Below, piece by piece: positions 1 to 64,000 of a stretch of DNA of 64,000 bases; positions within the stretch are counted from its first letter, which is position 1, and each line of letters opens with the position of its first letter. The stretch is from positions 62,001 to 126,000 of the forward strand of contig QCLO01000001.1 of assembly GCA_003214465.1 (NCBI GenBank), written 5' to 3'. Below the pieces are notes generated by a model. It was not told where the DNA came from, ran no database searches, and was given only the letters and a program-made list of their open reading frames with translations. The position numbers and the translations under genes are program-made. Source of the stretch: Acidimicrobiales bacterium AG-414-N20. Lineage in GTDB: Bacteria > Actinomycetota > Acidimicrobiia > Acidimicrobiales > MedAcidi-G1.

Positions 1-1109
1 AGACGGAGTTGCTCAATGGGTTTGTAAGCGCCCCACATTCTGCCGATACGTGCAGGAGCTACAACTGTTATTAGTCGCTTTTTGTTTTCAGTAATGTAAT
101 CAAAGGAACGATCTCGAACAACAATATCTCGTTGTGATTCGTCAAGCAGTTCACCATTCGTTCCATATGGTGGGGGCTGACCGCATTTGAGTTCCCAGTA
201 CCCAATATTTTGCCCATAGTAGGTGGAATCACAATTAGCTTGAACTAAGACTGTGCCCGCACCATCAGAAAGAAAAACGTTTTCTTCAAAAGAGTAAAGA
301 TTTCGAATTACCCATGGCGAAATCACTAGGAGAGCCACTAATCCGATAGATAGGTAGCGAAGTATTTTTATACGCCATGAAAATTCTTTCTTAAATAGAA
401 TGACTGCGGCCACTAAGGGAAGATAGATAAGTAGTTCAGCGCGGCATAAAGCTGCTAAACCGCCAACGCAGGCAAATATAAAAGCGTTTTTCATGCTCAA
501 ATCTTCAGCAAAATTCAATCCGGACAGAATGCATGCAAAGGCCGCAGTGATTGCACACGTTTCAGCCATCAGTAATCCGTCGTTAATCCAAATAAATGCA
601 TAAGTAGCGGTAAGAGAAGCAGTAATTAAGCCAAGTCGTTCCGAACCTATCTTTTTTCCAATTAAACCAGCGAGGAATATCGAAGGTACGCCTAAGAAAA
701 TTGAAAAAATCTGCTGTTGGTAAACGGTGGTGAAATTTAGAAAAGAACCGATTGATAATAGTAGGGTCCACATTGGTGGATGTCCTGCAGTAGGTTCTGT
801 GTGTCCTATTGGAGTGATTATTTCAACGAGCTCTCCTTTGATAGGGACTAAATCAATCGCTCCAAAGAGGTAACGGAATGGTTCAGTAAAGCCAAGACCG
901 TCTGCAAAAATATTTGCAGTTAAATGATAAGAGGCAGCATCACCACTTATTTGGTTATTGGCAGCTACAAGAAAAAAGTACAAGAGGCGTATAAGAAGTC
1001 CAAAAAGACAAATAAGCAATAAGGCTTGATTAAAACCTAGTTTTTTGATTGAGGAACATTTCTCTCTAACTTCTAGAGAAGTTTTAAAGTCGGGTTTAAT
1101 TCTTATCAT
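1..1109 (-). CDS. Membrane glycosyltransferase (GT39/ArnT-like fold), partial at window edge
   Basis: I translated the minus strand from the ATG at 1109; the frame stays open for about 369 codons and runs off base 1, so the C-terminus is missing. The product starts MIRIKPDFKTSLEV, is rich in hydrophobic segments, and carries an acidic residue in the first outer loop (SGDAASYHL) and the signature GHTEPTAGHPP. Nearly the same signature occurs in the gene at 1941-3377, so the two are paralogues. It starts inside the end of the deacetylase gene (14-base overlap), which implies one operon. By family it should move a sugar from a polyprenyl-phosphate donor to an envelope acceptor; donor and acceptor are unknown. 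Confidence 0.75.
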   Translation of the reverse strand, partial: MIRIKPDFKTSLEVREKCSSIKKLGFNQALLLICLFGLLIRLLYFFLVAANNQISGDAASYHLTANIFADGLGFTEPFRYLFGAIDLVPIKGELVEIITPIGHTEPTAGHPPMWTLLLSIGSFLNFTTVYQQQIFSIFLGVPSIFLAGLIGKKIGSERLGLITASLTATYAFIWINDGLLMAETCAITAAFACILSGLNFAEDLSMKNAFIFACVGGLAALCRAELLIYLPLVAAVILFKKEFSWRIKILRYLSIGLVALLVISPWVIRNLYSFEENVFLSDGAGTVLVQANCDSTYYGQNIGYWELKCGQPPPYGTNGELLDESQRDIVVRDRSFDYITENKKRLITVVAPARIGRMWGAYKPIEQLR

Positions 1110-1944
1110 TGTCTGGAGACTCTGCGTTTACTATTTCCAGTTGCGACGAGTCCATTGTTGAAGCTATATCACCAAGGGTCTGCGAGGAAGCGTCTTTAAG
1201 AAAGTCACGCATTTTATTTTCCATACCTTTTCTTCCAATCCAAGCAATTCGACTTGTGGAGCGTCCAACGTTTTCTAATTGGTAGTACTTTTCGTCAGGA
1301 TCAAATTCCCAAGGATGACAGTAGGTCCAAAGAACCTCTCCATAGGAAGATCGACGTACGCCCATCTTTCTAATGATCGAGGGAAAGAGTCGGAAGTAAG
1401 CCCCTCCTAGATAGGGGATAGTGAAGCCGAGGATATTTGTTACAGGACAAGGGAATTCGATAACTGAGTTAAGCCACCTAAAAGGGTGTCTTGGTAAACC
1501 GTCCCATCCGTAAAGAGGATTTTTTGCAGGTAGAACGCTTGAAGAATAAGTGAAACCGACTCTTTTCAGAATAGGAACTGCCCAGCGAGTTTTGTGTGTG
1601 AGTGACATTGTCGGAGCCCGAAAGCCATTTATCTCTTGCCCGGAAATTTCTTGAAGTAGTGTCTTAGCTCCAGTCAATTCCTGTTCAAATTCGTCCGGGG
1701 TTAATAGTTGTAAGGGGATATGTTTATGGGAATGTAAGCCAATCTCATGCCCATCTTTTACAGCTTTATTTATTATTTCTGGATGGTTTTTCGCCACATC
1801 GCCTACAACGAAAATTGTTGCACGGATATTCATTTCAGAAAAAAGATCTAGAACTTTTTCTGTCATTAACTTTGATCGGTCTTCGAACTGGTCTGAAGGT
1901 CGAAGATCCTCAACATCCAGAGTGACTGAAATATTTTTAGTCAT
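1096..1944 (-). CDS. Polysaccharide deacetylase (NodB homology domain, DUF3473-like)
   Basis: A 282-residue metal-dependent carbohydrate esterase 4 type protein. Visible motifs: LDVED at residues 9-13 (catalytic and metal-binding Asp), HSHKH at 71-75 (His-x3-His metal site), FRAP at 108-111, and YCHPWEFD towards the C-terminus. This layout fits the subgroup found in exopolysaccharide loci. No signal peptide is visible, so it probably works in the cytoplasm or at the inner membrane face. It overlaps the upstream glycosyltransferase by 4 bases and the next gene by 14, so it is probably made together with both. The likely role is to deacetylate an amino sugar in a lipid-linked or surface glycan; the substrate is inferred only. 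Confidence 0.85.
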   Translation of the reverse strand: MTKNISVTLDVEDLRPSDQFEDRSKLMTEKVLDLFSEMNIRATIFVVGDVAKNHPEIINKAVKDGHEIGLHSHKHIPLQLLTPDEFEQELTGAKTLLQEISGQEINGFRAPTMSLTHKTRWAVPILKRVGFTYSSSVLPAKNPLYGWDGLPRHPFRWLNSVIEFPCPVTNILGFTIPYLGGAYFRLFPSIIRKMGVRRSSYGEVLWTYCHPWEFDPDEKYYQLENVGRSTSRIAWIGRKGMENKMRDFLKDASSQTLGDIASTMDSSQLEIVNAESPDNDKN

Positions 1945-3377
1945 TTTTCAACTTCTGAAAAAGAAACTGCTGATTGAATAGTATTTATTTGAGCTCTCCT
2001 AACCCTTTCGAAGAGAAACTGTATCCCAAGAGCAGCAAAAATTATTATCGAGATTTCAGCTGAAACACGGTATCTAGTCGTTCCCATGGTTATAGCAGCG
2101 ACAAGTGTTGTAACAATAGGAAGTGTCATTAGGGGTAACAAAGTCCCTTTTTTGTGTCTTAGTTTTATCAGACCAAGAATTGACAGGGGTAGAAGAGCGT
2201 AATATTGAAAGAGTCCTATAACAGAAAGGCTAAAATTTCTTCCTTCAACAAGTTTGTCTGCGCGTAACTGCTCTATCGGAGAATAGAAACCCCATAAGCG
2301 AGCTATACGTTTCGGTATGGCGTGAGTAAAAAGACGTTCTTTGTGTTTGCTTGCGTAATCAATACCTCTTGATCGATATTCCTTATCACGAACGGATTCG
2401 TCAGTAGGTTCACCATCTTTACCCACGGGTTGCGGTAAAGCGCACAAATATTCCCAGTAACCCTGCTTGTCACCAAAGTAAGTTGCGTCGCAATTGGTCT
2501 GCGCTAGTAAAATTCCTGAGCCATTAGATAAGAATACGGGTTCCTCAAATTGGACCAGATTTCTAACAACCCAAGGCGTCATTACTGAAATAACAATAAT
2601 TCCTACGAACAGGTATCTAACTAATCGCTTTTTTAACGTTTCTGATGAATTGCGAAGAATCGGTAATGCTAAAAAAGGAATAGCGAACAGTAATTCAGCT
2701 CTCGTGAGAACTGCTAAACCGCCTACTACAGAGAATAAAACGAGTAGTGAAAGTGAGTTTTTATTATAGAGGCGGGCAGAAAGACCAACGATAATCGCCA
2801 CTATTGGTATCACGAGAGTTTCTGACATTAGAAGTCCGTCATTTAACCACAAGAATGCGTATATCGAAGCTATTCCCGCAGCGATCAGTCCACTTTTCTT
2901 ACTACCTACTTCACGTGCAGCCCATCCAATAGCGAAAACGCCTACGGCACCTATTAAAGAAGAAAAAATTTGTTGAGTGAAAACACTATCTAATCCTATT
3001 AACACCGGAAATGCTAAAAAGAAAACCCAGAGAGGTGGGTGTCCAGCAGTTGGTTCAATGTGTCCTACGGGAAGGTGTCGATTAGTGGTTTCGGCCATGT
3101 GTGTAGACTCTTCAAGGAAAAGCAACTCTTGAGCACCTCCGAACATGTATCTATAAGGTTCAGTGAATCCGAGACCATCAACAAGTAAGTGGGAAGCGTG
3201 GTGATAGTAAAAGGCATCGCCATTTAAAGGATCTCCTTTCTCAACAAAAATTACGTATAGGACTCTTACAAGAAAGGCAAAAAGAGATATCAGGAGTAGT
3301 TGGAAATGAAATGGTTTTTTTTGAAGAGTTAAAAGGTTGGGCAAAAGATTACGTATTAAAGAAATTGGTGTAGTCAT
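1941..3377 (-). CDS. Membrane glycosyltransferase (GT39/ArnT-like fold)
   Basis: A 478-residue polytopic membrane protein with about 10 hydrophobic segments after a charged N-terminus. The first outer loop carries the acidic motif NGDAFYYHH, followed by DGLGFTEPYRY and GHIEPTAGHPP, which recall the acceptor/donor site of the ArnT/PMT/GT39 superfamily. A later loop carries QTNCDATYFG. The partial gene at 1-1109 shares all of these, so the pair is a duplication with divergence. It sits 15 bases after the FAD enzyme gene and overlaps the deacetylase. Inferred role: sugar transfer onto a surface glycan from a polyprenyl carrier. Exact specificity cannot be read from the sequence. Confidence 0.75.
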   Translation of the reverse strand: MTTPISLIRNLLPNLLTLQKKPFHFQLLLISLFAFLVRVLYVIFVEKGDPLNGDAFYYHHASHLLVDGLGFTEPYRYMFGGAQELLFLEESTHMAETTNRHLPVGHIEPTAGHPPLWVFFLAFPVLIGLDSVFTQQIFSSLIGAVGVFAIGWAAREVGSKKSGLIAAGIASIYAFLWLNDGLLMSETLVIPIVAIIVGLSARLYNKNSLSLLVLFSVVGGLAVLTRAELLFAIPFLALPILRNSSETLKKRLVRYLFVGIIVISVMTPWVVRNLVQFEEPVFLSNGSGILLAQTNCDATYFGDKQGYWEYLCALPQPVGKDGEPTDESVRDKEYRSRGIDYASKHKERLFTHAIPKRIARLWGFYSPIEQLRADKLVEGRNFSLSVIGLFQYYALLPLSILGLIKLRHKKGTLLPLMTLPIVTTLVAAITMGTTRYRVSAEISIIIFAALGIQFLFERVRRAQINTIQSAVSFSEVEK

Positions 3378-3392
3378 TTCTGATGACAGCCT

Positions 3393-4826
3393 TCAAGTCT
3401 TAGTAACTTCTTCGTGATAATCCTGCTCCACGTTCACAGACCAAATATCGTGATCAGCTCCGAGGATGTTTTCGACACTTAAAATAGCTGTAAGCATTGA
3501 ATGGTCTTGATTGTTGTAACGGTGCATACCGTTTCTGCCGACTGGAAAAACATTCTCAGCGTTTTCATTCAACCATGCTTTTATTGTTTCGACGTTTTCA
3601 AAATAGTTTTTGTCGTACATCGGATAGGCCTTAGGCATTCTCACTACATAAGATTCTTCAACGCATTCAGGATTTAACAATCCAAGAATATTCATTTCTG
3701 ACTTACCTAAGCTTATTAAATCAGTGTCTGGGGTGTTCCAGATCTCATCTCCTTCGGTGACGAAGTATTCTAGACCTAGGCAAGTTTTTCCGTCTTTAAC
3801 CAAATAAGGGGACCATCGTCCAAAGTTTTGAACTCGACCAACTTTTACATCTGATGAGTGGATATAAATCCAGTTATCGGGAAAGCCTTCATTTTCCGGA
3901 ACTACCAGTGCAACAGTTATGTGTTCACGAAAAGTCAGTGAAAAAGCAGCTTCTTGGACGAGTTTAGGGGCTGGCGGGTCCATCGCTAGAAGCAGTTTAG
4001 AAATCGGCATTGATGAAATTATGTGGGAAGTTGGAAAAGCTTCCAATCCATTTGAAGTCTCAGTTATTACCTCATTCGCTTTACCATTTGAATGGTTGAT
4101 TGAAGTAACAGGGTTTTGAAAAAAAACACGACTACCTTGCTCTCTTATTAGTTCGTGACATTTCTCCCACATCATGCCGGGACCCAGTTTCGGATATTCA
4201 AACTCTTCAATCAGACTTGTAATGTCTTTCTGGTTTCTTCTTGGCATTAGTGAATTTAATACAGCTTTAAAAAGAGAGAGGTTTTTTATACGTTGTGCCG
4301 CCCAGTCAGCTTGTATTTCACTTGCGTCAACACCCCAAACTTTTTCTGTGTAAGTCTTGAAAAATATTCTGTATAGTCGCCAACCGAATCTGCTTGCCGT
4401 CCAACCTTCAAAAGTAGTTACATCTGAAGGCTTCTTAACTCTTACCCAAAGATATGAAAGTACACACAGGAAAGACTCCCAAAGGCCAAGATTTCTCAAT
4501 GCATTACTAGCTTTAAGTGGGTAGTCATAAAAGCGACCTTTATAAAATATTCGACTCATTCGGGGCCTTAACAGAAAGTCACCTTCATCGAGGATCTCAT
4601 GCCATAGATCTGAAACCATAGGAACTTTCGTGAAGAAGCGGTGGCCGCCTATATCAAAACGCCATCCGTCTCTTATTTCAGTGCGGCTAATGCCCCCAAC
4701 AACAGAATCAGCTTCGAGAACGTTACTTTTTACGCCTTGTTTCCCAAGATGATATGCAGCAGTAAGGCCTGCTGGTCCAGCTCCTATAATAATTGGCTTA
4801 ATAGTTTGATTGTCTTTAATAGTCAC
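3393..4826 (-). CDS. FAD-dependent oxidoreductase (amine oxidase / UDP-galactopyranose mutase-like)
   Basis: A 477-residue flavoprotein. The N-terminal Rossmann motif GAGPAG (residues 15-20) is followed by an acidic residue at the end of beta-2 (VLEADSVVGG) and then by RFDIGGHRFF, typical of the NAD(P)-binding-8/amine oxidase group that includes UDP-galactopyranose mutase-like proteins. The C-terminus has a flavin-binding segment around FPVGRNGMHRYNNQDHS. It is the first gene of the minus-strand glycan operon and lies back to back with the GT39-like gene at 4913. Relatives are common in polysaccharide loci, so it probably modifies a nucleotide sugar or lipid-linked sugar. Mutase activity is possible but not proven. 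Confidence 0.75.
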   Translation of the reverse strand: MTIKDNQTIKPIIIGAGPAGLTAAYHLGKQGVKSNVLEADSVVGGISRTEIRDGWRFDIGGHRFFTKVPMVSDLWHEILDEGDFLLRPRMSRIFYKGRFYDYPLKASNALRNLGLWESFLCVLSYLWVRVKKPSDVTTFEGWTASRFGWRLYRIFFKTYTEKVWGVDASEIQADWAAQRIKNLSLFKAVLNSLMPRRNQKDITSLIEEFEYPKLGPGMMWEKCHELIREQGSRVFFQNPVTSINHSNGKANEVITETSNGLEAFPTSHIISSMPISKLLLAMDPPAPKLVQEAAFSLTFREHITVALVVPENEGFPDNWIYIHSSDVKVGRVQNFGRWSPYLVKDGKTCLGLEYFVTEGDEIWNTPDTDLISLGKSEMNILGLLNPECVEESYVVRMPKAYPMYDKNYFENVETIKAWLNENAENVFPVGRNGMHRYNNQDHSMLTAILSVENILGADHDIWSVNVEQDYHEEVTKT

Positions 4827-4912
4827 TAATACGGATCATAGAAGCCAAAAGGGGCAGGGAGGAAAATAAGTGAAAAAATTACTTCTATTGGCCTGAGATA
4901 TTTCTCTAAGTC

Positions 4913-6463
4913 ATGTACGGGTACTATCTATTTGTGATCAAAAAAATTGATTTTCAAAAAAGCATGTTTTGGGTAGTTGCCAGTGTAGGAATTTTGTTTG
5001 GCGCGATTTTCAATTTTTTACCCATGACACCTCTATGGCTTGATGAAGCTCAATCAGCCTCTATAGCCGGAGAGAGTTTTTCCTCCCTCGTGGATGCTTT
5101 GCGTCGTGATGGTCATCCCCCTCTTTACTACTTTCTTTTAGGGGTCTGGGCTGATTTATTCGGAAATTCAGATTTTACTTTGAGAGCTTTTTCGGGTTTT
5201 TTGGGTTGTTTGGCGATTGTGATGACTTGGTTTGCAGCTCGTATGCATTTGGGCAACAAAGGGTCACTAATAGCCGCTTCTTTAATAGCATCAAGCCCTT
5301 TTTCGATTAGATACGCAACAGAAGTTCGCATGTACTCGTTAGTCATATTTTTACTGCTGTGTGTTTATGTGAATTTTTACAGAGCTACGAAAAATTCAAA
5401 TATTAAGAACAGGCTTTTCTATGCATTGGCTGTTGCTTGTTTATTGTTGACGCATTATTGGTCGCTCTTCTTCGTTTCAGTGCTCATATTGGCCCTTTTG
5501 CTTAAAGTAAAAAGAAGTTTAGGTGAAGAAAAAAAGAATTATAAATCGTTAATAATCTGGAGTATGGGAGCCTGCGTTCCTTTTGCTTTCTGGTTGCCGG
5601 TTTTTTTCGAGCAGTTAGAACACACAGGAACCCCTTGGTCTAACGCTCCAAGACCAACGGTTGTTCTGGCTTTAACTTTGGAAGCTTTTGGTGGAGGAAA
5701 AGGCTCAGAGGCCCTGTTGGTAGCAGTAGCGCTTTCTTTATTAGTCGCACTTGGAATTTTCACGCGAATGGGTGAAAAGGGATCTATTTTGGAAATTGGA
5801 TTAAATGAACTCTCTTGGCTGAGACAGATCTTTCTTATTTCTGCTTGCACGATGCTTCTTGGGTCGACAGTAAGTCTTTTAACTAACACAGCTTTCCAAG
5901 GTCGATATGCAGTTTTCTTTTTCCCTTTTGTTATCTTCTCATCCGCTCTGGGGTTGTCGAGACTCCCCTCAAAAGCGACGCTTTCACTTCTCGCATTATT
6001 ATTGTTGCTCTGCTCTGTGTCAGTTGCTAGAGAGCTTTCAAGAGACAGAACTCAACTTGGGGAAATAGCTTCAGTTATTACCAGTGAAGGAAAGAAAGGA
6101 GATTCGATTGTTTTTTGTCCTGATCAATTAGCTCCAGCAGGAAGCAGAGCTTTAGGTGATGGTTATGAATTGTTTACTTACCCTTCATTGGGAAAAGGAG
6201 AGAGAATTGACTGGTATGACTACAGGGAGCGAAATTTTGAATCGTCACCTTTACTCGTAGCGGAAAATTTTTTAGCTAAGAGCACCAGTCAGCAGAATAT
6301 TTGGCTTGTATGGATAGATGGATTCGAGTCTTTTGGAAAGCAATGTGGTTCATTCAGATCGGAATTGAACAAGCGACTTGGTGGTGGGGAAACCCTAGTG
6401 AATGCCGATGGTGATGATTATTACAATCCAGCAAATCTTGTCCGGTATGACAGTGAAAAGTGA
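4913..6463 (+). CDS. GT39-family-like membrane glycosyltransferase
   Basis: A 516-residue membrane protein. After the first membrane segment comes WLDEAQ (residues 42-47), the acidic motif of PMT/ArnT glycosyltransferases, followed by RRDGHPPLYYFLL near residue 70, another family hallmark. About ten hydrophobic segments follow, then a soluble C-terminal region (about 400-516) with SIVFCPDQLAPAGS. Its start is 86 bases from the divergent FAD gene and its stop overlaps the next gene by one to four bases. The family uses polyprenyl-phosphate sugars outside the membrane; here the acceptor could be a protein, lipid or polysaccharide. Confidence 0.8.
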   Translation: MYGYYLFVIKKIDFQKSMFWVVASVGILFGAIFNFLPMTPLWLDEAQSASIAGESFSSLVDALRRDGHPPLYYFLLGVWADLFGNSDFTLRAFSGFLGCLAIVMTWFAARMHLGNKGSLIAASLIASSPFSIRYATEVRMYSLVIFLLLCVYVNFYRATKNSNIKNRLFYALAVACLLLTHYWSLFFVSVLILALLLKVKRSLGEEKKNYKSLIIWSMGACVPFAFWLPVFFEQLEHTGTPWSNAPRPTVVLALTLEAFGGGKGSEALLVAVALSLLVALGIFTRMGEKGSILEIGLNELSWLRQIFLISACTMLLGSTVSLLTNTAFQGRYAVFFFPFVIFSSALGLSRLPSKATLSLLALLLLLCSVSVARELSRDRTQLGEIASVITSEGKKGDSIVFCPDQLAPAGSRALGDGYELFTYPSLGKGERIDWYDYRERNFESSPLLVAENFLAKSTSQQNIWLVWIDGFESFGKQCGSFRSELNKRLGGGETLVNADGDDYYNPANLVRYDSEK

Positions 6464-7599
6464 TGGAATATAAGAGAAATAAATCAGTTAATCGGATGAT
6501 CAGTAAAAATTCTATTCGCGAAATACTTTCACTATTACCAGCATTTCTTATTTCGAAATGTCTCGTTTTTCTAGCTTGGTTATTAAGCAGACTGCTGTCT
6601 GGGACTTTCGACCCAGTGAATGGAGAAAGGTTCGAAAGGGGTCTGATGGCATGGGATGGCGATTGGTATGCATCGATTGTTACAAACGGTTATGACGATG
6701 TAATTAGAGAAGGGATTCGATTCTTTCCTGGGTACGTAATTTTAGGTCGTTTTTTCAATTCGTTTATTCCAGGACCTGCATCTGTTGCTTTGATTCTTAT
6801 TGCAAATTTGGCCTCCTTGACTGCTTTGTTGGCAATTAAAAAATTAGTTTTTCTTGAAACCCACGACGAGCAATTGGCAAAGCGCTCGGTCTGGATACTG
6901 TCTGTTTTCCCATCCGCTTTTGTCCTTACGTGGGCGTACGCTGAGAGTCTTTTCTTGACTTTTAGTATCTGTTGCTTCGTGGCTCTTCGAAAAGAAGACT
7001 GGAAGTCAGTTATTTTTTGCTCATTTGTGGCTTCTTTACTTAGGCCTACCGGACTGCTTCTGACTATTCCCATATTCTGCGTAGTTTGTAAAAATTGGAA
7101 AGTAAGCCCAAGAAAGATTGCATTTCAGCCGACTATCGCTTTGCTCAGCGGATTTATCGGGAGCGGTATGTATATTCTTTGGGCTTCACTCAAGTTTGAT
7201 CAGGCCTTTGCCCCTATAAGAGCACAAGAGTCATTGAGGGGTAGTTTTGTAGATCCTTTTTCTCGCGTTATCAGAGGAGTGTGGAGAGTATTAAACGGGG
7301 CATCCGCTACAGAAACTTTGCATGTAGTTTCTGCTTTACTGTTGCTATTTCTGTTGGTGAAACTCTTTAAAAATTGGCCTCTGAGATATGGGCTTTTTTC
7401 TGCTAGTTGTGTAGCGGTAGCGCTTGGAGCAGAGAACATTAATAGTCTTGAAAGGTACGCTTTAAACGGGTTTCCAATAATTTTCGGCGTTTTGCTACTT
7501 TCAAATCAGCGAAGACTACGTTTCGCTGTTCCTCTTGTCTCAGCCTGTTGCATGGTTTCATTATGTGTGTTCGCGTGGCTGGGTGTGTACGTCCCGTAG
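6463..7599 (+). CDS. PIG-V-like mannosyltransferase, integral membrane
   Basis: About 378 residues with many membrane segments. The motif AWDGDWYASIVTNGY early in the protein, followed by RFFPGYVIL, is characteristic of bacterial relatives of the GPI mannosyltransferase PIG-V. The frame also allows a GTG start at 6460; I prefer the ATG at 6463 that shares its A with the preceding stop codon (TGATG). It is translationally coupled to the GT39-like gene, so both probably act on the same glycan. It ends 12 bases from the convergent hydrolase gene. In actinobacteria such enzymes mannosylate lipids or exported proteins; the substrate here is unknown. Confidence 0.75.
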   Translation: MEYKRNKSVNRMISKNSIREILSLLPAFLISKCLVFLAWLLSRLLSGTFDPVNGERFERGLMAWDGDWYASIVTNGYDDVIREGIRFFPGYVILGRFFNSFIPGPASVALILIANLASLTALLAIKKLVFLETHDEQLAKRSVWILSVFPSAFVLTWAYAESLFLTFSICCFVALRKEDWKSVIFCSFVASLLRPTGLLLTIPIFCVVCKNWKVSPRKIAFQPTIALLSGFIGSGMYILWASLKFDQAFAPIRAQESLRGSFVDPFSRVIRGVWRVLNGASATETLHVVSALLLLFLLVKLFKNWPLRYGLFSASCVAVALGAENINSLERYALNGFPIIFGVLLLSNQRRLRFAVPLVSACCMVSLCVFAWLGVYVP

Positions 7600-7610
7600 A
7601 GTAACTCTGT

Positions 7611-9017
7611 TCAGCAGGGTTCCCTTCCATGACTCCAGCGCTTACCTGTGAAATACTTATAGACGAGTTCCTTTGCACATTCGTCGTTTAATGAAGGAGC
7701 ATGCGTCCAATTCTCTCTTTGAATCAAAATTGAATTTGGTAAAATTTCCTGTGTTTTTGAAGACCAAGCGGCAGGCGTGATGGGATCAAGTAGCCCGCCA
7801 AGTATTAGAGCTTCAGTTTTAAATGATTGTGGAAAAGGTTTCTTTAAGAGCGTTTCACCTGGATTCCAAATTGCACAAATTTTCTGAAGAACCACTTCTC
7901 TTTCACTAAGAGCAGAAGCGAGAGGGGTCGAATACTTTTCTATAAGGGGATCATTTTTTGGTAGTTCGTCAAGGCATTCTGAAGAGAATTGTGCGCCTTC
8001 ACTTAATTTGTCTCCTTTTGAATATCCAGAAATGTCTACGGTCAAGAGGGAATTCATAGCTTCTGCCATTCTTCCATTTAGCGCCAGCAGCACGGCTTTT
8101 GGAACGATTTCCTTTCCATCTGGATGGGCAAGAGATCTTACTAATTCAAGTGCAAATGTTGAATCGTCGACAGAAATGCTTTTCCCAACTGTCGAAAATA
8201 TAATCGGATTTGTTTTGAGTTCCAAAAGTAAATCACCGAGGCATTCAGACATGAGTTTTTGTGTATTTGAACAAGCAGAGTTCTCTTGATCAGAGATGGC
8301 GAGACGGCACTCTCTTATTTTTTGACATTTGTCAATAGCAAAATTTATTGCACGTTCTGACTCATAAGGCAAAGAGTCATAAGCCGCAATGTGTCCCGGT
8401 AGGGGTGAATCTAGAACAACACTGTTGACTGCTGCTTGATCTATTGCAAGTAGCTCGAGTGCTATTCTTGAACCAAAAGAAACTCCATATAAATTCCATT
8501 TTTTAATGCCTAAAACGTTTCTTAAATCCACTATGTCTTCAGCTATTCCCCTGATTTGATAGGAGGAAAAATCAATACCTTTTAGGGAGAGCCGTGTTTT
8601 ACAAGCTGAAATTGCTTCTTCTGTCAAATCCTCTTCAACCTCCCAGCAATCTAATGAAGGTTTAGATTCTCCTGAACCTTTTTGATCGATCAGAATCAGA
8701 TCATTAGAATTTAGTATTTTAGATTGGGGTGTAAGCCACATATATCGATCAGCAATCGATCTTCCGCCTGGCCCACCGTGAAGAAAAAGAATTGGGTCAT
8801 GCTCAGCTTTTGATGATTTGATTACTGCAAAAGCTGTGCTTGACTCACCTTGCTTGTGGTAGTAGCAGTTAACACTTAATCGCGTAGGTACTACTTCTCC
8901 AGGGCATTTTTCAACGTGCTCAGTGGTGTATTCAAGTGTCTCGGGAGAGGAGGCGCAAGAAGTAATAGAAATCAAAAAAACCAAAGTAAGGAAGCTTAAA
9001 ATAAGCCTAATTTTCAC
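7611..9017 (-). CDS. Exported alpha/beta-hydrolase lipoprotein, tripeptidyl aminopeptidase-like (S33)
   Basis: A 468-residue protein with a lipoprotein signal: hydrophobic stretch then ITSC, placing the lipidated Cys at residue 21. The mature part has the oxyanion-hole motif HGGPGG (80-85), the nucleophile elbow GVSFG with Ser180, and a C-terminal TAP-like section with GGLLDPITPAAW (Asp) and NWTHAP (His). This matches secreted proline/tripeptidyl aminopeptidases of actinobacteria. It would sit on the outer face of the cytoplasmic membrane and cleave short peptides from their N-terminus. It is monocistronic, convergent with the PIG-V-like gene and divergent from the small Cys-rich gene. Confidence 0.82.
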   Translation of the reverse strand: MKIRLILSFLTLVFLISITSCASSPETLEYTTEHVEKCPGEVVPTRLSVNCYYHKQGESSTAFAVIKSSKAEHDPILFLHGGPGGRSIADRYMWLTPQSKILNSNDLILIDQKGSGESKPSLDCWEVEEDLTEEAISACKTRLSLKGIDFSSYQIRGIAEDIVDLRNVLGIKKWNLYGVSFGSRIALELLAIDQAAVNSVVLDSPLPGHIAAYDSLPYESERAINFAIDKCQKIRECRLAISDQENSACSNTQKLMSECLGDLLLELKTNPIIFSTVGKSISVDDSTFALELVRSLAHPDGKEIVPKAVLLALNGRMAEAMNSLLTVDISGYSKGDKLSEGAQFSSECLDELPKNDPLIEKYSTPLASALSEREVVLQKICAIWNPGETLLKKPFPQSFKTEALILGGLLDPITPAAWSSKTQEILPNSILIQRENWTHAPSLNDECAKELVYKYFTGKRWSHGREPC

Positions 9018-9103
9018 TTTTTAAACGTACATGATTTAAAGAGGAGCTAGTTAAATAGGCGAAAATTGATTTCATTGTCACAGGTGCTTGACATTCTATA
9101 AAT

Positions 9104-9325
9104 ATGAATTTTAAAGCAACAGAAAATAAGTTATTAATCGATTGTGAAAAATGCACAAAACAAGAATCATTACAATGCGAAGATTGTGTAGTTACTTTTT
9201 TATGTGGAGATAATGATTCAACCGCAGTAATAATTAATCTCGAAGAATACCGATCCATCAAGAAGATCGCAGATGCAGGGTTAGTGCCTCCATTACGCTA
9301 TTCGGAGGCGATTAGAGTTTTTTGA
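9104..9325 (+). CDS. Small cysteine-rich protein, probable metal binder
   Basis: 73 residues with DCEKC (Cys14, Cys17), CEDC (Cys25, Cys28) and Cys34, spaced like a zinc or iron-sulphur knuckle, then a helical C-terminus ending near LVPPLRYSEA. I recognise this as a short conserved actinobacterial type of unknown function, from memory and without a search. It lies 25 bases before queG and is probably co-transcribed with it. The opposite-strand frame at 9007-9261 overlaps most of it but lacks any family feature. A TATAAA sits immediately before the ATG, too close for a normal leader. Confidence 0.65.
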   Translation: MNFKATENKLLIDCEKCTKQESLQCEDCVVTFLCGDNDSTAVIINLEEYRSIKKIADAGLVPPLRYSEAIRVF

Positions 9326-9349
9326 CGCTTCAAGCTCATAAAATTCATC

Positions 9350-10471
9350 ATGACTCTTGAGTTGAATAATAACTTGGGTAATGAGTATTTTGAAATAATT
9401 TCAAATCTTGCTCCAGAATTGGGTTTGTCTGCATTGGGTGTTACTAATGCAGAACCCTTTGTGGAAACACGGGCAGAAATAGAGCGGAGAAAAGCTAAAG
9501 ATCTTCATGGGGGAATGCAGTTTACTTTTCGAAATCCTGAACGTTCCACAACTCCAAAAATGATAATGAAAGATGCAAAGTCGCTAATTGTAGGGGCTCT
9601 CAGGACTCCAGCTCCACGTCTTGAAAAAGTATCAAATGAAGCGCTAAGAATAGCAGCCTATGCTCGAAATGATTACTACAGTCTTCTGCGTGAAGCGCTC
9701 ACTGTGATTTCTGAAGTACTGAAAAAAGACGGCTGGAAAGCACAGGTTATTGCTGACGAGAATTCTTTAGTTGACCGTGCAGCGGCTATCCGAGCGGGTA
9801 TCGGCTGGCATGGTAAAAATGGAAACGTTTTAATCCCTGGACAAGGAAGTTGGTTCGTTTTGGGATCTATTGTTACAAATCTCGAACTTCCAATAAGTGA
9901 AAAAGTTCAACAAGACTGTGGCGTTTGTAAGCGCTGTATAGATGGTTGCCCTACAGGGGCAATCATCGAGCCGGGAGTTGTTGATGCAAGAAAGTGTATA
10001 GCTTGGCTTGTGCAAGCTCCAGGAATAATTCCGCATGAATATAGAGAAAGTATCGGACACCGTATTTACGGATGTGACGACTGTCAAGAGGTATGTCCAG
10101 AAGGAAGAGAACATCGTAAAAGTGATGAGGAATATGATATTAAAGCGGATTATCTAGCATTAGAAATTTTAGAAGCTGAAGACAAAGAGCTTTTAGATCG
10201 TTTCTCGTCTTGGTACATAGCGGAAAGAAATCCTCGCTATTTGAAACGTAACGCACTTGTTTCGATCGGTAATTCAGAAGAAACAGAAAATGAACTATTT
10301 AAGTCTCTACTAAAGAAGTACTTGTTGAATTCTGATCCTATTTTGAGAAGCCATGCAGCTTGGGCGAGTATTCGTTTGGGTCATGATGAGCTTGTAGATA
10401 TAGCAAAAAGTGATTCTGACCCTCTGGTCGTAAAAGAAATTATGCTAGCTGAGGCAGAGGGCTCCTTATGA
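9350..10471 (+). CDS. queG: Epoxyqueuosine reductase
   Basis: A 373-residue iron-sulphur enzyme that reduces epoxyqueuosine to queuosine in tRNA anticodons. The motif DRAAAIRAGIGWHGKN at 142-157 contains the catalytic Asp region. Eight cysteines for two 4Fe-4S clusters are visible: Cys190, 193, 196, 200 (CGVCKRCIDGC) and Cys216, 242, 245, 249. A HEAT-like C-terminal section follows (SDPILRSHAAWASIRLG). The length is typical of the family. It overlaps the pimB-like gene by 4 bases. No other queuosine gene lies in the window, so the organism may take up or make the precursor elsewhere. Confidence 0.92.
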   Translation: MTLELNNNLGNEYFEIISNLAPELGLSALGVTNAEPFVETRAEIERRKAKDLHGGMQFTFRNPERSTTPKMIMKDAKSLIVGALRTPAPRLEKVSNEALRIAAYARNDYYSLLREALTVISEVLKKDGWKAQVIADENSLVDRAAAIRAGIGWHGKNGNVLIPGQGSWFVLGSIVTNLELPISEKVQQDCGVCKRCIDGCPTGAIIEPGVVDARKCIAWLVQAPGIIPHEYRESIGHRIYGCDDCQEVCPEGREHRKSDEEYDIKADYLALEILEAEDKELLDRFSSWYIAERNPRYLKRNALVSIGNSEETENELFKSLLKKYLLNSDPILRSHAAWASIRLGHDELVDIAKSDSDPLVVKEIMLAEAEGSL

Positions 10472-11598
10472 GAAAGCACATATTAATTACTAATGACTTC
10501 CCGCCAAAAGTTGGAGGAATCCAGTCATACCTTTGGGAGTTGTGGCGGCGCCTACCAAATGAAGACTTTTTTGTGTACACGACACCTTTTTTTAGAGATC
10601 AAGAATTTGATTTTGAACAATCTTTTCGAACCGTTAGGTCAAGGCAAAAAGTTTTGCTTCCTAGTTTTAGAATCAATAAAAAACTAGAAAAACTAAGAAA
10701 AGATTTTGATCCCGAATTACTAGTTTGGGATCCGGCATTTCCACTAGGTGTATCAGCTCCATGGGCTCACATTCCATACGCGCTTGTTCTACATGGGGCG
10801 GAGTTAGCAATACCTGGAAAATTGCCTCTTGCTAGATCACTTTTAGCAAATACCCTAAAAAAAGCTTCTCTGGTGATCTGCGCTGGGAACTATCCAGCGG
10901 AGGAAGCGGAGCGAACGGCGGAGCAAAGTCTACCAATAGTTGTTATTCCGCCTGGTGTTGATATTGAAAGATTTAGTCCCGCAAATGCTTTTGAGAAAGA
11001 GGAGGCACGAAAAGGTTTCGAAATTCCTAACGACTCGACAGTGATTCTTGCACTAACTCGTCTAGTTCCTAGAAAAGGTATAGACGTGTTGATAGAGGCA
11101 GTTAAAATTCTTAAAGAAACATATCCAGAGTTACTTTTACTAATTGGGGGAACAGGTCGAGATGCTCGACGGTTAGAAGGTTTGTCGAAAGATTTAGCTT
11201 CTAATGTTAAATTTCATGGGGAAATTTCGGAAGAGGCTTTACCTGATTTATATAGAGCAGCGGATATTTTTTGTATGCCATGTCGTTCTCGTTGGGGAGG
11301 TCTAGAGCAAGAAGGTTTTGGAATAGTTTTCCTAGAAGCAGCAGCTTCGGGAATTCCTCAAATAGCGGGCAAAAGTGGAGGATCGGCAGATGCGGTGGCA
11401 AATAATGAAACAGGTTTCATCATCGATGACCCTAAAGATCCGAGACAGTTGGTGCAAACGATTGAGAATCTTTTACAGAATTCAAAAAAAATAGAATGGA
11501 TGGGTTTGAATGCTCGTAGACGAGCTGAAGATTATTTTTCATACGAACAGCTATCAAAAAGTCTTATTAAGGCACTGGACTCAGCAACTCTTAAGTAG
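10468..11598 (+). CDS. pimB: GT4 glycosyltransferase, PimB-like phosphatidylinositol mannoside mannosyltransferase
   Basis: 376 residues with a GT-B fold. The N-terminus LITNDFPPKVGGIQSYL is characteristic of the actinobacterial PimB/PimC branch of GT4. The C-terminal domain shows PRKGIDVLIEA, GGTGRDARRLE and the EX7E-type site in QEGFGIVFLEAAASG. PimB transfers mannose from GDP-mannose to a phosphatidylinositol mannoside on the cytoplasmic membrane face. The gene is followed by an SRPBCC protein resembling mycobacterial TB16.3, which lies near pimB in mycobacteria, and this supports the call. The exact acceptor is inferred. It starts in the queG stop codon (ATGA overlap). Confidence 0.72.
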   Translation: MRKHILITNDFPPKVGGIQSYLWELWRRLPNEDFFVYTTPFFRDQEFDFEQSFRTVRSRQKVLLPSFRINKKLEKLRKDFDPELLVWDPAFPLGVSAPWAHIPYALVLHGAELAIPGKLPLARSLLANTLKKASLVICAGNYPAEEAERTAEQSLPIVVIPPGVDIERFSPANAFEKEEARKGFEIPNDSTVILALTRLVPRKGIDVLIEAVKILKETYPELLLLIGGTGRDARRLEGLSKDLASNVKFHGEISEEALPDLYRAADIFCMPCRSRWGGLEQEGFGIVFLEAAASGIPQIAGKSGGSADAVANNETGFIIDDPKDPRQLVQTIENLLQNSKKIEWMGLNARRRAEDYFSYEQLSKSLIKALDSATLK

Positions 11599-11618
11599 AG
11601 TTTTAAACGGAGGGCAAT

Positions 11619-12068
11619 ATGAGCGATTATGCGAATCAAAGAAAAGTAATTAAAGCTTCCCCACAGAGATGTTTTGACATGGTGTCAGATGTGGAAAAAC
11701 TCTCCGAATGGACGAACGATATTAAAGAAGTGAAAGTTCTAGTTAGGGATGACAGTAATCGCCCCGGCGACGTGTCATTTCGAGCGGCTGCAATGGGGAG
11801 GAGTACCAATTACACATTGAGATACTCCTATGGCTCCAATCCACTTAGAATCTCATGGCGTTTAGTGGAAAGCGATTTAATCCAAAGAATGAATGGAAAC
11901 TATGAATTTCATCCTTCTGGAGAAAATGGTGAAGCGACCGAAGTTATTTATGATCTAGATGTAGATCTATTAGTTCGCTTGCCGGGTTTCGTGAAGCGAC
12001 GAGCGGAAAGCAAAATCGTTCATGCAGCAGTCGATGACCTGAAGGAAAGGCTTGAAGCTAGCGAATAA
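11619..12068 (+). CDS. SRPBCC (START-like) lipid-binding domain protein, TB16.3-like
   Basis: A 149-residue single-domain protein of the polyketide cyclase/START superfamily. The N-terminus KVIKASPQRCFDMVSDVEKLSEW is the usual first strand-helix of this fold, and the C-terminal long helix (VKRRAESKIVHAAVDDLKERLE) closes the hydrophobic cavity. It resembles the mycobacterial protein next to pimB. A good ribosome site (GGAGG) lies 8 bases before the ATG. It probably binds a lipid or lipid-linked intermediate, perhaps in phosphoinositide mannoside metabolism given its neighbour; no enzymatic residues are identifiable. Confidence 0.75.
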   Translation: MSDYANQRKVIKASPQRCFDMVSDVEKLSEWTNDIKEVKVLVRDDSNRPGDVSFRAAAMGRSTNYTLRYSYGSNPLRISWRLVESDLIQRMNGNYEFHPSGENGEATEVIYDLDVDLLVRLPGFVKRRAESKIVHAAVDDLKERLEASE

Positions 12069-12096
12069 GAAACAGGGGTTTTAATTTTAAATTTTT

Positions 12097-13578
12097 TTAC
12101 GTCTGATTTTTACTTCTTCTTACGGCATCAAGCCAATTTTCATAGAGTTTTTCAGAAAGGTTATTATTAACGTTTGGTAGAAACGGTTCATCCCCTTTCC
12201 ATAAATTTTCAATTTCTTTCAGTGATCCCCAAACACCGCTTGCTAAACCAGCAAGGAATGCAGCGCCCATGGCAGTTGATTCTTTATTGGACGAACGAAT
12301 TACGGGAATTTTAAGTTGATCGGCTTGGAATTGCATTAGTAGATTCATTACCGAAGCTCCTCCATCTACTTTCAATTCTGTTGGAGTTGATATTTCATTA
12401 TTTTTTATCGTTTCAAGAACGTCGCGAGTTTGAAAAGCCATAGCTTCAATTGTTGCTCTTGCTAGTTCAGCTTTTCCAACTCCACGCGTGAGGCCAACAA
12501 TTATTCCTCGGGCATCAGGATCCCACCAGGGGCTACCTAAACCAGAAAAAGCAGGGACGATAACTACACCTCCGCTGTTTTGAGAATCCATAGCTAGTTG
12601 TTCGAGCTCTGAGGCCTTATTTATTATTCCGAGTTCATCGCGCAACCATTGAACTGTCGCTCCTGTTGAAAAAATTGAACCTTCGACCGCGTATGTTAGG
12701 GGGGAGCTGGAGTCCAATTTCCACGCGACTGTTGTCAAAAGTCCATCGTTAATCGGAGGTGGGTCTTTACCCAGATTGGTGAGTATGAAAGAACCGGTTC
12801 CGTATGTGTTTTTAGTGTCACCAGGTTTAAAACATGCTTGACCAAAAAGGGAAGATTGTTGATCGCCAATAGCACTTCTAATAGGCACTTTTTTACCAAG
12901 AGGCCCATCAGTTGATGTTGAGCCAAAATGCCCTGATGTGGGACGAATTTCTGGCAGTGAATTAATAGGAACAGAAAATAAATCGCATAATGTTTGGGAC
13001 CATTTCCCTTTTATAAGGTCAAACAACATACTGCGAGAGGCGTTTGATGGCTCAGTTGCGTGAACCTCTCCATCCGTAAGTTTCCATATCAACCAAGAGT
13101 CCACTGTTCCTAAACAGAATCTCTTTTCTGGATTTACTGAGGTTGTTTTAATCATCCATTCGAATTTTGAAGCAGAAAAATATGGGTCTAAGACTAGGCC
13201 TGTTTTAGATCTAATTTCGCTTAGGTAGCCCTGCTCGAACAACTCTTTACAGCGTTTGGTTGTTCTGCGATCTTGCCAAACAATTGCATTATGTAAAGGT
13301 TTTCCAGAGTCTTGGTCCCAAATTATTGAAGTCTCACGTTGGTTGGTTATGCCGATGCAAACAATGTCGTGTCCCATTTCTTCCATTCGTTCTGAAACTT
13401 CTTTTAGGGTATTTGCTGCAGCAAGCCAGATCTCTTCTGGGTCGTGCTCAATGAGGCCAGGTTCAGGGTAGAACTGAGTGAATTCTTGCTGGCAGGTAGT
13501 GAGAATTACACCATATGGGTCGACTGCTAATGTCCTGACGCTCGTAGTGCCTGCGTCTAGAGCTAGAACTACTTGCAA
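12097..13578 (-). CDS. glpK: Glycerol kinase
   Basis: A 493-residue FGGY-family kinase that phosphorylates glycerol with ATP to sn-glycerol 3-phosphate. Motifs: LDAGTTSVRTL (ATP phosphate 1 loop, from residue 6), TNQRETSIIWD (glycerol-binding Arg-Glu), GDQQSSLFGQ (catalytic Asp region), YGTGSFILTN, and VDGGASVMNLLMQFQADQL near the C-terminus. The length matches bacterial GlpK. No glpF, glpD or regulator is adjacent, so it is a stand-alone gene that feeds phospholipid synthesis or glycolysis. It is convergent with the SRPBCC gene and lies 18 bases after the lipoprotein gene on the same strand. Confidence 0.95.
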   Translation of the reverse strand: MQVVLALDAGTTSVRTLAVDPYGVILTTCQQEFTQFYPEPGLIEHDPEEIWLAAANTLKEVSERMEEMGHDIVCIGITNQRETSIIWDQDSGKPLHNAIVWQDRRTTKRCKELFEQGYLSEIRSKTGLVLDPYFSASKFEWMIKTTSVNPEKRFCLGTVDSWLIWKLTDGEVHATEPSNASRSMLFDLIKGKWSQTLCDLFSVPINSLPEIRPTSGHFGSTSTDGPLGKKVPIRSAIGDQQSSLFGQACFKPGDTKNTYGTGSFILTNLGKDPPPINDGLLTTVAWKLDSSSPLTYAVEGSIFSTGATVQWLRDELGIINKASELEQLAMDSQNSGGVVIVPAFSGLGSPWWDPDARGIIVGLTRGVGKAELARATIEAMAFQTRDVLETIKNNEISTPTELKVDGGASVMNLLMQFQADQLKIPVIRSSNKESTAMGAAFLAGLASGVWGSLKEIENLWKGDEPFLPNVNNNLSEKLYENWLDAVRRSKNQT

Positions 13579-13595
13579 TTTTGTTCCTTCCTTGC

Positions 13596-14225
13596 TTAGG
13601 AGAAATCTTCTTCAGTCATGAAGCTTGCATAATTACTACATAATACAGGGGCACCTTCTTCAGGAGGGTCTCCATCGGTGACAGGCGCATTTATGGCTTC
13701 AAGTGATTCATTTTGTCTAACCATTATTTGCACAAAGGAAATATCTGCACCTGCAATTAATTCAGATGCTGTGCAGACCAGCATTGCGAATGCAAGGCGG
13801 TTGCTCTTTGAGTCGTCTTGAGGGAAACCGTCAAGGCTATCTAAATGTATTTCTAGTAAAGCATTTTCAAGGATGGCACCGATGACGCTACTGCCTTCAG
13901 CAAATGGAGAAACGAGTTGTGTTTCTTGCTCAGTCAAAGTAGGTCCAGCTAGAACTTGGTCCAAGATAACGTTTATTGAACCGTCTCCGGAAATTTCTCG
14001 ATTAACAGCTTCAAGTTTCATTTCGCCATCTAGATTTGCTTTAGCTAAGAATATTTTGACTGTTTCTTTAGGCGCAGGTGGTTCAGTAGTTGTCGAAGCA
14101 GGGGGCAGTAGCGCATCTGGTAAATTTGAAGAAAGATCCCTAGGGTTTTCATCGAGAGGAATAGTGCAACCAATCATTGAAGAGATGACGATTAATAGAG
14201 TGAGAGTAGTCAAGTTTTTTTTCAT
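13596..14225 (-). CDS. GerMN-domain lipoprotein, short LpqB-like partner of MtrAB
   Basis: 209 residues with a lipobox (MIGC at about 17-20), a Pro/Thr-rich spacer (PPASTTTEPPAPKE), then a GerMN domain (about 55-165: KIFLAKANLDG, VLDQVLAGPTLTEQ, LEIHLDSLDGFPQDDSKSNRLAFAM). It follows the MtrB-like kinase with an ATGA overlap, the order mtrA-mtrB-lpqB seen in other actinobacteria. LpqB of mycobacteria is about 580 residues and adds a beta-propeller; that part is absent here. By analogy it would sit outside the membrane and modulate the kinase. The link to LpqB is inferred from position plus the GerMN domain. Confidence 0.75.
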   Translation of the reverse strand: MKKNLTTLTLLIVISSMIGCTIPLDENPRDLSSNLPDALLPPASTTTEPPAPKETVKIFLAKANLDGEMKLEAVNREISGDGSINVILDQVLAGPTLTEQETQLVSPFAEGSSVIGAILENALLEIHLDSLDGFPQDDSKSNRLAFAMLVCTASELIAGADISFVQIMVRQNESLEAINAPVTDGDPPEEGAPVLCSNYASFMTEEDFS

Positions 14226-15649
14226 AACGATTCCTCTCTTGTATTAGGTAATTCGATTACGAAGCGAGAACCTGTGAGTGATTTCGTTATTTTTGGATCT
14301 TCCACCCAAACTTTCCCACCGTGAAGTCTGACGTCTTCCTGCACGAGACTAAGTCCTAACCCCGTTCCTCCGTCATCGCCTCGCTGCCCACTACTTGAAC
14401 CTCTTGAAAAACGGTCAAAGATAATGTCCCTTTCCTCTTTTGAGATACCCGGCCCAGCATCCTCTACAGCTATTTGGATCATATTTTCATTTGTAGAAAC
14501 TTCTATAACGGTAGCTCCACCCCCGTAACGTTGCGCATTGTCTAAAAGATTCGAAAGAGCCCTTGCGAGGCGTCTTTTATCAACGCTTATAACCAGCGCG
14601 CCTGCATTAGAGGGAAGCGTGTAACTAATGGAGGTATCGTTTCTGGTGGCCGCTTGTATGAACTGAGAAACGTTAACTTCTTCTAGCTCTAGAGATGCAG
14701 CACCAGCGTCGTAACCAGATATTTCGAGAAGTTCAGACACGAGACGATTAAATCTTTCTAAATCACGCGATAGAAGATCGAGTGCAGTTTGAGATCTAAC
14801 TGAAAGCTCATTTTTTCTAGATTCAAGAACTCCGACACTTGCTTTAAGTGTGGTTAAAGGACTTCGCAGTTCATGGCTTACTTCAGATGCAAAACGCGCA
14901 TCTCTGTGGATTCGTTCCTCAAGGGCTCTAGCCATTTCATTGAAAGATTCAGACAGTCGGTCCAGATCAGGGTCACTTTGTCGAATTAACCTCGTATCTA
15001 GACGACCTCCAGCGATTGCTTCTGCCGCTTCTCTTACGTTTCTCAGGGGACGCAATGTTCTTCGGCTTATCCACCAGCCGAGAAGTGCGGCTAGTGATGT
15101 AACACCTGCACCAGCACCAAAAAGAATTATTCTAAGATCATCAAGAGTTTCTTCCAGATCAGTTAGATCCACTACGGCAAAATATGCAGCGTCGAAAACC
15201 TGAAGTGGGATTCCTAAAACGAGACGAGTTTTACCATTTATTTCTGCTCTTAGCTGCCCTGCTCTGAGTTCGGTGACACGGTTTAAAATATTCTGAGGGA
15301 TATCTTCCCTGTCTAACTCTTGAGAAGGAAGCCAGTCGTTTCCAATTCTTATTAAACGTTGACTTCCTTCGATTTTTGTCATTGAGTCGACAATCGACGG
15401 TAGGTCTTCCACCGAAGATTCTGGTGTTAGCTGATTAGATAAACGAGTGGCATTGGTCGAAGCAAACGCTGATGCTGCATTTTCACGACTGTCGATAAGT
15501 TGTTGTCTGGTAAGCACAAGAGTAACGCCAGAAAGTCCGATCGATACGAGCAAGCCTCCGACTGCGAAGAAGAGAGAAATTCTAGTTCGTAGACCGAGTT
15601 TCAATCTGTAAGAAGTGTTTTCGCTTTTGTTGTGGTTTGTGTTTGACAT
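14222..15649 (-). CDS. mtrB: Sensor histidine kinase, MtrB-like
   Basis: 475 residues. N-terminal membrane segment (about 27-48), a small extracytoplasmic domain, a second membrane segment (about 176-195), HAMP (about 197-247), HisKA with the phosphorylated His259 in SEVSHELRSPL, then the ATPase domain with the N box (LSNLLDNAQRYGGG), G1 (VEDAGPGIS), F (FDRFSRGS) and G2 (GGTGLGLSLV). It lies 25 bases after its response regulator and overlaps the lipoprotein gene. The arrangement and sequence fit MtrB, which in mycobacteria tunes cell wall and division genes. The sensed signal is unknown. Confidence 0.85.
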   Translation of the reverse strand: MSNTNHNKSENTSYRLKLGLRTRISLFFAVGGLLVSIGLSGVTLVLTRQQLIDSRENAASAFASTNATRLSNQLTPESSVEDLPSIVDSMTKIEGSQRLIRIGNDWLPSQELDREDIPQNILNRVTELRAGQLRAEINGKTRLVLGIPLQVFDAAYFAVVDLTDLEETLDDLRIILFGAGAGVTSLAALLGWWISRRTLRPLRNVREAAEAIAGGRLDTRLIRQSDPDLDRLSESFNEMARALEERIHRDARFASEVSHELRSPLTTLKASVGVLESRKNELSVRSQTALDLLSRDLERFNRLVSELLEISGYDAGAASLELEEVNVSQFIQAATRNDTSISYTLPSNAGALVISVDKRRLARALSNLLDNAQRYGGGATVIEVSTNENMIQIAVEDAGPGISKEERDIIFDRFSRGSSSGQRGDDGGTGLGLSLVQEDVRLHGGKVWVEDPKITKSLTGSRFVIELPNTREESL

Positions 15650-15674
15650 GGTTGCTTACTTCGTTTAACCGTAA

Positions 15675-16358
15675 TCAAAATTGGGTCTGAAGTTTGTAAC
15701 CCATTCCTCTTACAGTGACCACGTATTTTGGATTAGCGGGATCGACCTCAACTTTTGTTCTGAGACGTCTGACATGAACATCTACAAGTCGACTATCACC
15801 GAAATAGTCATACCCCCAAACTCGCTCAAGCAAGTCCTCACGACTTAGAACTTTTCCAGGGTTGGTAGCCAGTTCTATCAAAAGTTTGAATTCTGTGCGT
15901 GTTAGATGGACTTCTTGACCGCTTATTCTAACCATTCCTTCATCGGCGATTATCTCAAGCTGATCAAATGAAAAATTTGAAGGCGTTCCGATAGTTTTAG
16001 ATCTTCTGAGAAGCGCTCTAACGCGTGCAGATAATTCCTTTGGATCAAAAGGCTTCCTTAGATAGTCATCCGCTCCAGCTTCTAATCCGGCTACCACATC
16101 GTGACTATCTGAGCGTGCTGTAACCATAACGATTGGAACGTCCCCTAAACGCCGTATTTTTCGGCAAACCTCGAACCCATCGATTCCTGGAAGCATGATG
16201 TCTATTAAGACGACATCGCTAGGCTGTCTTGAAAAAGAAGCCAACGCATCTTCGCCATTGGAGGTTTCTTCGACCTCCCAGCCTTCTTCCTGAAGAGCGA
16301 GACTGACGGCAGTACGAATTCTTTCGTCATCTTCTACAGTGAGAATTCTTACACTCAT
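15675..16358 (-). CDS. mtrA: OmpR-family response regulator, MtrA-like
   Basis: 227 residues. Receiver domain with acidic pocket E9-D10-D11, phosphoacceptor Asp53 in VVLIDIMLPG, and the conserved Lys in DDYLRKPF; C-terminal winged helix with HLTRTEFKLLIELATNPGKVLSR and DVHVRRLRTKVEVDPANPKYVVTVRG, which is very MtrA-like. First gene of a three-gene operon with the kinase and lipoprotein. A 125-base region (16359-16483) separates it from the upstream inositol monophosphatase gene and probably holds its promoter. In relatives MtrA controls cell wall hydrolases, dnaA and ftsI; whether ftsI here is a target is open. Confidence 0.85.
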   Translation of the reverse strand: MSVRILTVEDDERIRTAVSLALQEEGWEVEETSNGEDALASFSRQPSDVVLIDIMLPGIDGFEVCRKIRRLGDVPIVMVTARSDSHDVVAGLEAGADDYLRKPFDPKELSARVRALLRRSKTIGTPSNFSFDQLEIIADEGMVRISGQEVHLTRTEFKLLIELATNPGKVLSREDLLERVWGYDYFGDSRLVDVHVRRLRTKVEVDPANPKYVVTVRGMGYKLQTQF

Positions 16359-16483
16359 ACTTTAATGTTGCCTCATTTCTGGGTTAATTGTGGCATTTTG
16401 TAAAGATTGAAATTTCTATAAGTCTTTATTTGGTTAACTGATTTGATTTTAAGGCTTTTTTCGCCAATGTTCTTTGACAATTA

Positions 16484-17350
16484 TTAACAATCTATTTGAC
16501 TGTTTATTATTAATTCTACTACTTGGTCAATCAAGTGTTCAGATGCAGCTACCGTAATAGTGTCGCTAGAGAGCTCTGAGGAGCTTTTCAAAAGGCTTAC
16601 TTCATAATCTTTTGAAGAGTTAGATTTTGAAAGATTAATGGTCTTAATCACACCCCCAGCATTCTTAACAAGAGCATGTCCTGCTGAAATATCCCATGGG
16701 GAGAGACCATGTTCAAAAAAAGCATCGACTCGACCACATGCAACTGAGGCCAGATCAAATGCTGCTCCACCTATCCGACGTATATCCCTAATTTTAGGCA
16801 AAATTCCAATAAGATTTTTTGCCTGAGTGGCTCGGAAGTCAGATTTGTAAGAGAAGCCTGTAGCAACTAAAGCGTTTGAAAGTAGCTTCGTTTTGCTAAC
16901 TTCAACTGTTTTGCCGTTGCGCGTTGTGCCATGAGCAGAAGAAGCGCTGAAGAGCTCATTTAGCAGAGGAGCGTATATGGCCCCAACTTCTGTCGTGTTA
17001 TTGATTTCCACTCCTACCGATATTGAAAATCCGGGGTGTCCATAAATGAAATTTGTTGTTCCATCTATGGGATCGATAAACCAGCGAACACTATTTTTTC
17101 CTTTGACATGTGTTCCTTCTTCACAGATTATTTCATCATCTGGTCTGAGATTGCTGATGTATTCCGTGATTCTCTTTTCTGACCATTTGTCAATTTCAGT
17201 CACTAAGTCAGTTGTGGAGCTTTTGTAATTAAAAGTGTGTCGCTCTCCAATTTTTTTCGCAACTTTTTTGCCAATCTTTTTAGCTGCTTTAGATGCAACT
17301 GATCTCAAATCTTCTTCTAATGAATTGTTACTCAACTGGATGCCTCTCAC
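16484..17350 (-). CDS. Inositol monophosphatase family phosphatase
   Basis: About 288 residues from a GTG at 17350; a TTG at 17335, which overlaps the upstream stop by 8 bases, is also possible. The metal and phosphate motifs are all present: EEGT (first metal Glu), WFIDPIDGTTNFIYG (DPxDGT), and SPWDISAGHALVKNAGG (WDxxxG). The enzyme removes phosphate from inositol phosphate or related small substrates with Mg. In actinobacteria paralogues serve phosphoinositide synthesis or act as histidinol-phosphate phosphatase (HisN). Since a his operon without hisN lies in this window, that second role is possible, but the sequence alone does not decide. Confidence 0.85.
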   Translation of the reverse strand: MRGIQLSNNSLEEDLRSVASKAAKKIGKKVAKKIGERHTFNYKSSTTDLVTEIDKWSEKRITEYISNLRPDDEIICEEGTHVKGKNSVRWFIDPIDGTTNFIYGHPGFSISVGVEINNTTEVGAIYAPLLNELFSASSAHGTTRNGKTVEVSKTKLLSNALVATGFSYKSDFRATQAKNLIGILPKIRDIRRIGGAAFDLASVACGRVDAFFEHGLSPWDISAGHALVKNAGGVIKTINLSKSNSSKDYEVSLLKSSSELSSDTITVAASEHLIDQVVELIINSQIDC

Positions 17351-17603
17351 GTGCAGATTGTTGACGTTCAGTCGTCTTCCACTCGGACATAGCCTTAAGA
17401 GCTAGGTTGGTAACAATTGATACACCACCTGCAGATAACAAGGCTGAACCTAGCCCTATGGAACCGGAAATCGTATCGCATTTGGTTTCACACTGTAAAT
17501 CTGTAACTGCGTACCCAACGAGACCTCCGCACAGTCCAGAAACAGTGATTGCAACAACAGCTAGAATTCTTGCTTTCAGAGAAGGGATCGAAGAAGAGAA
17601 CAT
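17328..17603 (-). CDS. Small membrane protein, unknown function
   Basis: 91 residues with two hydrophobic segments (about 12-32 and 47-68) separated by DLQCETKCDT, a short loop with two cysteines that could form a disulfide or bind metal, and a charged C-terminal tail. Its end overlaps the start of the inositol monophosphatase gene by 8-23 bases, as is usual for coupled genes in this window. I do not recognise the family. A competing frame on the opposite strand (17407-17646) has no recognisable features. Confidence 0.5.
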   Translation of the reverse strand: MFSSSIPSLKARILAVVAITVSGLCGGLVGYAVTDLQCETKCDTISGSIGLGSALLSAGGVSIVTNLALKAMSEWKTTERQQSARERHPVE

Positions 17604-17682
17604 GGAAATTAATACTCCTGATTGTGTATTCGAAAGTAGGTGCTAACTTTAGGCTACAGGCCAGAATGAGCCATCTAATTGG

Positions 17683-18222
17683 GTGAACGGTATTGATATG
17701 AAAAATGAATCTTTTCGAAACTGGTCAGTTGCGGGGGGGATTATTCGAAAAAATTCTGATGTTTTATTGGTAGCTAATCGTCGCAAAGACAGCGCGAAGC
17801 TCAGAGGAAAGGGTGGAATAGATTGGAGTCCACCTGGAGGTGTGGTTGATCAAGGTGAGAGTGAACTTGAAGCTTTAGAACGCGAAGTGTACGAGGAAAC
17901 TGGTTTACGGGTATCAACTTGGTCGGAGTTTATATATAGGGTTCATGTGAATTTCCAAGAACACGGCATGCATCTAGAAGTCAAGGTTTTTGAAGCCATT
18001 GAATGGAAGGGATCGATAGTTGTAAATGATCCAGATGGAATTGTTGAAGATGCCAAATTTTTTTCTGAAGAGGATTGTGAAATTCGATTAAAAGATTCTC
18101 CAGTTTGGGTCAGAGATCCGTTTCTCACTTATTTAAAGGATGAAATAGCTTCAGAGAAAAGTTTTGGTTATTTAGTTACATCTGATGATTCCGGCGACTT
18201 GATAGTGAAACGTAATCAATGA
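17683..18222 (+). CDS. Nudix hydrolase
   Basis: About 179 residues from a GTG at 17683, or 174 from the ATG at 17698. The Nudix box is intact: GGVVDQGESELEALEREVYEETGL fits GX5EX7REUXEEXGU (shown here with its spacing; residues about 57-80). The fold starts with WSVAGGIIRKNSDVLLVANRR. Such enzymes hydrolyse nucleoside diphosphates linked to another group, for example oxidised dNTPs. Its stop codon overlaps the start of dinB (ATGA), so it is probably made with DNA polymerase IV and may clean the nucleotide pool. The substrate is not predictable from sequence. Confidence 0.88.
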   Translation: MNGIDMKNESFRNWSVAGGIIRKNSDVLLVANRRKDSAKLRGKGGIDWSPPGGVVDQGESELEALEREVYEETGLRVSTWSEFIYRVHVNFQEHGMHLEVKVFEAIEWKGSIVVNDPDGIVEDAKFFSEEDCEIRLKDSPVWVRDPFLTYLKDEIASEKSFGYLVTSDDSGDLIVKRNQ

Positions 18223-19472
18223 CAACTCCAATACTTCATGTGGATATGGATGCCTTCTTTGCTTCTGTTGAATTGCTTCGTCATCCCGAATTAGAAGGTA
18301 AGCCGGTTGTCGTCGGAGGAAGTGGGAGTCGCGGTGTCGTAGCTGCAGCTTCCTATGAGGCAAGGTCTTATGGGATCTACTCTGCAATGTCCTCCAGAAG
18401 GGCTAGAAGGCTTTGTAAAGATCTTGTATTCATTTCTGGAGATTACGAATTTTATGTTGAGATAAGCGAAAGAATTATGAATATTCTCAGGAGGTTTACA
18501 CCACTCGTGGAACCGTTATCTCTAGACGAAGCTTTTTTAGATGTTGGAGGAGTTCGAAGAGTTCATGGAGAGCCTAAGTCTATTGCCCATAAAATTCGAA
18601 ACTCAATATACGAAGAGGAAGGTCTCAGGTGCAGTGTCGGAGCTTCTGTGAATAAATTTTTAGCGAAACTTTCAAGTGAAAATGCAAAACCTAAGGTAGG
18701 TCCAAAAGGTCCTATATATGGTGACGGTGTTTTCCTTCTTAATGAAAGTGAGATAGGAACGTTTTTAGAACCGCTTGCTGTTAATGCAATGTGGGGTGTT
18801 GGGCCTAAAACTCACAAAAAGTTAAATGCGCTAGGGATAGAAACTATTGGAGAGTTGGGGCGAGTTTCTGAGGGTAGTTTGGTTTCGAGCCTGGGAAAAG
18901 CAACAGGTCAACAACTCTGGCGGCTGGCGAGAGGCATTGATGATCGGAATGTGCTAGTAGATCAAGAAGCTAAATCCATAGGGCATGAGGAAACATTTTC
19001 TAAAGATTTAATAAAGCGTGAAGACGTAGAACGTGAGTTGGTCAGATTGGTTGATTCTGTTGTATGGCGTTTAAGAAAATCTAAAAAAAAGTGTCGAACG
19101 ATTTCATTAAAAGTCAGATATTCCGACTTTTCTACTTTTTCTCGCTCTCATACTTCGTCTGAACCGACGTGGTCTTCTTCAGTGCTGCTGGAAGAAGCAA
19201 AGAGGTTGCTTGATGACGTAGATCTTAACCATGGGATAAGACTGCTTGGAGTTTCTGTAACAAATCTAGATAAAAATTTTGTTGAGCAACTTAGATTTTC
19301 TGAAGATTCTTATTCCGATAGAGAGAACACTGAGGGGGTTGTCGAATTGATTAGAGATCGATTCGGTGCAGCATCAATTGGACCAGCGAGCATACTTGGT
19401 TCCAGTGGAATACGCGTTAAAAGAAAAGGTGAACAGCAGTGGGGGCCAGATCATGATTCAACGGTTGAGTAG
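18219..19472 (+). CDS. dinB: DNA polymerase IV (Y family translesion polymerase)
   Basis: 417 residues. Catalytic acidic residues: Asp9 in HVDMDAFFASVE and Asp103-Glu104 in PLSLDEAFLDV; the finger motif AASYEARSYGI is at 44-54. A helix-hairpin-helix thumb (MWGVGPKTHKKLNALGI) and a little-finger domain follow. The C-terminus (RVKRKGEQQWGPDH) has no obvious beta-clamp pentapeptide; a QLRFSED segment at about 365 is a weak candidate. It copies past damaged bases with low fidelity. It overlaps the Nudix gene by 4 bases. I saw no LexA box upstream, though none was searched for computationally. Confidence 0.94.
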   Translation: MTTPILHVDMDAFFASVELLRHPELEGKPVVVGGSGSRGVVAAASYEARSYGIYSAMSSRRARRLCKDLVFISGDYEFYVEISERIMNILRRFTPLVEPLSLDEAFLDVGGVRRVHGEPKSIAHKIRNSIYEEEGLRCSVGASVNKFLAKLSSENAKPKVGPKGPIYGDGVFLLNESEIGTFLEPLAVNAMWGVGPKTHKKLNALGIETIGELGRVSEGSLVSSLGKATGQQLWRLARGIDDRNVLVDQEAKSIGHEETFSKDLIKREDVERELVRLVDSVVWRLRKSKKKCRTISLKVRYSDFSTFSRSHTSSEPTWSSSVLLEEAKRLLDDVDLNHGIRLLGVSVTNLDKNFVEQLRFSEDSYSDRENTEGVVELIRDRFGAASIGPASILGSSGIRVKRKGEQQWGPDHDSTVE

Positions 19473-19558
19473 AATGGATTAGATTCCGATAGGTGTTATG
19501 GCTGATTAACAGTTAGAATTTTATTAACGTAGTTAAAGTACGCAGGAGAGTCAGACAA

Positions 19559-19951
19559 ATGCCACTTTCAGAAGATGAAGAGAGAATCCTTCTTGAAATC
19601 GAAGAAAATCTTTACGAGAGCGATCCGGAATTAGCGCGTGAAGTTTCTGAAACAACTGTTTACACAAAGTCCCTCAAGAATTTAAAATGGTCAGTTCTAA
19701 TTTTTTTTCTTGGGGTGGCCTGCATGATAATTACTTTGTCAATTTCTTTCGTGGTTGCGTTTCTTGCGTTTCTCTTAATGCTTTTTGCAGCACTTGCAAT
19801 TGAAAGGAATGCTAGGAATTTAGGAAGAACCGGTATCCAACAGGCTTCACAATCCTCACTTTGGAACCAAAAGGGCATCAAATTAGGAGATTCATCTCAG
19901 AAGTTCCGAGATTTAATGAAGGATCGTTTTCGTCGCGACAATCTAGGCTGA
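19559..19951 (+). CDS. DUF3040 membrane protein
   Basis: 130 residues. The N-terminus MPLSEDEERILLEIEENLYESDPELA is the signature of DUF3040, a family restricted to actinobacteria. Two adjacent hydrophobic segments (about 42-60 and 62-80) follow, then a basic C-terminal tail. The ribosome site GGAG lies 11 bases upstream. The function of the family is unknown. It is followed after 19 bases by the ROK kinase gene. In many actinobacteria this family is encoded between dinB and mraZ, as here. Confidence 0.85.
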   Translation: MPLSEDEERILLEIEENLYESDPELAREVSETTVYTKSLKNLKWSVLIFFLGVACMIITLSISFVVAFLAFLLMLFAALAIERNARNLGRTGIQQASQSSLWNQKGIKLGDSSQKFRDLMKDRFRRDNLG

Positions 19952-19970
19952 TTTATCAAGGAGACTGCTA

Positions 19971-20825
19971 GTGCAGGAGATTCTCGCAGTGGATGTGGGT
20001 GCAACTAAGCTTGCTGTAGCTCGAGTCACACCAGACGGCTTGATTAAAAAACAATCTTCAATACCTACAGAAGCTAATAATGGGGAAGAGTTGTTTAATA
20101 GGCTGCTTTCTTTATCTAAAGAAGTTCTCGAAGAAGTTGAAGTCGAGGGTTGCGGCGTAGGAAGCGCGGGACCAATGAGTAACAAAGGTGAAGAGATCTC
20201 GCCACTAAATATTCCTCAGTGGAGAAACTTTCCTCTTCGTTCGAAATTGTCAGAAGCTCTCGGTGTGCCGGTGGTTCTCGACAATGATGCTAAAGCAATT
20301 GCTTTAGCAGAAGGTTGGATAGGGGCAGCTTCTGATCAAAGAAACTACTTAGCGATGGTTGTCTCTACCGGAATCGGAGGCGGTCTCGTGATAGACGGAA
20401 AGCTCCTAGACGGCGAAATGGGAAACGCTGGTCATATCGGACACATAAATGTTCAACCTGATGGACCGTTATGCGCATGCGGCAGTAGAGGTTGTCTTGA
20501 GGCAGTTGCTTCCGGATCTGCAATAGAGAAAGAAACGGGCATGTCAGCAATTGGAGCATCGGAAGAAATAAAGATTCGTTCTGGTTATTTTGTTGGGAAA
20601 GCTATCTCGATAGCAGTCAATTTGCTTAATGTTCCTACAGTGCTTATTGGAGGTTCGGTTGCTTTAGGATTCGGATCTTCTTTTCTTAACGAGGTTCGTT
20701 CAACAGCAGTAAATTTTTGTGGTCTTGACTTTACTCAAAATCTACAAATAAATTTTGTGGGTCTTAAAGAGGAAGCTCCTTTAATCGGAGCTGCTGCGGT
20801 TTGGATTAATGCGAAAGGCGCATAA
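19971..20825 (+). CDS. ROK-family sugar kinase (glucokinase-like)
   Basis: 284 residues from a GTG. ATP motif DVGATKLAVARV near the N-terminus, catalytic Asp in VVLDNDAKAIALAEG, STGIGGGLVIDG for phosphate binding, and the ROK zinc signature GHIGHINVQPDGPLCACGSRGCLE (shown over about residues 157-181) with its His and three Cys. ROK glucokinases phosphorylate glucose or N-acetyl sugars with ATP. Position between DUF3040 and the lipoyl ligase is not informative about the sugar. Ends 3 bases before the next gene. Confidence 0.85.
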   Translation: MQEILAVDVGATKLAVARVTPDGLIKKQSSIPTEANNGEELFNRLLSLSKEVLEEVEVEGCGVGSAGPMSNKGEEISPLNIPQWRNFPLRSKLSEALGVPVVLDNDAKAIALAEGWIGAASDQRNYLAMVVSTGIGGGLVIDGKLLDGEMGNAGHIGHINVQPDGPLCACGSRGCLEAVASGSAIEKETGMSAIGASEEIKIRSGYFVGKAISIAVNLLNVPTVLIGGSVALGFGSSFLNEVRSTAVNFCGLDFTQNLQINFVGLKEEAPLIGAAAVWINAKGA

Positions 20826-20828
20826 TTT

Positions 20829-21089
20829 ATGCTGACTTGGAAATGGTTCTTCAAACTTTTGCTTGTTTTAGTGTCGAAACCTTCATTGTGGACTACAAGC
20901 ATTAGACAGGTTTTTTTACTCGCAAAAAGGAGATGGCTGTTGACTTTGCCTTTTCTGCCATCTCCTAGTAGGGATTTTATGGAGTTCAGATTCGTTACTT
21001 ATCAAGGGCATGTGGAGAAATTACCGGACGTTAAGGTTGTAATTGCCTGGCTTGCATGGGTATCAGATATAGAAAAATCAAAGATCTGA
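20829..21089 (+). CDS. Conserved small protein of unknown function
   Basis: 86 residues: a hydrophobic N-terminal helix, SLWTTSIRQVFLLAKRRWL, then PFLPSPSRDFMEFRFVTYQG, and a C-terminal VVIAWLAWV segment. I recognise the pattern (a W-x-T-x2-RQ stretch, then PFLP-P-x5-FR-x-T-x-YG) from a short actinobacterial family of unknown function; this is memory, not a search. It lies 3 bases after the ROK kinase gene and 4 bases before the lipoyl ligase gene, so it is co-transcribed with both. Confidence 0.6.
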   Translation: MLTWKWFFKLLLVLVSKPSLWTTSIRQVFLLAKRRWLLTLPFLPSPSRDFMEFRFVTYQGHVEKLPDVKVVIAWLAWVSDIEKSKI

Positions 21090-21093
21090 TTTT

Positions 21094-21735
21094 ATGGAAA
21101 GTTGGATTGTTAAAAAGTCAGAAGGAAGTGTTGCAGATAGGCATCTGACACTTCCTAGTTTTGACGCAAGGCAAATAATTATTCATGAAATTGATAAGCC
21201 AACTATGGTCTTTGGAACTGCACAGAGAAATAACTATCTCGAAGTAGAGATTAAATGTGATTACGTTTATAGGAAATCAGGAGGGGGAGCTGTTTTTCTT
21301 GAACCCGGCCAGGTCTTATGGGTCGATTTCGTTATTCCGCGAGAAGACCTTTTATGGTGCGATGATATTAGATATTCCTCGGTATGGCTGGGTGAACTCT
21401 GGGTGAGCGCCTTGCGAGAGGTCGGCCTGTCTGGCGTCGTTTATGATGGTGAAATCCGAAAAAATGAACTCTCTCCATTTGTATGTTTTGCTGGTTTAAC
21501 AACTGGCGAAGTTACACTTTTCGGCAAAAAAATCATTGGTATCAGTCAGAGGCGAACTCGAGAAGGGGCGTGGTTTCAGTGCGCAGCTTTATTTTCTTGG
21601 CCTGTAAAAGCAATTGTGGACCTTCTTCATCTCGAACCAAGAGAAAAGAGCATTGAAGACTTGTTTGAACTTGCAGCTCCGATTGAAGGAGATCCAGATG
21701 AATTATTGCAAGCATTAATTAAAAGCGTCGATTAA
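21094..21735 (+). CDS. Lipoate-protein ligase / BPL-LPL family protein
   Basis: 213 residues with the biotin/lipoyl ligase catalytic domain. Motifs: VYRKSGGGAVFLEPGQVLWVDFVIP (the RRxSGGGAV-type lipoyl-AMP loop, about residues 52-76) and KKIIGISQRRTREGAWFQCA, in which the KxxGxxQ Lys fits the catalytic lysine. It would attach lipoate or octanoate to E2 or H proteins. The domain is shorter than LplA (about 330), like actinobacterial single-domain members. It is the last gene before the mraZ promoter region. Confidence 0.8.
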   Translation: MESWIVKKSEGSVADRHLTLPSFDARQIIIHEIDKPTMVFGTAQRNNYLEVEIKCDYVYRKSGGGAVFLEPGQVLWVDFVIPREDLLWCDDIRYSSVWLGELWVSALREVGLSGVVYDGEIRKNELSPFVCFAGLTTGEVTLFGKKIIGISQRRTREGAWFQCAALFSWPVKAIVDLLHLEPREKSIEDLFELAAPIEGDPDELLQALIKSVD

Positions 21736-21795
21736 GACTGTTAGCCCCTAAAAATCAAGGAAATTTACTTAAATCTTTCACTAAGGGCGCGCCTA

Positions 21796-21819
21796 TTGAC
21801 AAAAGTGGGGTGTTATACT
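21796..21819 (+). promoter_or_regulatory. Probable mraZ operon promoter (extended -10)
   Basis: TGTTATACT at 21811-21819 fits an extended -10 element (TGnTATACT). A perfect TTGACA lies at 21796-21801, but the spacer to the -10 would be only 12 bases, so it is unlikely to serve as the -35 of this promoter. Transcription would begin near 21826, immediately before the MraZ repeats. It would drive the long division and wall operon. Confidence 0.45.
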
Positions 21820-21826
21820 AGAAATG

Positions 21827-21851
21827 TGGAGGAAAATGGGGCGAAATGGAA
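21827..21851 (+). promoter_or_regulatory. MraZ operator: three TGG direct repeats at 10-base spacing
   Basis: TGGAG at 21827, TGGGG at 21837 and TGGAA at 21847 lie exactly 10 bases apart, each followed by a 5-base A-rich spacer. A further TGGGG at 21806 is one base out of phase. This matches the described MraZ binding pattern (TGGGN repeats with 5-base spacers) upstream of mraZ in other bacteria. It sits between the promoter and the mraZ start, as expected for autoregulation. Confidence 0.7.
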
Positions 21852-21907
21852 TAATTGCTCTTCTTTTCTTACAAATTCTTAAATGAGGTAGAAAAAGGGA
21901 ACGAAGA

Positions 21908-22333
21908 ATGCTTTTTGTAGGAACACATGAACATTCATTAGATGAAAAGGGACGTGTGGTTCTTCCCGCGAAATTCAGGTCCCGTTTCTCTGCAGAGGCT
22001 TTTATTTCACCTGCCGCAAACTGCATAGCAATTTACACTCCGGAGGCTTTTGCAGAAATGGTTTCTCGGCTTCAGGTTCAAGTTCAAGACGGAAGTGTAG
22101 AACCCAAAGTGCTTAGAAGACTTGCTGCTAGTTCTGATGAGCAACGCATAGATAGTCAGGGGAGATTGAGCATCCCTCAACGTTTACGTGATTTTGCTTC
22201 TTTGGAGAATGAAGCACTTCTATGTGGCGCGATTACTCATATAGAGATCTGGAACCCGGATGATTGGGAAGGAATGGCAGAGGATCTTGATAGGTCTTTA
22301 GCCGACACCTTCTGGCAAGGAGGGGGAATATAG
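21908..22333 (+). CDS. mraZ: Transcriptional regulator MraZ
   Basis: 141 residues with two SpoVT-AbrB-like domains, each carrying the DxxGR motif: LDEKGRVVLPAKFR (12-25) and IDSQGRLSIPQRLR (about 81-94). MraZ forms rings and binds TGG repeats upstream of its own gene to repress the division and cell wall cluster. Three such repeats lie 57-81 bases upstream of this ATG. Normal family length. It is followed by a 158-base stretch before rsmH, unusually long for this cluster, which contains a small reading frame. Confidence 0.95.
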   Translation: MLFVGTHEHSLDEKGRVVLPAKFRSRFSAEAFISPAANCIAIYTPEAFAEMVSRLQVQVQDGSVEPKVLRRLAASSDEQRIDSQGRLSIPQRLRDFASLENEALLCGAITHIEIWNPDDWEGMAEDLDRSLADTFWQGGGI

Positions 22334-22361
22334 GCAACTGATTACTTTGAATGTTCCGATT

Positions 22362-22487
22362 ATGGATCGTTCTCCGGATAACGGATGGAAGGCCCCTCCT
22401 CCACCTCCTCCCATCAAGATCTTTAGAAAGTTCTTAGGTTTAGTTATTCGGGGAACGGTCGATAGTCGGAAAGTATTTAAAAGGTAA
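22362..22487 (+). CDS. Candidate 41-residue proline-rich basic microprotein between mraZ and rsmH
   Basis: The frame from ATG 22362 (or TTG 22347) to TAA 22487 is open through almost the whole mraZ-rsmH gap. The product starts MDRSPDNGWKAPPPPPP and continues with a basic, amphipathic segment IKIFRKFLGLVIRG. No good ribosome site precedes the ATG; an AAGGAGG at 22318-22324, inside the end of mraZ, is 22 bases before the TTG. The stop is 4 bases before the GTG of rsmH, as in a coupled operon. It could also be a chance frame. Confidence 0.35.
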   Translation: MDRSPDNGWKAPPPPPPIKIFRKFLGLVIRGTVDSRKVFKR

Positions 22488-22491
22488 TTAA

Positions 22492-23430
22492 GTGGAAAAT
22501 AAAACAACTTCTAATTTCAAACACAAAGCAGTAATGATGGAAGAAGTGCTTAATGTCGTCGACCGTATTCCACCCGGGATCTTTATTGATGCGACAGTTG
22601 GCGGAGCTTCTCATTCGGAAGAAATATTAGCAAGACGGCATGATCTTGAAATTGTTGCTATAGACCGCGATCAGTCAGCACTAGAAGCAGCGCGTTGCAG
22701 GCTCCAAAGGTTTTCAGAAAGAGTGAGATTTGTTCATGACTCTTTTTCTTCCTTGGAGAGAATTTTGAATGATGAAAGCATCTCTTCGATTTCTGGTTTT
22801 CTTTTCGACCTTGGTGTTTCTTCACCTCAATTAGATAATGCGGAAAGGGGGTTTAGCTATCGCTATGAAGGTCCTATTGACATGCGAATGGATATTCGCC
22901 AGAAAAAGACGGCTTCTTATTTGCTTAATAATTTAGAACAGTCTGAGTTGCAAAGAATCATTGAAAAGAATTCAGACGAACGGTTTGCCGGTCGTATAGC
23001 TGCATCGATTGTTAAAAATAGACCGATAGGAAATACTTTAGAGTTTGCCGAATTGATTAAAAAAGCGATTCCAGCTGCAGCAAGAAGAAGAGGGGGACAC
23101 CCTGCCAAAAGAACTTTTCAAGCGATTCGAATAGAAGTTAACCACGAATTGGAAGAGTTGATTAACGGATTAAATGCTTCGATTGACTGTTTGCAATCAA
23201 AAGGATGTGGAGTGGTCATTTCTTATCATTCAGGTGAAGATCGAATAGTTAAGGAATTATTCAGGAATGCGGTTACCGGTGGTTGCAGTTGCCCTAGAAA
23301 GCTTCCGTGTGTCTGTGGTGCCATACGAAAAGGAGAATTGCCACATTCTGGCTTAACCCCTTCAAAAGGTGAGATAGAAGAAAATAGACGCGCTAAGAGT
23401 GCCCGTATGCGAGTTTTGGAGGCTTTATGA
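22492..23430 (+). CDS. rsmH: 16S rRNA (cytosine-1402-N4)-methyltransferase
   Basis: 312 residues from a GTG. It methylates C1402 of 16S rRNA at N4 using S-adenosylmethionine. Motifs: HKAVMMEEVLNVV at the N-terminus, IFIDATVGGASHSEEIL (AdoMet motif I region), GFLFDLGVSSPQLDNAERGFSY, RRRGGHPAKRTFQAIRIEVNHELEEL, and SYHSGEDRIVKELFR. Usual family length and usual place after mraZ. Its stop overlaps the ftsL-like start (ATGA). Confidence 0.96.
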   Translation: MENKTTSNFKHKAVMMEEVLNVVDRIPPGIFIDATVGGASHSEEILARRHDLEIVAIDRDQSALEAARCRLQRFSERVRFVHDSFSSLERILNDESISSISGFLFDLGVSSPQLDNAERGFSYRYEGPIDMRMDIRQKKTASYLLNNLEQSELQRIIEKNSDERFAGRIAASIVKNRPIGNTLEFAELIKKAIPAAARRRGGHPAKRTFQAIRIEVNHELEELINGLNASIDCLQSKGCGVVISYHSGEDRIVKELFRNAVTGGCSCPRKLPCVCGAIRKGELPHSGLTPSKGEIEENRRAKSARMRVLEAL

Positions 23431-23798
23431 CTATTGCAGCGGATTTTCCAATATCTCGTAAAAAAACAGTTAGAACTATTGAGCGAACAAAAAAGAATAG
23501 TTTTACGTTCTCTATTTTTCTTGGAGTAATTATCTCTTTCATTCTTCTTTTTTCTGTGGCGGGTTCGCACGCTTTCTTAATTACTGTTCAACAAGAAGTT
23601 GATTCATTGCAAAGTCGAATCACGGAGGAAATGGGCGACTCTCAGGAGTTGAGAATTCAAGTTGCAGAATTAAAAAATCCAGAAAGAATTCGTGCCGCAG
23701 CAGAAGGACGTTTAAATATGTTACAGCCACCTATTAGAAAACAGATACAACCAGTTTCCGGACTTCCAACTCCGCCGGATAACCCTTTTAGGCGATGA
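23427..23798 (+). CDS. ftsL: Cell division protein FtsL-like
   Basis: 123 residues: a basic cytoplasmic N-terminus, one membrane segment (about 30-52), then a coiled-coil stretch (VQQEVDSLQSRITEEMGDSQELRIQVAELKNPERIRAAAEGRL, about 56-98). FtsL/DivIC proteins have this topology and join FtsQ and FtsB to recruit FtsW and FtsI. Sequence conservation is low, so the name rests on topology and on its place between rsmH and ftsI. The motif LKNPERIRAAAEGRLNM is typical of FtsL/DivIC C-terminal parts. Confidence 0.82.
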   Translation: MTIAADFPISRKKTVRTIERTKKNSFTFSIFLGVIISFILLFSVAGSHAFLITVQQEVDSLQSRITEEMGDSQELRIQVAELKNPERIRAAAEGRLNMLQPPIRKQIQPVSGLPTPPDNPFRR

Positions 23799-23803
23799 AG
23801 TAA

Positions 23804-25648
23804 ATGTTTAAAAGTAGAAAAAAAGTAAAGAAAAAATCTCTATCTCTACCTCTGAAAAGTTTTTTTAGGCGGGCTGTTTTCGTTGGAGTTGTAATGGTTT
23901 TAATCTCAGGTGCTCTTGTTTGGAGATTGGCTTATTTTCAGATCTTAGATTCTGAGCGTTATGTCGCTCATGGGGTGAGTCAGAGAATGAAAACAGAGAA
24001 AGTATTCGCTCAACGTGGATCAATCCTTGACCGATATGGTGTGGATTTAGCACTTTCTGTACCAAGACGCTCGTTAGTTGCGGATTCAAGACTTGTCGAG
24101 GATCCAGTTCAAACTGCCAAGGCTCTGATTCAGATAATTGGTGGTGATTTAGAAGAATTAGAAGAGAAACTTAGTAGTGGAAAACAGTTTGTATATCTGT
24201 CACGACAAGTAGAGGATCGTTTTGCAGATGCTGTTTTAGCATTAAAACTTCCCGGTATTTATACCCAAAAAGAGCAAAGTCGAGTTCGGCCGGACGGAGA
24301 CTCTGTATTAGCTATTATCGGTAGAACGGATATAGATGGAAATGGTATAAGTGGATTAGAAAAATCGTATGACCAATACCTTTCGGGAGTAAACGGACTC
24401 AAAATAGTTGAACGAGGTCCTAGAGGTGCAACAATTCCAGGCGGAGAGTATTCCTTGGAAGCAGCTGAGAATGGTGAGACGATTATCTCCACCTTGGATC
24501 GCTCTCTTCAATTCGAAGCTGAGAAAATTTTAATTTCTGGCGTCGATAAAGCGGAAGCTCAAGGTGGTCTTTTAGTTGCAATGAGACCAGCAAGCGGTGA
24601 AATATTAGCTTCAGTGGCAGTAGAGAGAAATGCAGATGGCGTAACTCGGCAAGTTAGTGAACATCGAAGTGCAACATGGACTTTTGAACCAGGTTCGATA
24701 ATAAAACCATTGACTTTCTCTGCTGTTTTAGACGCTGGTTTGGCTTCGATAGATTCCGTTCGAAAAGTTGCGGACGAGATACACGTTCATGACTCAGATT
24801 TTTCAGACTGGTTTGACCATGATGAGACTGATTGGTCTGTTTCAGAAATTCTTTATAGATCCTCAAACGTTGGAACTATTCTCTGGGCACAAGAAGTTGG
24901 GCCGTCACTATTACATAATAAGCTTCAAAAATTTGGTATCGGTAGAAAAAGTGAATTAAATTTCCCCGGTGAAGCAAATGGTATTCTCTTACCAGTTGAA
25001 AAGTGGTCCGGAACTTCTCTGCCGACTATAGCAATTGGCCAGGGGGTTTCGGTTACCCCTGTTCAGATGTTGACGGCATATGCGACTCTTGCTAATCGTG
25101 GTGTGAAGCCCGCGCCCACCCTTGTGCGTGGTATGGGGGATAATGGTGACATGCTCTTAAATTTAGAAAATACTAAACCAGAAAGAGTTATTAACCTTCA
25201 AACAGCTGAGTCGTTAGTGGAGATTATCGAAGCAGTAGTTAGCTCTGGTACCGGGAGAAATGCACAACTTCCTGGATACAGGGTTGCTGGTAAGACCGGT
25301 ACTGCATGGAAACCTCAGTTAGGTGGCTACGGAGAAGAGAAAGAGGATCGCCGATATGTGGTTAGTTTTGCCGGATTCTTTCCAGTTGATGATCCTGAAA
25401 TTGTAGCTTTGGTACTAGTTGACGAACCTTCCTCTTCCGCTGACTCCGGAGGGAAAGCAGCAGCTCCGATTTTTGCTGATTTTGCTAAATTTGCAGCACG
25501 TCAATTAAGAATCCCATCCGAAAATGAGAAAATTGACCCTTCTTCCTCTGAGCGTGTGGTTGCTGTTACGCCAGCGCAGGCAAGCTTATTGGCTCCAAGT
25601 CTTGCTGAGCTAGTTAGTGAAGAAATTGCAGGATCAATAGTTGAGTAA
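23804..25648 (+). CDS. ftsI: Division-specific peptidoglycan transpeptidase (class B PBP)
   Basis: 614 residues. One N-terminal membrane segment (about 24-44), PBP dimer domain, and transpeptidase domain with the active Ser298 in PGSIIKP (SxxK), YRSSN (SxN) near 350, and KTGTAW (KTG) near 498. It cross-links septal peptidoglycan outside the membrane with FtsW. No PASTA repeats are present; the tail ends in a Ser/Ala-rich segment. It shares its last base with the murE start (TAATG). Confidence 0.95.
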   Translation: MFKSRKKVKKKSLSLPLKSFFRRAVFVGVVMVLISGALVWRLAYFQILDSERYVAHGVSQRMKTEKVFAQRGSILDRYGVDLALSVPRRSLVADSRLVEDPVQTAKALIQIIGGDLEELEEKLSSGKQFVYLSRQVEDRFADAVLALKLPGIYTQKEQSRVRPDGDSVLAIIGRTDIDGNGISGLEKSYDQYLSGVNGLKIVERGPRGATIPGGEYSLEAAENGETIISTLDRSLQFEAEKILISGVDKAEAQGGLLVAMRPASGEILASVAVERNADGVTRQVSEHRSATWTFEPGSIIKPLTFSAVLDAGLASIDSVRKVADEIHVHDSDFSDWFDHDETDWSVSEILYRSSNVGTILWAQEVGPSLLHNKLQKFGIGRKSELNFPGEANGILLPVEKWSGTSLPTIAIGQGVSVTPVQMLTAYATLANRGVKPAPTLVRGMGDNGDMLLNLENTKPERVINLQTAESLVEIIEAVVSSGTGRNAQLPGYRVAGKTGTAWKPQLGGYGEEKEDRRYVVSFAGFFPVDDPEIVALVLVDEPSSSADSGGKAAAPIFADFAKFAARQLRIPSENEKIDPSSSERVVAVTPAQASLLAPSLAELVSEEIAGSIVE

Positions 25649-27057
25649 TGTTTTTATCTGAACTAGTCGATGGCATTGAAGGTTTGCTTGACAGTAAAAA
25701 AAGCGATCCAGAGATTAGGCGTGTTATTCATGACTCACGCGAAATCAATGAGGGTGATATTTTTTGCTGCATAAAAGGTGAGCTTACGGATGGCCATAGT
25801 TACATCCAAGAGGCAATTGATTCAGGAGCTGCGGCTGTCTTGGCTGAAGAATCAACTGCTTTTCATGTTCCAACTTTTTTGGTTGATGATGTTAGGAGTG
25901 TATTGCCTTATGTTGCTTCTCGAATAGTGGGCAACCCATCAAAAGAATTAAATGTTGTAGGCGTTACTGGAACTAACGGTAAAACGAGTGTGGTAAGCAT
26001 GTTGTCGGAGATATTGCATGATTATGGAGTATCAACAGCGACCATCGGGACCTTAACAGGTGTTCTAACAACTCCAGAAGCTCCTGAACTTCAAAGAGAA
26101 TTACGTAAATATTGCAATAATGGAGTTGAAGTTGTTGCGATGGAAGTATCTTCTCATGCGCTTGTTCAGCAGCGAGTAGAGGAAACTTATTTTTCAACGG
26201 TTGCTTTTACGAATCTGAGCCACGATCATCTCGATTTTCACGGAGAAATGGATAGTTATTATCAGGCAAAAGGCCTACTTTTCAATCGAAACTTCTCAGA
26301 AAGAGCAATAATCGTAATAGATCAAGAGTATGGCCGCTCTTATTACGAAAAGGCCATTGCAGATGGTATGGAGGTAGAAGCACTTTCGCTCCAAAAAAGG
26401 AATGTCTTATTTGATGAGAAAAGCTCTTCTTTTGACTGGCGGGGTGAAAGAGTAAGTATTTCTTTGGGTGGTCCTTTCGCATTCGCTAATGCACTTGTTG
26501 CTGCCGAAATTGCTGTTCAACTTGGATTAGAGACTCGTGACATTATTTCGGGATTAAATTCAATGAAAGGCATTCAAGGAAGGTTTGAGTCTCTATCAAT
26601 TACTTCAGACATATCTGCAATTATTGACTATGCGCACACTCCGACTGCTCTGGAAGAACTTCTTAAGGGGTGCCAAAAAATAGTCACTGGACGAATTATT
26701 CTTGTCTTTGGATGTGGTGGTGACAGAGATTCGGAAAAACGTCCTCTGATGGGAGAAGTCGCGAGTGTGGGAGCTGATGTGAATATTTTGACGAGTGACA
26801 ACCCTCGTGGTGAAGATCCAAGCAAAATAATTTCTGAAATTATTACTGGCATGTCTATAAAACCTCACAGCGTTGAAGTTGATAGAAAACAAGCGATAGA
26901 AGAGGCTGTTACTGCAGCTAAACCAGGTGATCTGCTTGTAATAGCTGGACGGGGACATGAAGAGTATCAAGAGATTAGGGGAGAGAGAATTCCTTTTTCC
27001 GATAAAGAGGTATTACTAGATGTGATTGCGAAATCAACTTTTTCGGATAAGCGATGA
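25648..27057 (+). CDS. murE: UDP-MurNAc-L-Ala-D-Glu:2,6-diaminopimelate ligase
   Basis: 469 residues. ATP motif GVTGTNGKTS (105-114), central MEVSSHAL and NLSHDHLDFHG, and the C-terminal DNPRGEDP loop, whose Asn-Pro-Arg pattern selects meso-diaminopimelate in MurE enzymes. It adds the third residue of the peptidoglycan stem peptide in the cytoplasm. In most bacteria murF follows; here mraY starts in the murE stop (ATGA overlap), so murF is absent from the cluster. Confidence 0.95.
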   Translation: MFLSELVDGIEGLLDSKKSDPEIRRVIHDSREINEGDIFCCIKGELTDGHSYIQEAIDSGAAAVLAEESTAFHVPTFLVDDVRSVLPYVASRIVGNPSKELNVVGVTGTNGKTSVVSMLSEILHDYGVSTATIGTLTGVLTTPEAPELQRELRKYCNNGVEVVAMEVSSHALVQQRVEETYFSTVAFTNLSHDHLDFHGEMDSYYQAKGLLFNRNFSERAIIVIDQEYGRSYYEKAIADGMEVEALSLQKRNVLFDEKSSSFDWRGERVSISLGGPFAFANALVAAEIAVQLGLETRDIISGLNSMKGIQGRFESLSITSDISAIIDYAHTPTALEELLKGCQKIVTGRIILVFGCGGDRDSEKRPLMGEVASVGADVNILTSDNPRGEDPSKIISEIITGMSIKPHSVEVDRKQAIEEAVTAAKPGDLLVIAGRGHEEYQEIRGERIPFSDKEVLLDVIAKSTFSDKR

Positions 27058-28106
27058 TACGAATTCTTATCGCTGCTGCTATTTCAATGGTAGTTTCTTT
27101 GTTTTTGAGTCGAACTTTGGTTTTTTGGTTAACACGACTAAAAATTGGACAACCAATTCGTGAAGATGGTCCTGCTGGTCACGTCACAAAAGCAGGAACA
27201 CCAACGATGGGTGGTGTGGGAATCGTCGCGGGAGCTACAGCTGGTTACGTCATTAGCGATTTATATCACGGAATTTATACTCGAACAGGAATTTTTGTAA
27301 TGCTGAGCATTCTTGGTGCAGGAGCGGTGGGACTTATTGATGATTGGATCAAAGTAGTTCGCGAGAGGAATCTGGGCTTAAATAAAAAAACAAAAATGTT
27401 TGGTCTTTTACTGGTAGCGGTAATTTTCGCTATTTTAATGACCAACTATTCACCTGTTCATACTCAAATTTCCTTCACACGTTTTGATTATCCGGGATGG
27501 GAGATCGGAGAAGTTTTGTGGAGTATTTGGGCGGTTCTTCTTATTTCAGGATCAGCAAATGCTGTCAACTTGACCGATGGGTTGGACGGATTGGCAGCGG
27601 GAGCCGGCATTTTCTGTTTCGGGGCATTCGGGGTCATTTCATTTTGGCAGTTTCGGTACCCCGAATTGTATGATGTTCCACACGCCTTGGACTTGGCGGT
27701 AGTTTCGGCAGCTATGGCCGGCGCTTGCTTGGGTTTCTTGTGGTGGAACTCAGCACCGGCACAGATTTTTATGGGTGACACGGGATCTTTAGCGATCGGA
27801 ACAGGATTAGCGACCCTATCTCTTGCAACGAATACTCAACTACTTTTACCTATTGTGGCTGGTTTATTTGTTGTCGAGACACTTTCTGTGATCATTCAAG
27901 TGGCCGGATTTAGACTTTTTTCTAAGCGAAGAGTCTTCAAAATGGCTCCTCTTCATCATCATTTTGAATTATCCGGCTGGCCTGAAACCACTGTAATTGT
28001 GCGTTTTTGGATGATGTCCGGTCTATGTACAGCTCTTGGTATAGGTCTTTTCTATGGCGACTCACTTCGCTCTGGAATAGTCGGGTTGATTGCCGGTGTT
28101 CATTGA
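27054..28106 (+). CDS. mraY: Phospho-MurNAc-pentapeptide transferase
   Basis: 350 residues, about ten membrane segments. Motifs: TPTMGGVGIV, GLIDDWIKVVRERNLGLN (cytoplasmic Asp cluster), NLTDGLDGLAAG, FMGDTGSLAIGTGLA and PLHHHFELSGW. It transfers phospho-MurNAc-pentapeptide to undecaprenyl phosphate, making lipid I. It overlaps murE by 4 bases and the inferred murD start by 1. Confidence 0.96.
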   Translation: MIRILIAAAISMVVSLFLSRTLVFWLTRLKIGQPIREDGPAGHVTKAGTPTMGGVGIVAGATAGYVISDLYHGIYTRTGIFVMLSILGAGAVGLIDDWIKVVRERNLGLNKKTKMFGLLLVAVIFAILMTNYSPVHTQISFTRFDYPGWEIGEVLWSIWAVLLISGSANAVNLTDGLDGLAAGAGIFCFGAFGVISFWQFRYPELYDVPHALDLAVVSAAMAGACLGFLWWNSAPAQIFMGDTGSLAIGTGLATLSLATNTQLLLPIVAGLFVVETLSVIIQVAGFRLFSKRRVFKMAPLHHHFELSGWPETTVIVRFWMMSGLCTALGIGLFYGDSLRSGIVGLIAGVH

Positions 28107-29407
28107 TGAGCGAAGAGATTTTAGTACTCGGATTGGGAGTATCTGGCTGCGCTGCGAGTGAGGCACTGATTTCGCGAGGATACAACGTCTGTGTAGTAGA
28201 TGACTATCTTTCAGAATCTATTCATGAATGGGCTGATGATTTATCTCTTGAGCTTTTACCGATTCCTGAGAGTGACAAGTGGGATAATTTGCTTCAAAGA
28301 TTTTCACAAATTGTCGTTAGTCCCGGTATCCCAGATAGACATCCTGTTTTCGACTCTGCTTTTCGAGTTGGATCGTTGATCATCGATGAAGGGGACCTGG
28401 CTTCAAAATGGGATAAAAGACCCCGATGCGCAGTTACTGGAACTAATGGCAAAACCACGGTCGTAACACTTGTCACAGAGATGCTTAAGCATTCAGGTTT
28501 AAATGCTTTTGCGGCTGGCAACTTAGAGACTCCTGTAGTAGCTGCTATAGAGGATACTACAGCAGACTGCTTTGTGATTGAGGCCTCATCTTTTCGACTA
28601 GCTCATACGCTTAGTTTTAAAGCGTCACCGGCAGTTTGGTTGAATTTTGCACCTGACCATCTTGATCATCATTTGAATCTAGATTCGTATTTAAATGCAA
28701 AGAAACGCGTCTGGGAGGGAGTAACGAAAAAGTCTGACGCGCTTGCAAATTTTTCTGACCCGATTGTGAAACAGCATTCACCTGAAGGAGCTACTGGATT
28801 TGGAGTCATGGGTTCTTGTAGCTATGTGGAAGGTTTCAATTTATTAATCGAAGATGATGTGGTAGTTGATATAAGAGATTTACCACGCAATATGCCTCAT
28901 GATTTAGAAAATGCTCAGGCTGCACTCCTCCTAGCTAAGAAATTCGGAGCTGATATGGGGTCTTGTATTGAAATTCTCAATGGTTTCACAGGGTTAAAGC
29001 ACCGAGTTGAATTGGTGGCGCAAAAAAATGGAATTTCTTTTATAAATGACAGTAAATCGACTACTCCTCACTCCACAGTTTCGGCATTGAGAGGACTTCA
29101 AGATGTTGTTTTAATAGTGGGTGGGAAAAATAAAGGACTCGATTTAACTATTTTAAAAGAAGCCAAACCTGTCGCTGTTATAGCTATCGGTGAAGCTGCA
29201 GAAGAAATGACTGAGGTCTTCAAAGACGTGTGCAGTATTAAAATAGCGAACACAATGAACGAAGCTGTTGAGTTGGCTTATAAAAAAGCACCGCCCATGG
29301 GGACTGTTCTACTCTCACCTGCGTGTTCCTCTTTCGACTGGTATGGATCTTATTCTGAAAGAGGTTCGGATTTCATTAGAGCAGTTTCCGAATTAGAAAT
29401 ATTTTAG
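28106..29407 (+). CDS. murD: UDP-MurNAc-L-alanine:D-glutamate ligase
   Basis: 433 residues from the ATG at 28106, which overlaps the mraY stop by one base (TGATG). The frame is open upstream to 28007, but that extension lies inside mraY and lacks homology. Motifs: VLGLGVSGCAASEALI at the N-terminus (Rossmann-like UDP site), AVTGTNGKTTVVTLV (ATP), NFAPDHLDHH, and INDSKSTTPHSTVSAL in the C-terminal domain. Adds D-Glu to the stem peptide. Confidence 0.94.
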   Translation: MSEEILVLGLGVSGCAASEALISRGYNVCVVDDYLSESIHEWADDLSLELLPIPESDKWDNLLQRFSQIVVSPGIPDRHPVFDSAFRVGSLIIDEGDLASKWDKRPRCAVTGTNGKTTVVTLVTEMLKHSGLNAFAAGNLETPVVAAIEDTTADCFVIEASSFRLAHTLSFKASPAVWLNFAPDHLDHHLNLDSYLNAKKRVWEGVTKKSDALANFSDPIVKQHSPEGATGFGVMGSCSYVEGFNLLIEDDVVVDIRDLPRNMPHDLENAQAALLLAKKFGADMGSCIEILNGFTGLKHRVELVAQKNGISFINDSKSTTPHSTVSALRGLQDVVLIVGGKNKGLDLTILKEAKPVAVIAIGEAAEEMTEVFKDVCSIKIANTMNEAVELAYKKAPPMGTVLLSPACSSFDWYGSYSERGSDFIRAVSELEIF

Positions 29408-29414
29408 GTGGATT

Positions 29415-30572
29415 GTGAGCACTGTTAAAACGCCGACTCGAGTAGGTAAGAAGCTACTAAATATCGCTGCAAGCCCTCCGGGCGTTCGTTCCTTACGTTT
29501 CGTTGTTTTAATTTCTGCGATGATCATACTCACGCTTCTAGGGGTAGTGATGGTGCTTTCAGCATCGTCAGTTAACGATCTTCGTATTTTTGGAGATACT
29601 TGGCACCATCTAAAGAGACAGGTTTTATGGCTGTTTCTTGGTGTCGCTTCTATGGCAACAACAATGCGAATTGACTACCGAATCTTTAAAAAATTCTCAA
29701 CTCCATTTCTATTATTCTCTTTGCTTCTTTGCGGTCTTGTTTTGTTTCCGGGTATTGGCATTACGGCTAATGGTTCTGCTAGGTGGATAGGTGTAGGTTC
29801 TTTTACCTTCCAACCTTCTGAGTTTCTTAAACTCTCGATGGTTATTTATTTAGCAGATTTATTTTCAGGATCGAAGAAAAAAACTAGTGTAACAATCACT
29901 TCGATCAAGAAATTCTTATTAGTTCTCGGGACTGCATCGGCTCTTTTGATGCTTGAGCCAGATTTAGGTACAACAGCTATCATCGCTGCAATTTCGTTAT
30001 CGGTTTTGTTTTTTTCGGGTTTTAGAATTAGAAATCTTTTTTTAATGGGCTTTTCTGGAATTGCTCTACTTTTCGCCGCGAGTTACACATCTGGCTATAG
30101 GCGTAAGAGGCTTTTAGGAGTTTTAGATCCTTGGCAGGATCCTACAGGTATTGGTTGGCAGGCTCTTCAATCAGCTGTAGCTATTTCACAAGGTGGAGTG
30201 AGTGGATTGGGACTTGGTGAAAGTCGAGCTAAATGGGGCTTTCTGCCTTTTTCGCACACCGATTTTATTTTCGCAATTGTTGCGGAAGAATTAGGTTTTG
30301 TTGGAGCCTGTGTAGTAATCCTTGCATTTTTATCAATTGGTTTGGCGGGTTTAGTTACCGCTTTTAAAGCCCCTGATAGCTATGGTCAACTTTTAGCAGC
30401 TGCTATAACAGCTTGGATAAGCATTCAAGCGTTTGTGAATTTAGGAGCAGTTTTAGGAATGCTGCCAATCACGGGAGTGCCACTTCCTTTCGTCTCTTCA
30501 GGTGGTAGCTCTTTGGTGGTGACTATGGCAGCCTTTGGAATTTTACTGAACGTAGCTAGGCAAAAGCGATGA
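29415..30572 (+). CDS. ftsW: SEDS-family septal peptidoglycan polymerase
   Basis: 385 residues from a GTG, about ten membrane segments. SEDS signatures: NGSARWIGVGSFTFQPSEFLKL (periplasmic loop, about 116-137), LEPDLGTTAI, and the C-terminal PFVSSGGSSLVV. FtsW polymerises lipid II together with FtsI. Located between murD and murG as in most clusters. Followed by murG after 16 bases. Confidence 0.94.
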   Translation: MSTVKTPTRVGKKLLNIAASPPGVRSLRFVVLISAMIILTLLGVVMVLSASSVNDLRIFGDTWHHLKRQVLWLFLGVASMATTMRIDYRIFKKFSTPFLLFSLLLCGLVLFPGIGITANGSARWIGVGSFTFQPSEFLKLSMVIYLADLFSGSKKKTSVTITSIKKFLLVLGTASALLMLEPDLGTTAIIAAISLSVLFFSGFRIRNLFLMGFSGIALLFAASYTSGYRRKRLLGVLDPWQDPTGIGWQALQSAVAISQGGVSGLGLGESRAKWGFLPFSHTDFIFAIVAEELGFVGACVVILAFLSIGLAGLVTAFKAPDSYGQLLAAAITAWISIQAFVNLGAVLGMLPITGVPLPFVSSGGSSLVVTMAAFGILLNVARQKR

Positions 30573-30588
30573 TCGTGGAGAAAAGCGA

Positions 30589-31719
30589 ATGATTTCAGAT
30601 TCTTGCCGGGTTTTAATAGCAGGTGGAGGTACGGCAGGTCATGTAATTCCAGCTGTAGGGATAGCAAAGGCACTTTACAGAAAAGGGGTTTTACGAGAAG
30701 AAAATGAAGTCCATTTTGTTGGAAGCAAGAGGGGAGTAGGTCGAGAAATAGTTCATGACGCTGGATTTGAGATGACTGTACTTCCAGGCCGAGGGATTCA
30801 AAGAAAAATTACTTTTCGGAACGTAACCTCGATTCTTTCTTTATTCGCAGCCTTTCTTCGGGCTTCCTTGATGATCATCAAAGCGAAACCAGAAATTATT
30901 GTCGTAATGGGAGGTTATGCAAGTCTTGCCTGCGGTTTAGCTGGAAGACTTTTTAACGTGCCTCTTTTGGTAGCTGAACAGAATGCAGTTCCGGGAGCTA
31001 CAAATAAGATAATTGCACGTTTTGCGAAAGTATCAGCTATTTCTTTTGATGCCGTTGAGCTTCCGAACCCAGTAGTGACAGGAAATCCATTAAGGTCTGA
31101 GATTTTAAGATTTATTGAAACAGATTCTCGTAATGAAACTAGGCGGGAGTTGGGAGTCGGCGATCGTAAAGTAATTACTGCTTTTGGTGGCTCTTTAGGG
31201 GCGCGCCATCTGAATGAAACGATATTTGAGTTGTCTCAGAATTGGAAAGGTGAAGCTATTTCCATCTACCACATTGTAGGTTCGCGTGACTGGCAGGATT
31301 TTTCTCAACTTGATCGAAAACCAGTTAGAAATGTCGAATACGAGATGATTGAATATTTAAAGGATCTAACGCCATTAATCGGAGCTGCTGACTTGGTTAT
31401 CAGTAGGGCAGGCGCTACAAGTGTCTCGGAGATTACTGCTTTGGGGATTCCTTCTATACTTGTTCCTCTTCCTAATTCTCCCGGAGGCCATCAGGAAGAG
31501 AACGCTCGTTTTTTCGAGAGAGAGGGTTCGGCAATAGTTGTAAGGGATAGTGAACTTAATTACGTTTCTTTATCCAATAGGATCAGTCTTTTATTAACGG
31601 AAGATTTGATTTTGAAAGATATGGCGAAAAAAGCAAAGAATTCTAGACATTTAACTGGTGGAGAGAAGATTGCAGATTTAATTTTTGAAATCATCAACGG
31701 TGGGCTCGATGGTAAATGA
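30589..31719 (+). CDS. murG: UDP-GlcNAc:lipid I N-acetylglucosaminyltransferase
   Basis: 376 residues, GT28 GT-B fold. Motifs: IAGGGTAGHVIPAVGIAKAL near the N-terminus (lipid I/phosphate loop), VAEQNAVPGATNK, and AADLVISRAGATSVSEITALGIPSILVPLP with GGHQEENARF (UDP-GlcNAc site). It makes lipid II at the inner membrane face. The stop lies 11 bases inside the inferred murC start. Confidence 0.95.
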   Translation: MISDSCRVLIAGGGTAGHVIPAVGIAKALYRKGVLREENEVHFVGSKRGVGREIVHDAGFEMTVLPGRGIQRKITFRNVTSILSLFAAFLRASLMIIKAKPEIIVVMGGYASLACGLAGRLFNVPLLVAEQNAVPGATNKIIARFAKVSAISFDAVELPNPVVTGNPLRSEILRFIETDSRNETRRELGVGDRKVITAFGGSLGARHLNETIFELSQNWKGEAISIYHIVGSRDWQDFSQLDRKPVRNVEYEMIEYLKDLTPLIGAADLVISRAGATSVSEITALGIPSILVPLPNSPGGHQEENARFFEREGSAIVVRDSELNYVSLSNRISLLLTEDLILKDMAKKAKNSRHLTGGEKIADLIFEIINGGLDGK

Positions 31720-33091
31720 AGAATTAGATCTATCTATAAGTAATTCTGTTCATCTTATTGGTATAGGTGGAGCTGGAATGGGGGCAATCGCTGAAGTTCT
31801 TTCAAGTATGGGTCATATAGTGAGTGGCTCCGATATTAAAGATTCTCATCGTTTGGATCGCTTGAGAGCCTTCGGTATCAAAATCTTTATAGGACATGAT
31901 TCAGAAAATTTAGGTGAAGTCGATTTTGTTGCCCGATCTACGGCTATTTCAGATTCAAATGTTGAATGTTTAGAAGCTGTTAAAAATGGAATTCCTCTCT
32001 TGAGTAGGGAAAAAGTTTTACGAGGTATTTCTAAGCTTAAAAATTCGATTGCAGTGTCAGGAACACACGGAAAAACGACAACCTCTTCGATGCTTTCCCT
32101 TCTACTTCGTGAAGCTGGATTGAAACCATCTTTCATTATTGGAGGGGAAGTCAATGAAATCGGGACGGGGGCGGTTTGGGATGAAGGAGATCTTCTCGTA
32201 ATTGAAGCAGATGAAAGTGATGCATCTTTTCTGGGGTTGAAACGAAACTTATCAATAATCACAAATCTTGAAGAAGATCACCTTGAGTATTTCGGTGGCT
32301 TTGAAGCTCTTTATGATGCTTTTGTTAAATTCGGGAATGAAACGGATGGAATAGTTCTGCTTGGAATTGATGATGAAAACTCTTTACGTCTATCAAATGA
32401 AATTGAGGCGACTACGGTGGGTTTGAATTCACTTGCCGACTGGAAAATAGAGATTAAAAACACGACTTGGAGAGGCTCTGAATTTCTTTTAATAGGAGAA
32501 AAATCTTTCAGCCTGTCAATTCCAATACCAGGAGTCCATAATATAAAAAATGCTTCAATAGCGGCCGTAGCAGGAATTATCTCAGGGGTTGAACCTGAAA
32601 CTATAAAAAATGCTTTATTTAGTTTTGGTGGAGTAGCTAGACGGTTTGAGCAAAGAGGAAATGAGAACGGTGTTGTTTTTGTGGATGACTATGCCCATTT
32701 ACCTTCGGAAGTGGAAAGCACTATAGAAGCTGCCTTGACGGGCAATTGGAATCGTATTTTCGCCGTGTTTCAACCGCACCGTTACAGCCGAACGGAATCT
32801 ATAGGTCCGACCTTTTCGGATTCTTTTCGAAAAGCTGATTGTGTTGTGATAACAGATGTCTTTGCTGGTGGAGAAAGATCACGCTCTGGGGTTTCAGGAC
32901 TTATAGTTTTTGACGCAATACGAGAAAAGTTTCCTAATCTACTTATTCATTACCTTCCGGATCGTGAAGAACTACTTGATTTTCTTTGTAGTGAGTTGTC
33001 TGAGGGGGATTTATGTTTAACAATGGGCGCCGGTGATATCACTTCATTGCCCGAGGATGTTAAACACCGCATGAGGCGATTACGTGTTTAA
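31709..33091 (+). CDS. murC: UDP-MurNAc:L-alanine ligase
   Basis: 460 residues from the ATG at 31709 (MVNEELDLS); the frame is open to 31685, inside murG. Motifs: HLIGIGGAGMGAIAEVL (UDP site), AVSGTHGKTTTSSML (ATP), EADESDASF, NLEEDHLEYFGG, and DDYAHLPSEVESTI in the C-terminal domain. It attaches L-Ala to UDP-MurNAc, the first stem peptide residue. It overlaps murB by 8 bases. Confidence 0.94.
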   Translation: MVNEELDLSISNSVHLIGIGGAGMGAIAEVLSSMGHIVSGSDIKDSHRLDRLRAFGIKIFIGHDSENLGEVDFVARSTAISDSNVECLEAVKNGIPLLSREKVLRGISKLKNSIAVSGTHGKTTTSSMLSLLLREAGLKPSFIIGGEVNEIGTGAVWDEGDLLVIEADESDASFLGLKRNLSIITNLEEDHLEYFGGFEALYDAFVKFGNETDGIVLLGIDDENSLRLSNEIEATTVGLNSLADWKIEIKNTTWRGSEFLLIGEKSFSLSIPIPGVHNIKNASIAAVAGIISGVEPETIKNALFSFGGVARRFEQRGNENGVVFVDDYAHLPSEVESTIEAALTGNWNRIFAVFQPHRYSRTESIGPTFSDSFRKADCVVITDVFAGGERSRSGVSGLIVFDAIREKFPNLLIHYLPDREELLDFLCSELSEGDLCLTMGAGDITSLPEDVKHRMRRLRV

Positions 33092-34016
33092 AGAAAATCT
33101 AAATGGCTTTCTCGATGAGATCAGGGCGAAGATTGCAGACGAAAATATTTCTACGGGAGTTCCGCTTTCTAGGTTTAGTACATACCGGGTGGGGGGACCC
33201 GCTGCTTTATTGATAAAAATCGAAGACACCACAGTTTTTTCTACACTTGTAAAAGCACTTAAAAAATTCCACTTACCTGTTTTGCTAATTGGAAATGGAT
33301 CGAACGTTCTTATCTCTGATGATGGGTTTGAGGGAGCTGTTTTAAAGTTGGGAGAATCTTTCGAAACAATTGAAATTGAAGGGGAGGTAGTCAAAGCAGG
33401 TGCTGCTGTAAAGTTGCCGGTGCTCGCTAGGGAAACAGTTAAGTTTGGTTTAAGTGGTTTCGAATGGGCAGTTGGTGTGCCTGGAACTGTTGGCGGGGCA
33501 GTGCGGATGAATGCTGGGGGTCATGGCAGTGATATAGCTTCTTCATTGCTTGAGGTAACAACTATCAATCTGTTAACTGGCGTATCTTCTAATGTTCCCG
33601 CTAAAGCGTTGGACTTTTCTTACCGTTATTCATGTATAAAAAATACTGACTTTGTGCTTGATGCAAAGTTTGAACTGATTCAAGGTGACAAGGATGAAAG
33701 TAAACGCTTTTTAAATGAAATAGTTAGATGGCGACGCGACAATCAGCCAGGTGGGCAAAATTCTGGATCTGTCTTTACTAATCCTGAAGGTGATTCAGCT
33801 GGACGATTGATAGAAGCAGCTGGCTTAAAAGGAACAAGAATCGGTTCTGCCCATATTTCAGAAAAGCATGCAAATTTCATACAAGTTGATGATGATGGTA
33901 GCGCAGAAGACGTTAGAAAGCTGATGTCTTTAGTTGTTGAAAAAGTTGAAGCTTTTCATTCAATCACACTTATACCGGAAACGGTTTTAGTCGGCTTTGA
34001 TAGCGATTCTTCGTGA
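33084..34016 (+). CDS. murB: UDP-N-acetylenolpyruvoylglucosamine reductase
   Basis: 310 residues from a GTG that overlaps murC. FAD motifs STYRVGGPAALLI and GNGSNVLISDDGFEGAVL; substrate and catalytic motifs GTVGGAVRMNAGGHGSDI, FSYRYSC, QNSGSVFTNPEGDSAG (catalytic Ser) and EKHANFIQ. It reduces enolpyruvyl-UDP-GlcNAc to UDP-MurNAc with NADPH. murA is not in the window. It overlaps ftsQ by 4 bases. Confidence 0.95.
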   Translation: MFKENLNGFLDEIRAKIADENISTGVPLSRFSTYRVGGPAALLIKIEDTTVFSTLVKALKKFHLPVLLIGNGSNVLISDDGFEGAVLKLGESFETIEIEGEVVKAGAAVKLPVLARETVKFGLSGFEWAVGVPGTVGGAVRMNAGGHGSDIASSLLEVTTINLLTGVSSNVPAKALDFSYRYSCIKNTDFVLDAKFELIQGDKDESKRFLNEIVRWRRDNQPGGQNSGSVFTNPEGDSAGRLIEAAGLKGTRIGSAHISEKHANFIQVDDDGSAEDVRKLMSLVVEKVEAFHSITLIPETVLVGFDSDSS

Positions 34017-34735
34017 AGGTAGCGGTAAAGAGTTTTCGGAAATATGTATTTATTTCCATTATTTTTGTTTTTCTACTTGGGATCTACGCTGCTACACAAT
34101 CAGAGCTCTTGGATGTTGATGAAATCGAAGTAGTGATCACAGGCGGGAATGAAATCAGTTCAGATGAAGTCGTAACTCTAAGTGGAATTTCGCTTTCACA
34201 ATCGATGATCTCTGTTGATTCAAGGGAAGCAGAGTCAGAAATCTTAAAGAATTCATGGGTGGATGAAGTTGAAGTGCGTAAGGACTGGCCTGATAACGTA
34301 TTGATTTGGGTGAGCTTACGAGCGGCATTTGCCCACGTTGTTACTATTGAAGGGAACTTTGCAACTGTCGATATAAATGGAATTGTTCTAAAAAGTTCTC
34401 GTATGGATTCGTCTAGTAATTTGGTGACACTTCTTGCGGAAAAACTTCCAGTACCTGGAGCTAAAGTCGAAGGGGTTCAAATGCTTCTTGAGGCAGCGAA
34501 AAGCATAACTCCAGACTTGCAGAAGTGGGTAAAAATTATCTCCCCAACGGCCAATGGTGTGCGAGTGGAATTAGACGATTCTGTTTTTGCTGACCTAGGA
34601 GCGCATCAAGACTTTACTAATTCAATAAGTGATTTGAAGGCAGTGCTAGGACAAGTGGAATTGACATGTATACAAAGTATTGATGTGAGTATCCAAGACA
34701 ATCCAGTGGTGAAACGTGATAACTCTCGATGTTAA
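34013..34735 (+). CDS. ftsQ: Cell division protein FtsQ (POTRA domain)
   Basis: 240 residues from a GTG. Short basic N-terminus, one membrane segment (about 10-27), a POTRA domain with EIEVVITGGNEISSDEVVTLSGI and the following DSREAESEILKNSWVDEVEVRKDWPDNVLIWV, then a beta domain. It links FtsL/FtsB-type proteins to the septum. Name supported by topology, POTRA motif and place just before ftsZ. Confidence 0.9.
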   Translation: MKVAVKSFRKYVFISIIFVFLLGIYAATQSELLDVDEIEVVITGGNEISSDEVVTLSGISLSQSMISVDSREAESEILKNSWVDEVEVRKDWPDNVLIWVSLRAAFAHVVTIEGNFATVDINGIVLKSSRMDSSSNLVTLLAEKLPVPGAKVEGVQMLLEAAKSITPDLQKWVKIISPTANGVRVELDDSVFADLGAHQDFTNSISDLKAVLGQVELTCIQSIDVSIQDNPVVKRDNSRC

Positions 34736-34753
34736 AGGATTTTCTTTAAGGGG

Positions 34754-34782
34754 TTGACTTTATTGTTCACTCCACGTAGTCT
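34754..34782 (+). promoter_or_regulatory. Probable ftsZ promoter
   Basis: TTGACT at 34754-34759 and TAGTCT at 34777-34782 are separated by 17 bases and fit a -35 and a TAnnnT-type -10. Transcription would start near 34789, giving a leader of about 100 bases that contains the hairpin at 34809-34833. Confidence 0.45.
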
Positions 34783-34808
34783 CATAACCACTAGGAGGAG
34801 TCAGGAGG

Positions 34809-34833
34809 AACCTTAAAGTTAAACTTTAAGGTT
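34809..34833 (+). promoter_or_regulatory. Near-perfect inverted repeat in the ftsZ leader
   Basis: AACCTTAAAGTT and AACTTTAAGGTT are exact 12-base inverted arms around a single A. As RNA this gives a 10-base-pair stem with a 5-base loop, followed by GGGCTTTT. It could be a protein-binding operator, or a weak terminator or attenuator between ftsQ and ftsZ. AGGAGG sequences at 34793 and 34803 precede it. Confidence 0.6.
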
Positions 34834-34892
34834 GGGCTTTTCGTTCGGAATAATTAAACGACTATCAAATATAAGTAGATGGAGAAAGTATT

Positions 34893-35975
34893 GTGACAAC
34901 CCCGCAGAATTATCTAGCAGTAATAAAAGTGGTTGGAATAGGCGGCGGCGGCGTTAACGCCGTGAATCGTATGATTGATGTCGGTTTGAAAGGCGTTGAG
35001 TTTATAGCAATCAATACCGACGCTCAGGCATTACTAATGAGTGATGCGGATGTGAAACTCGACATTGGACGTGAATTAACTCGTGGTCTGGGAGCCGGAA
35101 GTGATTCTTCAGTTGGCAGGCAGGCAGCAGAAGATTGTCGGAGTGATATAGAAGAATGTCTTGAAGGTGCTGACATGGTATTCATTACTGCTGGTGAGGG
35201 AGGCGGTACTGGAACTGGAGCCGCACCAGTAGTGGCCGAAATTGCAAAGTCTCTGGGGGCGTTAGTAATCGGAGTGGTTAGTAGACCATTTGCTTTCGAA
35301 GGTAGAAAGCGTTCGATGGAAGCGGACACTGGTATTCAGGCACTTAGGGAAGTAGTTGATGCGCAAATTGTGATCCCTAATGAACGTTTATTATCAGTTT
35401 CTGATGAAAACACTTCCTTAATAGATGCTTTTGCAATGGCTGATGAAATATTACTGCACGGTGTTCAGGGCATAACTAGCCTGATTACCACACCGGGTTT
35501 GATAAATACCGATTTTGCAGATGTGAAACAAGTCATGCATGAAGCTGGATCAGCGATTATGGGAGTGGGGGAATCGTCCGGAGACAGCGCAGCTTTACAT
35601 GCAGCCCGGAAAGCGCTTTCGAGCCCACTTCTAGAAGCTTCCATAGAGGGTGCACAGAGAATTTTGCTAAACATCACGGGCTCTTCTGAACTAGGAATTA
35701 TCGAGGTAAGTCAAGCAGCAGATGAGATACATGGAGTATCACATCCTGATGCAAATATAATTTTCGGTACAGTTATTGACGATGAGATGGCTGCAAACGT
35801 TCGCGTGACAGTAATTGCGGCTGGTTTCGATCGATGGGATAGTGATCGTGTGAGAAAACCTTCTAGATCTTTGTTCAGAAACACAGAAGAAAAAGAAGAT
35901 GGACTATTGGCTGAGGTTTTCGGGGAAGATTTTGATGACGAGGACGGCTTGGAAGTCCCTGACTTTTTAAAGTAA
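34893..35975 (+). CDS. ftsZ: Cell division GTPase FtsZ
   Basis: 360 residues from a GTG. GTP motif GGGTGTG at residues 103-109, N-terminal GIGGGGVNAVNRMI, T7-loop region LINTDFADVKQVM that completes the neighbour's active site, and a C-terminal conserved peptide EVPDFLK, the tail used by SepF and other partners. The linker between core and tail is short (about 35 residues, acidic). It forms the cytokinetic ring. SepF is encoded three genes downstream. Confidence 0.97.
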   Translation: MTTPQNYLAVIKVVGIGGGGVNAVNRMIDVGLKGVEFIAINTDAQALLMSDADVKLDIGRELTRGLGAGSDSSVGRQAAEDCRSDIEECLEGADMVFITAGEGGGTGTGAAPVVAEIAKSLGALVIGVVSRPFAFEGRKRSMEADTGIQALREVVDAQIVIPNERLLSVSDENTSLIDAFAMADEILLHGVQGITSLITTPGLINTDFADVKQVMHEAGSAIMGVGESSGDSAALHAARKALSSPLLEASIEGAQRILLNITGSSELGIIEVSQAADEIHGVSHPDANIIFGTVIDDEMAANVRVTVIAAGFDRWDSDRVRKPSRSLFRNTEEKEDGLLAEVFGEDFDDEDGLEVPDFLK

Positions 35976-35984
35976 AAATTCCGA

Positions 35985-36680
35985 GTGGCACGAGAAATTT
36001 TTCGGCAGACTTTACCTGACGGAAAATTAGTTATTTCTCTAATTTCTGATAGTGATGATGGTGACTTTTCAGTGGCTCAACAGCCCGAAAACTACTTAGC
36101 CGAGAATCAAAGAAAGCTTTATAAAGGCGAATGGAATTGGCTTACTCAAGAGCATGGAACTGAAATTGTTTGGCTCGAGGATGATGAACGGTCTCTTGGT
36201 ATTACAGGTGATGCATTAGCGACTATTTCTTCTCAAAAAGTTATAGCGATAACAGTTGCCGACTGTCTTCCGTTATTACTAATAGAGCAAAGTGGGATTC
36301 TGAGTCTAGTGCATTTAGGTTGGCGTGGGATAGAAGGAGGGCTCTTAGAGAAAACACTCCAATTTATAAGATCAAAAAGTAGTGAACCTATCACTGCGAT
36401 TTTGGGACCTTGCATAGATACTTGCTGTTACGAATTTGGTCAAAATGAATTGCGTATTCTTGTAGAAAAGTATGGCGAAAAAATAGTTGGCAGAACTAAC
36501 AAGGGTTCTATTGCGTTTGACATGAAGGCATGTGTAAAGGAAATACTCAAAAGTTCTAATGTAGAAATTAAATATGAAGAAGACTCATGCACGAAGTGTG
36601 ATTCTCGTTATTGGTCTTTTCGTGCTGATGGTACAGGTAAGAGGCAGGTCATGATTGCTTGGAAGCAGGAAAATGATTAA
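35985..36680 (+). CDS. pgeF: Laccase-domain protein (YfiH/PgeF family)
   Basis: 231 residues from a GTG 9 bases after ftsZ. Motifs: QEHGTEIVWL, TVADCLPLLL, LVHLGWRGIEGGLLE, LGPCIDTCCYEFG (His and Cys metal ligands of the family). Relatives are purine nucleoside-processing enzymes and correct misincorporated L-Ser in peptidoglycan precursors in E. coli. Its place after ftsZ is common in many bacteria. Confidence 0.88.
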   Translation: MAREIFRQTLPDGKLVISLISDSDDGDFSVAQQPENYLAENQRKLYKGEWNWLTQEHGTEIVWLEDDERSLGITGDALATISSQKVIAITVADCLPLLLIEQSGILSLVHLGWRGIEGGLLEKTLQFIRSKSSEPITAILGPCIDTCCYEFGQNELRILVEKYGEKIVGRTNKGSIAFDMKACVKEILKSSNVEIKYEEDSCTKCDSRYWSFRADGTGKRQVMIAWKQEND

Positions 36681-36695
36681 AAGGATTACTAAGAG

Positions 36696-37349
36696 ATGAC
36701 TACTTCTTACATTGATGAGATTAAAGACAGAGCTCGAAAATTACTTGAGTTAATTGAAAGAAAGAGTTCAGGAAGAGCTATTTTGCTTCCAGTCACCAAA
36801 GGTTTTGGAGTAATGGAAGTTCAAGCAATGTTAGAAGTGGGTTTGACTGCAGTTGGGGAGAGTTATGCGCAGGAGATGCTGGGGAAAGCAAAACTTCTGA
36901 ATGACAACAGGCTCTCTTGGCACATGATTGGAGGAATTCAACGTAATAAGGTAAGAAAATTATCTACGACTGTCGACCTTTGGCATTCGGTCGATCGAAA
37001 AGAAGTAATTAAAGAAATTTGCAAATACAGAAAAGATTCTAAAATTCTTATCCAAGTTGACATGAATGGAAGATCTAAACAGGGAGGATGTCCCCCCGAG
37101 GAAGTACCGAGTTTAATCGAATGTGCGCTTCTCGATGGGGTAATTGTTCAAGGTCTGATGACCATTGGCGTTGATCAGGATATGGAAGCTACGAAAAATA
37201 CTTTTGCCGGGTTAGCGAAATTGTCTGAAAGTATGGGTTTGAAGGAAATTTCTATGGGCATGTCTAACGATTTTGAAATTGCAATTGATTATGGTGCAAC
37301 TATTTTGCGAGTTGGCCGGAGTATTTTTGGTGAAAGACCAAAAAAATAG
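36696..37349 (+). CDS. yggS: PLP homeostasis protein (YggS/PLPBP family)
   Basis: 217 residues, a single alanine-racemase-like TIM barrel. The PLP lysine lies in LLPVTKGFG (about residue 34); WHMIGGIQRNKVRKL and QVDMNGRSKQGGCPPEE are further family motifs, and the C-terminal GMSNDFEIAIDYGATILRVGRSIFG matches phosphate-binding signature residues. It buffers pyridoxal phosphate and carries no known enzyme activity. Part of the ftsZ-sepF neighbourhood as usual. Confidence 0.92.
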   Translation: MTTSYIDEIKDRARKLLELIERKSSGRAILLPVTKGFGVMEVQAMLEVGLTAVGESYAQEMLGKAKLLNDNRLSWHMIGGIQRNKVRKLSTTVDLWHSVDRKEVIKEICKYRKDSKILIQVDMNGRSKQGGCPPEEVPSLIECALLDGVIVQGLMTIGVDQDMEATKNTFAGLAKLSESMGLKEISMGMSNDFEIAIDYGATILRVGRSIFGERPKK

Positions 37350-37364
37350 AAAACTGTATATTTT

Positions 37365-37395
37365 GACTTCAAGGTGGTACTTTCTTGTTGAAGTC
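37365..37395 (+). promoter_or_regulatory. Inverted repeat upstream of sepF
   Basis: GACTTCAA (37365-37372) and TTGAAGTC (37388-37395) are exact 8-base inverted arms 15 bases apart. The left arm is preceded by TT, giving TTGACT at 37363, a possible -35. A TATTAT at 37402-37407 looks like a -10, but the spacing between them is too long. It could be an operator that controls sepF; no T-run follows, so it is not a typical terminator. Confidence 0.4.
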
Positions 37396-37440
37396 TAGAG
37401 TTATTATTCTTTTAGCATAAATTAATAAACGGAGGCATTA

Positions 37441-37959
37441 ATGTCGTTTTGGCAAAAGACCATGCTCTGGTTGGGTTTAGGGCCAGATGAAATGTATGAA
37501 GGCATGTCTGATGGTGTCCAACCGCGCAAGTGGCCAAATGAACAGAACCAGGGTGAAACTACTACCTCAAAATCTGCCAAGACTCCTATAAAAGCTAGAT
37601 TGATTGAGACTTTCACTGAAGAGGAACCTTCTAGAACAGAGTCGACTGGTACTGTTAGACCGCTTCGAGCAGCACGCTCAGCTAAACCAAAGACCGAGGA
37701 GCCCAAAAGCTTTAATGAAGTAACTGCTTTTGCTGATCAATATACGTCTGGAAATGCTGTCCTGATTCGATTGGAAGGCGTTGAACACGCGGTGGCCAGA
37801 AGAATCATCGATTTTGCTAGTGGTTTGTGTTACTCCGAAAAAGGAGAAATGGAAAGAATGGGAAATCAAGAGTACCTATTAGTACCTAAAGACGTAACAG
37901 TAGATCCAGAAACGAGAGAAAAAATTAAAGCAGAACTCAAGCATATTTCCCAGGAATAG
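37441..37959 (+). CDS. sepF: Cell division protein SepF
   Basis: 172 residues. The N-terminal amphipathic helix (MSFWQKTMLWLGL) targets the membrane; a charged, disordered linker follows (about 20-95); the C-terminal SepF core (about 96-165) includes NAVLIRLEGVEHAVARRIIDFASGLCYSEKGEMERMGNQEYLLVPKDV. SepF anchors FtsZ to the membrane in actinobacteria, which lack FtsA. Good ribosome site GGAGG upstream. Confidence 0.95.
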   Translation: MSFWQKTMLWLGLGPDEMYEGMSDGVQPRKWPNEQNQGETTTSKSAKTPIKARLIETFTEEEPSRTESTGTVRPLRAARSAKPKTEEPKSFNEVTAFADQYTSGNAVLIRLEGVEHAVARRIIDFASGLCYSEKGEMERMGNQEYLLVPKDVTVDPETREKIKAELKHISQE

Positions 37960-37963
37960 TTAG

Positions 37964-38221
37964 ATGGCTAGTGTTCTTTGTCTGTTATTGCAAATTTATT
38001 CATTGCTAATTTTAGTGAGAGTTGTATTTAGTTGGTTTCCAATTTCTCCTGATGGAAGTGCGGCGATAATTTCCGGATTTTTGTCTTTTGCGACTGATCC
38101 TCTTCTCCGTCCCTTACGTAAAGTATTACCACCAATTCGCTTTGGTTCCGCATTGATGGATCTGTCGCCAATAGTTGCTTTTTTTGGAATAGCTTTACTT
38201 CAGAATTTTATTTGTGCCTAA
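37964..38221 (+). CDS. YggT-family membrane protein
   Basis: 85 residues with two membrane segments (about 2-20 and 65-83) and the family's central motif FATDPLLRPLRKVLPPIRFGSALMDLSPIVAF. YggT proteins are found beside sepF and divIVA in many Gram-positives; their function is not established but is linked to division and osmotic stress. Starts 4 bases after sepF. Confidence 0.88.
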   Translation: MASVLCLLLQIYSLLILVRVVFSWFPISPDGSAAIISGFLSFATDPLLRPLRKVLPPIRFGSALMDLSPIVAFFGIALLQNFICA

Positions 38222-38233
38222 CAATATTGTTAG
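38218..38233 (+). promoter_or_regulatory. Perfect 16-base palindrome at the yggT stop
   Basis: CTAACAATATTGTTAG is a perfect palindrome that contains the yggT stop codon, followed by CGATCTTTTTCTT. It may be a weak hairpin terminator (6-base-pair stem) that limits read-through into divIVA, or an operator for divIVA, which starts 40 bases further on. Confidence 0.45.
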
Positions 38234-38273
38234 CGATCTTTTTCTTGTTACTTAAGTGAGTTAATATTTAAAG

Positions 38274-38840
38274 ATGGCAGCTGATGATATTTTGGAGTAT
38301 TTGGAAACCGTTGATTTGAAAACAAAGATGCGTGGTTACGACCAGATCGAGGTAGATGAAATTTTTGATCGAGTTTCTGAAGAGATAAAGATCTTACGGG
38401 AGGATTTGAAGAACTCTGTTGAAAAGGAGCGTATCGCAGAGGAGTATCTAGAATCAGAAATTAAACGGTTGGCCCTCAGAGAGAAAGAGATTGAGGCGTC
38501 GATCAAAGAAGCAGAAGAAAAGGCGACTAGGATAATAGAAAATTCTCATGCCAATGCAGAAGAGCTTCGATCCGCGACTGAAAAAGAATTACACGCACTT
38601 GCTTCTGAGGAGCGAGAAAAGCTAAAAAATGAATTGTTAGATATTGAAAATCGCCAGAATGATATTCAAAGCAATGTTAATTTGTTCGAACATCAATTTT
38701 CTGCACATCGTGAAAGAATACTGAGAGCATTAAGTGATATGCAGGAAGCAATTAAAGAGTTTTCTCTGTTTCCTGAAGATCAAGATTCAGATTCGAAGGT
38801 TATAGATTTAACCAGAAGTGATCAATTTCCAAGTGGTTGA
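38274..38840 (+). CDS. divIVA: DivIVA/Wag31-like polar growth and division protein
   Basis: 188 residues. The N-terminal DivIVA domain (about 1-55: VDLKTKMRGYDQIEVDEIFDRVSEEI) is followed by a long heptad coiled coil (about 55-165), including EKATRIIENSHANAEELRS. Such proteins bind curved membrane at poles and septa and recruit wall synthesis. It is shorter than mycobacterial Wag31 (about 260). In many actinobacteria ileS follows; here a DksA-like gene does. Confidence 0.9.
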   Translation: MAADDILEYLETVDLKTKMRGYDQIEVDEIFDRVSEEIKILREDLKNSVEKERIAEEYLESEIKRLALREKEIEASIKEAEEKATRIIENSHANAEELRSATEKELHALASEEREKLKNELLDIENRQNDIQSNVNLFEHQFSAHRERILRALSDMQEAIKEFSLFPEDQDSDSKVIDLTRSDQFPSG

Positions 38841-38879
38841 GTGCCTTTAAGCTTCGATTTTATTAATCTGCCGCCCGAT

Positions 38880-38909
38880 TTGAATACTGTTTAAGTTTGT
38901 TTTTAGTAT
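38880..38909 (+). promoter_or_regulatory. Possible promoter of the DksA-like gene
   Basis: TTGAAT (38880-38885) and TAGTAT (38904-38909) are 18 bases apart. The leader that would follow carries a small inverted repeat, ATTCCG-GCT-CGGAAT, at 38942-38956, just before the GGAG ribosome site and the TTG start. Confidence 0.35.
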
Positions 38910-38966
38910 TATCCACATTTTTGAGAGGAAACCAAGGTAACATTCCGGCTCGGAATAGGAGTTGAT

Positions 38967-39413
38967 TTGGCTAAGAAACCAGCAGCTAAGAAACCTGCAG
39001 CTAAGAAACCTGCAGCTAAGAAACCGGAACGGAAACGTAAATTTGATAAGGCTTTCTTATTAAAGCAAAAGGAAGTACTTATTAAAGAACGCGCAAGCTA
39101 CTTAGGTAGCGCTGAAACTCTTGAAGCAGAAGCTGATCAGTTGCTGGAGTATAGAGACCCTGGTGATGTTCAGTTTGATGAGGAGTCAGGACGAGGAGAC
39201 ACGCTAGCGGTTGAGCGGGATCTGGATCTTGCGTTGAGTGCTCAAGCACGTGATGCTGTAGATGAAATTGACGCTGCTCTTGAAAGAATTAAAAACGGAA
39301 CCTATGGAGTTTGTATGACTTCAGGTGAAGATATTCCAAAGGCGCGACTCGAAGCTATTCCTTGGGCTTCAGAAAGAGTTGAGTACAAAGCTGGAGGTTT
39401 AGGTCGACGCTGA
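38967..39413 (+). CDS. TraR/DksA-like protein with degenerate zinc finger
   Basis: 148 residues from a TTG preceded by GGAG. The N-terminus is a low-complexity lysine/alanine/proline tail built from KKPAA repeats (residues 2-21). The core is a DksA-like coiled coil (about 25-110: SGRGDTLAVERDLDLALSAQARDAVDEIDAALERIKNGTYG). The zinc-finger region reads YGVCMTSGEDIPKARLEAIPWASERVEYK: only one of the four usual cysteines remains. It could still bind RNA polymerase without zinc, or use the basic tail for nucleic acid. Precedes lspA by 15 bases, as in other actinobacteria. Confidence 0.85.
   Translation: MAKKPAAKKPAAKKPAAKKPERKRKFDKAFLLKQKEVLIKERASYLGSAETLEAEADQLLEYRDPGDVQFDEESGRGDTLAVERDLDLALSAQARDAVDEIDAALERIKNGTYGVCMTSGEDIPKARLEAIPWASERVEYKAGGLGRR
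38970..39026 (+). repeat. 15-base tandem repeat encoding the KKPAA tail
   Basis: Four units of GCTAAGAAACC(A/T/G)GCA begin at 38970, 38985, 39000 and 39015; the last changes to GAA at its third residue pair. Units 2 and 3 are identical. Such in-frame repeats can vary in copy number by replication slippage. Confidence 0.9.
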
Positions 39414-39428
39414 AAGGTAGTTGAAGTA

Positions 39429-39890
39429 ATGGGAATTAAAAAATCTTTAACTGCTGTTCTTTTAGCAACCCTCTTACTGGATCAACTTAGCAAATGGTTG
39501 GTTTTAGAACATTTGACGAATGGAAAAGTCATTGAGTTATTCTGGACTCTTCAAATGCGCTTGGTACGCAATTCAGGTATCTCTTTTGGTAAAGGCAGTG
39601 ATTTGGGGCAACTGGTCTCAATTGTTGTTTTCGTAGTCATAGTTGTTCTTTTAAGAGTTGGACTTAATTCTAAGAATCCTCGAATCTCCGTCTTCTATGG
39701 CTTGATAATTGGAGGAGCGTTAGGCAATCTTTGTGATCGGATTTTTCGAAGTTCGGATGGATTCCTGAAAGGTGCAGTCGTTGACTTCATTGATTTTCAA
39801 TGGTGGCCGGTTTTCAATGTTGCAGATTCTGCGGTAGTAGTTGGATGCTTATTGCTCCTAGTAAATGGAATGTATTTTGATCGAGTTTAA
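39429..39890 (+). CDS. lspA: Signal peptidase II (prolipoprotein signal peptidase)
   Basis: 153 residues with four membrane segments. The two catalytic aspartates lie in [11 protein letters not shown] and [21 protein letters not shown]. It cleaves the signal peptide of diacylated lipoproteins, such as the GerMN and hydrolase lipoproteins predicted here. Its end overlaps the rluD frame by up to 26 bases. Confidence 0.95.
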
Positions 39891-40809
39891 TGAAGTTGTT
39901 CCGGATTCGTTGGAAGGTGAAAGACTTGATCGTCTAATTGCCTTTATAGGGAATATAAGTAGGAGCGAGGCCTCAAACATTATTAAAAAGGGTCAGGTTC
40001 TAATAAATGATCAAGCGGTTACGCGTTCCTCATTTAAAGTTTCAATTGGAAACAGCGTTGAGTTTTATGTACGCGATGATGAAGAGGCGACTGAGATTGA
40101 GGCAGATTCCTCTGTAGATTTTAAAATAATTCATTCGGATTCTGATTTTTTTGTGATTGATAAGCCAGCTGGTTTGGTGGTTCATCCTGGAGCTGGGAAC
40201 TTATCAGGAACTTTAGTTAATGGGCTTTTAGCTCTAAGTCCTCAAATTAGAGATGTGGGAGAAAAAAATAGACCTGGGGTGATTCACCGCCTTGATAAAG
40301 GCACTTCAGGACTTTTACTTGCTGCTAATACAAATGAGGGATATCAGTTCTTTGTCGATGAATTGTCAGATCGGAAAGTAAAAAGGATTTATCAGGCTTT
40401 AGTCTGGGGGGTTCCAGAAGGCCCAGAGGGAATTATTGATGCGCCTATAGGAAGATCAAGTAAAAATAGAAAAAAAATGGGAATTGTGTCCAAAGGAAAA
40501 AATGCAATAACTACATATCAGGTAAAAGAAAGTTGGTTTTCTTCAAATGTGTCGTTGTTGGAATTACAACTTGAAACCGGGCGAACTCATCAGATTCGAG
40601 TTCACCTTTCTTCTATTGGCAATCCAGTCGTAGGTGACGATGTCTATGGTACTAATAGGAAAAATCTAACTCTGAGAAGACCGTTTTTACACGCAAGTAA
40701 ATTATCTTTTGAACATCCTCGAACGGGGAAAGCTTGTGAGTTCGAGTCTCCTTTGCCGGAAGATTTAAAAAGTGTATTAGCTGATCTTCATGCAAATGAG
40801 AAGCTTTAA
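39865..40809 (+). CDS. rluD: RluD-family 23S rRNA pseudouridine synthase
   Basis: Up to 314 residues from ATG 39865; a TTG at 39877 would shorten the overlap with lspA to 14 bases. N-terminal S4 RNA-binding domain ([35 protein letters not shown]), then the catalytic domain with Asp in [12 protein letters not shown] and [23 protein letters not shown]. It isomerises uridines in the 23S rRNA helix 69 region by family analogy. Follows lspA in the usual order. Confidence 0.93.
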
Positions 40810-40850
40810 TGTGTTAGCAGTTTTACTCCAGTTAAGTTAATTTAATACTT

Positions 40851-41936
40851 ATGGAACCTGTATTTCCCGATTATTCTGATTCTTGCGTAAGCAGATTAGT
40901 TCCGGCTCTCTTGGGCGCATCGGATGAACTTTCATGCTTTTCAGAAGATATCTTCCTGGCAAAGAGTATTGTGCTTTTAGTTATTGATGGATTGGGATGG
41001 GAACAGTTCGAAGCTAACAAGGAACTTTTCCCAGCCTTTTCTGAGTTCTCTGCAAACCTGATAACCACTGTTGCACCTAGTACAACGGCGACGGCTTTAA
41101 CTTCTATTACTACTGGAGTGCCGCCTGGTGAGCATGGAATAGTGGGGTATCGAATACCGGTAGAAGGGGGAATTTTAAATTCCTTGAGATGGTCAACTGG
41201 AAGCATTTTGGATAAGCCTGATCCTTACGAATTCCAATTGATGCCTGTTTTTGACAATCAACAACCAAAAGTAGTTACTTCCAGTGAACATGAGGGGTCA
41301 GGTTTTTCTAAAGCTCATTTGAGAGATTCCAGATTTTCTGGTTATAGAAATCGAACTGAACTAGTTGAATTAATCGTGGAATCTGTAACTAATTTCGAAC
41401 CTTTTGTTTATGCCTATTGGGACGGAGTGGATCGGATGGCTCATGAATTTGGTTTCACCGAGAGATACTTTGATGAACTTAATGACTGCAACTTGATGGT
41501 TGCTTCATTGTTGGAACGTTTACCAGCAAACGTAGCTTTGATAGTAACTTCGGATCATGGCCAGGTAGAGGTGGAGGATCGGATGCTAGAACTCACAGGG
41601 CCTTTAAACAAACTTCTTTTAAAACAGAGCGGGGAAGCAAGGTTTCGCTGGTTGCATGCAGTATCCGGCAGGGAGGAAGATTTGACTCAGATGGCAAAAG
41701 AAACATACGCGGATTGGGCATGGGTCATGTCCAAAAAAGAAGTCTTGGATTCTGGATTATTCGGACCCATAGTAAGCGAAACAGTTAAGAGTCGTTTAGG
41801 AGACGTTGCTTTAGTTGCGCGTGAAAAAGTAGGATTCACTGACCCTGATGAAAAGATGCCCTTTCAACTTATTACAAGGCACGGCTCATTGACTAAAGAA
41901 GAAATGCATGTTCCTCTTTTGTCGACTGTCACCTGA
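40851..41936 (+). CDS. Alkaline phosphatase superfamily phosphodiesterase
   Basis: 361 residues of the type I phosphodiesterase/nucleotide pyrophosphatase group. LLVIDGLGWEQF carries the first metal Asp, APSTTATALTSITTG the nucleophilic Thr, YWDGVDRMAHEFG and TSDHGQVEV the other metal ligands (Asp, His). No signal peptide is visible. The substrate is unknown; relatives act on phosphodiesters of nucleotides or glycerophospholipids. It lies between rluD and bpa. Confidence 0.85.
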   Translation: MEPVFPDYSDSCVSRLVPALLGASDELSCFSEDIFLAKSIVLLVIDGLGWEQFEANKELFPAFSEFSANLITTVAPSTTATALTSITTGVPPGEHGIVGYRIPVEGGILNSLRWSTGSILDKPDPYEFQLMPVFDNQQPKVVTSSEHEGSGFSKAHLRDSRFSGYRNRTELVELIVESVTNFEPFVYAYWDGVDRMAHEFGFTERYFDELNDCNLMVASLLERLPANVALIVTSDHGQVEVEDRMLELTGPLNKLLLKQSGEARFRWLHAVSGREEDLTQMAKETYADWAWVMSKKEVLDSGLFGPIVSETVKSRLGDVALVAREKVGFTDPDEKMPFQLITRHGSLTKEEMHVPLLSTVT

Positions 41937-41979
41937 TTGAGATTTATTCGCCTAAAGTCATCATGGAGTAAGGAGAAAA

Positions 41980-42450
41980 ATGACAGAACCTTTAGAACCT
42001 GAAGTTTTAATTGAAGAAACAGAAGAAAAACAGAATGAATCTGTTGAGCAGCCTGCGAAGGTTGTCCGCGTTGGAACAATGATGCGTCAACTTCTGGAAG
42101 AGGTTAAATCTTCACCTCTCGATGAACGAAGCAGAGAAAGGTTGAAGGAGATATATCAGTCATCTATTACAGAGCTAGGGTCTGCATTGTCAGATGATTT
42201 AAGAGAGGAGCTTGACAGACTTGCTTCTCCTTTTGCCTCAGAAGCTTCACCTAGTAGCGATGAACTTCGTATCGCTCAAGCTCAGCTAGTCGGCTGGTTA
42301 GAAGGCTTAATTCAAGGTATACAGGCGGCGATGTTCGCCCATCAATTTATGACCGCCGCACAGATAGAGGATTCTCAACCTAGCATGCTGAACCCTGCAG
42401 GGGGAGAGAAATCTGATTCGAGTGAAGATAGACCAGGAAATTATTTGTAG
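41980..42450 (+). CDS. bpa: Bacterial proteasome activator Bpa/PafE
   Basis: 156 residues. The central part (about 28-130) matches the DUF2587/Bpa family: VGTMMRQLLEEVKSSPLDERSRERLKEIY, then ELRIAQAQLVGWLEGLIQGIQAAMFAHQ. The chain ends GNYL, close to the GQYL tail with which mycobacterial Bpa docks into the 20S proteasome. Bpa forms a ring that opens the proteasome gate without ATP. It implies that the organism has a 20S proteasome, although prcBA is not in the window. Starts 43 bases after the phosphodiesterase gene. Confidence 0.9.
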   Translation: MTEPLEPEVLIEETEEKQNESVEQPAKVVRVGTMMRQLLEEVKSSPLDERSRERLKEIYQSSITELGSALSDDLREELDRLASPFASEASPSSDELRIAQAQLVGWLEGLIQGIQAAMFAHQFMTAAQIEDSQPSMLNPAGGEKSDSSEDRPGNYL

Positions 42451-42455
42451 AAACT

Positions 42456-45400
42456 ATGTCTGCTTCTTTCACTCACCTTCACGTCCATACAGAGTACTCA
42501 CTTCTAGATGGAGCTGCTCGCGTTGGCGAGTTGGTTAAAGCCGCATCGGATGATGGTCAGAAAGCTCTAGGAATAACCGATCATGGAAATATGTACGGTG
42601 TTTTAGATTTTTATCGCGCATGCCGAGATAACGATGTTAAGCCAATAATCGGTACTGAAGCTTACATGGCTCATGAAAGTCGTTTTGAAAGGTTTTCGCG
42701 AAGAGGTCGCGTGGATGATTCTGGTGGCGAGACTGAGACAGGACAAAAAATTATGTACCACCTGACACTTCTTGCTGAAAACAATATTGGCTATAAAAAC
42801 ATGATTCAGCTTGCTAGTAGAGGTTTTTTAGAAGGTTATTACTACAAACCCCGTGTCGATTGGGAGGTTCTTGGAGACCACAGTGAAGGAGTTATTGCTA
42901 CTACTGGATGTTTAGGGGGCCATGTCTTGCAGTCGCTGTTACGCAATGATTTTCAGGGGGCTTTGGATAAAGCTGGTCGACTCCAAGAGATTTTTGGGCG
43001 AGGTAATTTATTCGTTGAACTACAAGATCAAGGTTTACCTGAACAGATTAGAACAAACCCTAGTTTGGTTAAAATAGCAAAAGAGATAGGAGCTCCACTC
43101 GTCGCTACTAATGATTCTCATTATGTGAAGCAAGAGGACTCTCATGCGCACGATGCATTGTTGTGTGTTCAGACTGGTTGCGTAATGAGTGATCCTAATC
43201 GGTTCAAATTTCATGGAGATCAGCACTACCTCAAATCAGCAAATGAGATGCGAAGACTCTTTAGTGAGCTGCCAGACGCGTGTGACAACACACTCGTTAT
43301 TGCTGAACGATGCAATGTAGAAATTGAGTTTGGAAATCCACAATTACCAGATTTTCCTTTACCGGATGGATTCGATTCTGATGATTCTTATCTTTCACAT
43401 TTGACCTTGAATGGTGCTAAAGAACGTTGGGGAGATCCGCTAACGGATGAAATTTCTGATCGAATTGTTTATGAACTTCGAACAATAAGCGACATGGGAT
43501 TTTCGGCTTATTTTTTGATTACTTGGGATTTAATACGTTATGCACGCGAAAGGGGAATACGAGTGGGTCCCGGTAGGGGTAGTGCAGCAGGGTGCGCGGT
43601 TGCATTCTCTTTAGGTATCACTGATTTAGACCCGATCAAATATGATCTACTTTTTGAGAGATTTCTTAATCCGGACCGGATAAGTATGCCTGACATAGAT
43701 ATGGATTTCGATTCTCGATATAGAGATGAATTGATACGTTATGCCGCAGATAAATATGGACGGGATCATGTAGCGCAAATAGTTACTTTTTCTCAAATTA
43801 AAGCAAGAGCAGCAGTTCGCGATGCAGCCAGAGTTTTGGGTCACCCTTATGCGATCGGCGATCGAATTGCTAAAGCTATGCCTCCCTTAGTTTTGGGTCG
43901 CGATACTCCAATATCAGCTTGCATGGAGGAAATAGATGGATATAGCGATGGGTATAAGATGGCCGCCGACTTAAGGAGTATGTATTCGGCAGATGCTGAC
44001 GTTAAGCAGATTGTCGACGTGGCGCGCGGTCTTGAAGGGCTTCGGCGTCAAGATGGGATTCATGCAGCTGCGGTTGTAATTACAAAAGATCCTCTTACGG
44101 ATTACTTGCCGATTCAAAGAAAACCAGAGTCAGGGCAGGAACCTGAAGACGCACCGATAGTTACGCAATATGACATGCATGGTGTTGAAGATTTGGGACT
44201 TTTGAAAATGGATTTTCTTGGTTTACGGAATTTGGATGTGATTACAGACACTCTTATTTTGATCAAATCTACTCGAGATTTGGATTTAGATATTGACAAA
44301 GTCGAATTGGATGACAAGAAAACATTTCAAATGCTTTCTAGAGGTGAGTCGATAGGGGTATTCCAATTGGAATCCGGCCCCATTAGGAGTTTGATGCGCT
44401 CACTTCATCCGACTTCATTTGATGACGTAGCTGCGCTTGTCGCCCTTTATCGTCCAGGACCTATGGCAGCAAATATGCATAATGATTTTGCTGACAGAAA
44501 AAACGGTCGTAAGAGTGTCACTTATTTTCATGAGGATGCTGAGTCTCTTTTAAGTGACACTTATGGGTTAATGATTTATCAAGAGTCGGTTATGCGAGTG
44601 GCTCAGAAATTTGCTGGATATTCACTTGCTCAAGCTGACAATTTAAGAAAAGCATGCGGAAAAAAAGATCGTGCACTAATGAAAAAAGAAAAGGAAGGAT
44701 TCTTAGACGGATGCAGTAAGACTGGTTACGACGCTTCTTTGGCAGAAGACCTATTTGAGATCATAGAGCAATTTGCAGACTATGCATTTAATAAAAGTCA
44801 TTCGTACGGTTACGGGTTTGTTGCGTATCAAACCGCTTTTTTGAAAGCTAATTATCCTGTCGAGTATCTGGCAGCCTTACTGACAAGTGTTAAATCAAAT
44901 TTAGACAGGGCGGCTACTTACTTAAATGAATGTCGGTTGCTTGGTATAGAAGTAACTGTTCCTGATGTGAATTTGGCGCATAGTGCATTTGCTCCGATTC
45001 CCAACCTGAGTCAGAACGGTGAGAAGGGGAAAATCGTTTTTGGTCTTTCTGCTGTTCGAAATGTTGGAGAAGGGTTGGTTGGTTTAATTGTGGAGGAGCG
45101 TGATACAAATGGAAAGTTTGAAGATTTTTATGATTTTCTAGAACGCTGTGATACTTCAGTTTTGAATAAAAGGACAGTTGAGTCGCTGATTAAAGCAGGA
45201 GCTTTTGATAGTTTTGGACACCCTCGACAGGGCTTGTTGGAAGTACATGAAGAGCTTATAAGTCTCACTGTTTCACGTCGGAGGGAACACGATATGGGTG
45301 TACTTTCATTATTTGGAGATTCGGAAGGTGGACCAGTTTTTGATGAACGACCCGAAATACCCGACATTGAGTTTGAAAAAGCCCAGAAACTTACTTTTGA

Positions 45401-45998
45401 AAAAGAAATGTTGGGTTTGTATGTATCTGACCATCCGCTTAAAGGCTATGAGAATGCTTTGGCGCGGAAAACAGATTCGAAGATTATTGAACTTCGTGAA
45501 TTAGAAGATGGCGGTTTTGTTACTGCTGGAGGAGTGGTAACAAATCTTTCAAAGCGTTGGACTCGCCGAGGTGACTTGATGGCAACATTTGACCTGGAAG
45601 ATCTAAGCTCTTCAATAGAGGTTATGGTTTTTCCAAAGTCAATGACAGAACATGGACATAAGTTGCTAGACGATTCTGTCCTTCTTGTTAAAGGTCGACT
45701 CGATTCAAGAGAAGATTCACCCAAGTTAATTTGCTCAGAGTTGGAAACCTTCGAAACTTCAAGTGCTGATTTGGGTCAATCGATCCAAGTGGCTCTACCT
45801 CTAGAGAAAGTAAATGAGCATACAATTTCTGAAATTAAACAACTCTTAAGTAATTACCCTGGTGATGTAAACGTTTTTTTTCGTCTCGGTGATCGTCAAT
45901 TGCTTAGGCTTACTGATGATTTTTCTGTCGATCCGAGTAATGGATTGATTGCGGAACTCCGCATTTTACTGGGAGTCGACTCAGTTTCTTTCATTTGA
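42456..45998 (+). CDS. dnaE: DNA polymerase III alpha subunit
   Basis: 1180 residues, close to actinobacterial DnaE1. N-terminal PHP domain (FTHLHVHTEYSLLDGAARVGELV, GITDHGNMYGV), catalytic palm with aspartates in SMPDIDMDFDSRYRDE (about 408-423), tandem helix-hairpin-helix and C-terminal OB-fold (about 1000-1090: FVTAGGVVTNLSKRWTRRGDLMATFDLED). PHP metal residues such as THLHVH look intact, consistent with a proofreading PHP exonuclease in this group. It replicates the chromosome. The stop is followed by a structured intergenic stretch. Confidence 0.97.
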   Translation: MSASFTHLHVHTEYSLLDGAARVGELVKAASDDGQKALGITDHGNMYGVLDFYRACRDNDVKPIIGTEAYMAHESRFERFSRRGRVDDSGGETETGQKIMYHLTLLAENNIGYKNMIQLASRGFLEGYYYKPRVDWEVLGDHSEGVIATTGCLGGHVLQSLLRNDFQGALDKAGRLQEIFGRGNLFVELQDQGLPEQIRTNPSLVKIAKEIGAPLVATNDSHYVKQEDSHAHDALLCVQTGCVMSDPNRFKFHGDQHYLKSANEMRRLFSELPDACDNTLVIAERCNVEIEFGNPQLPDFPLPDGFDSDDSYLSHLTLNGAKERWGDPLTDEISDRIVYELRTISDMGFSAYFLITWDLIRYARERGIRVGPGRGSAAGCAVAFSLGITDLDPIKYDLLFERFLNPDRISMPDIDMDFDSRYRDELIRYAADKYGRDHVAQIVTFSQIKARAAVRDAARVLGHPYAIGDRIAKAMPPLVLGRDTPISACMEEIDGYSDGYKMAADLRSMYSADADVKQIVDVARGLEGLRRQDGIHAAAVVITKDPLTDYLPIQRKPESGQEPEDAPIVTQYDMHGVEDLGLLKMDFLGLRNLDVITDTLILIKSTRDLDLDIDKVELDDKKTFQMLSRGESIGVFQLESGPIRSLMRSLHPTSFDDVAALVALYRPGPMAANMHNDFADRKNGRKSVTYFHEDAESLLSDTYGLMIYQESVMRVAQKFAGYSLAQADNLRKACGKKDRALMKKEKEGFLDGCSKTGYDASLAEDLFEIIEQFADYAFNKSHSYGYGFVAYQTAFLKANYPVEYLAALLTSVKSNLDRAATYLNECRLLGIEVTVPDVNLAHSAFAPIPNLSQNGEKGKIVFGLSAVRNVGEGLVGLIVEERDTNGKFEDFYDFLERCDTSVLNKRTVESLIKAGAFDSFGHPRQGLLEVHEELISLTVSRRREHDMGVLSLFGDSEGGPVFDERPEIPDIEFEKAQKLTFEKEMLGLYVSDHPLKGYENALARKTDSKIIELRELEDGGFVTAGGVVTNLSKRWTRRGDLMATFDLEDLSSSIEVMVFPKSMTEHGHKLLDDSVLLVKGRLDSREDSPKLICSELETFETSSADLGQSIQVALPLEKVNEHTISEIKQLLSNYPGDVNVFFRLGDRQLLRLTDDFSVDPSNGLIAELRILLGVDSVSFI

Positions 45999-46034
45999 TC
46001 TCTAAGACTTGGAAGAAGTAACTCATTGGGGTTG

Positions 46035-46106
46035 GGATACTGCTCAGCATCCGGCAGGATGGATGTCCTGCTGATATGAGAAATTTCCAGCAGGTTTACT
46101 TGTTTT
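46035..46106 (+). promoter_or_regulatory. Mutually exclusive hairpins between dnaE and the next gene
   Basis: Segment A CGGCAGGA (46052-46059) can pair with B TCCTGCTG (46066-46073), an 8-base-pair stem with one G-T pair and a 6-base loop. B can instead pair with C CAGCAGG (46088-46094), giving 7 pairs followed by TTTACTTGTTTTT. An upstream GGAT...ATCC pair (46035-46052) overlaps A. The layout resembles an attenuator or switch, or a terminator for dnaE. No known riboswitch consensus was recognised. Confidence 0.45.
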
Positions 46107-46142
46107 TAGAGACTAATTATTGGAAACGGGGGCTGGGTTTCG

Positions 46143-46811
46143 ATGACTATAGAGGTCGAAACAAAAGATTGCAGCATGCTGGGTGATGCTGAACTTGAAG
46201 AGATGACGGAGCTTTGTGCTGAGGGTCCGAATTCTTTTGGAATAGGATTAATTTCGAAACAAACCGAAGAATGGGTGCTTTGCACGACGGCACGTGAAAA
46301 TGGCCGTTTAAAGGGTTTTTCTTTTTTTACTCTTGAGAGAATCGGTGGAACACCAAGTGTGATAATAGGTCTTTCCTCAATTAGTAGAACGAGTAAACGA
46401 GACACAGTGTTGAAAGCAATAGTTACAGAGCATCTTCGTCGAGGAGTTTTGGCTTTTCCTGACGAAGATGTTGTTATGGGTGCAAGATTAAATGATCCCT
46501 CCGGCTTCGAAGCCTTTAAATCATTAACTGGAGTAGCTCCGGCTCCTAATGTTAAAGAGACAGGTGAAGATCGTGCTTGGGGAAAAAGGCTTGTGAAACG
46601 TTACGGAATGTCCTCTCTTTCGTATGACGAACATAAATTTATTGCTAAAGGGTCTGATGAAACAGCTTGTGTGCTGGACCACACCAGTCTTAGGCCTGAA
46701 AAGATAGACACCGATGTTGCTGCCTTTTTCAAACCACTTAATTTGAAGCGTGGAGATGTTTTAATTGCTTACGGTTGGGCGATGGCTGAAGACCTCGAAA
46801 AGTTGGTTTAA
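46143..46811 (+). CDS. Unrecognised protein, possibly GNAT-like
   Basis: 222 residues. I do not recognise the family. The pattern of alternating strands and helices, and the segment GRLKGFSFFTLERIGGTPSVIIGLSSI, would suit an acetyltransferase-like fold, but no clear acetyl-CoA loop is visible. A conserved-looking stretch FPDEDVVMGARLNDPSGFEAFKSLTG lies in the middle. The reading frame has normal codon use and a start 70 bases after the intergenic hairpins. The nitroreductase frame overlaps its end, which suggests coupling. Confidence 0.6.
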   Translation: MTIEVETKDCSMLGDAELEEMTELCAEGPNSFGIGLISKQTEEWVLCTTARENGRLKGFSFFTLERIGGTPSVIIGLSSISRTSKRDTVLKAIVTEHLRRGVLAFPDEDVVMGARLNDPSGFEAFKSLTGVAPAPNVKETGEDRAWGKRLVKRYGMSSLSYDEHKFIAKGSDETACVLDHTSLRPEKIDTDVAAFFKPLNLKRGDVLIAYGWAMAEDLEKLV

Positions 46812-47451
46812 CAGCTCTAAAAAAATTTCAGAAAATTCAGTCGCATCTACCTTGAGTAAAAGGAGATCTTGTCGCTCTTTTCTTGATCGAAAACCTCCTG
46901 AGGGTCTTATTTTAGATTTAATTGATAAAGCGCGTAGAACTCCAACAGCTGGTAATTCTCAAGGAGTTGAGTTTCTTTTGTTGGAGGAAAAGTCGTCGGT
47001 AAATGATTTTTGGAGAGTGTCTTTTCTTGGGAGAGATAGAAGTAGTTTTGCTTTCCCCGGTTTGTTCAACGCACCTGCTTTGGTGATCCCTTTTGGAGTT
47101 CCTTCTATGTATATAGATAGATACAAGGAGGATGATAAGGGTTATACCAATCTTGGTGAAAATGCAAAGGAGTGGACAGTCCCTTATTGGTTGACCGATG
47201 CGGCATTCGCAACAATGGCACTTCAATTGTTGGCAATAGAAAATCAGTTAGAAAGTTGTTTTATAGGTTTATTTGAGAGAGAAGAAAGAATAAAGGAATA
47301 TTTTTCAATTCCAGAAACATATCAAGCGTTAGGAGTGTTGGTGATGGGTTATCCCAATACAGAAGAAGGGTCGCCTGGACGCTCACAAAAACGTAAAAGA
47401 AGACCCTTGAGTAAAGTGGTGCATATCGGTAGTTGGCGATCTCCGTTGTGA
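46765..47451 (+). CDS. Nitroreductase-family flavoprotein
   Basis: Up to 228 residues from TTG 46765. That start overlaps the previous gene by 47 bases and no ATG is available; TTG 46852 is the alternative and keeps the whole domain. LSKRRSCRSFLDRKPPEGLILDLIDKARRTPTAGNSQGVEFLLLE is the FMN-binding N-terminal signature, and the C-terminal part has ALQLLAIENQLESCFIGLF and ALGVLVMGYP. These enzymes reduce nitro or quinone-like compounds with NAD(P)H. Neighbours are a thiolase pair and menaquinone genes; the real substrate is unknown. Confidence 0.78.
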   Translation: MLTVGRWLKTSKSWFNSSKKISENSVASTLSKRRSCRSFLDRKPPEGLILDLIDKARRTPTAGNSQGVEFLLLEEKSSVNDFWRVSFLGRDRSSFAFPGLFNAPALVIPFGVPSMYIDRYKEDDKGYTNLGENAKEWTVPYWLTDAAFATMALQLLAIENQLESCFIGLFEREERIKEYFSIPETYQALGVLVMGYPNTEEGSPGRSQKRKRRPLSKVVHIGSWRSPL

Positions 47452-47518
47452 AAAATTTTAATTATCTTCGATATGATCGTGATAGGAAAAATGTAAAGAA
47501 TGGCTAGGTGCTTTCTAG

Positions 47519-47911
47519 ATGAGTGAACAAGTTCCAATTGTTGATTACCTAGTGCTTGAGGAGTCTCCTTATTTGGAGGTGAACGAATGCACTAACTGCG
47601 CTGCGAGGTTTTTTGATAGACGCAATGCGTGTGCGTCTTGTGGGGGTACGGACTTTGTTAGAACTCGTATTTCAAATCAAGCTGTTTTGACATCTTTTAG
47701 TATTGTGCACAGGGCCGCTCCTTCTGTTCCTGTTCCATTTGTATCGGCAATAGTGAAAACCGATGACGGAACCTCAGTTCGTTCGAATGTAGTTGGCCTT
47801 AAAGACCCGATGGATGCTGAACTGGGCATGAATTTGGTCCTCGCAACCTATTCATGTGGCACTGATGATGATGGAAAAGAATGCATAGCGTTCGGTTATG
47901 AACCCGTTTAA
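47519..47911 (+). CDS. DUF35 OB-fold protein with zinc ribbon
   Basis: 130 residues. The N-terminal rubredoxin-like zinc ribbon has CTNC and CASCGG (four Cys, about residues 22-43), and the OB-fold part follows (TSFSIVHRAAPSVPVPFVSAIVKTDDG). DUF35 proteins pair with thiolase-like enzymes and help channel acyl-CoA, as seen in archaeal HMG-CoA synthesis and in actinobacterial sterol side-chain enzymes. The thiolase gene follows 27 bases later, so the two probably form a complex. Confidence 0.85.
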   Translation: MSEQVPIVDYLVLEESPYLEVNECTNCAARFFDRRNACASCGGTDFVRTRISNQAVLTSFSIVHRAAPSVPVPFVSAIVKTDDGTSVRSNVVGLKDPMDAELGMNLVLATYSCGTDDDGKECIAFGYEPV

Positions 47912-47938
47912 GAGATACGACTGAAAAGAGAAAATAAA

Positions 47939-49138
47939 ATGAGTGGTGATTCAATTTGGATAATTGGTGCAAGCATGACGAAGTTTGCTCGTTATGAAGA
48001 TCAGGATGCAGTCGATTTAGCGTCTAAAGCTAGTTTGGAAGCAATGGCAGACGCTGATGTTTCAATTCATGACATGGATGTTTTGGCTGCTGGAACACTT
48101 TTTCAAGCTAGTACGAGTATGGGGCAACGAATTCAAAAACAGATTGGTCAAACAGGTATTCCTGCTTATAACGTTTCAAATGCTTGCGCTACTGGAGCTA
48201 CAGCAATTCGTACTGTCTATCTTTCTATAAAAGCTGGTGAGGCGGATATGGGAATCGCTATAGGCGTAGAGCAGATGGGGAAGATGGGGTTGTTGTCAGG
48301 TGGAACAAAGACTGAGCGTAATGTATTCGAACCTTCTGGTCGCTACGGGGCGGTTATGGGGGTAGATGGATTTCTTGGAACTGAAACTATGCCAGGTGTT
48401 TTTGCGCAAGCAGGAATGCAGTATGCATATGAGAATAACGGAGTTGGTTTCGAACAATTCGCTCGTGTTGCTTACAAAAATCACAAACACTCGACTCTCA
48501 ATCCGTTGGCCCAATATCAAAAAGAGTTTTCAATGGAAGAAGTCATGGGGGCGCCAGTTCAGAGTTACCCGAATACGCTTTTAATGTGTTGCCCCACAGG
48601 TGATGGTGCTGCTGCAGTGATATTAGTTTCTGAGAAAAAGCTTCGTTCTTTGTCGCTTGAAACTCAAAAAAGGGCAGTGAAAATTTCTGCATCTGTTTTG
48701 ACATCGGACCCCTTTGTCGAAAGTGGACAGGTTCAGCCGGATGTTAATACTCTTACAAAGAATGCTGCGTCACAAGCTTATGAAATGGCAGGATTAGGTC
48801 CGGATGACTTAGATCTAGTCGAGTTGCATGATTGTTTCGCTACTGCTGAATTGATTCATTACGACAATCTTGGGCTGTGTGAACCTGGAGGTGCAGGTGA
48901 CTTTATAGATTCTGGTAAGCCTTTTAGAGATGGGAGTATGCCGGTTAATGTTTCTGGTGGGTTGATCTCTAAGGGTCATCCGATAGGAGCAACTGGAGTG
49001 GCAAATGTATTCGAAGTCGCTACCCATCTGCGTGGTGAAGCAGGGGACAGGCAAATTGAAGGAGCCAAAGTGGGTCTCGCTCATGTGATTGGCCTTGGTT
49101 CCTCATGCGGTATCCACATTTTAGAAAAAGCTTCCTGA
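47939..49138 (+). CDS. Thiolase-like acyl-CoA transferase/lyase (SCP-X-like)
   Basis: 399 residues with the thiolase fold. The nucleophilic Cys lies in VSNACATGATAIR (about residue 81), and the C-terminal active site appears as ELHDCFATAELIHYDNLGL and ISKGHPIGATG. The HDxF-type pattern in place of NEAF is typical of the lipid-transfer thiolase (SCP-X/Ltp) group, several members of which are lyases with a DUF35 partner. The adjacent DUF35 gene supports that. The substrate is probably an acyl-CoA with a bulky group; unproven. Confidence 0.82.
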   Translation: MSGDSIWIIGASMTKFARYEDQDAVDLASKASLEAMADADVSIHDMDVLAAGTLFQASTSMGQRIQKQIGQTGIPAYNVSNACATGATAIRTVYLSIKAGEADMGIAIGVEQMGKMGLLSGGTKTERNVFEPSGRYGAVMGVDGFLGTETMPGVFAQAGMQYAYENNGVGFEQFARVAYKNHKHSTLNPLAQYQKEFSMEEVMGAPVQSYPNTLLMCCPTGDGAAAVILVSEKKLRSLSLETQKRAVKISASVLTSDPFVESGQVQPDVNTLTKNAASQAYEMAGLGPDDLDLVELHDCFATAELIHYDNLGLCEPGGAGDFIDSGKPFRDGSMPVNVSGGLISKGHPIGATGVANVFEVATHLRGEAGDRQIEGAKVGLAHVIGLGSSCGIHILEKAS

Positions 49139-49162
49139 GAAAGCAGAAAGTAATAACTATTA

Positions 49163-50029
49163 ATGTCCAGTAAATGGATCATAGGTGCACGCCCTAAGAC
49201 TTTACCTGCGGCTGTTTTACCAGTTTTATTAGGAAGTGCAGCGGCATCCGGAGTTGAGTTTTCTTTTCTTCCAGCAGTTTTATGTTTAGTCCTAGCTCTT
49301 GCTTTGCAAGTGGGCGTCAACTACGCGAATGATTACTCCGATGGGGTGAGAGGTATTGATGGTCCAGCACGTTCAGGCCCTACTCGATTAGTGGGTGGAG
49401 ATTTGGCTCCTGCTTCCCACGTCCTAAGAGCGGCGATAATCATGCTTCTGATAGCTATTGCATCGGGTTTCTATCTCTCGTTGATCACCACGCTTTGGTT
49501 GCTACCTATTGGAGTTATTTGCATTTTGGGGGCATGGTTTTATACCGGCGGATCGAATCCCTACGGATATCGAGCACTAGGTGAGTTATCGGTTTTTCTC
49601 TTTTTTGGTTTAATAGCTACAAATGGAAGTTTTTTTGTTCAAACTGAGAGGCTTTCTATACAAGTTTTGCTTTTGAGTTGTGTTAGTGGGCTATTATCCT
49701 GCGCACTCTTGACTGTGAATAATTTACGTGATTATGAAAACGACAAAAGAGTAGAAAAAATTACACTTGCTGTTTTGATGGGAGAAACTGCAAATCGAAA
49801 GTTGTTTGGAGTTATGGTTTTTTCCAGTTTTTTCTTAAGCTTATTTATTTGCTTTTGGCATGTTTGGGTGCTTTTAGTTTTAATGATTTTTCCGCTCGTA
49901 CATAGGAGTAACAGGGCTGTACATAAAGCAAACGACGTTAAAGATTGGAGTAGTGCCTTGAAGCTTGTTGGTATTTTGCAACTATCTTTTGGAACTTTGC
50001 TAACAGTCGGTCTTTTGCTTTCTTCTTAA
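49163..50029 (+). CDS. menA: 1,4-dihydroxy-2-naphthoate polyprenyltransferase
   Basis: 288 residues, UbiA family with about eight membrane segments. Asp-rich motifs: VNYANDYSDGVRGID (about 53-67) and NNLRDYENDKRVEK (about 186-199). GPTRLVGG after the first motif is typical of MenA. It attaches the isoprenoid tail to dihydroxynaphthoate for menaquinone. It converges on menG, which catalyses the next step; their stop codons overlap in TTAA. Confidence 0.9.
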   Translation: MSSKWIIGARPKTLPAAVLPVLLGSAAASGVEFSFLPAVLCLVLALALQVGVNYANDYSDGVRGIDGPARSGPTRLVGGDLAPASHVLRAAIIMLLIAIASGFYLSLITTLWLLPIGVICILGAWFYTGGSNPYGYRALGELSVFLFFGLIATNGSFFVQTERLSIQVLLLSCVSGLLSCALLTVNNLRDYENDKRVEKITLAVLMGETANRKLFGVMVFSSFFLSLFICFWHVWVLLVLMIFPLVHRSNRAVHKANDVKDWSSALKLVGILQLSFGTLLTVGLLLSS

Positions 50030-50733
50030 TTTTCTACTTTTTCTGCGATCAGAAGTTGCGCTATTCCGCCAGTAAGTCGAAATTTCTTGACATTTTTAAA
50101 TCCTGAACTTTGAATCATCTCTATGAGTTCATTTTCTTTCGGTAGGTATATGACAGAGTGCGGAAGGTAACTGTAAGCAGCTTTATCAGAAAAAAGGCCA
50201 CCGATAAAAGGAACAACCTTATTGAAGTAGAAAGAATGACCTGCCTTTATGAAAGCGTTTTTTGGTTCATCTACTTCAAGAAGTGCTAGACGCGCCCCCG
50301 GTTTTAGTATTCGTGCTGTCTCTTCTAGAAAAGGATGAATGTCATGAAAATTTCTGAGAGCAAATCCACAAGTAACTCCATCTACAGAGGAGTCGCGTAG
50401 AGGTATTTTCAAAGCGTCCCCGTTAATGAGTGGGGCTTTCGAATTAAAAGAGTTCAACATCCCTCTAGAGAAATCAAGTCCAATAGGATTTGCCTTAGAT
50501 TTGCGTAATGATTCACATAGGTCACCTGTGCCGCATGCAATATCTAGAACTGTGCCATATGAAGAAGTTTTGATCGATCTAACAGTTTTTTTGCGCCACC
50601 TCATATCTAATCCAAAGGTCATAAGCCGATTCAACATGTCGTATCGAGGTGCAATTCGGTCGAACATTTCTTTTACGGTTATTGCTTTTTCAGAAAAAGG
50701 TGGAAGAGGATCTTTTTTTTGAGAGTATCTCAT
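50026..50733 (-). CDS. menG: Demethylmenaquinone methyltransferase
   Basis: 235 residues, UbiE/MenG family. AdoMet motif I DIACGTGDLCESL, the N-terminal signature MFDRIAPRYDMLNRLMTFGLDMRWRKK, and GFALRNFHDIHPFLEETARILKPG and PHSVIYLPKENELIEMIQ. It methylates demethylmenaquinone to menaquinone. The start follows the small membrane protein without any gap. The stop overlaps the convergent menA stop by 4 bases. Confidence 0.93.
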   Translation of the reverse strand: MRYSQKKDPLPPFSEKAITVKEMFDRIAPRYDMLNRLMTFGLDMRWRKKTVRSIKTSSYGTVLDIACGTGDLCESLRKSKANPIGLDFSRGMLNSFNSKAPLINGDALKIPLRDSSVDGVTCGFALRNFHDIHPFLEETARILKPGARLALLEVDEPKNAFIKAGHSFYFNKVVPFIGGLFSDKAAYSYLPHSVIYLPKENELIEMIQSSGFKNVKKFRLTGGIAQLLIAEKVEN

Positions 50734-51066
50734 TTAATTGAACCAGATTTTTTGGTAGTCGCGGCTCAGCGGATGAAGGAGGAGTGTTAGAAGAGCAATG
50801 GGAAAGACAAGTGAAAAAATTGTCTCAATTCCAGCACTATGGTAGGTGAGCCTCATAGCTACAGAAAGAATCGATGCGGCAACTCCGAGTCGCCAAGCTA
50901 TTTTTTTATCATTTGCTATTCCGTACCCTGCTAATAGCATCGCGATGCCTATTAAAGCAAAAACTCTTCCTCTAGCTATATTGAATACACCCTCGATATA
51001 GAGCAGTGTGTTTCCAAGAACAAGCGTTTGGGTTTGGTATCGATTAATCCAACGTCGAGTTTGCAC
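50734..51066 (-). CDS. Small integral membrane protein, unknown function
   Basis: 110 residues with three or four hydrophobic segments (about 20-30, 36-50, 58-70, 80-97). I do not recognise a family. Its stop abuts the menG start, so the two are coupled, and it follows mshD by 55 bases. The coupling hints at a membrane role next to menaquinone synthesis, but that is inference. Confidence 0.6.
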   Translation of the reverse strand: MQTRRWINRYQTQTLVLGNTLLYIEGVFNIARGRVFALIGIAMLLAGYGIANDKKIAWRLGVAASILSVAMRLTYHSAGIETIFSLVFPIALLTLLLHPLSRDYQKIWFN

Positions 51067-51121
51067 TGTTATTCCTTATTCTAGAAATTCTGTTTTAGAG
51101 TTATATGGTCAGTTCTTTTTA

Positions 51122-51886
51122 TCAGCCATCTTGCCGAATCAGCCGTTGGTAGCAACGGTTGGTGGAAAGATGAGAGAAACCAAGAGAGTCGTAAGTTTTT
51201 AGAGCAGGATGGTTGTCAGATTCAACGTATAGGAATACTTCGCGTATTTTTTTCTTTGACACCCATTCCAAACCTGATAATGCTAATTGTCGGCCAAGTC
51301 CTTGGTTTTGAAAATAAGGATCAACTGCAATTACGAATATTTCGCCTCTAACTGACGGTGACTTAGAAGACGGTTCGTGGAGTTTCATCCAGCAGAAACC
51401 TTTAATTTGATTATTTTCTTCAAGAACTCGGAAATCTTCATCTGTATACCACGCTTCAGACCGTGTTCTTTTCAAACTCTCTGAAGTCATGCCACTTTGT
51501 TCTGGATGCCAATGAAAAGCAGCGTTATTTATTCTAATTATCTCTTGAGTATCATTTTCGGTGAATCCACGTGTCTCTATTTCGGAGGGGAGAGCTGGAA
51601 TAGTGCGAGACAGTATTCTTAAATCGCGAAAAGGTGAGTAACCTGCGGAAATCGGGACAGCATCGTCGCTCTCGTTTGCATTCTCCACCCAGTATTCGAT
51701 GTTGCCGCCTCCGGAAATTGAAATAGTTTGAGCCGCAGCCTCCAACATTCGGCGAGATCTTTCTTCGTTGGTTTCTAGAATTTTTAGTTCGAGAAGCCAA
51801 GTATTGATATGTTTTTCTGTCTCTCCGAGGTTCTTTTTTGTCAAAGTGGCATTATCAGTCCCGTCGGAAACAAGTAGTTGTTCCAT
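51122..51886 (-). CDS. mshD: Mycothiol synthase (GNAT acetyltransferase)
   Basis: 254 residues. The C-terminal GNAT domain carries the MshD pattern: NNAAFHWHPEQSGMT (about 121-134), GFCWMKLHEP, GEIFVIAVDPYFQNQGLGRQLALSGLEW (acetyl-CoA loop) and FLYVESDNHPALKTYDSLGF. MshD acetylates Cys-GlcN-Ins with acetyl-CoA, the last step of mycothiol synthesis. Usual MshD is about 300 residues with two GNAT domains; here the N-terminal one is shortened. It supports an actinobacterial host. The promoter lies between this gene and nth. Confidence 0.85.
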   Translation of the reverse strand: MEQLLVSDGTDNATLTKKNLGETEKHINTWLLELKILETNEERSRRMLEAAAQTISISGGGNIEYWVENANESDDAVPISAGYSPFRDLRILSRTIPALPSEIETRGFTENDTQEIIRINNAAFHWHPEQSGMTSESLKRTRSEAWYTDEDFRVLEENNQIKGFCWMKLHEPSSKSPSVRGEIFVIAVDPYFQNQGLGRQLALSGLEWVSKKKIREVFLYVESDNHPALKTYDSLGFSHLSTNRCYQRLIRQDG

Positions 51887-51932
51887 TAATCAGAATGCTA
51901 CTGGAGAGAATGAAAGACGATACGGTTTGAGT

Positions 51933-52574
51933 ATGGGGAGACCGAGAACACCTAAAGGTAGGGCGCAAGAAACCCACAAGAGATTGGGTTTTGAATATCC
52001 TGATGCTAAGTGTGAATTAGATCACAAAAATCCATTCGAACTACTTGCGGCGACAATCTTGTCTGCCCAATGCACAGATAAAAGGGTTAATACGGTTACC
52101 CCAAAACTTTTCCAAGAATATCCGGATGCATTTAGTTTGTCTGAAGCTAATGAAATCACTGTTCAAGAGATTGTTAGGTCAACTGGCTTCTATATCAATA
52201 AGACTAAAAGTCTTTTAGGAATGGCTCAAGCTTTGGTTGATGATCACGAAGGAGTAGTTCCCTCCTCAATGAAAGAACTAACCGCATTGCCAGGAGTAGG
52301 CAGAAAAACAGCAAATGTTGTTAGAAGTGTTGCATTGGATCTGCCAGGTTTGCCAGTAGATACACATGTTGGACGTTTATCGCGACGAATTGGAATCACA
52401 GAAGAAAAGGATCCCGTAAAAGTGGAAATGGAGCTAAACCCTATGGTCCCCGCAGCAGAAAGAGGGTTGTTTAGTTTGAGATTGATTTTACACGGAAGGC
52501 GAGTTTGCTCTAGTAGAAAACCTGTTTGTGAAGATTGTTCATTAAGTGATTTTTGTCCAAGTTCAGAAATTTGA
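51933..52574 (+). CDS. nth: Endonuclease III (DNA glycosylase/AP lyase)
   Basis: 213 residues from ATG 51933; the frame is open to 51768, but that part overlaps mshD on the other strand and lacks homology. Helix-hairpin-helix LPGVGRKTANVVRS with the catalytic Lys (AP lyase), Asp in VDTHVGRLSRRIG, and the C-terminal 4Fe-4S cluster Cys-x6-Cys-x2-Cys-x5-Cys (CSSRKPVCEDCSLSDFC). It removes oxidised pyrimidines. It is followed by the GC-rich candidate RNA and terminator. Confidence 0.94.
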   Translation: MGRPRTPKGRAQETHKRLGFEYPDAKCELDHKNPFELLAATILSAQCTDKRVNTVTPKLFQEYPDAFSLSEANEITVQEIVRSTGFYINKTKSLLGMAQALVDDHEGVVPSSMKELTALPGVGRKTANVVRSVALDLPGLPVDTHVGRLSRRIGITEEKDPVKVEMELNPMVPAAERGLFSLRLILHGRRVCSSRKPVCEDCSLSDFCPSSEI

Positions 52575-52620
52575 AAAGTTCAATTTGGTAAAAATTTTTA
52601 GATAAGTGTAATTTCTAATT

Positions 52621-52708
52621 ATCCGGGTACCGCAACCCGGTTTGGCGAGAATCGGGTTCCCGCCACCCGCCTCGCTTGCTCAGCGCCCTTAGGGGCGCTG
52701 AGCTTTTT
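52621..52708 (+). ncRNA. Candidate structured small RNA or 3' element after nth
   Basis: An 88-base GC-rich block in an AT-rich setting. P1: CCGGGT (52623-28) with ACCCGG (52635-40). P2: GCGAG (52645-49) with CTCGC (52671-75), enclosing CGGGT (52653-57) with ACCCG (52665-69). P3 is the terminator stem. A possible promoter lies just upstream: TTGGTA (52585-90), 18-base spacer, TAATTT (52609-14), which would start transcription near 52621. No known RNA family was recognised. It could also be just the nth mRNA 3' end. Confidence 0.4.
52678..52708 (+). terminator. Strong rho-independent terminator
   Basis: GCTCAGCGCCC (52678-52688) and GGGCGCTGAGC (52693-52703) form a perfect 11-base-pair stem with a TTAG loop, followed by TTTTTAT. 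It ends plus-strand transcription from nth or from the candidate RNA. On the minus strand no T-run follows the stem, so it is not a clear terminator for the gene at 52707-52922. Confidence 0.9.
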
Positions 52709-52922
52709 ATAGGGTTTTGGAAAGATGTTCTAATTCTCTCAGAGCGCCGCGAAGATGACGTTCAGTCTCCAGTAGATTTCTATTGCTTGCATCTATTTCA
52801 TCTTCATTAGAAGATTTATCGTTTATTTCTATTAATGCGTTGACTAAAGACTCAAGTTGAGTTTTTAACGAAGAGAGCTCTGCTTTTGAAATGATTTGCA
52901 TATATAAGTTTGGATTGATCAA
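52707..52922 (-). CDS. Small coiled-coil protein, unknown function
   Basis: 71 residues (or 64 from a second Met), mostly charged and helical with heptad-like leucines: ISKAELSSLKTQLESLVNALIEIN, then NRNLLETERHLRGALRELEHLSK. No family recognised. It is divergent from hisD, and its stop overlaps the last base of the terminator on the other strand. The frame is the only open one in this stretch. Confidence 0.5.
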   Translation of the reverse strand: MINPNLYMQIISKAELSSLKTQLESLVNALIEINDKSSNEDEIDASNRNLLETERHLRGALRELEHLSKTL

Positions 52923-52966
52923 GAAAAATTTACAACAAAATAAATCGTTACCTGTGACACCGGCCT

Positions 52967-52987
52967 AGGAGGTAGCGTTATGTAATG
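52967..52987 (+). promoter_or_regulatory. Start-stop codon pair in front of hisD
   Basis: AGGAGGT at 52967-52973 is followed after 6 bases by ATGTAATG: an ATG (52980) directly followed by TAA, whose last A starts the hisD ATG (52985). The spacing is ideal for the first ATG and long (11 bases) for hisD. Ribosomes could start and stop at once, then restart on hisD. Confidence 0.55.
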
Positions 52988-54274
52988 CTTAAGCAAATTG
53001 ATTTAAGAGGAAAAGGTCCAAACTGGAGGGATTTGTTACCTGTTTCAAGTGAGATTGATGAACTTCCGATTGATTCGGTACGGGAGATAATAAGTCAAGT
53101 GCGAGATTCAGGTGACACGGCATTGCGTGATCTCACTCAAAAATTTGATGGGGTAACTCTTGATGAATTGACAGTCAATGAAAAAGACCTAGAAGACGCA
53201 TACAATTCGATTTCTAAAGAATTCAAGAAGGCGCTTAATGCCTCTGCAGATGCCATTGTTAGCTACCAGAAGACTCAATTACCTGAACACACAGTGTTGG
53301 AAGATAACGGCTTATGTATTGAAACCTTTCAAAAGCCAGTTGCCAGTGCTGGGTGTTATGTGCCGGGTGGGTTGGCGTCTTATCCGTCCACTGTGTTGAT
53401 GACAGCGTTAATCGCGAAAGTTGCGGGCGTCGAAAGGGTCGTCGTAACTGTTCCACCATTTAGCGAAGAAGGAATTTCAATTGAAACTTTATCTGCTGCT
53501 TTTGTGGCAAAAGTAGATGCTGTGCATCCAATAGGTGGAGCACAAGCGATTGCTGCACTTGCTTATGGAACGGAATCTGTGCGACCTGTTGATGTTATTG
53601 TCGGTCCAGGAAATGTTTATGTTTCTTTAGCTAAACAAGAGGTTGCTGGACAGGTTGGAGTCCCCGCGTCATTTGCTGGACCTTCAGAGATAATGGTGAT
53701 TGCTGATTCGAGTGCTCCTGCAAAATTTGTCGCCGTGGATCTTGCTGTTCAGGCAGAACATGGCCCTGGCGGTAAGTCTTGGTTGGTAACTACAGATGAA
53801 AATTTTGCTATTGAAGTTGTAAATGAATTGGAGAATTTAGTGGAGAACTCTTCGCGTGGGGAAAACATTAAGTCAACTTTCGAGACAGGGGGCTATTGCG
53901 CACTAGTGGATGACCTCGATTCTGCAGTTGCAGTAGTCGATGCAGTTGCTCCGGAACACTTACAAATCATGACAAATGACCCTGTAGAGGTGGCTAAGAA
54001 AGTTTCAAATGCTGGTGCAATTTTTTGTGGTAATTGGTCACCCGCTTCTCTTGGAGATTATTTAGCGGGTCCAAGTCACGTATTGCCGACTGCTGGAACT
54101 GCGAGATTTGCGGGTGCATTAACCGTGAATGATTTCATGCGAGATATCCACATCGTTACAAGTACTGAAAAAGCTTTGAATCGTCTTGGTCCGCACATAT
54201 TTAATTTTGCTAGATCTGAAGGACTTGAAAGTCATGCAGAGTCGATCCGTTTGAGAGGAGTTGAAATTGAATAA
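52985..54274 (+). CDS. hisD: Histidinol dehydrogenase
   Basis: 429 residues. Oxidises histidinol to histidine with NAD in two steps, zinc-dependent. Motifs: GCYVPGGLASYPSTVLM, HPIGGAQAIAALAYGT, VDVIVGPGNVYVSLAKQEV, FAGPSEIMVIAD and AEHGPGGKSWLVT (zinc ligands Gln/His region), and VAPEHLQIM. First gene of the his operon. Only an AT-rich 62-base gap separates it from the divergent small gene; a start-stop pair precedes it. It overlaps hisC by 14 bases. Confidence 0.95.
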   Translation: MLKQIDLRGKGPNWRDLLPVSSEIDELPIDSVREIISQVRDSGDTALRDLTQKFDGVTLDELTVNEKDLEDAYNSISKEFKKALNASADAIVSYQKTQLPEHTVLEDNGLCIETFQKPVASAGCYVPGGLASYPSTVLMTALIAKVAGVERVVVTVPPFSEEGISIETLSAAFVAKVDAVHPIGGAQAIAALAYGTESVRPVDVIVGPGNVYVSLAKQEVAGQVGVPASFAGPSEIMVIADSSAPAKFVAVDLAVQAEHGPGGKSWLVTTDENFAIEVVNELENLVENSSRGENIKSTFETGGYCALVDDLDSAVAVVDAVAPEHLQIMTNDPVEVAKKVSNAGAIFCGNWSPASLGDYLAGPSHVLPTAGTARFAGALTVNDFMRDIHIVTSTEKALNRLGPHIFNFARSEGLESHAESIRLRGVEIE

Positions 54275-55340
54275 GATTCCATCACCACGCAGAGGTCTTG
54301 ACATTTTAGATGGATATCACTCTCCTCAACTGGACGTATCAGTGAGATTAAATACAAACGAGTCTCCATTTCCGCTTCCTGAAACTTTTACTGAGGAGCT
54401 CGAGTTTGAGATCAAAAACTTAGAATTAAATCGTTATCCGAACCGTTCAGCGAGTGAGTTGTGTCTCGCTATCGCTGAACGGGAACTTCTAAAGGAGAAT
54501 GAGGTTTTCGTTGCCAACGGATCCAACGAGGTAATACAGTCAATTTGTTTAGCTTTTGGTGGGCCTGAAAGATCAGCTTTGATTTTTGAACCGACTTATG
54601 CCATGCATTCACAAATAGCAAAAATCACAGGAACCCGAGTTGTTGATGGGTTTCGTGATGCGGAATTTAAGGTCGACACAAATGTCGCGCTTGAATTAAT
54701 TGAGAAGGAAAAACCTGAAATAGTTTTTCTTTGCTCACCGAATAATCCGACTGGTAATAGCGAAAGTCCAGAATTAATTAACTCAATTCTTTCTGAGCTA
54801 AATTCAACCGGAGGATTATTGGTTCTTGACGAGGCTTATAAAGAATTTTCAGAGACTTCTTTTGAGCCGACAGTAAGGGAAGAATCTAATTTAGCTTTTG
54901 TTCGCACATTCTCTAAAGTTTGGTCCTTGGCGGGTATTCGTCTTGGGTACTTACTTGCCCCGGAATGGTGCGTAAATATGGTTAAAACTGTGTCTCTTCC
55001 TTATCATCTGGATTCAGTAAAACAAAGAGTAGGTATTTTGGCATTAAAACATAAGGAGGCGATGAAACGAACGGTTGATGTGACCAAAGAGGAGAGAAAA
55101 AAAGTTTTTGATGCATTGATTTCTCTTCCGATAAAAGTTTGGCCTTCTGAAGCTAATTTTTTATTATTCAAGCCCGAGTCGATTGATGCATATAAATTGT
55201 GGCAAGAATTAATTGAAGAAGGAATTTTGATTCGTGATTGTTCTAGTTGGGAAGGTTTAGAAGGCTGCTTGCGAGTTACGATTGGTAGCGAAAACGAAAA
55301 CGATATTTTTTTGGATGCAGTGAGGAAGATACTCAAATGA
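54261..55340 (+). CDS. hisC: Histidinol-phosphate aminotransferase
   Basis: 359 residues from a TTG that overlaps hisD; a second TTG 6 bases later is possible. PLP fold type I: LNTNESPFPLPETF at the N-terminus, FLCSPNNPTGN, LVLDEAYKEF, and the PLP Lys in RTFSKVWSLAGIRLGYLLA. It converts imidazole-acetol phosphate to histidinol phosphate with glutamate. Overlaps hisB by 4 bases. Confidence 0.94.
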   Translation: MKLNKIPSPRRGLDILDGYHSPQLDVSVRLNTNESPFPLPETFTEELEFEIKNLELNRYPNRSASELCLAIAERELLKENEVFVANGSNEVIQSICLAFGGPERSALIFEPTYAMHSQIAKITGTRVVDGFRDAEFKVDTNVALELIEKEKPEIVFLCSPNNPTGNSESPELINSILSELNSTGGLLVLDEAYKEFSETSFEPTVREESNLAFVRTFSKVWSLAGIRLGYLLAPEWCVNMVKTVSLPYHLDSVKQRVGILALKHKEAMKRTVDVTKEERKKVFDALISLPIKVWPSEANFLLFKPESIDAYKLWQELIEEGILIRDCSSWEGLEGCLRVTIGSENENDIFLDAVRKILK

Positions 55341-55927
55341 CAGATCGCAAAGCTTCGATAGAACGAAAAACTAAAGAAACGGAAATTGAGGTCACAGTTA
55401 GTCTAGATGGAGGGAATTCTTCAATTGATACTGGAATACCCTTCTTTACGCACATGCTTGAACAATTGGCCAAACACTCAGGTATGGGCCTTTTTGTTAA
55501 ATCAATTGGTGACTTAGAGGTTGATGCACACCACACGGTAGAAGATGTGGGTATCTCCATTGGAGAAGCATTTAATAATGCGCTTGGCGAAAAACTTGGC
55601 ATTAGGAGATTTTCATCAGTGAGTGTTCCTTTGGATGAAGCGTTAATAGATGTAGCACTTGATATATCAGGGAGAGCTTTTTGTAATTATGAAATTGATT
55701 TTCCTGGGGAAAAGATATTAGGGGATCCACCTTTTGACCCACAATTAATGGAGGAGTTCTGGAGAGCTTTTACAGCGGCATCAAAAGTAACACTTCATAT
55801 TTCACTGGTAAGAGGGAAAAACACCCATCACATTGTTGAAGCTACATTTAAAGGCGTTGCGCGAGCCTTACGGGATGCAGTGAAAATTGAAGGTGCCGAT
55901 CTTCCCTCAACGAAAGGATCCTTGTGA
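55337..55927 (+). CDS. hisB: Imidazoleglycerol-phosphate dehydratase
   Basis: 196 residues, monofunctional (no phosphatase domain). Manganese-binding motifs: DAHHTVEDVGISIGEAF (about 67-83) and the second motif NTHHIVEATFKGVARALRDA near residue 163. FFTHMLEQLAKHSG lies at 36-49. Overlaps hisC and hisH by 4 bases each. Confidence 0.96.
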   Translation: MTDRKASIERKTKETEIEVTVSLDGGNSSIDTGIPFFTHMLEQLAKHSGMGLFVKSIGDLEVDAHHTVEDVGISIGEAFNNALGEKLGIRRFSSVSVPLDEALIDVALDISGRAFCNYEIDFPGEKILGDPPFDPQLMEEFWRAFTAASKVTLHISLVRGKNTHHIVEATFKGVARALRDAVKIEGADLPSTKGSL

Positions 55928-56556
55928 CCCTTCGGCCGTCGGTCGCGATATTTGATTACGGAATCGGAAATTTAAGGTCAGCGCAGAAAGCTCTTGAATT
56001 TGCTGGTGCGGAAGCAACTCTTACTAATGACAAGTTTATTCTGAAAGAATCCGATGGTGTGGTACTTCCAGGTGTAGGAGCATTTGGGAGATGCGCTGAA
56101 GCATTGATAGAAAGTGACTTATTTTCTTTAGCAGCGTCAATGGCTCAAGAAGCCGCCTCAGGTGGTAAGCCGTTTTTAGGGATTTGTATAGGTATGCAAC
56201 TTTTATATAACGGAAGCGATGAATCTGTCGGAACAAGTGGTCTAGGAGTTATCAATGAGCAAATTAGATCCATTAAGGGAGACGTAAAAATTCCTCAAAT
56301 GCAATGGAATAAGTTGAATTGTGACTTTACACATCCGATGTTTAAGGGAATTGAAGAAGATCCGTGGGTATATTTTGTTCACGGCTATTCAGCACCATTT
56401 ACCGAAGAAAGTGTAGCTTCCTGTGATTATGGCACTGATCTCAATGCCGCTATTGCTTCAAATAACTTATGGGCTACACAATTTCATCCTGAAAAATCTG
56501 GAAAAACCGGTATAGCAGTTCTAAAAAATTTTTTATCTATATTAAAGAGTGATTAG
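55924..56556 (+). CDS. hisH: Imidazole glycerol phosphate synthase, glutamine amidotransferase subunit
   Basis: 210 residues from a GTG. Class I amidotransferase triad: Cys in PFLGICIGMQLLY (about 82), His and Glu in WATQFHPEKSGKTG (about 190). It makes ammonia for HisF. Ends 3 bases before hisA. Confidence 0.95.
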   Translation: MTLRPSVAIFDYGIGNLRSAQKALEFAGAEATLTNDKFILKESDGVVLPGVGAFGRCAEALIESDLFSLAASMAQEAASGGKPFLGICIGMQLLYNGSDESVGTSGLGVINEQIRSIKGDVKIPQMQWNKLNCDFTHPMFKGIEEDPWVYFVHGYSAPFTEESVASCDYGTDLNAAIASNNLWATQFHPEKSGKTGIAVLKNFLSILKSD

Positions 56557-56558
56557 AA

Positions 56559-57293
56559 ATGAAGAAAAAACTGTTTCCTGCTATCGATCTCATTGATGGT
56601 AAATGTGTTCGCCTTTTACAAGGTGAATACTCGAATGAAATTAAATACAGCGAAGATCCTGTTTCGCAAGCCATATCTTTTCAAGAAGAAGGTGCTTCGT
56701 GGCTTCATGTTGTTGATCTGGATGCAGCTAGAACAGGAATAGCTAATAACGCTTCGATAGTGGAAAAAATTGCTTCTAGATTGGAGATACCTGTGCAAGT
56801 AGGGGGAGGTATTCGTGACATAGAGTTTGCCCGCTCACTTTTTGAATCTGGCGTTACTCGCATTGTTATCGGCACAGCAGCTACAGATAACCCATCTTTA
56901 GTCGAAGAGGTAGCTTCAATTGGCAGGGTGGCTGTTGCTGTTGATTTGAGAGGTGACAAGGTTGCCGTTCATGGGTGGAAGACCGAAACGGATTTATCTT
57001 ATGGAGATCTTTTTGAAAGTTTCGAAAAATCAGGTATTGATGCGTACATCGTTACACACATCGAGAGGGATGGTACTTTAGAAGGCCCAGACATTGATGC
57101 TTATAAGAACATCATTTCATCAACTGAAAAGGATGTTATCGCTTCGGGCGGGGTTGGCTCTACTGATGACCTCAGAGCCTTGAGTGGAATAAATATTAAT
57201 GGAAGAAATCTCAGTGGTGTGATAGTAGGACGTGCTTTTTACGAACGTAAATTCTCTCTACTGCAAGCTATTGAAGCTTTTGAATCACAATGA
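56559..57293 (+). CDS. hisA: ProFAR isomerase
   Basis: 244 residues, (beta-alpha)8 barrel. Catalytic Asp in [17 protein letters not shown] and a second Asp in [15 protein letters not shown]; phosphate loops VQVGGGIRD and [11 protein letters not shown]. Many actinobacteria use one bifunctional PriA for HisA and TrpF. Here a separate trpF lies at 61213, so this copy is probably HisA only. Overlaps hisF by 4 bases. Confidence 0.92.
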
Positions 57294-58057
57294 GAACGAT
57301 ACGTATAATCCCTTGTTTGGACGTTGACAAAGGTAGAGTTGTTAAGGGTATTAATTTCGTTGATTTGCGGGATGCGGGAGATCCGGTTGAGTTAGCTTCC
57401 GCTTACAACGATCAAGGCGCTGACGAAATAGTTTTTTTGGATATTACTGCTTCTTCAGATTCTCGCGAAACGCTACATGAAGTTGTTAGAAGAACGGCTG
57501 AAGAAATATTTATACCTTTTACTGTTGGCGGGGGTATCCGCTCTGTCGAAGATGCAAGACAAATTCTACGACTTGGAGCGGATAAAATATCACTTAATAC
57601 GGCAGCAGTTATTAGACCAGATTTGATAAGTGATATAGCTAAAGAATTTGGTAGTCAATGCGTAGTCGTAGCTATTGACTCAAGACGAAGTGATGAAACC
57701 CCTTGTGGATTTGAAGTTTTTACGCATGGAGGGCGAGAGGCGACTGGTTTATGTCTGCTTGAGTGGGTGCGTCAGGCTGTCGGAGAAGGCGCGGGCGAAA
57801 TTCTTTTAACCTCGATGGATAGAGACGGAACAAAAAATGGTTTTGATATTGAAATGCTTAAAGCAGTAAGCCAAGAAGTGTCAGTGCCACTAATAGCCAG
57901 TGGCGGCGCAGGAAATTCGAAAGACATGGTAGATGGAGCATTATTAGGTAAAGCTGACGCACTCTTAGCTGCATCAATCTTTCATTTTGGCGAATTAACA
58001 ATTTCTGAGGTAAAAAAAGAATTGTTAAAAGCCGGTTTAACTGCGAGAGGCGCTTAA
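57290..58057 (+). CDS. hisF: Imidazole glycerol phosphate synthase, cyclase subunit
   Basis: 255 residues, (beta-alpha)8 barrel. Catalytic Asp11 in [17 protein letters not shown] and the second Asp in [10 protein letters not shown]; phosphate loops [13 protein letters not shown] and [12 protein letters not shown], plus [15 protein letters not shown]. It forms the complex with HisH. A 25-base gap follows before the GroES-like gene. Confidence 0.96.
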
Positions 58058-58082
58058 TCAGGTTGGCGATACCGTAACTTCT

Positions 58083-58442
58083 GTGAATGATTCAAAAGTA
58101 GTTAAGATGCCCGGCCCTAGTGAAGATGAAGGTCTTCCAATAAAAATGCTAAATGATCGAATTTTGGTCCAGATAGACGACGAGGATGGCGAGAGAAGAT
58201 CAACAGGAGGGATACTAATACCCGCAACTGCCCAGATGGGGAAGCGTTTAGCCTGGGCTGAGATAGTTGCTGTGGGGCCCAATGTACGTTCGATGGAAGT
58301 TGCTGACAGGGTCCTTTTCAATCCAGAAGACAGGTATGAAGTTGAGGTGAGGGGTCTCGACTATATTATTTTGCGAGAGCGTGACATTCACGCGGTTGCA
58401 TCCAAACGTCTAGAAGAAGGCAGCACAGGGCTTTATCTGTAA
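58083..58442 (+). CDS. GroES-like protein within the his operon
   Basis: 119 residues from a GTG. The body resembles the 10 kDa chaperonin: LPIKMLNDRILVQIDDEDGERRSTGGILIPATAQMGKRLAWAEIVAVGPN, then RVLFNPEDRYEVEVRGLDYIILRERDIHAVA. The mobile loop is recognisable (STGGILIP). An N-terminal extension and a C-terminal tail are unlike GroES. No groEL lies here, so it is a paralogue; this short form near his genes is known to me from other actinobacteria. Its function is unknown. Confidence 0.8.
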   Translation: MNDSKVVKMPGPSEDEGLPIKMLNDRILVQIDDEDGERRSTGGILIPATAQMGKRLAWAEIVAVGPNVRSMEVADRVLFNPEDRYEVEVRGLDYIILRERDIHAVASKRLEEGSTGLYL

Positions 58443-58485
58443 TATTTATTTCATTTTTACGCTCTTGGAATCATAGACTTGTGTC

Positions 58486-58857
58486 ATGGAATCTCAAAAA
58501 GGTAAATCATTCAATATAGACGAGGAAGAAATCTCGCGTATCAGTTTTAATTCTGAGGGTTTAGTTCCTGCAATCGTTCAAGAGGAAAGTTCGGGAAAAG
58601 TTTTAATGATGGCTTGGATGAATGAGGAATCCCTCAGAGAGACTCTTTCTACCGGTAGAACATGGTTTTGGAGTAGGAGTCGTCAGGAGTATTGGTGTAA
58701 AGGTGAAACGTCCGGTGACAGGCAATTTGTTCAGAACGCCTTTTACGACTGTGATTGCGACACGTTACTTTTTTCAGTAATTCAGGAAGGTAAGGGTGCT
58801 TGCCATACAGGCGAGTTCACCTGCTTTTTCACCCCCTTTGGTTCTAGTGCAAACTAA
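58486..58857 (+). CDS. hisI: Phosphoribosyl-AMP cyclohydrolase
   Basis: 123 residues without a fused HisE domain. Motifs: VLMMAWMNEESLRETLSTGRTWFWSRSRQEYWCKGETSG and, for metal binding, DCDCDTLLFSVIQEGKGACHTGEFTCFF. It opens the purine ring of phosphoribosyl-AMP. A 43-base gap after the GroES-like gene precedes it; the end overlaps trpE by 11 bases. Confidence 0.95.
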   Translation: MESQKGKSFNIDEEEISRISFNSEGLVPAIVQEESSGKVLMMAWMNEESLRETLSTGRTWFWSRSRQEYWCKGETSGDRQFVQNAFYDCDCDTLLFSVIQEGKGACHTGEFTCFFTPFGSSAN

Positions 58858-60373
58858 TTTAGCGATTTCACCAACTTTCACTGAGTTTCAGCGAATGGCT
58901 GGAAAATATAACGTAATTCCCGTTTGGACCGAGATTCTTGCTGACCTTACAACTCCCGTAGCACTTTTTAATCGTTGCATTGGAGATAATGATGGCTTTT
59001 TGCTCGAAAGTGTTGAGCGAGGGGAGCATTGGGGCCGATGGTCTTTTATAGGAGGTAAGCCCTTAGCAACAATTACTAAAGAAAGTGACGAGATTCATTT
59101 AGAAGGTTCGTTGCCAGTTGTGCTGGATTCGAAAATGAGTTTGTTAGAAATTTTAAGCGATTTATTGGACGTATTTGAAACTCCACCTATTGATGATTTC
59201 CCTCCATTGCATGGTGGACTAGTTGGATATTTGGGTTACGACATAGTCAGGGAAGTAGAAAATCTGCCTCATGTGCCTACTGATGACAAGCACTTGCCAG
59301 ATGCGAAACTTTCGGTAATAGGCGATCTGATTGCGATCGACCATTGGAAGCAGAGAGCTTTTTTAATTTCTAATATTTTAATTACCGATGAAGGAAGTGA
59401 AATTTCTCTGGAAGAAAAGTACCAAAATGCGATCAGTCGCTTAGAGGATTTGGCGGATAAAGGAGCTGTAGGTTCAGAGGAACCTTTGATGTTCCCTCCT
59501 CCTTTCGATGAAGATCTACCGGAAGCTATTTCAACTTTTCAAACAGACCAATTTTGTTTAGCTGTAGAAGCCGCAAAGGAACACATAATCGATGGAGATA
59601 TTTTTCAAGTAGTTTTGTCGCAAAGGTTTGACGTGCAGCTCGATGCGGACCCTTTTGATGTATATAGAGTTTTACGTCAGATAAATCCTAGTCCCTACAT
59701 GTATTTCTTTCGTTATGAGGACTTCACAATTGTCGGAGCTTCTCCCGAACCAATGGTGCGTTTAATTGAAGGAAAGGTTATTTCACGACCCATAGCAGGT
59801 ACTAGAAAAAGGGGGAAAACTGAACAGGAAGACCGTCTTCTTGCCTCTGAGTTAAAAGAAGATCCGAAGGAATTAGCAGAGCATGTAATGCTTCTTGACT
59901 TAGCTAGAAATGATGTGGGTCGAGTAGTTGAATTTGGAAGTGAGAGAGTTGACGAGACTATGACACTAGAAAAATATAGTCATGTTATGCATCTGACAAG
60001 TCAGGTGTCTGGCGATCTCCGGAATGACATAAGTCCAATTGATGTTTTAAGAGCGACTCTGCCCGCTGGAACCGTATCGGGTGCTCCTAAAGTTAGAGCG
60101 ATGCAAATAATTGATTCTCTCGAACCTACAAAACGCGGTCCCTACGCAGGAGTTGTCGGTTATTTTGATTTTTCGGGAAATATCGATACAGCGATAACAA
60201 TAAGAACAATGATCGTAAAAGATGGAGTCGCTTCGGTTCAGGCCGGAGCTGGAATAGTTGCGGACAGCGATCCTCACGCTGAAGACCGAGAATGCCGAAA
60301 CAAAGCCCGCGCACTACTGGGGGCAATACCCGCAGCTCGAAGAATGTCAAGCCAGCGTCATAGTCAAAAGTAA
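58847..60373 (+). CDS. trpE: Anthranilate synthase component I
   Basis: 508 residues from the GTG at 58847 (VQTNLAISPTFTEF); the frame is open to 58796, inside hisI. FLLESVERGEHWGRWSFIG contains the LLES tryptophan feedback site. The chorismate-binding domain shows SRPIAGTRKRGKTEQED, LLDLARNDVGRVVEFG, GTVSGAPKVRAMQIID and VQAGAGIVADSDP. It makes anthranilate with TrpG, which is not encoded in the window. No leader peptide with tandem Trp codons is visible. Confidence 0.95.
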   Translation: MQTNLAISPTFTEFQRMAGKYNVIPVWTEILADLTTPVALFNRCIGDNDGFLLESVERGEHWGRWSFIGGKPLATITKESDEIHLEGSLPVVLDSKMSLLEILSDLLDVFETPPIDDFPPLHGGLVGYLGYDIVREVENLPHVPTDDKHLPDAKLSVIGDLIAIDHWKQRAFLISNILITDEGSEISLEEKYQNAISRLEDLADKGAVGSEEPLMFPPPFDEDLPEAISTFQTDQFCLAVEAAKEHIIDGDIFQVVLSQRFDVQLDADPFDVYRVLRQINPSPYMYFFRYEDFTIVGASPEPMVRLIEGKVISRPIAGTRKRGKTEQEDRLLASELKEDPKELAEHVMLLDLARNDVGRVVEFGSERVDETMTLEKYSHVMHLTSQVSGDLRNDISPIDVLRATLPAGTVSGAPKVRAMQIIDSLEPTKRGPYAGVVGYFDFSGNIDTAITIRTMIVKDGVASVQAGAGIVADSDPHAEDRECRNKARALLGAIPAARRMSSQRHSQK

Positions 60374-60403
60374 GCTCGCTTTGTATAAAGGTGATTTGAT
60401 CCA

Positions 60404-61216
60404 ATGACTTACTTGCAGAAAATTTTAGACTCCCATCGTCTAAAAGCTAAAAATGATAATCGAAGCTTTGAAATGTTGTACGAAAAGGCGAGTGAAAGCG
60501 TTTCGACTAGGGGATTCAAGAATGCGTTAACAATGCATTCCAGAGAAGGGATAGCTGTAATTGCAGAGATTAAGAGAAGGTCTCCATCAAAAGGTAATTT
60601 ATTCGCGGATCTTGACCCAGGAGTATTAGCTGCAGAATATGAAAGTGGTGGAGCGGCTGCAATTTCTGTCTTAACAGACAAAGAAAATTTCGGCGGTTCG
60701 GATGAAGATTTAATAGAAGCATCAAAAGTGATAAAAATACCCGTTTTGAGAAAAGATTTTACAGTTGATCAGCGTGATATTTGTGATGCCCGAATAATGG
60801 GAGCAGATGCTGTTTTGTTGATAGTTTCTGCTCTTGATCGGGCCGAACTTAAAGATTTTTTGGAACTATCAATAGAACTAGATTTGGATCCATTAGTTGA
60901 AGTGCATGACGAAAAAGAACTAGACGAGGCTCTATCAGTTGGAGCGAAATTGATCGGAGTGAACCAAAGAGATTTGAAAACATTTGATGTTGATCCATTA
61001 AAAGCTGCTGATTTAATCTCAAAAATTCCGGAAGATGTTACAGCTGTAGCGGAGTCCGGTATCGATGGAGGTAATAGTGCGCGTAATCTTATGAGAGTTG
61101 GATATTCAGCATTATTAGTGGGGGAGCTATTGGTCAAGTCGAATGACCGCATGAAAACGCTCTCTGAACTCACTAATAAATTTGATGGAAAAATGACGAA
61201 TGATACGGGGGAGTGA
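60404..61216 (+). CDS. trpC: Indole-3-glycerol phosphate synthase
   Basis: 270 residues, TIM barrel. Motifs: AVIAEIKRRSPSKGNL (substrate Lys region), VLRKDFTVDQRDICDARIMGADAVLLI (catalytic Lys), GVNQRDLKTFDVD, and AESGIDGG. It closes the indole ring. Not fused to trpF, which begins in its stop codon region with a 4-base overlap. Confidence 0.95.
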   Translation: MTYLQKILDSHRLKAKNDNRSFEMLYEKASESVSTRGFKNALTMHSREGIAVIAEIKRRSPSKGNLFADLDPGVLAAEYESGGAAAISVLTDKENFGGSDEDLIEASKVIKIPVLRKDFTVDQRDICDARIMGADAVLLIVSALDRAELKDFLELSIELDLDPLVEVHDEKELDEALSVGAKLIGVNQRDLKTFDVDPLKAADLISKIPEDVTAVAESGIDGGNSARNLMRVGYSALLVGELLVKSNDRMKTLSELTNKFDGKMTNDTGE

Positions 61217-61830
61217 AAATTTTTGTAAAAATTTGTGGCATAACCAACAAAGAAGATGCATTTTTAGCTGTTGATCTGGGCTGTGATGCTCTTGGGTTTA
61301 ATTTTATTCCCACCTCAAAAAGAAGAATAGAAATCGAGTTTGTAAAAAATGTTGTAAAAGAACTGCCAAATGAAATTATGAGTGTTGGAATCTTTAGCGA
61401 TTTCCCTCCCCAGGAAGTATTGAGAATAGTTGAAGCAACAGGCATTAATGCTGCACAAATGCACGGAAACGAAACTTATCAAGACTGTCAGTTCCTCGGA
61501 AAGAACGTTCCTTTCACTATCAAAGCTCTTGTCGCTGGTTCGCCAGATCTAATAAATTTTGAAGATTTTGGCGTAGATTTTTTACTTCTTGATTCGGAGA
61601 CTCCTGGCGAAGGAAAGAAATTTGATTGGGATACATCAACGGATTTTCTGAACAACGAAAAATTATTTTTGGCCGGTGGATTGAATGTAGAAAATCTGCT
61701 TGCTGGGATTGAAAAGTTTTCTCCATATGGTGTTGATGTTGCCAGTGGAGTTGAATCTGAACCTAGACGGAAAGACCCTGAACTGCTAAAAAATTTTATT
61801 GAAACCGCAAAATCAACTAAAGCAAAATAG
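61213..61830 (+). CDS. trpF: Phosphoribosylanthranilate isomerase
   Basis: 205 residues from a GTG. VKICGITNKEDAFLAVDLGCDALGFNF has the catalytic Cys, and the second catalytic Asp lies in DFLLLDSETPGEGKKFDW; the phosphate loop is FLAGGLNVENL. A dedicated TrpF is unusual for actinobacteria that use PriA for this step. Confidence 0.92.
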   Translation: MKIFVKICGITNKEDAFLAVDLGCDALGFNFIPTSKRRIEIEFVKNVVKELPNEIMSVGIFSDFPPQEVLRIVEATGINAAQMHGNETYQDCQFLGKNVPFTIKALVAGSPDLINFEDFGVDFLLLDSETPGEGKKFDWDTSTDFLNNEKLFLAGGLNVENLLAGIEKFSPYGVDVASGVESEPRRKDPELLKNFIETAKSTKAK

Positions 61831-61854
61831 ATTAATATTTCTAGACTGGACTTT

Positions 61855-63012
61855 ATGAGCTTAAAAAATCCCAATGAAAAAGGAAGGTTTGGACCTTTTG
61901 GAGGACGATATATCCCAGAAACCTTAGTCCCAGCGTGCAACGAGCTTGAGAAATCTTTTATTGATGCATGGAGTGATGATTCATTTCGGAAAGAATTAGA
62001 TTCCCTTCTTGCTGACTATGCTGGTCGACCTTCACCTATTACAGAGTGCTTTAATCTTTCAGCTGAGCTTAATTGTAGATTGTTGTTAAAACGGGAAGAT
62101 CTCAATCATACGGGCTCTCACAAAATAAATAATGTTTTAGGGCAAGCTTTACTTGCTAAAAGGATGGGAAAAAAACGTTTAGTGGCGGAGACAGGCGCTG
62201 GTCAACACGGAGTAGCGACAGCAACGGCCGCTGCTCTTCTAAACATGGAATGCTGTGTGTACATGGGCGAGGTAGATGTACAAAGGCAAGAGTTGAACGT
62301 ATTTCGAATGAAATTATTAGGGGCAGAAGTAAAGAGCGTCGAATCCGGAAGTAAAACTTTAAAAGATGCAGTGAACGATGCAATGCGCGATTGGGTTGCG
62401 ACTGTTGAAGAGTCCTACTACTGCTTAGGGTCAGTGATGGGTCCACATCCTTATCCGTGGATGGTCAGAACATTTCATGAAGTTATCGGAACAGAAGCAA
62501 GGAAGCAGTCAGAAGAAATTCTTGGAACTGTCCCTGATGTTGTTTGCGCGTGTATTGGCGGAGGATCCAACGCTATAGGTATTTTCTCAGGCTTTGTTGA
62601 TAGCGATGCAGAACTGATCGGAGTTGAACCAGCCGGTGGAGCTGCAATCGGAAGAGGTGTTCCAGGCGTAGTGCATGGGATGGAGTCGTTTTTAATGCAA
62701 GATGAATTTGGTCAAGTTTTAGAAGCAGAATCAATAAGTGCCGGATTGGATTATCCGGGCGTTGGCCCTGAACATAGTTACCTTTCATCAACTGGAAGAG
62801 CACGTTATGAATCTGTTACAGATGCTGAAGTAATAGAAGCTTTTCAGTTATTGAGTCGAACAGAAGGCCTAATTCCGGCATTGGAACCAGCACATGCACT
62901 TGCATGGATTTCACGTGAACGTGAATACTTGGCTGGTAAAAGTGTTTTGTTGAATCTTTCCGGCCGGGGAGATAAGGATGTTGGGCAAATGATGGAAATT
63001 TTGAATGTCTGA
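61855..63012 (+). CDS. trpB: Tryptophan synthase beta subunit
   Basis: 385 residues. PLP Lys in [22 protein letters not shown] (about 75-96); the N-terminus [18 protein letters not shown] is the TrpB1 signature, and [13 protein letters not shown] binds the PLP phosphate. [16 protein letters not shown] holds the substrate Glu. It condenses indole and serine. It overlaps trpA by 8 bases. Confidence 0.96.
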
Positions 63013-63793
63013 GAATGCCCAGATTGAATCGGTTCTTCGAAAAAAAATGGATAACGGTAATAAAGCACTGGTCGTTTATATAACAGGTGGGTTAGGAGAT
63101 GATTGGATTCAAACAATGCATTCTGTTATTGACGCTGGTGCAGACGTGGTAGAAATCGGGATTCCTTTTTCCGATCCTGTTATGGATGGTCCCATCATCC
63201 AAATGGCTAATGAGTCTTCAATGAAATCTGGCAGTACACCTGTAAGCATTCTTAGTGACTTAAGAGGAGAAAATCCTGCAGCTCCGTTAGCCGCAATGAC
63301 TTATTACAATCTTGCTTACAGGATGGGGCATGAAAGATTCGCTTCCGGTCTTTCTTCCGCTGGAATATCCGGTTGTATACTTCCGGATTTACCTCTGGAA
63401 GAGTTAGACGCTTGGTCGGATTCGGCACTTAAGTCAAAGATTGAAACAATTTTGTTAGCCGCCCCTACAACACCTGATGCGAGACTTGCCGAAATATGCG
63501 AACGAAGTTATGGATTCGTGTATGCGGTAGGACTGCTTGGAGTGACCGGAGTTCGTTCTGAACTCGCTGACAGTGCAATTAAGATTGCATCTCGCTTAAA
63601 AAAAGTAACTTCGAAACCCGTTTTAGTTGGAGTAGGGATTGGTAATCCTGAACAAGCCGTCAAAGCTTCAGAAGTTAGTGATGGTGTCATTGTAGGATCA
63701 GCTGTTGTCCAAGAAATGCTCGATGGTTCTTCCCCAGAAAAGGTGGGAGAATTAGTTTCAACCTTTAGAAATGCATTGGATAAGAACTGCTAA
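63005..63793 (+). CDS. trpA: Tryptophan synthase alpha subunit
   Basis: 262 residues, TIM barrel. Catalytic Glu in [19 protein letters not shown] (about 52-70), Asp in [16 protein letters not shown], and the phosphate region [15 protein letters not shown]. It releases indole to TrpB. Last gene of the his-trp run. Confidence 0.95.
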
Positions 63794-63829
63794 AAATCAA
63801 GACTTTTCTAATTTGATCGAAAAAACACT

Positions 63830-63858
63830 AAAAAAAGCATAAATTAAGGCTTTTTTTT
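63830..63858 (+). terminator. Weak rho-independent terminator after trpA
   Basis: AAAAAAAGC (63830-63838) pairs with GCTTTTTTT (63849-63857) around a 10-base loop, and T-residues end the arm. The stem is mostly A-U, so it is weaker than the one after nth, but its place 37 bases after trpA and before HU is right. Confidence 0.55.
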
Positions 63859-63922
63859 AAAAAAACCCCTTTAAAACAGGCTTAAATGCTTGACTTTACC
63901 TCCGAAAACGTGTCGCGTGGCG

Positions 63923-63943
63923 GTGTACCCAATTTGGGTACAC
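63923..63943 (+). promoter_or_regulatory. 21-base inverted repeat upstream of the HU gene
   Basis: GTGTACCC (63923-63930) and GGGTACAC (63936-63943) are exact inverted arms around AATTT, 22 bases before the HU start codon. It may be an operator for autoregulation or a leader hairpin near the ribosome site (GGGAG). A TTGACT lies 28 bases before it (63890), without a clear -10 partner. Confidence 0.5.
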
Positions 63944-63964
63944 AAATAACAAGGGAGACGGTGG

Positions 63965-64000
63965 ATGAACAAGAGTGATTTGATCGCAGCAATGGCTGAA
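63965..64000 (+). CDS. hup: HU-family DNA-binding protein, partial at window edge
   Basis: The ATG at 63965 opens a frame MNKSDLIAAMAE that is cut by the window edge after 12 codons. The beginning MNKSxLI is the classic HU start. HU bends DNA and compacts the nucleoid. Only the N-terminus is visible, so length and any C-terminal lysine/alanine tail, common in actinobacterial HU, cannot be judged. Confidence 0.8.
   Translation, partial: MNKSDLIAAMAE

Follow-up and report, generated by a model that had tools for sequence, protein, structure and literature searches.

Positions 52621-52708 of the window (the whole 64,000-nucleotide stretch of DNA analysed here) most probably constitute an autonomous small RNA (sRNA) gene, a reading to which we assign a probability of about 0.93 from sequence comparison. 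As far as sequence evidence goes, this gene would be the founding example of a previously uncatalogued sRNA family spanning the Acidimicrobiia. The family is a new one within a known kind, the bacterial sRNAs with C-rich loops, and its hallmark is a pair of near-identical C-rich loops (UCCCGCC and U/CCCGCC) sharing the core CCGC(C). The features of the locus are as follows.

51939..52574, plus strand: nth (endonuclease III), the upstream neighbour, outside the RNA; Pfam HhH-GPD, 4e-21
52585..52590, plus strand: -35-like hexamer TTGGTA, by direct reading
52609..52614, plus strand: -10-like hexamer TAATTT, 18-base spacer from the -35-like hexamer; predicted start at ~52621
52621..52708, plus strand: predicted sRNA gene, extending from a predicted 5' end at ~52621 through the U-run; based on fold, covariance models and an order-wide family
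52623..52640, plus strand: P1 hairpin, 6 bp, with loop ACCGCA at 52629-52634 (UCCCGCC in most relatives)
52623-52628 and 52635-52640, plus strand: P1 strands CCGGGU and ACCCGG, by direct reading of the sequence
52645..52675, plus strand: P2 hairpin, with an outer helix of 5 bp, a 5' AAU bulge, an inner helix of 5 bp and loop UCCCGCC at 52658-52664
52645-52649 and 52671-52675, plus strand: P2 outer helix, GCGAG and CUCGC
52653-52657 and 52665-52669, plus strand: P2 inner helix, CGGGU and ACCCG
52678..52708, plus strand: intrinsic terminator, with an 11-bp stem at 52678-52703, a UUAG loop and UUUUU at 52704-52708; picked up by a terminator scan
52707..52922, minus strand: orf71, a small convergent ORF of 71 aa, conserved at the locus and without a Pfam match
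52985..54274, plus strand: hisD, the downstream neighbour; Pfam Histidinol_dh, 2e-142
L194:1419-1513 and L196:689-783: second RNA copies, away from the nth-hisD locus

The initial annotation had described an 88-base GC-rich block of three stems amid AT-rich DNA, and we confirmed both parts of that description. The three stems lie at the position proposed for them, and the same three hairpins form the minimum-energy fold of the block (-51.4 kcal/mol, z = -4.08), a stability that was reached by none of 200 shuffled sequences. The GC content of the block is 63%, compared to 23-42% in the flanking non-overlapping 90-base windows.

The RNA had been described as belonging to no recognised family, and this agrees with our finding that neither the window's element nor 14 distant members had a match in Rfam 15 at the gathering score; for the element, nothing credible appeared even at E <= 10, and no tRNA or tmRNA was detected. 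A limited search of the open-access literature found no paper on any Acidimicrobiia sRNA or on the present RNA family.

The source genome is a small one from the marine Acidimicrobiales, and the nearest named records to it are MedAcidi-G1 and relatives. A DNA search recovered the element in all 8 same-genus genomes and in most genera of the same family, within which only the structured part is conserved. A covariance model built from 17 family members (R1) matched 62 of 298 Acidimicrobiales genomes, and a second model built from 47 members (R2) matched 189 of the 397 genomes that we sampled from the order, representing 117 of 204 genera; the window's own element scores 103.7 bits with R1 and 89.2 bits with R2. 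On inspection we judged three matches to be false and excluded them (L103 for R1; L151 and L150, which resembles a tRNA T-arm, for R2). Outside the order, a strong score was obtained for a single genome, which belongs to a different order of the class (G813, sequence L135), and a survey of 297 genomes from across the phylum gave no match at E <= 0.001 beyond the class. No sampled genome of genus g6 was matched. In addition, five sequences that retain nth (L049, L054, L055, L059 and L060) gave no credible match with filters off, the best hit having an E-value of 0.21 and lying off the nth locus. True absences of the RNA therefore exist, and the model is not merely detecting nth neighbourhoods.

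The stems of this RNA are both conserved and covarying among relatives, the absence of which would have counted against the sRNA proposal. We aligned 47 distinct members by fitting them to the model; in this alignment, compensatory double changes occur at 23 of the 28 base pairs, and 97.6% of cells are paired. The covariation score of this alignment was 0.514, compared to 0.171 after shuffling, and none of 500 shuffles attained any of five covariation measures. When the partners were slid by 1-3 columns, pairing fell to only 34-49%. Double changes occur in 6 of 7 modelled pairs of P1 (99.1% of cells paired), in all six pairs of the P2 outer helix and two of the four of its inner helix, and in 9 of 11 pairs of the terminator stem. 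We also counted pairs in an alignment of 17 family members produced by MAFFT alone, without fitting to the model; it contained 5 pairs with double changes, a result matched by 0 of 500 shuffles. A loop-anchored, stem-by-stem parse agrees for P1; its register for the P2 outer helix was optimised and is thus biased toward pairing. Nearly all members also retain the asymmetric 5' bulge of P2.

The stems surrounding the CCCGCC loops vary while the loops themselves hardly change. Of 74 members, 62 carry CCCGCC in the first loop, 71 carry U/CCCGCC in the second and 59 have both; the window's own genus differs slightly in loop 1, which reads ACCGCA. Two sequences have lost the P1 loop (L148:1501-1596 and L149:1501-1598, the latter lacking most of the P1 stem as well) and keep P2 and its loop intact. 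Given this loss, sequence comparison suggests that P2 carries the essential function.

If the sRNA gene exists, its most likely mechanism is a trans-acting one, either antisense pairing through the C-rich loops or capture of an RNA-binding protein. From our analysis we give antisense action roughly even odds. It is the default reading because the C-rich loops of the actinobacterial sRNA B11 pair with G-tracts, an interaction demonstrated experimentally near ribosome-binding sites in M. marinum and M. abscessus (PMC12395582, PMC10470900). By antisense action, a transcript of ~88 nt would run from its own promoter to its own terminator, P1 and P2 would present two near-identical C-rich loops as exposed seeds, these loops would pair with G-rich (GGCGG-type) stretches in several target RNAs, and pairing would alter the translation or stability of those targets.

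We analysed potential targets in 400 kb stretches of each of two genomes, the window's own and a GC-rich relative. The loop complement GGCGG was not enriched at predicted gene starts and stood below internal levels there (227 genes in the GC-rich relative, 356 in the own genome); GGAGG was enriched at the same starts, as expected. Exact TGGCGGGAA sites number 18 in the genome, compared to 2 for the reversed control, and nearly all of the 18 lie inside coding regions, with none at an evident gene start. The missing start-site enrichment is compatible with a handful of targets, and it keeps protein capture a serious rival to antisense pairing.

Protein capture holds that the two hairpins, by displaying the same loop, bind and titrate an RNA-binding protein, perhaps a dimer. 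There is precedent for such titration in the CsrA-sequestering RNAs and in the ANTAR-binding sRNAs EutX and Rli55. The use of one hairpin module twice, with a near-invariant loop core and closing pairs conserved across the order, suits recognition by a protein, as does the finding that loop complements are not enriched around gene starts in the two genome samples. No specific protein partner is indicated, however, and we hold this reading as a tentative one, with appreciably less than an even chance of being correct.

We tested an ANTAR-domain protein as the partner because the dual hairpins recall ANTAR targets and because 24 of the 25 genomes that we examined encode such a protein, usually a single one in the window's family. 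The hexaloops of ANTAR targets carry A1 and G4 (PMC8164766), and treating one base as bulged would give the present RNA hexaloops as well, of the form NCCGCN and with G in the fourth position. Only half of this rule applies to the present RNA: G4 fits, but A1 occurs in only ~6 of 74 first loops and in no second loop. Most loops are 7-8 nt long, with 6 obtained only when a base is bulged; in the window, the P1 loop has 6 nt and the P2 loop 7 nt. Moreover, ANTAR proteins are encoded by genomes without a detected RNA (G013, G050, G051 and G054). As the A1/G4 loop rule does not hold, we rejected classical ANTAR-target identity. That the RNA sequesters a dedicated RNA-binding protein, possibly a single ANTAR-type regulator that reads a C/U-CCGCC hexaloop instead of A1/G4, is in our estimation unlikely. 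If true, such sequestration would make the RNA a class-wide global regulatory switch in hard-to-grow bacteria. The source genome has a single ANTAR-domain match, in a 193-aa open frame (G000:C1:135917-136075), and the same holds for most sampled genomes of the family.

The reading of the block as an sRNA gene with its own promoter and terminator, as originally proposed, is supported by the covarying stems, the terminator detected by scanning and a conserved -10 element. By consensus the promoter TTGGTA-N18-TAATTT is weak, matching at 7 of 12 positions where our scan required 9 of 12. As the promoter at 52585-52614 is weak on its own, its support rests on conservation across the order. When the starts of TAnnnT motifs ahead of model position 1 were counted in six-position bins, 53 of 74 members fell in the -12 to -7 bin and 11 in the bin just upstream of it, compared to 0-3 in any other bin. 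The TTGGTA hexamer is identical in 7 of 8 other same-genus genomes (L016 has TTGGAA), and a minority of distant members carry an upstream T(T/C/G)GAC-like (TCGAC-like) element, mostly in the -36 to -31 bin.

Among 81 inspected members, 79 share one locus, in which the order is a GNAT gene (mshD-like, in the opposite direction), nth, the RNA, a small convergent gene, and hisD or hisC. The small convergent gene, orf71 in the window, lies between the RNA and hisD in its own family and in other families (for example in L099, L195 and L197), and it probably encodes a real, uncharacterised small protein.

The position of the RNA, ~50-210 bases past nth in most members, would fit a structure belonging to the nth 3' UTR or terminator, perhaps released by processing. 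We consider this improbable, as the RNA has its own conserved -10 element and is retained in members for which we detected no adjacent nth (L087, L089, L096, L097, L099 and L142-L145). In at least three genomes (L053, L130 and L137) the RNA is also turned around at its usual position, and in two of them, L053 and L137, its orientation relative to nth is reversed. Furthermore, P1 and P2 with their conserved loops are unnecessary for termination. The earlier view that the block is more than a plain terminator is upheld by this persistence without nth and in inverted orientation, and by the covariation of the stems.

The reading of the RNA as a his-operon leader or attenuator that acts in cis has a still smaller chance of being correct. 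Such a leader would account for the presence of hisD or hisC downstream in most members, with hisD on the same strand. However, the convergent orf71 separates the RNA from hisD, the orientation of the RNA with respect to hisD is reversed in L053, L130 and L137, and the second copies in G159 and G124, both of genus g34, are situated away from hisD. The centroid structure shows no competing antiterminator fold, and the 88 bases contain no His-rich leader peptide. Together, independence from nth, in-place inversion and the second copies exclude an nth 3' UTR or a his leader as a general explanation. The GC richness of the block is the sole point in favour of a functionless chance repeat or REP-like element, a reading of negligible probability that is contradicted by the single copy of the element in its own genome, its order-wide covariation and its fixed locus.

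Bacteria of the class Acidimicrobiia occur in large numbers in oceans, fresh water, soil and activated sludge. An RNA whose loops hardly vary over 117 sampled genera and that nearly always occupies one locus probably has a general role, as judged from its conservation. A covariance model and an Rfam entry could now be prepared for the family, which also supplies loop positions for mutation, and its twin C-rich loops allow the question of antisense pairing or protein capture to be asked.

The known system most readily compared with this RNA is the 6C RNA (RF01066; mycobacterial B11, or ncRv13660c), which is likewise an independent actinobacterial sRNA, ~90 nt long, that has C-rich loops and ends in a Rho-independent terminator. 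Both loops of 6C contain a run of about six C residues, whereas those of the window's RNA read ACCGCA and UCCCGCC. The element had no match to RF01066 even at E <= 10, its own genome and genus gave none at E <= 1, and nothing scored above the cut-off in 61 relatives. The bacterial family of the window does contain 6C-like RNAs, but these have stems of 10 or more bp and CCCCCC loops, unlike the short stems and CCGCC loops of the present RNA. Those of the sister genus (G009 and G014) lie elsewhere with other neighbours, in G014 ~55 kb away on the same contig; no 6C-like RNA was found in the window's own genus. Given the lack of an RF01066 match, the different loops and the coexistence of 6C-like RNAs at a separate locus, we rejected 6C homology. 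The sister-genus 6C-like RNAs (L062:1501-1586 and L063:1501-1585) score 46.2 and 39.8 bits, just below the Rfam gathering score of 47, and the Rfam threshold thus misses 6C RNAs of the Acidimicrobiales.

The ANTAR dual stem-loop RNAs, together with EutX and Rli55, resemble the present RNA in placing two tandem short hairpins before a terminator, and in G4 if a hexaloop is assumed. The present RNA departs from them in lacking a conserved A1, in the length of its loops (mostly 7-8 nt) and their CCGCC core, and in controlling no gene in cis. In the proteobacterial CcsR and alpha-r14/15 RNAs, paired stem-loops expose C-rich anti-G seeds (CCUCC); their sequence, hosts and loci are different, and the likeness to the present RNA is one of idea only.
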